Shown here: one piece after another, positions 1 through 19,099 of the stretch | How the letters are laid out: each line of letters begins with the position of its first letter | Position numbering within the stretch: the stretch's first letter is position 1 | Origin: Candidatus Hydrothermota bacterium | GTDB taxonomy: Bacteria > Hydrothermota > Hydrothermia > B15-G9 | Assembly (NCBI GenBank): GCA_003645975.1 | Contig: QNDP01000004.1 | Coordinates: 1-19,099, forward strand | DNA length: 19,099 nucleotides | Direction: 5' to 3' | Notes under the pieces: generated by a model | The model's database searches: none | The model's input: the letters and a program-made list of their open reading frames with translations, nothing else | What the model was told of the DNA's origin: nothing | Made by a program: the position numbers and the translations under genes

Positions 1-1449
1 AATCGGTTTGTCATGCGCCTGTTGTTCATAAATCTTCTGTCCAGTGTTGAGGTCTAAGACCACCAGTTTTCCATCAAATCCGCCGGCAATAAGTTTGTCG
101 TTGCCCCAAAATGCGATCGAGCGGTAGCCCCGTTTTGCTTCCTGAAATTCAAAGACTTTTGTCATTTCGGGAAGCTTATAAACTTCTATTGGGCGCAGCA
201 TTCCGGAAAGTGCAATTAGATGCTCGTCCGGTGAAAATTTGATGCAGAATATCATGTTGTCAGGTGTCGGAATGGCGAAAAGCAATTGACCGGATTGAAA
301 ATCGAATATCATGACGCTGTCTGTGCTTCCGCCTATTGCAAGGTATTTTCTGGACGGGCTGAGCTTAACTATTTCTCCAACAACGCCTTTTCCGAGAAGA
401 CCCCCGTTTGAAAGATCCCAATAGCGGATGTTGTCAGAGAAGCTTCCAGAGATCAAAAGGTTAGATTTTTTGTCAAACAAAAGTGAGGTTATCCATTGGA
501 AATGGATCAGATGTTTTGCGAGTTCCTGTCCATTTTGGACATCCCAAAGAATCACACTTCGGTCAGCGCCGCCACTTGCAAGTCGTTTGCCATCGGGTGA
601 GATTGCCAAGCCGAGCACTCCATCGAAATGGCCTCTCAATGTGAATTTCGGACTGCGTTTTTCCATCCGCCAGATTTTTATGGTCGAGTCCTTGCTTGCG
701 CTGATCAGCACTCCGTCAGGTGTAAAAATCAAGTCCGATATGCTTCCCGCATGTGCCTCGAGCTTTGAAACGACTTTGAAACCAGATGGATCGATAAAGT
801 AAAGGAATCCATTTCCAGTTCCTACAACGATTTGTGAGCCGTCAGGTTTAACAGCAACGCTTTGACCGTCATTGCCTTCCAATTGAACTAATCCGACAAG
901 ATTGCTGTCGTTCCACAGCTTAGCGGTTCCATCTCCACTTACCGAGACAAGTCGTCCATCGGGTAGAAATTCCAAGTCTGTAACGGCTTCTTCGTGGGCG
1001 TTAAAGTTGGCTATTTGCTCCCCTGTTTGTCCATTAAAGATTGCGATAAAGCCATCTTCAAAACCGATGGCGTATTTTGAGGCGTCTGGTGTGAGTGCAA
1101 AACTGCAAATTGGATGTCCTAATTCGACCTCGGAGACTTCCTTCAGATTATCGATGTCCCAAATTTTGTAATAGCCGTCGTGTCCAACACTTATAAGATA
1201 ATTTCGACTTGGCCAGAATTGAATTTTTGCCACGAAGTCGTTATGTCCGGGCAAAGAGGCCAGGAATTTACCCGTTTTGCCATCCCAAAGCATTATGACT
1301 CCATCGCCTCCCGCCGATGCCAAAATGTCTCCACTGGTGTTGAATGCGACCGTTTTCACCCAAAATTGATGGCCGGTGATAACCAGTTCTGCCCCTTCTG
1401 GTAGATGTGGATTCAACGCCATTATGACCAATATTAACCCTTTTATCAC
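1..1449 (-). CDS. Exported WD40-repeat beta-propeller protein (C-terminus beyond window)
   Basis: An open frame of 483 codons runs from a GTG at 1449 to the left edge without a stop, so the C-terminus is missing. The start is set by a Shine-Dalgarno AGGAGGT at 1459 region (minus strand, 1462-1456) six bases before the GTG. Residues 1-20 are hydrophobic with an early Lys and look like a short signal peptide. From about residue 25 on there are at least ten WD40-type blades; typical signatures are GH...V.....F...G..LAS...DG.I.LWD, seen at about 26-56, 69-98, 150-180, 232-261 and 273-303. More blades follow, so the full protein probably holds two propellers. WD40 propellers are binding scaffolds and carry no catalytic motif here. 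It lies downstream of the barrel protein gene on the same strand but has its own candidate sigma-54 promoter. The specific partner is unknown. Confidence 0.85.
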   Translation of the reverse strand, partial: MIKGLILVIMALNPHLPEGAELVITGHQFWVKTVAFNTSGDILASAGGDGVIMLWDGKTGKFLASLPGHNDFVAKIQFWPSRNYLISVGHDGYYKIWDIDNLKEVSEVELGHPICSFALTPDASKYAIGFEDGFIAIFNGQTGEQIANFNAHEEAVTDLEFLPDGRLVSVSGDGTAKLWNDSNLVGLVQLEGNDGQSVAVKPDGSQIVVGTGNGFLYFIDPSGFKVVSKLEAHAGSISDLIFTPDGVLISASKDSTIKIWRMEKRSPKFTLRGHFDGVLGLAISPDGKRLASGGADRSVILWDVQNGQELAKHLIHFQWITSLLFDKKSNLLISGSFSDNIRYWDLSNGGLLGKGVVGEIVKLSPSRKYLAIGGSTDSVMIFDFQSGQLLFAIPTPDNMIFCIKFSPDEHLIALSGMLRPIEVYKLPEMTKVFEFQEAKRGYRSIAFWGNDKLIAGGFDGKLVVLDLNTGQKIYEQQAHDKPI

Positions 1450-1549
1450 TGCTGCACCTCCTTTTATGACAATGACCTACTTAGTTGTGCAAAGTGCTCC
1501 AAAGAATGGGTTGATTGAAAGGACAATTCACAATTGCAACGAAGGGGTT

Positions 1550-1565
1550 AGCAATCTGTGTTCCA
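1550..1565 (-). promoter_or_regulatory. Candidate sigma-54 (-24/-12) promoter for the WD40 gene
   Basis: Read on the minus strand, this is TGGAACACAGATTGCT, which fits the sigma-54 consensus TGGCAC-N5-TTGCW with the required GG-N10-GC spacing (GG at 1564-1563, GC at 1552-1551). Transcription would start near 1539, about 90 bases before the WD40 start codon. It matches the pilin promoter at 17025-17040 in 14 of 16 bases, and the next five bases (AACCC) are also identical. The activator binding site was not identified. Confidence 0.65.
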
Positions 1566-1574
1566 CTCGACTTT

Positions 1575-2951
1575 TTAGAACCAAAATTTGTAAAACAATT
1601 TTATTTTTTGTTCAACACGGCGCTCCTTCGTGTCGGCTACATCTGGATCATTGACCAGTCCGTCGGCAGTGTGTGATGGCTCACCAAATTCGAGATAAAT
1701 TTCGGAATTTTTGAATCCACGATATGCAAATTGTAAGAAGATAGACTGCCATGTCCCACAAATTGCATGCCCTACTGCTGCACGGCCGTAAAACTGCAAG
1801 TTGTCAGTGATGTTATATCGAGCTTCTACCCCCCAAATCACGCGCTGCCCGATCGAATATGGCACATCCACGACGCGGGTATTCACACCTATGTCTTTGA
1901 TTTTTAACTGAATTTTTCCACCTGCCCGTTTGGTTTCACCGCCTATCTCAAAGAAAAGATGTCGCCATGTGTCGTGTTTCTCGTGCATTACATCGTAGGA
2001 CGCCTTAAATGTGAAACCGTTTATAAATTCCCAGTAAGTTTCAAAATAGTTCCATCTGACGAGATGTTCCGAAGCCTCGGGCATGCCCATGTAATAGTTT
2101 GTCCTGTAAGTTTTGGCTTTGTAGATAAGATTGATCGCCTTGTAGGGCACAAGATACACAACCTCAGCATAGTAACCCCTTCGTCCAAACTCTCTGTCAA
2201 AGGAAGGGTTAAACCGATTTGAGAGCTCATCGAAGAAATTGCGGCCGTAGTCGAAAAATGAGCCTGCGATCAGGAAATTTTTGAAACGGATGCTACGGAG
2301 TTCAAGCTCCCATGCAGCTCGGTCTGATGAATCGGCGTTATTTGGATGCAAACTCTTCGCTATCTCGAAATTTATTCTCAGCGGTCCTTTAACTTTAAAA
2401 CTGCCTTCAAGTCCAGAAACTTCGTTAAAACTGACACCACTGCCACGCCAATCCTTCTTCAGGTATATTACGCCCAATCCGAATCGGTCTTTCATAAATT
2501 TCTTATAACCTTTGAACACATAGGCTTCTCCGTCCCATGTTCCGTATTTACTGACAATTCCCGTGATATAAAGTCCATATTTCTCCCAAAAATCGAACCG
2601 CATTCCGGAGGCTTTCGGTCCCCACGAGTCATCTTTAAGTCTGTCTGTGTTAACGAGTTTTAAGAGAGGGCTCGGCACGTAAAACCTGTCCTCACGGGAG
2701 AAGAGGGTCATTTCAAAGAACTGTTTCCGCATAGATAAGTGTCCCTGCCAGAACAGCCATCGCCCGCGCTGATTGGTTGTTTCGTAAAAGAGCGAGATGA
2801 AAGCCTCTGTCCCTTCGGAAGGTTTTCCTACAAATCGAGTCTCAACTTTATGGCGTCCCCATGGATTTTGATGGATAAAGTATCCGAACTCTCCTTCGTA
2901 ATACCCACCGATGTAAGTAGTTGCGATTAGGATGCTGAGGATTAAATTCAT
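1575..2951 (-). CDS. Predicted outer-membrane beta-barrel protein, family not recognised
   Basis: With the ATG at 2951 the product is 458 residues and begins MNLILSILIATTYIGG, a plausible short signal peptide. The rest is a run of alternating polar/aromatic segments rich in Tyr, Phe, Trp and Gly, as in amphipathic beta-strands. It ends in KLFYKFWF, the C-terminal aromatic/Phe ending that outer-membrane barrels use for BAM recognition. The frame stays open upstream to 3098 (49 more codons), but that extension is charged and does not look like an export signal. Neither start has a convincing Shine-Dalgarno, so the start is uncertain. I do not recognise the family and no substrate can be inferred. 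The gene is divergent from the ATPase operon and upstream of the WD40 gene on the same strand. Confidence 0.7.
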   Translation of the reverse strand: MNLILSILIATTYIGGYYEGEFGYFIHQNPWGRHKVETRFVGKPSEGTEAFISLFYETTNQRGRWLFWQGHLSMRKQFFEMTLFSREDRFYVPSPLLKLVNTDRLKDDSWGPKASGMRFDFWEKYGLYITGIVSKYGTWDGEAYVFKGYKKFMKDRFGLGVIYLKKDWRGSGVSFNEVSGLEGSFKVKGPLRINFEIAKSLHPNNADSSDRAAWELELRSIRFKNFLIAGSFFDYGRNFFDELSNRFNPSFDREFGRRGYYAEVVYLVPYKAINLIYKAKTYRTNYYMGMPEASEHLVRWNYFETYWEFINGFTFKASYDVMHEKHDTWRHLFFEIGGETKRAGGKIQLKIKDIGVNTRVVDVPYSIGQRVIWGVEARYNITDNLQFYGRAAVGHAICGTWQSIFLQFAYRGFKNSEIYLEFGEPSHTADGLVNDPDVADTKERRVEQKIKLFYKFWF

Positions 2952-3080
2952 AGCGAAATTAAGGTTATTGCAACAAATAGAAATGGTCAACTTGCGGCGG
3001 TAAACCCATTTTGCTCTCAAGGCATTTATCTTAACTGCGAAATCTATTTGCACATTCAAAACCTTTACATCCATAACTTT

Positions 3081-3109
3081 TTGAGCCTCGTTATGCACAT
3101 TGCTCTAAT
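3081..3109 (+). promoter_or_regulatory. Candidate sigma-70 promoter of the ATPase operon
   Basis: TTGAGC (3081-3086) and TCTAAT (3104-3109) are separated by 17 bases, giving 4/6 and 5/6 matches to the -35 and -10 consensus. The predicted start point near 3116 leaves a leader of about 38 bases that contains the strong ribosome binding site AAGGAGG (3141-3147) of the first gene. This is the only good match in the 202-base divergent gap 2952-3153, which otherwise shows nothing clear. Confidence 0.5.
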
Positions 3110-3153
3110 CGTTTTTAAACTTTAAAATTGCGCTCCACAAAAGGAGGCACCCG

Positions 3154-3459
3154 ATGGAATTGATCCGACAGATCAGAGAAGCTGAGGCTGAGGCTAAGAA
3201 GTTGCGGGAGAAAGCACAGAAAGAAGCCGATAACTTGATAGCCGAAGCAGAACGGAATGCAAAGGAGATATTGCAACAAGCTCAGCAAAAAGCAGCCGAA
3301 ATCCGAAACTTGGCTAAGGAAAAGGCCAAAGAGGAAGCAAAAAAATTGGTTAAGGAGATGGATAAAGAGGCTGAACGAAACTTGCAGGAAATTCGATCCT
3401 CTGCGGAACAGAATTTTGATCGAGCTGTCCGGTTCGTCATCGAAAAGGTGAAAGGTTGA
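3154..3459 (+). CDS. A/V-type ATPase peripheral stalk subunit (G/H family)
   Basis: This 101-residue protein is almost wholly charged and predicted to be one long helix. It has Ala/Glu/Lys-rich repeats (for example EAEAEAKKLREKAQKEAD at about 9-26) that resemble the right-handed coiled coils of AhaH/NtpF/subunit G. In the family this helix pairs with subunit E to form the peripheral stalk that holds the catalytic head against the membrane part. The start ATG follows AAGGAGG by six bases. It is the first gene of the operon and ends three bases before subunit I. Length and position (directly before subunit I) are usual for bacterial A/V-ATPases. Low-complexity coiled coils are hard to assign alone, so context carries much of the call. 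Confidence 0.85.
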   Translation: MELIRQIREAEAEAKKLREKAQKEADNLIAEAERNAKEILQQAQQKAAEIRNLAKEKAKEEAKKLVKEMDKEAERNLQEIRSSAEQNFDRAVRFVIEKVKG

Positions 3460-3462
3460 GAG

Positions 3463-5373
3463 ATGGCGGTAGCAAGAGTCGAGAAAGTTGCAATTTTTGT
3501 GCATAAATCCGAAAAAGATAAATTGCTTCAGGAACTTCAAAAAGCTTCTCTATTCCATGTCTCAGATGTTTGGCAATCACCCCATTTTTCTGAATTTACT
3601 GCCGGTTCTGAACGCCAAGTCAGCTCAGTAGGAAGTGAACTTTTACAAAGGCTCAAATCCGTGATAAACGTTTTAAAAAATTATGCACCCTCACAGAAAT
3701 CCGGTCTTTTTGGACAAAAAGAGAAGGTTAGTCTCGATGAATTTCACAGTGTAGTGAAGGACTTTGATCCAGAACCGATCATCTCTGAGTTTGAGAAGAT
3801 CCAGATCCGTAAAAATTCTATCAATTTGGATAGGAAGAACCTGCAGGAACAACTGAAAAGTCTTGAACCATGGAAGGATGCAAAATTCGATTTCTCTTTG
3901 GTAGGCAAAGGTGAATATGTAACGGTGATCGCTGGAACCATCCCTGTTGGCAAAATGGGGGTTTTAGAGGAGCTTCCAATAGAATTTCAAATTGTAAACA
4001 GCGACAATAGAAAGGCTTATGTGATTTTGGCTTTTATGAACGAAGATGAAAACGAAGTAAAGCGTAAATTGGGTGAGGCTGAATTTGAACAATTTGATTT
4101 TAGAGGAGATATAAATGAGGAAATAAAACGCCTCACCGAAAAGTTGAAAGAATTAGATAGGGAAAGCGAAGAACTTAAAGCCCGTTTATTTTCTCTTGCC
4201 CAACACCTTCGCGAACTAAAGATCTATTATGATTTTTATTCTGATCTCGTTGCTCGACGTGAAGTAGAAATGCTTTCGTTTTCCACTGAAAAAGCTTTTG
4301 TCGTTGAAGGATGGGTCAAATCCGATGATAAAGACAAACTTGAGAAAATACTTTCGGAGTTTGAATCCGTCAGTTACTCCTATATGGAACCCTTTGAAAA
4401 TGAGAAACCGCCTGTAGCTCTCAAAAATTCTCGTTGGAGTGAGCCCTACGAGTTGATAACTGAGATGTATGGTCTGCCGGATCCAAGAGAAGTTGACCCC
4501 ACGCCTCTCCTTGCACCATTTTTTGCCCTCTTTTTCGGAGTTTGTTTGACAGATGCTGCATATGGGCTTGTTCTGACACTCCTTAGTCTTTGGGCAATCC
4601 GTAAGTTTTCTGCAGGCGATAAGTTGTTCAAAATAATAGCTATGGGTGGAGTGTGCGCTATTATAGCCGGGATGCTGACAGGTGGATGGTTCGGCGATCT
4701 GTTCGTTCGTCTTAACATCCCTGTTTTTGCAGCTATTCGAAGCAAGTTTATGTGGTTTGACCCTATGGAAGAGCCGATGAAGTTCTTTTACATTTCGTTG
4801 GTTCTCGGATATGTCCAAATTCTTTGGGGTTTGCTCATAGGTTTTTACAACAAATGGAAATGGGGCGAGAGACTTAACGGTATAGCTAATGAACTTGCAT
4901 GGGTCGTTTTCCTTATCGGCTTGGTAGTTGCATTTGTGTTTCACATAAGTGCTGGAAAACTAATGATTTATGCCTCTTTGGCGGTCATTCTGTTTTTGAG
5001 TGGGACAAGTAAAAATCCGGTTATGCGGATTCTTCAGGGACTTTACAACATCTATGGAGGCATAGGTTTTCTTGGTGATCTGCTGTCCTATGTGCGCTTG
5101 ATGGCACGCGGGATGGTAACTGCTGGGATAGCCATGGCTGTCAACATAACTGCTCAACTTGTGATAGGGATTCCGATACTTGGTTGGATATTGGCGTTCT
5201 TGATTTTTATTGGCGGACACATTTTCAGCATAGCGGTGAATGTCTTAGGAGCGTTTGTCCACACCATGCGTCTCCAGTATGTCGAATTTTTTACAAAGTT
5301 TTATCAAAACGGCGGTCGTCCTTTCCGTCCATTTGGACCAAGACATGAATTTGTAGAGGTAGTGGAAGGATGA
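3463..5373 (+). CDS. ntpI: A/V-type ATPase subunit I (a subunit, ion half-channels)
   Basis: The product has 636 residues, normal for the family. The N-terminal half (to about 340) is soluble with coiled-coil stretches (about 215-250) and forms the collar that holds the peripheral stalks. From about P346 the sequence PTPLLAPFFALFFGVCLTDAAYG opens the membrane half with several hydrophobic segments. The helix containing LLSYVRLMARGM carries the conserved essential Arg (R545), which faces the c-ring carboxylate during ion transfer. The gene starts three bases after the stalk gene, with AAAGGT in the end of that gene as a weak ribosome site. Its stop overlaps the start of the EVE-nuclease gene in ATGA. 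No key residue seems missing. Confidence 0.96.
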   Translation: MAVARVEKVAIFVHKSEKDKLLQELQKASLFHVSDVWQSPHFSEFTAGSERQVSSVGSELLQRLKSVINVLKNYAPSQKSGLFGQKEKVSLDEFHSVVKDFDPEPIISEFEKIQIRKNSINLDRKNLQEQLKSLEPWKDAKFDFSLVGKGEYVTVIAGTIPVGKMGVLEELPIEFQIVNSDNRKAYVILAFMNEDENEVKRKLGEAEFEQFDFRGDINEEIKRLTEKLKELDRESEELKARLFSLAQHLRELKIYYDFYSDLVARREVEMLSFSTEKAFVVEGWVKSDDKDKLEKILSEFESVSYSYMEPFENEKPPVALKNSRWSEPYELITEMYGLPDPREVDPTPLLAPFFALFFGVCLTDAAYGLVLTLLSLWAIRKFSAGDKLFKIIAMGGVCAIIAGMLTGGWFGDLFVRLNIPVFAAIRSKFMWFDPMEEPMKFFYISLVLGYVQILWGLLIGFYNKWKWGERLNGIANELAWVVFLIGLVVAFVFHISAGKLMIYASLAVILFLSGTSKNPVMRILQGLYNIYGGIGFLGDLLSYVRLMARGMVTAGIAMAVNITAQLVIGIPILGWILAFLIFIGGHIFSIAVNVLGAFVHTMRLQYVEFFTKFYQNGGRPFRPFGPRHEFVEVVEG

Positions 5374-6341
5374 GTTATCACATTCTTTTGACAAGTCAGG
5401 AGAACTTTGAAGTCCCTAAAATGCAAGGAGTTTATGGAGCACCAAAGGGCAAAAACAGTGCTACAAATGCAGAAATTGTTGCAAGTTTGTCTGTTATAAA
5501 ACCCGGTGATTTCATTTTTTTCTATGTTAAAAACGTTGGTATTTATGGCGTTTGGAAAGTGATTTCACATCCATTTTACGACGAAACTCCTATTTATTCT
5601 GACCGAGTTTACCCGTATCGGATCCTTTTTGAGCCAGTCATTAGGGAGTTCGAAGAGCCGATATTGCTGCATGAAATTTTGGATTTGAGAGATAAAGGTA
5701 AAATTTGGACATTCGATATGGGCATGTTTACTAAAAAGAACCATTTTCCGATAACAAGCCAAGAAGGAATTGAAATTTTGAGACTTTTACTGCGCAATAA
5801 TCCTGTATTTAAACCTGTGCGTCGGTTAAAAAATCCATATCGTCCAATAAATCGTCGTCCTCTTTGGAAACGTTTTGAATTTGATTCAAAGGGAAGATTT
5901 CGTTATGAAGGGCATCTAAATGCTTGGTTAGCCAAGTCTTTTGTAGATGGAGAACTTCGTGATGTTTTTGGAGATTACTTTGATGTAATAAACTATGTGC
6001 CCACCTCGTTTAATAAAATCATGGATTTCTTTCTGACTCATGTAACAAGAGTCGATTCCATCGATATATTGCATAAATTCACCTGTCTGGAATTAAAAAC
6101 TGGAACTGTAAAGGAAAAAGATTTGGAACAGCTTATCCGTTACGAAAATTGGATAGCTCGTAAGTTAGCGGATGGGGACTTTGATATGGTGCAAAGTATT
6201 TTGATCGGCTTTGATTTTGATGATTCTGTGATCGAATTCGTTGCAAAACGAAACAAATTGGAACATAGAAAGGTAAGACTTTTAAAGTATGAGGTAATGG
6301 ATATCTCTTTGGGGCGGATAGCGTTGCATGAAATAAACTGA
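5370..6341 (+). CDS. EVE-domain + PD-(D/E)XK nuclease fusion
   Basis: This is a 323-residue soluble protein with two recognisable parts. Residues 1 to about 125 resemble an EVE/PUA-like domain: KPGDFIFFYVKNVGIYGVWKV at 44-64, then a segment with PFYDETPI and YPYRILFEP. EVE domains are known as readers of modified bases, often fused to nucleases in modification-dependent restriction. Residues about 178-320 look like a NucS/DUF91-type PD-(D/E)XK nuclease. E180 opens the EGHLNAWL helix, then come D229/D232 in RVDSID, E241-L-K243 in LELKTG and QLIRYENW (254-261). All core acidic and Lys residues are present, so it should be active. Its ATG lies in the ATGA overlap with ntpI, and it ends 21 bases before ntpK, so it is co-transcribed with the ATPase. 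No role in the ATPase is known; a DNA defence or DNA processing role is inferred from the domains. Confidence 0.75.
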   Translation: MSYHILLTSQENFEVPKMQGVYGAPKGKNSATNAEIVASLSVIKPGDFIFFYVKNVGIYGVWKVISHPFYDETPIYSDRVYPYRILFEPVIREFEEPILLHEILDLRDKGKIWTFDMGMFTKKNHFPITSQEGIEILRLLLRNNPVFKPVRRLKNPYRPINRRPLWKRFEFDSKGRFRYEGHLNAWLAKSFVDGELRDVFGDYFDVINYVPTSFNKIMDFFLTHVTRVDSIDILHKFTCLELKTGTVKEKDLEQLIRYENWIARKLADGDFDMVQSILIGFDFDDSVIEFVAKRNKLEHRKVRLLKYEVMDISLGRIALHEIN

Positions 6342-7452
<1,111 letters not shown>

Positions 7453-7456
<4 letters not shown>

Positions 7457-8463
7457 TGTTGAGGATACCGAGACAGGAAGATACTCGTTTCGCTTATGCA
7501 ATTGGGCGTGTGAGAGCGCTTGAAAACAGGCTGCTTGACCGTCAGAGGGTGGAAAGACTTTTGGATGCCGAGACCCCTTCAGAACTCCTTAATTTGCTTC
7601 AAGATACCGACTATGGACGCTATATCCCGGAACTCTCGTCTCCGTCTGAATTCGAAAAGATGCTCAGAGCCGAACGGAAAAGAGTTGTGGAACTCTTTGA
7701 AAAGCTTTCACCTGTGAAGGAATTAACCTATGAAATCCGTCGTCCATACGATTTTCACAATATCAAAGTGCTTTTAAAAGCCAAGATTACCGAATCCAAT
7801 TTCGACTATGCCCTTTACGATATAGGTAATATTCCCATACCTGAGTTGAAGCGGATTTTTGATTCCGAATCCTATCAAAAACTGCCGATCGATCTCCAGA
7901 ATACGGTCGAAACAGCCATCGAGAGATTTTACATATCGAATAAAGACCCTAAAATTCTTTCGGAGACAGTGGATGAAGCGGCTGCTCGATACTTAACCCT
8001 ATGTGACTCCAGCGTATTCCTCAAATTTTATAGAAAAGCCGAAATTGATTTGATCAATTTTAAAACGCTTGTGCGAGTGAAGGCTTTCTCACATGCAGAT
8101 ATATCAAGAGTTTACTTTGTCGAAGGAGGAACAATAAGTGTCGGAGAATATCGGCGGGCACTTAGTGATTCGTTGGAGAGTATTCCACATAGATTCTTCA
8201 CAACTCCATATTATAAAATCCTTGAAGATGGCATAAATTTTTATAAAAGAACAAAATCTTTCTCGAGGCTTGAAAAGCTCTTCGATGATTTCCTTGTGGA
8301 AATCCTTAGATTGACGCGTTATATCGATTTAGGGCCAGAACCTCTTATCGCATATTTATTTGCTAAATTCAACGAAATTAAAGTGCTGCGCATGATTTTT
8401 GTAGGCAAACTCAACCGAATATCTAAGGAGAAAATAAAGGAGCGGTTACCTAATGTATTCTAA
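7453..8463 (+). CDS. ntpC: A/V-type ATPase subunit C (central stalk socket on the c-ring)
   Basis: The 336-residue, mainly helical protein begins with the family-typical FAYAIGRVRALENRLLDRQRVERLLDA-like N-terminus (about residues 13-38) and has the usual length. Subunit C (d in eukaryotes) is a funnel that couples the D/F shaft to the rotating c-ring. It starts in the ATGA overlap with ntpE; a second ATG follows at once at 7456 and either could be used. No ribosome binding site is visible, which points to reinitiation after ntpE. The 3' end overlaps the next gene by 11 bases and contains that gene's ribosome site. Confidence 0.93.
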
Positions 8464-8782
8464 CGGTGAAAACAAAATAGGCTGTGTCGGAGAGTATGAT
8501 GTGGTATTCCCATTTAAATCCATGAACTTCGATATTGTTCCGGTGACTGATGAGGATATGGCCTTCAATGCTGTTAAAGAATTTGTGGACAAAAATTATG
8601 CGGTTATTCTCGTCCAAGAGAAGTTCCTGACCGCTATACATGACTTGATTATGGAGACTTATGCTCGACCGATCCCAGCAATTGTGGCTATTCCAGGACC
8701 CGAAGGTTCTTTGGGGATAGCCCTTGATAAAGTCAGAGATGTGATTCGCCGAGCAGTAGGCAAGGATCTGCTTGGAGACTAA
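8453..8782 (+). CDS. ntpG: A/V-type ATPase subunit F (central stalk)
   Basis: The 109-residue protein has the Rossmann-like pattern of subunit F: KIGCVGEYDVVFPFKSM at about 8-24, a central YAVILVQEKF strand and IPAIVAIPGPEGS before the C-terminal helix. In the complex it binds subunit D to form the rotating shaft. The start ATG follows AAAGGAG (8436-8442) by ten bases and lies inside the end of ntpC. It is the last gene of the operon: the terminator follows within 26 bases. This is odd because A, B and D usually follow F. Confidence 0.92.
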   Translation: MYSNGENKIGCVGEYDVVFPFKSMNFDIVPVTDEDMAFNAVKEFVDKNYAVILVQEKFLTAIHDLIMETYARPIPAIVAIPGPEGSLGIALDKVRDVIRRAVGKDLLGD

Positions 8783-8807
8783 AAATCAATTCCTCAGAGG
8801 GAAAAGA

Positions 8808-8848
8808 AACGGCAGGGAGTAAAAACCCTGCCGTTATGTTTTTTCTTT
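8808..8848 (+). terminator. Intrinsic terminator of the ATPase operon
   Basis: A perfect 10-base-pair stem, AACGGCAGGG (8808-8817) with CCCTGCCGTT (8826-8835), encloses an eight-base loop and is followed by a T-rich run (8839-8848). It lies between convergent genes. On the minus strand the same stem is followed by TTCTTTT, so it may also end the pilin operon transcript. Confidence 0.9.
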
Positions 8849-8863
8849 GTTGAACGATGACCT

Positions 8864-9247
8864 TTAGCGAATCTGACTTTTTATAGGAATAGTCTTAGTT
8901 TCCCTATCGATATTACTTTTTGTGATTTTTATTTCTTTGACGATTACCGATTTTCCAGCCCTTTTTAAGGTGATCTGTGCTTCTGCTGGAAGCATACTTT
9001 TGACTCCAAAAGGAGATATATTTCTTCCGTAAGGGTCATAAATCACGCATTGAGGGTCAAGTTTAAATTCGATCCCTCCTCCTATAATCACTGAATCCTT
9101 AGTAAATTTGGTGATGATAGTTTCAAGCTTGATGATATTTGTGAATCTCTTTTCAATCTGTCGTAGTTGGTCGAGCTCCTTTCCTCCAGTATCTATCGCC
9201 TTTATTCCATACACATTAAACAGCATTAAAACCAATATGAGCTTCAT
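8864..9247 (-). CDS. Small exported protein at the end of the minor pilin operon
   Basis: This 127-residue protein has a short signal peptide (MKLILVLMLFNVYGIKA). The mature part has a charged segment (about 22-45), then a beta-rich part with IIGGGIEFKLDPQCVIYDPYG and LKRAGKSVIVKEIKI. The pattern (strand, small Gly-rich turn, stated value, strand) recalls OB-like exported domains such as DUF5666, but only weakly. It starts 11 bases after an AGGAGGT site (9265-9259) and 20 bases after pilY1, so it is probably the last gene of the operon. In Pseudomonas the corresponding place holds the minor pilin PilE; this protein has no prepilin signal and is not a pilin. A periplasmic pilus accessory role is inferred from context only. 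Confidence 0.7.
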   Translation of the reverse strand: MKLILVLMLFNVYGIKAIDTGGKELDQLRQIEKRFTNIIKLETIITKFTKDSVIIGGGIEFKLDPQCVIYDPYGRNISPFGVKSMLPAEAQITLKRAGKSVIVKEIKITKSNIDRETKTIPIKSQIR

Positions 9248-9267
9248 GACAATTCTGCACCTCCTTT

Positions 9268-12200
9268 TTATGGATTTCCTTCAAATAATCTCCAAAGAAT
9301 TACGCCGCTTCTCAATTTTATCGGGAGCTTCAACTCGACTTCTTCAATGGCTCCAGAGCTGGATTGTATGAACGCTTTCTCCTGTTCACTAAGGTGTGCA
9401 GTGGGTTGAGAAGGAGTTCCCTGTTCAAGGGAGACTACTTTCTCATTATTCACAATGTTAGTGCCGGTTAAGTAATACAGGATGTAGAGATTACCGCTTC
9501 CACCAAAAGCGCATATATCGGCCACAGGTTTAAAGGTTGAGAACAGGACAGCTCCACCTATGACCACCGGTTTCGTAACATTTCTCTCCCCAATTTTTGC
9601 CAGTCTCATTTTCCATCCATGATGAGGGTATATTTGATTCAACACGAATTCCGAAAGAGTATAGGAATTGGTTCCTTGTTTAATAATAATTGCTCCTTCC
9701 TCTTCTACCATGGAGCAATTCGTCACATCGAAAAGCCCATCGGGGTCCACACTTCCGTCTCCTTGCTCGTAGTGATCGTCCATTACTCCATAGAGATACC
9801 GATAACGGTTTATCTCTTCATCAGATTTAACAAAGTATCTTCCTGTTCCAAAGAACACCCACAGATTGCCGTATTTATCAAAAGTTACACTTGGAGCAGC
9901 GGAGATGGCACCTTGGGTATATCCACTCGTGAGTTCTGAAATTTGCCAATCGTCAGGAGATTCGCTATCAAATGTGTTCAATCTGAAGACCTTACCATAC
10001 CACTCAGACCCAACAAGAATATTTGTGGAAATGTAAAGGACATCTACAGAGTAATCCATCCCTACATCAAGTGATGCGATGCCGCTTACAAAGGAGTTGG
10101 CAGCGCTCAAAGTAAATGTTTTTAACAATTGGCCGGTAAGAGGATCTATGACAAAAATTCGGCCATTTTGGTCAGAGCAAGCGTCCAAGTCTGTGGGACC
10201 CGAACCTATCACGATAAACCACTTATTTTTCACCTTGATAACGGAAGGATAGAAGATCGTGTAGCCGAGATTAGGATGGGTGAATTCCCATAAATACTCG
10301 GGGTTTTCCGGATCAGTTATATCAATTGCAAAATAGGCAGATCTAAAGGTAATGTTTGTTCCGTTTACATTTACAGTGATAGGCTGTCCTCCAAATCTCA
10401 TGCCGACTATAGCCAATGTGCCCCATCCATAGGGATGTTTTCCCGTAGAACTCTCATATTCCTCAGACCATATCCTTACATCAGCGACCTTTACCTTCAG
10501 ATCCACATAATATCTGTGGCAATTTTCGTAGCTTGAATCTTTCAAAACGGCTAAGTGCGGAAGTAAATTGAACGGAATGAAAGCCCACAATTCCTTCCCT
10601 AAAGGTTCCCCGTCCCCATCCACATAGAATGTCTCTTTTCTATCAACAGTAGCGGGATTGTCACCTAACACAATTTTACCTGTATTAAAAGCGTGGACCA
10701 TTCCGTCATTTGCTCCCACTATAACAATTCGTCTTCTGTCCTTCCATTTGTCACGAAAAACACCGTAAGTTTCATCGTTGTAAATCACGTCATATCTCGC
10801 ACCGGGTTCTCCAACAAATGTAGGGGTTGAGTAAATAATATCACCGAGTTTCCATACGTGGCCGTCATAAGTTCTATTTCTATAATTTGGACTGTCGTAA
10901 TCCACGCCCCTCAAGTAATTTATCACAGTTTCAGCCTCTGCTACACTCGAAACGTCCAAATACGGACGCAAGAGAGAAGCTTTCGATGCGACGAAATCCA
11001 CAACTTCATTACTTTCGGCTTTTCCATTGAGGTTCAAATCGACAAAGACTTTTATATTTCTTTGGCTGGGAGACATGCTTTCCCAAAGGAATTTGCCTCC
11101 ATCCCACACAGCGTGCACATCTTCATACGCAACAGTGTCAACGAGATCGGAAGGTGAAAAATATCCATCTCCATCTTCGTCGCGATATCTTTCTACAATC
11201 GAATGGCCTATAGAGGCATCGAATTTGATTTTAATGATAAAATCTTTATTCAAAGTCAAACCATGGTCTTCATCAGTGTCTTCTCTCAAATTACCGTAGT
11301 TATCGATGAAGAAACCCCTCACTGAGCCAATCCAGGAAATATTTCGGTTGGGTAAAAGTTTTTTGGGTGTGAAATAAGCCTGATATGCAAGTCCTTGAGC
11401 AGAGGAAGCTGTCGTTGCTATAGCCACTGCTGATGCGCTTGCTGTTCGATTAAGAATGTCAACGAATATGTTCCGTAAAGCTTCTTTTAACTGTTCAGGG
11501 TTATCAGCGTAGTAAGCATGACCATCTACCGCTGTTCCTCCAACTACTGCAAGTGTATCCAACTTGCTTTTTGCCTCCCCAAGTGCTACGCCCACCACAT
11601 AAGTTTTTATGTCAAATATATCGCCATTATACGAAGTGTGTCTTAATTCCTCGATTCGTGCAGCGACTCCTTTTATTAAATCGTCAGCATTTCCTCGATG
11701 ACCGTTTTCATCTACGCTTGGCAATCCATCGGTTACAAGGATAACGAAATTATTTTGACACCAAGCTTGGATAGGCGAAGACCTGTCAACTCCCGGAACC
11801 GCTTCACTGGACGGAAGATGCCCTTCGAAATATTTGCGAGCCGAATAAATGGTCCCTGCCAGAGGTGTAAGTCCAGCATTTCTTATCGGTGTGGCGTAAA
11901 TATCACCCCCTGATCCCCCAAAGTAGGAATAACCCGTATTTATGCCTGTATCTCCATCTTTATATCCTAATTTGTTCTTTAACTTTTTCTTATGTTCTGC
12001 AGTAACATCTGCGACTTCCACTTGAAGCAAACCCGGCCCTGGAGAGACATTTGAAAACCAAGCAAGTCCTACATGCCACCAAGACATTCTTCTACCAAAA
12101 TCCCAATAACCCAATGCAATGTCTGTATCCGTCGGCCCAAACCAGTAAGTTCCTATTAGACTCGAATATCCGCTGTAACCGTCAGATGTTCCCGTTTTAT

Positions 12201-12915
12201 ATCTGTAAATGCGATACCAATCAGTTGCACAAAAACTTCCTGACGTCCATTGGCATCCTTCATGCGGGTTATAACTTGGGGCATAAGCGAAAGCTGTCCC
12301 TTCGTCATGAGAAGAGTAAAAAGGATATGCATGTTTGAAATAGATATAGTGAGAAGGGTCTGTAGGATTGGTTACCTTCTGGGTTTTAGGATAAACTAAA
12401 TTGCAATATTTGCATCTGGTTGAGGAATTTAACGGATAAGTCGTTATAATCTCATCAAAATAATCTATGTCAAAAGATGGATTTTTTTGTTTACATTCTG
12501 TTTCACATATTGCTCGAGCTGAAGGATTCCCTGTGCAGCAATATTCCACACATTCGGGAGGCGGATCCGGACAATAAGATTTGGGTTGATAGGACACAAA
12601 ATAAGGCGAATTGTGAATATGGCGCAAAGACATGCTTGATTGTTTATAAGTCATCAAACCTATTCTCATTTTGTCGCCAAATTCATCTATCAAGTTTTCG
12701 ATGGTCGTTCTCGCTACAACTGATTTGCTACTGTCATCATTACTCCCAACAGCGTTTCCATAGAAATCCTCATCCATGCTGTTGGAGTTGTCTAATATAA
12801 CCAACACATTAGGAGTGGCTCTTCTGATCATAAAAGGGGGATAGACACATACTTGTGCCTTAAGTGAAGAAATTATTCCTATAAAAATAAACATCACTAC
12901 GAACATTTTTTTCAT
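9268..12915 (-). CDS. pilY1: PilY1-type pilus tip adhesin/assembly protein
   Basis: The product of 1215 residues begins with a clear signal peptide (MKKMFVVMFIFIGIISSLKA). An in-frame start at 12957 would overlap pilX; the ATG at 12915 follows GGGGGTGAG at a good distance. A von Willebrand A domain follows, with the metal site DNSNS at 42-46 and a later TDGLPS. It is interrupted by a Cys-rich loop with six Cys at about 115-141 and more near 165. Two EF-hand-like calcium loops sit at 579-590 (DEDGDGYFSPSD) and 626-637 (DLNLNGKAESNE). The C-terminal PilY1 beta-propeller carries the signature VGANDGMVHAF. PilY1 proteins form the pilus tip complex with minor pilins and act in adhesion, mechanosensing and calcium-dependent control of retraction. 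The gene lies directly after four minor pilin genes, as in Pseudomonas aeruginosa. Confidence 0.93.
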   Translation of the reverse strand: MKKMFVVMFIFIGIISSLKAQVCVYPPFMIRRATPNVLVILDNSNSMDEDFYGNAVGSNDDSSKSVVARTTIENLIDEFGDKMRIGLMTYKQSSMSLRHIHNSPYFVSYQPKSYCPDPPPECVEYCCTGNPSARAICETECKQKNPSFDIDYFDEIITTYPLNSSTRCKYCNLVYPKTQKVTNPTDPSHYIYFKHAYPFYSSHDEGTAFAYAPSYNPHEGCQWTSGSFCATDWYRIYRYKTGTSDGYSGYSSLIGTYWFGPTDTDIALGYWDFGRRMSWWHVGLAWFSNVSPGPGLLQVEVADVTAEHKKKLKNKLGYKDGDTGINTGYSYFGGSGGDIYATPIRNAGLTPLAGTIYSARKYFEGHLPSSEAVPGVDRSSPIQAWCQNNFVILVTDGLPSVDENGHRGNADDLIKGVAARIEELRHTSYNGDIFDIKTYVVGVALGEAKSKLDTLAVVGGTAVDGHAYYADNPEQLKEALRNIFVDILNRTASASAVAIATTASSAQGLAYQAYFTPKKLLPNRNISWIGSVRGFFIDNYGNLREDTDEDHGLTLNKDFIIKIKFDASIGHSIVERYRDEDGDGYFSPSDLVDTVAYEDVHAVWDGGKFLWESMSPSQRNIKVFVDLNLNGKAESNEVVDFVASKASLLRPYLDVSSVAEAETVINYLRGVDYDSPNYRNRTYDGHVWKLGDIIYSTPTFVGEPGARYDVIYNDETYGVFRDKWKDRRRIVIVGANDGMVHAFNTGKIVLGDNPATVDRKETFYVDGDGEPLGKELWAFIPFNLLPHLAVLKDSSYENCHRYYVDLKVKVADVRIWSEEYESSTGKHPYGWGTLAIVGMRFGGQPITVNVNGTNITFRSAYFAIDITDPENPEYLWEFTHPNLGYTIFYPSVIKVKNKWFIVIGSGPTDLDACSDQNGRIFVIDPLTGQLLKTFTLSAANSFVSGIASLDVGMDYSVDVLYISTNILVGSEWYGKVFRLNTFDSESPDDWQISELTSGYTQGAISAAPSVTFDKYGNLWVFFGTGRYFVKSDEEINRYRYLYGVMDDHYEQGDGSVDPDGLFDVTNCSMVEEEGAIIIKQGTNSYTLSEFVLNQIYPHHGWKMRLAKIGERNVTKPVVIGGAVLFSTFKPVADICAFGGSGNLYILYYLTGTNIVNNEKVVSLEQGTPSQPTAHLSEQEKAFIQSSSGAIEEVELKLPIKLRSGVILWRLFEGNP

Positions 12916-12934
12916 TATTCTCACCCCCGATTTA

Positions 12935-13384
12935 TTATTTTCCAGGTAATCCAACAATTTTCCTGTAAAGAACTTGCAGATTCTTCTTTTCTTTACGAGG
13001 ACCCTTTGCCGAAGAATATATTATATAAATCTTTGACATCCCACCTCCAGAAGTTTCCGTTCCTATGGGTTCATATCCTGTAGAGAACTCCACGCCACTC
13101 CCAACAACAAACTCGTTGTAAAAAGGCACAATCTCGACATCCACTTTGTATTTACCAAATTTGTATTGTTGTTCTAAATTTATTCCGGCCTCGGTGGTAA
13201 GCTGTTGTATAGAATTTAAACTAGCTTCTACCCCTGCCTCGGCAGCCTCGCGTGTATTTTGAACCCTCCGTCCACTCCCGAGAATCTGCATATTTCGAAT
13301 AGCTAAAAAGAGAACCACGCTACCAACTGCAAGAAGGAATAATAAGACAATCATTGCTGTCACTAATGCCACACCCCTTTTCAT
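12935..13384 (-). CDS. pilX: PilX-type minor pilin
   Basis: With the start at 13384 the protein has 149 residues. The N-terminus MKRGVALVTAMIVLLFLLAV is typical of PilX/GspK-like minor pilins, with a short leader ending in Gly. Mature position 5 is Thr instead of the usual Glu, as is common in PilX and GspK, which cap the initiating minor pilin complex. The RNMQILGSGRRVQNTREAAEAGVEA stretch after the helix also fits PilX. The start was chosen because AAGAGGTG (13398-13391) lies six bases before it; an in-frame ATG at 13411 overlaps the pilW stop as ATGA and could be used through coupling. Confidence 0.83.
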   Translation of the reverse strand: MKRGVALVTAMIVLLFLLAVGSVVLFLAIRNMQILGSGRRVQNTREAAEAGVEASLNSIQQLTTEAGINLEQQYKFGKYKVDVEIVPFYNEFVVGSGVEFSTGYEPIGTETSGGGMSKIYIIYSSAKGPRKEKKNLQVLYRKIVGLPGK

Positions 13385-13407
13385 GTTCATCACCTCTTTA
13401 TCCGAGT

Positions 13408-14367
13408 TCATCTAAACAAATTCCTTGGTTTGATAGTAATGGCTAAAGGGATCCATCGGTAATGTCTATCTTCGCCTCCTATATCAATCGAGTGGATAAT
13501 TGAGCCATCGGGTGTAGAAACACTGACGTTTTCAGAAGGATATTCGTAACTCCTATCTTTTCGCGGAGAGTGAATTATCAGCGAGATTTGCACAAGTTTT
13601 AAATTATCGCGTAGGTGATCTGCACTCCATCCTTGCGGGATGGACGAGACCCAAGCGATATCTCCTTTACCACTTGTATCCACTGCAAGATCAACCTTAA
13701 AAAGCCTCACATTACGAAGCAACTCCTCACCAGAGCGCAAAAGCACTTCATCATTAGTGAGCTTGTAATGAACTTCAGTATAAGTTGAGCCAGGATCGTT
13801 CACTACAAACACAAGATATCCCGGATTCACGTATTGCACAGCCGATTCCAATGTCAAAATAAGCGCATTTTTATTTTCACCCGTTACGGTTACATAAGTT
13901 GTCTCTTTAACAGAACTTACATTGAGCGGACCTGCAACAAGCTCCTTATCCCCCATCAAAATAATGATATAATCAGTAGAATCAATGTTCTCTATCGGAT
14001 TATCCCAACGATAAACAAGAAGTGTGTTAGTGTTATGGGCCTTCTGCAAAATGTAAGTCCATTTACCTCTTTCTGTAATGAAAGCGGTGGCTCGAAGAAC
14101 AAGTGAATCGGATCCATTTATCCCAACAGAATCCCATTGACTCAGAGGATACACATTTGTCCTCAAACCAAATCCGGTTAACCAGATGTCCCATGTGATA
14201 ATTTCCGATGCAAGTTGAATTTCGCTTTGCATGAAGGAAAAACTTCGTTCCCTGACCGCCTCCCTAACCTTGAGGTTTAGAAACAGCAAGATCAGTGAGA
14301 TAACAAATCCCAAAATAGCCATGGAGATAACCAATTCGACGAGAGTTATGCCTTTTCTGCCTTTCAT
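13408..14367 (-). CDS. pilW: PilW-type minor pilin
   Basis: This is a 319-residue prepilin with the leader MKGRKG, cleavage before Ile7 and the conserved Glu at mature position 5 (ITLVELVISMAILGF). The long C-terminal globular part is rich in beta-strands and of the length usual for PilW, the largest minor pilin. The start overlaps the pilV stop in ATGA, which suggests translational coupling. In the family PilW joins FimT/FimU, PilV and PilX to form the priming complex that carries PilY1 at the pilus tip. Confidence 0.87.
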   Translation of the reverse strand: MKGRKGITLVELVISMAILGFVISLILLFLNLKVREAVRERSFSFMQSEIQLASEIITWDIWLTGFGLRTNVYPLSQWDSVGINGSDSLVLRATAFITERGKWTYILQKAHNTNTLLVYRWDNPIENIDSTDYIIILMGDKELVAGPLNVSSVKETTYVTVTGENKNALILTLESAVQYVNPGYLVFVVNDPGSTYTEVHYKLTNDEVLLRSGEELLRNVRLFKVDLAVDTSGKGDIAWVSSIPQGWSADHLRDNLKLVQISLIIHSPRKDRSYEYPSENVSVSTPDGSIIHSIDIGGEDRHYRWIPLAITIKPRNLFR

Positions 14368-14786
14368 GGCACATTCCCCTTTATCACAGTTAGAGTGTAT
14401 TTGTATTTATGTGCCCAAAGCACAAAGATTTTTATGGTTTTTATGCCTACCACAGCAGAATCGTAAAGCATATTGTCAGCTACATTCCACATAACAGTAT
14501 ATTTATAGTCTTCGATTTGAACCACTCGTTTGTGATCAGGATGATCAGTGTCATCTAAATCATTCACATCTCCATCATCTTGAATAGTAGTGTCTGAGTA
14601 ATTGAGACTTCTAAACATCTCGGCAAATTTAAACGCTATTATCCTTGCATCGGCTTGCCTTTTTGCCCTTCTGTTTAACTGTGCTGCTCCTACACCAAGA
14701 TTAGCCGCAAAAATTATAGCAATGAGAAGGATGGACAAGGCCACCAATATTTCTACAAGAGTTAATCCCCTTTTAACGCAATTCAT
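14364..14786 (-). CDS. pilV: PilV-type minor pilin
   Basis: With the ATG at 14786 the product has 140 residues, a leader MNCVKRG, cleavage before Leu8 and Glu at mature position 5 (LTLVEILVALSILLIAI). The segment after the helix (LNRRAKRQADARIIAFKFAEMFR) fits PilV/PilI-type minor pilins. The frame stays open to 14822, but the purine-rich GGGGGA just before 14786 and the normal leader length favour the shorter form. It overlaps fimT by 14 bases and pilW by four. Confidence 0.83.
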   Translation of the reverse strand: MNCVKRGLTLVEILVALSILLIAIIFAANLGVGAAQLNRRAKRQADARIIAFKFAEMFRSLNYSDTTIQDDGDVNDLDDTDHPDHKRVVQIEDYKYTVMWNVADNMLYDSAVVGIKTIKIFVLWAHKYKYTLTVIKGNVP

Positions 14787-15360
14787 ACCATTCCCCCTGT
14801 TTATACTCATACGTTCTGACATTTCCCCATTTGTTAATCCTTAGCCCAAAGAGCTTGTGTCCGTTGGTCAGATAGATGTAATAAACATCAGCCCAAAACA
14901 AAGTTCCATTTGATTGGAATAGGAGATAGTTGTCAGCGGATGAGGGAGCAAAACTTTTTAAGCTTACAGCAAAGAATCCATCTCCCGGCAATGTGGTGTA
15001 GTCTATACCCATGCCTGCCATGTTCTCATAACCCCAAGGATGCCCGAAGCGCACATTCGACGGAAGCTTTATGCTTCTAAGCTGCGTAAAAAAAGCGGGT
15101 AATGAGTCTAAGGTTATGATGATGTATTGATTAAAGTTGGTGGAATCCGGCGTGAGTCCCCTAATTTCGCCTTTTGCAAGTGCTTCTTGCCTTTCCAACA
15201 GAATATCGCTTTTTAGCTGAAAAACTGCTCCTTTTATACGTTCAGTCCTCAGCATTCTAAGAAAAGAGAAATAGGAAAGAGTAACCATGACAGCCAAAAC
15301 AGCCATAACAGCCAAAACCTCCAATAAAGTTAAGCCTTTATTTGACTTTTTAGAGTTCAT
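14773..15360 (-). CDS. fimT: FimT/GspH-type minor pilin, first gene of the pilin operon
   Basis: The 195-residue prepilin has the leader MNSKKSNKG, cleavage before Leu10 and Glu at mature position 5 (LTLLEVLAVMAVLAVM). The following sequence ends in a strand with LLFQSNGTLFW, like the FimT/GspH domain, where GxSNGTv/i is a common feature. It is preceded by GGAGA (15371-15367) at normal distance. FimT/FimU proteins help start pilus assembly, and some FimT proteins bind DNA during uptake. No binding region can be assigned by eye here. Confidence 0.85.
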   Translation of the reverse strand: MNSKKSNKGLTLLEVLAVMAVLAVMVTLSYFSFLRMLRTERIKGAVFQLKSDILLERQEALAKGEIRGLTPDSTNFNQYIIITLDSLPAFFTQLRSIKLPSNVRFGHPWGYENMAGMGIDYTTLPGDGFFAVSLKSFAPSSADNYLLFQSNGTLFWADVYYIYLTNGHKLFGLRINKWGNVRTYEYKQGEWYELR

Positions 15361-15371
15361 GATTAGTCTCC

Positions 15372-15399
15372 ATGATAAAGTGCCCTATTTTTTTGTCAA
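15372..15399 (-). promoter_or_regulatory. Possible sigma-70 promoter of the minor pilin operon
   Basis: On the minus strand a perfect -35 TTGACA (15399-15394) and a -10-like TATCAT (15377-15372) are 16 bases apart. The predicted start near 15365 would leave only about five bases before the fimT ATG and would cut into the ribosome site, so real use is doubtful unless the mRNA is nearly leaderless. No sigma-54 match was seen in this gap. Confidence 0.35.
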
Positions 15400-15460
15400 G
15401 CGCTAATTTGATAAAGATAATATTTTGTTACTCAACATGTTATCTCTAAATTGAGGCGTT

Positions 15461-15476
15461 TTTCAAATTTTTGAAA
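15461..15476. repeat. Palindrome between rimO and the pilin operon
   Basis: TTTCAAA (15461-15467) and TTTGAAA (15470-15476) form a perfect 7-base inverted repeat with a two-base spacer. It lies about 60 bases upstream of the -35-like box of fimT and could be an operator. The AT-rich composition means it could also be chance. Nothing else clear is seen in the gap 15361-15517. Confidence 0.4.
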
Positions 15477-15517
15477 CACACAAGATCTATGCCGCCAAAT
15501 AGGTGTGGACAAATGGG

Positions 15518-16801
15518 TTAAACTACTAAATCCAGTTGGTCGAGGGAAGAGGGTTTAAGTGTCAGTATTTGGCCAAGTTTGACTTTTCTAAAATTTTTAA
15601 AGATAACCTTGAAGTCGATTTCTGGTGCGTCGTAAATCGTTCTGCCATAAATTGCATCCTCAAATTTAAAATCAACTATCGTTTGGATGGGTCTGTGAAG
15701 TAGGGATAATTGGGCCTTCTCCATGATGATGGATGCGACTGTATTTGCGACGTCGAATCGTTCGTCTATCAGATCCTGCGGGATTTTTGGCTCTATTTTT
15801 GATGCTCTTGTTCCTTTCTCCGACCAAAATTTAAACACCCCTATGCGTTCAAATCCCACCTCTTCGATGTAATCCAGAAGTTCCTGAAATTCAGAATCCG
15901 TTTCGGTAGGATAACCGACTATAATTTCTGTTCTTATGAAGATTTCAGGAATTCTGGTTTTGAGTAGTTCTACGGCCTTCTTGACCGCCTTCTCACCTCC
16001 GGCTCGTCCCATCAATTTGAGGATTCTGTCGGATATGTGTTGGATTGGCAGTTCCACATAAGGCACAATTTTGGGATTGGACGCCATTGCGTCCACAAGT
16101 TTTTTGTTGACTCCTTTGGGATGGAGATAAAGCAGTCTTATCCATTGGACATCTACGGATTCGAGTTCTTGGATAAGCTGATAGAGCTTTGGGTATAAAG
16201 TTAAGTCTTGAGATACCAATATGATTTCCTTAACGCCGATGGTAGCCAGAGAGGCGACTTCATCGAGGATGTCTTCGATTGGTCTGAACCTGTGTTTTCC
16301 ACGAATGGATGGAATCGTGCAAAAAGCACAACGTCTATTGCATCCTTCTGCTATTTTGACATAGGCGAAAGGGAAAGTGGTCAAAAACCTTGGTAAAAAT
16401 TTCGGTGAAGGGACAGATTGGGGTGGCGTATTGCGAATTTGCTTGATATTTTGTGCGATCGCTGTGTCGATGAGATCGAATTCGTCTGTGCCAAGCACAA
16501 AGTCGAGGTCAGGAAACCGTCGGAGTAGCCTACTTCTCCACCGCTCCACCAGACATCCAACAACTCCAACTTTTTGAACTCGCCCAGCCGATTTTGCCTT
16601 CAACCATGCCTTAATTTCCTCAGCGCTTTCATCTTCGGCCGGCTTTATAAACGCGCATGTGTTGATGATAACTATGTCGGCATCTTCGGGCGTTGTTATT
16701 TCGTATCCGGCATCCATAAGTTTACCGAGAAAGAATTCCGAATCCACACGCGCTTTTGGACAGCCTAAGCTGATTAAGCCCACTTTTTTGAGGTTTTGCA
16801 T
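15518..16801 (-). CDS. rimO: Ribosomal protein S12 methylthiotransferase RimO
   Basis: The 427-residue protein has the three-part architecture of methylthiotransferases. The N-terminal part has cluster-binding Cys14 (LISLGCPKARVDSE), Cys49 (INTCAFI) and Cys83 (VGCLVER). The radical SAM part has C154-x3-C158-x2-C161 followed by IPSIRGKHRFR. A C-terminal TRAM-like part includes GRTIYDAPEIDFKV. RimO adds a methylthio group to the conserved Asp of ribosomal protein S12, and the GRT..DAPEID segment separates RimO from MiaB. Small deviations: GCPKA instead of the usual GCPKN, and DFKV instead of DGxV. The ATG at 16801 follows AGGAGA by six bases, which rules out the in-frame codon seven residues earlier. 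It is not functionally linked to the pilus genes around it. Confidence 0.95.
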   Translation of the reverse strand: MQNLKKVGLISLGCPKARVDSEFFLGKLMDAGYEITTPEDADIVIINTCAFIKPAEDESAEEIKAWLKAKSAGRVQKVGVVGCLVERWRSRLLRRFPDLDFVLGTDEFDLIDTAIAQNIKQIRNTPPQSVPSPKFLPRFLTTFPFAYVKIAEGCNRRCAFCTIPSIRGKHRFRPIEDILDEVASLATIGVKEIILVSQDLTLYPKLYQLIQELESVDVQWIRLLYLHPKGVNKKLVDAMASNPKIVPYVELPIQHISDRILKLMGRAGGEKAVKKAVELLKTRIPEIFIRTEIIVGYPTETDSEFQELLDYIEEVGFERIGVFKFWSEKGTRASKIEPKIPQDLIDERFDVANTVASIIMEKAQLSLLHRPIQTIVDFKFEDAIYGRTIYDAPEIDFKVIFKNFRKVKLGQILTLKPSSLDQLDLVV

Positions 16802-17000
16802 CGCAGTTCTCCTGAAAGGCAAAATTTTATTGGATTTTCATAGCGTTAACAGTATTTGCAATTTGCCAAACTTTGTTTGGAAATCGAATAAAAGTGTGTG
16901 CAATCAGAAATTGGATTTTCGATCCATTTTTGAACTGAGTCTCTATGAAATTTGAGTTGTGGTGCAAGAGGGAAATCGTTGACTTTTCGGAATCTTTGCT

Positions 17001-17027
17001 CCAAAAATAGACCCGTTTCTATTTTGG
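17001..17027 (+). repeat. Imperfect inverted repeat overlapping the pilin -24 element
   Basis: CCAAAAATAGA (17001-17011) and TCTATTTTGG (17018-17027) pair over ten bases with one bulged A and a six-base spacer. The right arm contains the GG of the -24 element, so a protein bound here could block sigma-54 polymerase. An RNA role is unlikely because the repeat lies upstream of the predicted start point. Confidence 0.5.
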
Positions 17028-17040
17028 AACAGTGATTGCT
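17025..17040 (+). promoter_or_regulatory. Sigma-54 (-24/-12) promoter of the major pilin gene
   Basis: TGGAACAGTGATTGCT fits TGGCAC-N5-TTGCW with one mismatch in the -24 half and exact GG-N10-GC spacing (17026-17027 and 17038-17039). The expected start point near 17051 gives a leader of about 32 bases containing the ribosome site AAGGAGGA (17066-17073). Pilin genes of Pseudomonas, Myxococcus and Geobacter are known sigma-54/PilR targets. The remaining divergent gap 16802-17082 shows no other firm signal; the rimO promoter was not identified. Confidence 0.75.
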
Positions 17041-17082
17041 AACCCAATGGCATCAACAATAATGCAAGGAGGATTGGGAACC

Positions 17083-17616
17083 ATGAGAGTTGACCACGGA
17101 CTATGTAATAGTCGAGATGGGTTTACTATAACAGAGTTGATGCTGGTAATAGTGATTATTGCCATTTTGGCGGTTATAGGCCTCGCTCAGTTGAAAAGAT
17201 TTAGGTATAGATCTAAGGAAGTCGAGGCCTCCCTTAACATGGATGCTATTCGTTCTCACGAGTTTTCATTTGTGGCCGAAGAGGGACACTTTTTGACGGC
17301 AAGATGGTGTCCATCCGATGTGCCAGGGCCGATAGCCGTAGATTGGGAAAGTGGAACTAATTTTGATAAACTCGGATTTTCTCCTCAAGGTCGTGTCTCT
17401 TACCGTTACAGCGTTGGTGGATACGGTGATGCAGATCCTCCTGAACCAGAATTCATCGAAAACCCTAAAGACAGCATTCAGGAGACTCGTGATGGAAAAT
17501 ACGATATTGCCATACAGGCGGAGGGCGATATTGACGGGGACGGTGAAACTAAAAAGTTTGTCTTGACTGAGGAACCACCTGGAAAGATCAAAGACCTCAC
17601 ACCAAACGAGCATTGA
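17083..17616 (+). CDS. pilA: Type IV major-type pilin (PilA/PilE-like prepilin)
   Basis: The 177-residue prepilin has a 13-residue leader ending in RDG, cleavage before Phe14 and Glu at mature position 5 (FTITELMLVIVIIAILAVIGL). N-methyl-Phe plus Glu5 is the classic type IVa start. The C-terminal domain includes an aspartate-rich turn DIDGDGE (149-155), a pattern frequent in pilins and similar to a calcium loop. There are few Cys: Cys8 is in the leader and one lies near residue 72, so the usual C-terminal disulfide is absent. The ATG was chosen because AAGGAGGA lies nine bases before it; an in-frame ATG at 17032 would precede the predicted transcription start. The gene is single, with its own sigma-54 promoter and a terminator further down, as expected for a strongly and separately regulated pilin. 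Confidence 0.88.
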   Translation: MRVDHGLCNSRDGFTITELMLVIVIIAILAVIGLAQLKRFRYRSKEVEASLNMDAIRSHEFSFVAEEGHFLTARWCPSDVPGPIAVDWESGTNFDKLGFSPQGRVSYRYSVGGYGDADPPEPEFIENPKDSIQETRDGKYDIAIQAEGDIDGDGETKKFVLTEEPPGKIKDLTPNEH

Positions 17617-17629
17617 AGTCGAGATAAAA

Positions 17630-18334
17630 CTATCCCTGTTTTTGTCCCTCTTCAAATTTCCTGAATTTGTTGATTTGTGCTAAAGGAATTTCTAACTCTT
17701 TGCCGTCTAAATCGAAGACGGCTTTTTTGTTCTCCAAAATTCCAAGAAACTTGCCGACAAGATGTGTATCTCCCACCCAAAATTCCACTTTTTTACCCAG
17801 ACAGCAAAGCCACATTCCCACTGTAAAATCGCCCGTTTCAACACATCTCAAAAACTTTTCGCTTATTTTTTTCAAAAATTCGTGAGGGTTAAGCGGTTTT
17901 GATGTAACCTTGTGGAGCGAAATAGCCGTGTCCTTAAGCTCCGATGGAAACCTCTCGACCTTCAAATTGAGGCCTATTCCAGCCACAACGGTATTTTCGT
18001 CTCTTTCGATCAAGATGCCAGCCAGTTTTTTTCTTTCGATCACGACATCGTTTGGGATTCTCACACGGGCGCAGATGTCGGTGATCTCTTTGACTGTGTG
18101 GATGACCGCATAAGCTGCGGCAAGCGAAATTGTTTCTGATGGACGCATGGTCTGCGTGGCAATCGAGAACCATAGCCCTCCTTTTGGGGAATACCAGCTT
18201 CTTCCAAATCGTCCCTTTCCAGCCTCTTGTTCTTCGGCCACCACCACAAAGGGCGGTGTAACCCCGGCCTTCAAAAGTCTCCACGCCTCCTCGTTTGTCG
18301 AGTCGATTTTTGCTCTGCGAAATATCTTGAGCAT
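17630..18334 (-). CDS. birA: Biotin--[acetyl-CoA-carboxylase] ligase, short form without HTH
   Basis: The 234-residue protein contains the biotinyl-AMP binding motif GKGRFGRSWYSPKGGLWFS, the adenylate/lysine motif PNDVVIERKKLAGILIE and GIGLNL. A small C-terminal SH3-like domain follows. The enzyme attaches biotin to the carrier protein of carboxylases. The N-terminal DNA-binding domain of Escherichia coli BirA is missing, so it is a ligase only. The usual Trp of WPND is Ile here (RIPND). The ATG at 18334 was chosen because GGAGGAG (18347-18341) lies six bases before it and the protein then begins just ahead of the DSTN motif; a GTG at 18400 is an alternative. It is convergent with pilA, with 13 bases between the stops. 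Confidence 0.92.
   Translation of the reverse strand: MLKIFRRAKIDSTNEEAWRLLKAGVTPPFVVVAEEQEAGKGRFGRSWYSPKGGLWFSIATQTMRPSETISLAAAYAVIHTVKEITDICARVRIPNDVVIERKKLAGILIERDENTVVAGIGLNLKVERFPSELKDTAISLHKVTSKPLNPHEFLKKISEKFLRCVETGDFTVGMWLCCLGKKVEFWVGDTHLVGKFLGILENKKAVFDLDGKELEIPLAQINKFRKFEEGQKQG
17702..17728 (+). terminator. Intrinsic terminator for pilA inside the birA coding region
   Basis: GCCGTCT (17702-17708) and AGACGGC (17716-17722) form a perfect 7-base-pair stem with a seven-base loop, followed directly by six T (17723-17728). It is 86 bases past the pilA stop and in the right orientation for it, but lies in the 3' part of birA on the opposite strand, where it encodes KAVFDLDGK. Confidence 0.75.
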
Positions 18335-18486
18335 ATCGGCCTCCTCCATTAGAAGTTTTGTTATTTTATACGAAATCGCAGCTAAACTATCTTCTTCCAC
18401 ACTTCTAAACCTAAAGTTAAGCCTTTGAACTTAATTGACTTCCGCCTATTGAAACTTTGTGAGTAGCCTGTCGTGCTTATCAACAC

Positions 18487-19099
18487 TCAGTTTTTCAGTG
18501 GAAGAACGATCCTGAAAGCTGTGCCTTTACCGGGTTCACTTTTGACCTCGACTTTTCCATTGTGGGCCACAACTGTTCGTTCGACCTGAGCCAGTCCAAG
18601 ACCTGTGCCGCTCGGTTTCGTTGTGTAAAACGGTTTGAAAATCTTCTCGATGGAGTCCTTTGGAATGCCGATCCCAGTGTCCTCAACCTCGATGAAGGCA
18701 TGATCGCCTTCGGTATTGCATCTCAACCTCAAAGTCCCGCCGTTTGGCATCGCCTCGATTGCATTCTTCACGAGATTCTCAATGACGCGCCTGAACTTTT
18801 CATAATCAATTTGCGCATCAACAGGTTTTAAATCGAGTTCAATCTTGATAGATTTCGATTTACATTCGGGCTTAAAAGCTTCTACGACCTCCCGCAAAAG
18901 CTCATCGATGCGGACATTCCGTTTACGAAGCCTCAGCGGAGCGGCTATATCCAGAAACTCTTTAAATTTTTGATCAATTCGGGCTATCTCATCACGGATT
19001 TTTCGTGCGACATCGGCTGTCTCGGTGTCGCCTTTACGCATTATTCGCTGAGCCATCAAAGAAATTGAGTTGAGCGGATTTTTGATGTCATGTGCGAGT
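18487..19099 (-). CDS. Sensor histidine kinase, C-terminal part (N-terminus beyond window)
   Basis: The frame is open to the right edge; about 204 codons are visible. The first complete residues, LAHDIKNPLNSI, are the H-box with the phosphorylated His encoded at 19092-19090. A dimerisation helix follows, then the ATPase domain with N-box NLVKNAIEAM, G1 box DTGIGIP, F-box FKPFYTT and G2 box GTGLGLA. All catalytic motifs are intact. The H-box form HDIKNPL and the compact ATPase domain are of the NtrB/AtoS/PilS-like class, many of which serve sigma-54 activators. The sensor part and the response regulator are outside the window. A link to the sigma-54 promoters in this window is possible but not shown. 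The gap to birA (18335-18486) holds no clear promoter or terminator. Confidence 0.92.
   Translation of the reverse strand, partial: LAHDIKNPLNSISLMAQRIMRKGDTETADVARKIRDEIARIDQKFKEFLDIAAPLRLRKRNVRIDELLREVVEAFKPECKSKSIKIELDLKPVDAQIDYEKFRRVIENLVKNAIEAMPNGGTLRLRCNTEGDHAFIEVEDTGIGIPKDSIEKIFKPFYTTKPSGTGLGLAQVERTVVAHNGKVEVKSEPGKGTAFRIVLPLKN

Follow-up and report, generated by a model that had tools for sequence, protein, structure and literature searches.

A single gene between ntpI and ntpK

The window, a stretch of 19,099 nucleotides from a Candidatus Hydrothermota bacterium, carries a run of A/V-ATPase subunit genes (by Pfam, G-like at 3154-3459, I, c/K, E, C and F) that flank a gene of a different kind. 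This gene (5370..6341, + strand) encodes a putative EVE-PD-(D/E)XK nuclease of 323 aa and is the sole gene inserted between ntpI (V_ATPase_I; 3463..5373, +), the host gene upstream, whose C-terminus is intact by Pfam and junction comparison, and ntpK (Pfam ATP-synt_C; 6363..6884, +), the host gene downstream. The ntpI stop (5371-5373) overlaps the nuclease ATG in an ATGA (5370..5373, +), and the nuclease TGA (6339-6341) is followed by a leader (6342..6362, +) containing AAAAGGAGGT and then, 21 bases on, by the likely ntpK ATG at 6363; the Pfam search for ntpK used the frame from a mechanically called GTG at 6354. The initial annotation had given this reading frame, its ATGA coupling to ntpI and its 21-base gap to ntpK, all of which are present, and the frame is more than a chance one, having 513 relatives in the database.

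The nuclease gene has the lowest GC (36.4%) and GC3 (32.4%) among the 12 genes measured. Promoter-like sites are rarer in positions 2900-9000 than in shuffled sequence (5, against a mean of 11.2), and we rejected a promoter of the gene's own on this count; the nearest such site upstream on the same strand (4940-4967, 9/12 matches) lies inside ntpI, some 400 bases before the nuclease. A terminator-like site inside the nuclease gene (5922-5937) is one of five found, where shuffles give 5.3. Searches for tRNAs and Rfam families returned no match, and the list of open reading frames together with Pfam searches of the scanned operon genes revealed no methyltransferase gene next to the nuclease.

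Domain composition

The N-terminal PUA-like EVE domain (residues ~1-137; 5370..5780, +) proposed initially is borne out by Pfam PF01878, which matches residues 40-137 above its cut-off (E=2.2e-7; 31.4 bits, cut-off 23) and also matches all 32 proteins of our family alignment (the window protein and 31 of 120 listed relatives; E<=1). A PDB search aligned PH1033 (1wmm) with residues 1-115 (E=1.1e-6), and NCBIfam NF002008 matches residues 1-105 at E=1.7e-11, under its own cut-off. Among candidate residues for a base-binding pocket like that of VcaM4I, Y52 and W113 are conserved in 61/61 rows, and the aromatic Y22 nearly so (Y 57, W 3, C 1; n=61). The domain is predicted to bind a modified base after flipping it out.

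The C-terminal half (residues 150-323; 5817..6338, +) has the look of a PD-(D/E)XK nuclease, a divergent one with NucS as a distant relative. The D...E-X-K pattern of that superfamily is conserved together with partner residues: E180, D219, E241, K243, Q254 and Y258 are invariant in 59/59 rows, a count that includes two near-identical relatives of ~30% identity and excludes the partial or broken L069, L032, L034, L018 and L035. All letters of the motif noted initially (D232, E241, K243 and QLxRYxxW, here QLIRYENW) are present; position 232, however, varies (D 38, E 15, N 3, P 2, Q 1 among 59 rows), and we dropped D232 as the catalytic acid in favour of the invariant D219, which is the likely active-site acid.

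The nuclease half aligns with NucS in hhalign (P=0.0016, probability 16%; NucS rows from 17 of the 22 loci L087-L108) in a register that pairs D219, E241, K243, Q254 and Y258, and 40/40 column-shuffled controls score below the real alignment; the N-terminal half gives P=0.32. The NCBIfam NucS model is listed for 12/28 C-terminal halves at E<=10 (best E=1.4e-4), and Pfam NucS_C for 4/28 (best E=0.015). The label "NucS/DUF91-like" stands as a distant similarity of the nuclease half but not as equivalence, the window protein scoring 12.2 and 13.9 bits on the NCBIfam NucS equivalog model against a cut-off of 216. In the tables shown this half reaches no family cut-off, and its commonest weak Pfam match, ahead of NucS_C, is to the unrelated EF_assoc_1 (12/32 whole proteins, best E=0.0043; 10/28 halves, best E=0.0034). 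In the PDB search at E<=10 the nuclease half matched one glycoprotein and a group of designed armadillo-type repeats (best whole-sequence E=3.4e-5); since none of the repeats reaches significance individually in the three alignments given, we judged these matches uninformative. Weak NCBIfam AbiGII matches occur in 2/28 halves (best E=0.0073).

A sporadic family

Among the 120 matches listed, the 119 other than the window protein share 54-60% identity with it over 95-100% of its length. Scanning genome contigs with the single window sequence found no locus; the alignment found 28, with one match each in 26 of the 28 carrier genomes and a single gene in pieces on one contig in the other two. The family is sporadic, occurring in 10/393 genomes of one set and 2/147 of another (the window's own among the two), in several bacterial phyla and in two archaeal records. 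In the 38-row tree, a Methanoperedens copy groups with a Chloroflexota copy (support 98/89), and the other copy from the window's phylum (G083) sits in a supported group of which the window row is not a member. Taken together, these patterns are consistent with the window gene having come from elsewhere by horizontal transfer, as it appears to have done.

A phage or plasmid origin was considered and rejected: 50,697 phage records, a viral-contig scan and PHROGs gave no family match, and plasmids gave one weak match (Halobaculum, 32.9% identity over 44% of the query). PADLOC matched the window protein only weakly (E=0.0088).

Neighbouring restriction genes and alternative functions

Restriction-modification genes or fragments lie near 8/28 relatives, and no restriction gene was recognised close to the other 20. 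NgoMIV-type enzymes neighbour three family members (L030, L028 and L027) and a BsaWI-type enzyme a fourth (L021); these CCGG-family type II restriction enzymes are absent beside the window gene. In L030 the family member occupies the methyltransferase slot ahead of the NgoMIV-type enzyme, and upstream of L011 is a fragment of the kind of methyltransferase found at NgoMIV loci (judged from the 12 best of 58 NgoMIV genomes, whose upstream methyltransferases were recognised by motif pattern, not Pfam). An upstream fragment at L013 was not counted as a restriction enzyme, since PADLOC and Pfam give no match to it and the PDB no credible one. Given the 20 relatives with no restriction gene and the PADLOC models of other kinds that match distant control genes too, a defence enrichment is unsupported; model matches were tallied per model, not per protein, in a neighbour set of 95/99 references and a distant control of 60/115, and one tally lists 25 of 111 families.

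One alternative is a type II-like restriction enzyme whose EVE domain reads the recognition site and whose protecting methyltransferase is encoded elsewhere in the genome. Distant relatives of ~30% identity adjoin N6/N4 methyltransferase genes or fragments (L068 by Pfam, L069 by tblastn, L067 by eye and clustering), such a gene lies near L009 and a partial one, just under the Pfam cut-off, near L033, and PF01555 is matched 10 times in the window genome. The window nuclease itself, however, has no adjoining methyltransferase, nor was one seen beside most of the 28 relatives, and no methyltransferase type was found to co-vary with the family; we regard this alternative as unlikely.

We find it a little harder still to credit a NucS- or Vsr-like repair endonuclease that would cut next to a mismatch or to a deaminated or damaged base read by the EVE domain. 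The alignment with NucS, the usual single match per carrier genome and the lack of a NucS_C match in the window genome (~80% complete) would all suit such a role, but the N-terminal NucS domain is missing, and defence is a better fit for a gene that is sporadic, horizontally transferred and found near restriction genes. Vsr accompanies C5-methyltransferases, and these occur in only 8/30 carriers. As the frequency among class genomes is 100/393, carriers show no depletion either, and we rejected the idea that hosts avoid 5-methylcytosine.

It is very unlikely that the gene is a decaying foreign sequence with no function. The window protein's terminal branch is long (1.18, against a median of 0.37) and some relatives are broken (a stop in L018, a frame change in L035); against this, the frame is intact and the protein keeps all six candidate catalytic positions and 71/74 otherwise near-invariant columns in a leave-one-out count, which excludes L067 and L068 besides the five partial or broken rows named above.

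The ATPase operon as host

The initial annotation raised the prospect of an enzyme tied to the energy state and suggested a survey for the order ntpI-nuclease-ntpK. The nuclease gene was found at 0/29 ntpI loci of other genomes, in 14 of which ntpI passes directly into ntpK, and 0/28 relatives in named genomes proved to have window-type ATPase subunits nearby (blastp with the window's six ATPase proteins, A, B and D not among them, at E<=1e-3 and frames of >=60 aa, in flanks of up to 8 kb and often shorter, a search that very divergent subunits could escape). On these counts we rejected a functional tie: cooperation with the A/V-ATPase, or a sensing of energy state, is largely refuted despite the ATGA coupling and the 21-base gap to ntpK, and we give it almost no credence. 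The ATPase is probably an incidental host operon, the pump being irrelevant to the enzyme's action, and tight operon coupling here would be weak evidence for shared function.

The sequence ACTGAAAAGGAGGT, which starts just before AAAAGGAGGT, is common to the window and the ntpI-ntpK spacer of 2/3 same-family genomes, making a shared ntpK leader of 14 bases. The gene-free junctions and this shared leader together suggest that a single acquired gene now stands where a short spacer used to be. As signs that would count against its own reading, the initial annotation had named related genomes with the same operon lacking the gene and a recent insertion scar; the former exist, but no scar was recognised at the junctions, where a search for target-site duplications gave 5-base matches that we took as chance.

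A predicted modification-dependent restriction enzyme

We suggest, with fair though incomplete confidence, that the gene encodes an EVE-PD-(D/E)XK modification-dependent restriction enzyme that was horizontally acquired and is expressed via the ATPase operon. Sporadic presence, the junctions and the restriction neighbours of 8/28 relatives make the proposal of a defence gene using a constitutive housekeeping promoter the best reading. A single nuclease gene would have settled between ntpI and ntpK and, having replaced their short spacer, would most likely lack its own promoter and be translated as part of the ATPase transcript. The EVE domain would then scan DNA and flip a modified base (a cytosine modification being the likeliest) into its pocket, and the nuclease (E180, D219, E241, K243, Q254) would cleave close by, a type IV-like restriction of modified phage DNA, or of incoming DNA of other kinds, that needs no methyltransferase. 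Motif and context agree with type IV in that an EVE sensor is fused to a nuclease motif and no cognate methyltransferase stands alongside.

EVE-PD(D/E)XK proteins were predicted to be type IV restriction enzymes by Bell, Wolf and Koonin 2020 (PMC7641849); as presented there, they share the two-domain make-up of the window protein, an EVE domain and a PD-(D/E)XK-type nuclease. Membership of this predicted class is the best reading of the window protein; the main text of that paper makes no mention of Chloroflexi, NucS or DUF91. The EVE domain of VcaM4I flips 5mC/5hmC (PMC7897488), and VcaM4I (EVE-HNH) resembles the window protein in its N-terminal EVE sensor, C-terminal nuclease and similar size (its domains end at residue 309); its nuclease, however, is HNH and not PD-(D/E)XK-type. 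NucS/EndoMS, in register with the window protein over the nuclease half, differs in having its own N-terminal domain where the window protein has EVE.

On this interpretation, a probable defence enzyme can enter a housekeeping operon by clean insertion at a gene boundary, and likely catalytic residues can be named for an EVE-nuclease subfamily of 513 database relatives. More speculatively, and at long odds, the family may be a single-gene operon invader that inserts at gene boundaries, just in front of the next gene, and depends on the host's promoter; in some lineages (L030, L011) the modifying partner in a restriction-modification pair may have given way to a modification-dependent nuclease. 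If so, a self-marking system would have been turned into one that attacks the mark, and the pairing with NgoMIV-type loci poses a concrete biochemical question.

Insertion between ntpI and ntpK

The EVE-nuclease gene, an open frame of 323 aa at window 5370-6341 (+), is flanked by genes that Pfam assigns to A/V-ATPase subunits (G-like, I, c/K, E, C and F). Its tight fit in this operon, as described in the initial annotation, was confirmed in the window: the nuclease start lies in the ATGA containing the ntpI stop, and the likely ntpK start, an ATG at 6363, lies 21 bases past the nuclease gene end. After the G-I-K-E-C-F block (window 3154-8782) come no genes for subunits A, B or D; a terminator-like hairpin of 10 pairs, reading in both directions, lies beyond it at 8808-8835. 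Since three same-family genomes have the same block, with no A/B-like frame seen in the stretches taken, the short ATPase block is ordinary for its family; in two same-order genomes, long Walker-type frames after F were assigned as A and B by pattern and position. Beyond the block, window 9268-15360 (-) holds what we judged by eye to be a type IV pilus-like gene run, with a PilY1-like frame of 1229 aa and several frames whose starts resemble those of prepilins.

The class search covered 40 genomes, the window genome among them, and each had a match to ntpI; in 29 ntpI loci retrieved from other genomes, the nuclease was absent from the short flank of ntpI. Directly after ntpI, these loci showed a clear ntpK (14), a weak ntpK (4) or no recognisable ntpK (11). 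The ntpI-ntpK spacer in same-family genomes measures 64-65 bases (by-eye count); what it has in common with the window ntpK leader is ACTGAAAAGGAGGT in two of the three genomes (loci L038 and L039) and GAAAAGGAGGT in the remaining one. The nuclease gene has a GC content of 36.4%, against 42.4% for the window, and a GC3 of 32.4%, both the lowest among 12 genes measured; its codon adaptation is ordinary. Based on the nuclease-free ntpI-ntpK junctions elsewhere, the shared leader and the low GC, we conclude that the gene replaced a spacer, almost certainly through horizontal insertion with incidental linkage to the ATPase. Of the two observations initially named as contradicting the proposal, related genomes without the nuclease in the ATPase operon were found, and a recent scar was not, none being recognised at the nuclease gene junctions. 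A chimeric assembly would also account for the ntpI-nuclease-ntpK junction, of which no second genome was found, but is unlikely because both nuclease junctions retain complete reading frames.

A meaningful association with the ATPase, as first proposed, is contradicted by the 29 nuclease-free ntpI loci and by the family's relatives, 0/28 of which had window-type ATPase subunits nearby. This search (blastp, E<=1e-3) compared six window ATPase proteins (not A, B or D) with frames of at least 60 aa in flanks of up to 8 kb, often less, so that very divergent subunits could be missed.

Two halves of the protein

The claimed EVE domain was borne out: the N-terminal half matches Pfam EVE (PF01878) at 31.4 bits (cut-off 23) and the solved EVE-type protein PH1033 at E=1.1e-6, and an EVE match was present in 32/32 aligned family members.

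The C-terminal half, for which no family above cut-off was seen in profile searches, is very probably a PD-(D/E)XK-type nuclease, as judged from sequence comparison. NCBIfam NucS matched the whole window protein at E=0.069; with the C-terminal halves taken alone, 12 of 28 matched it at E<=10 (best E=1.4e-4), which made it by far their most frequent NCBIfam match. Their most frequent Pfam match was the unrelated EF_assoc_1 (10/28, best E=0.0034), with NucS_C behind it (4/28, best E=0.015) and the PD-(D/E)XK family YhcG_C matching two (best E=0.021). When its profile was compared with that of 17 NucS proteins, P was 0.0016 and the probability 16%; the score of 28.7 was higher than for any of 40 column-shuffled controls (maximum 19.7), and higher than for the alignment in reverse (17.0) or for one of unrelated methyltransferases (14.3). 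D219, E241 and K243 line up with the D, E and K of the NucS active site. E180, D219, E241, K243, Q254 and Y258 are invariant in 59/59 rows, which include two near-identical relatives at ~30% identity. Among the residues named initially, E241 and K243 therefore stand, and D232 does not, position 232 being D in just 38 rows.

Neighbours of relatives and the methyltransferase slot

Restriction-modification genes or fragments lie within ~0.9 kb in 8/28 relatives. NgoMIV-family enzymes are directly downstream of the EVE-nuclease in loci L030 (full length), L028 and L027 (both shortened); nearby genes elsewhere encode a BsaWI-type enzyme (L021), an N6/N4 methyltransferase (L009; partial and just under the Pfam cut-off in L033, a fragment in L011) and an HNH protein similar to type II enzymes (L008). 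PADLOC gave hits to 24 models in all among 95 near neighbours; three proteins matched a single restriction-enzyme model, methyltransferase models matched one or two proteins apiece, and two HNH models both matched the L008 protein. Sixty distant neighbours matched 15 models, one protein each: one methyltransferase and 14 of other kinds, e.g. LmuB, QatA and PDC-S06. This informal comparison does not show general defence enrichment.

NgoMIV-family genes occur in 58/396 genomes of the L030 genome's class, and in the best 12 of these a methyltransferase-like frame of 300-494 aa, recognised by motif pattern, lies directly upstream in every case. At L030:7992-10966 the EVE-nuclease occupies this slot, immediately ahead of the NgoMIV-type enzyme; tblastn with nine NgoMIV-upstream methyltransferases found none in the L030 stretch, and the gene after NgoMIV is of the same kind as in 5/12 inspected loci (by eye). 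Other methyltransferase matches in the L030 genome (4 PF01555 and PF00145) may protect it. In L011, a 63-residue piece, 76% identical to an NgoMIV-upstream methyltransferase, lies 871-683 bases upstream of the EVE gene.

Two small proteins recur downstream, neither present beside the window gene. One, acidic, EDDYYEWLKDNFKSFF-like and 71-81 aa long, was found in 8/28 loci, no more than 100 bases away in seven (L008, L016, L017, L018, L020, L024 and L035) and at some 500 bases in L032; the L017 copy has 1216 database relatives, and a Pfam scan of the L018 copy gave no match. A 75-82 aa Zn-ribbon-like protein lies just downstream in 5/28 (L009, L010, L012, L013, L015), one of which was scanned against Pfam with no match. 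Four Chloroflexota loci (L009, L015, L019, L022) have a PolX-like gene downstream (by eye), with SecA upstream in L015 and L022; these loci may represent a shared site.

Possible function

The EVE-PD(D/E)XK class of protein is already known: Bell, Wolf and Koonin (PMC7641849) treat its members as putative type IV restriction enzymes expected to flip modified cytosines, and such flipping has been demonstrated for the EVE-HNH enzyme VcaM4I (PMC7897488). By analogy, the EVE of the window protein would flip a modified base, although it is joined to a candidate PD-(D/E)XK nuclease rather than to HNH. We lean towards modification-dependent defence as the role of the window protein. Because C5-methyltransferases occur in 8/30 EVE-nuclease carriers and 100/393 class genomes, their avoidance by carriers gains no support; N4mC, hypermodified bases or site context are possible targets. 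The literature covered, mostly without subscription journals, held nothing on restriction genes in ATP synthase operons matching this case, nor on EVE together with NgoMIV, BsaWI or Dehalococcoidia. The interest of the present case lies in the neat operon insertion and in an EVE-nuclease occupying a methyltransferase slot.

Distribution and descent

The nuclease matches 513 database proteins, with 28 family loci in named genomes: Chloroflexota (20), Zixibacteria (2), Armatimonadota-type (2), NC10 (1), Ignavibacteriae (1) and archaeal records (2). Since every one of these genomes was assembled from a metagenome, some may contain binning errors. The family is sporadic, with carriers in 10/393 genomes of one Chloroflexota carrier's class and 2/147 of the window's phylum, the window's own being one. 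In the tree, the other carrier in this phylum (G083) falls inside a supported four-row group and the window row outside it, on a long branch and poorly placed; a Methanoperedens copy pairs with one Chloroflexota copy (98/89). The window protein does not look decayed, since it retains 71/74 otherwise near-invariant columns. Broken EVE-nuclease copies were seen in two genomes, with a stop in L018 and a frame change in L035.
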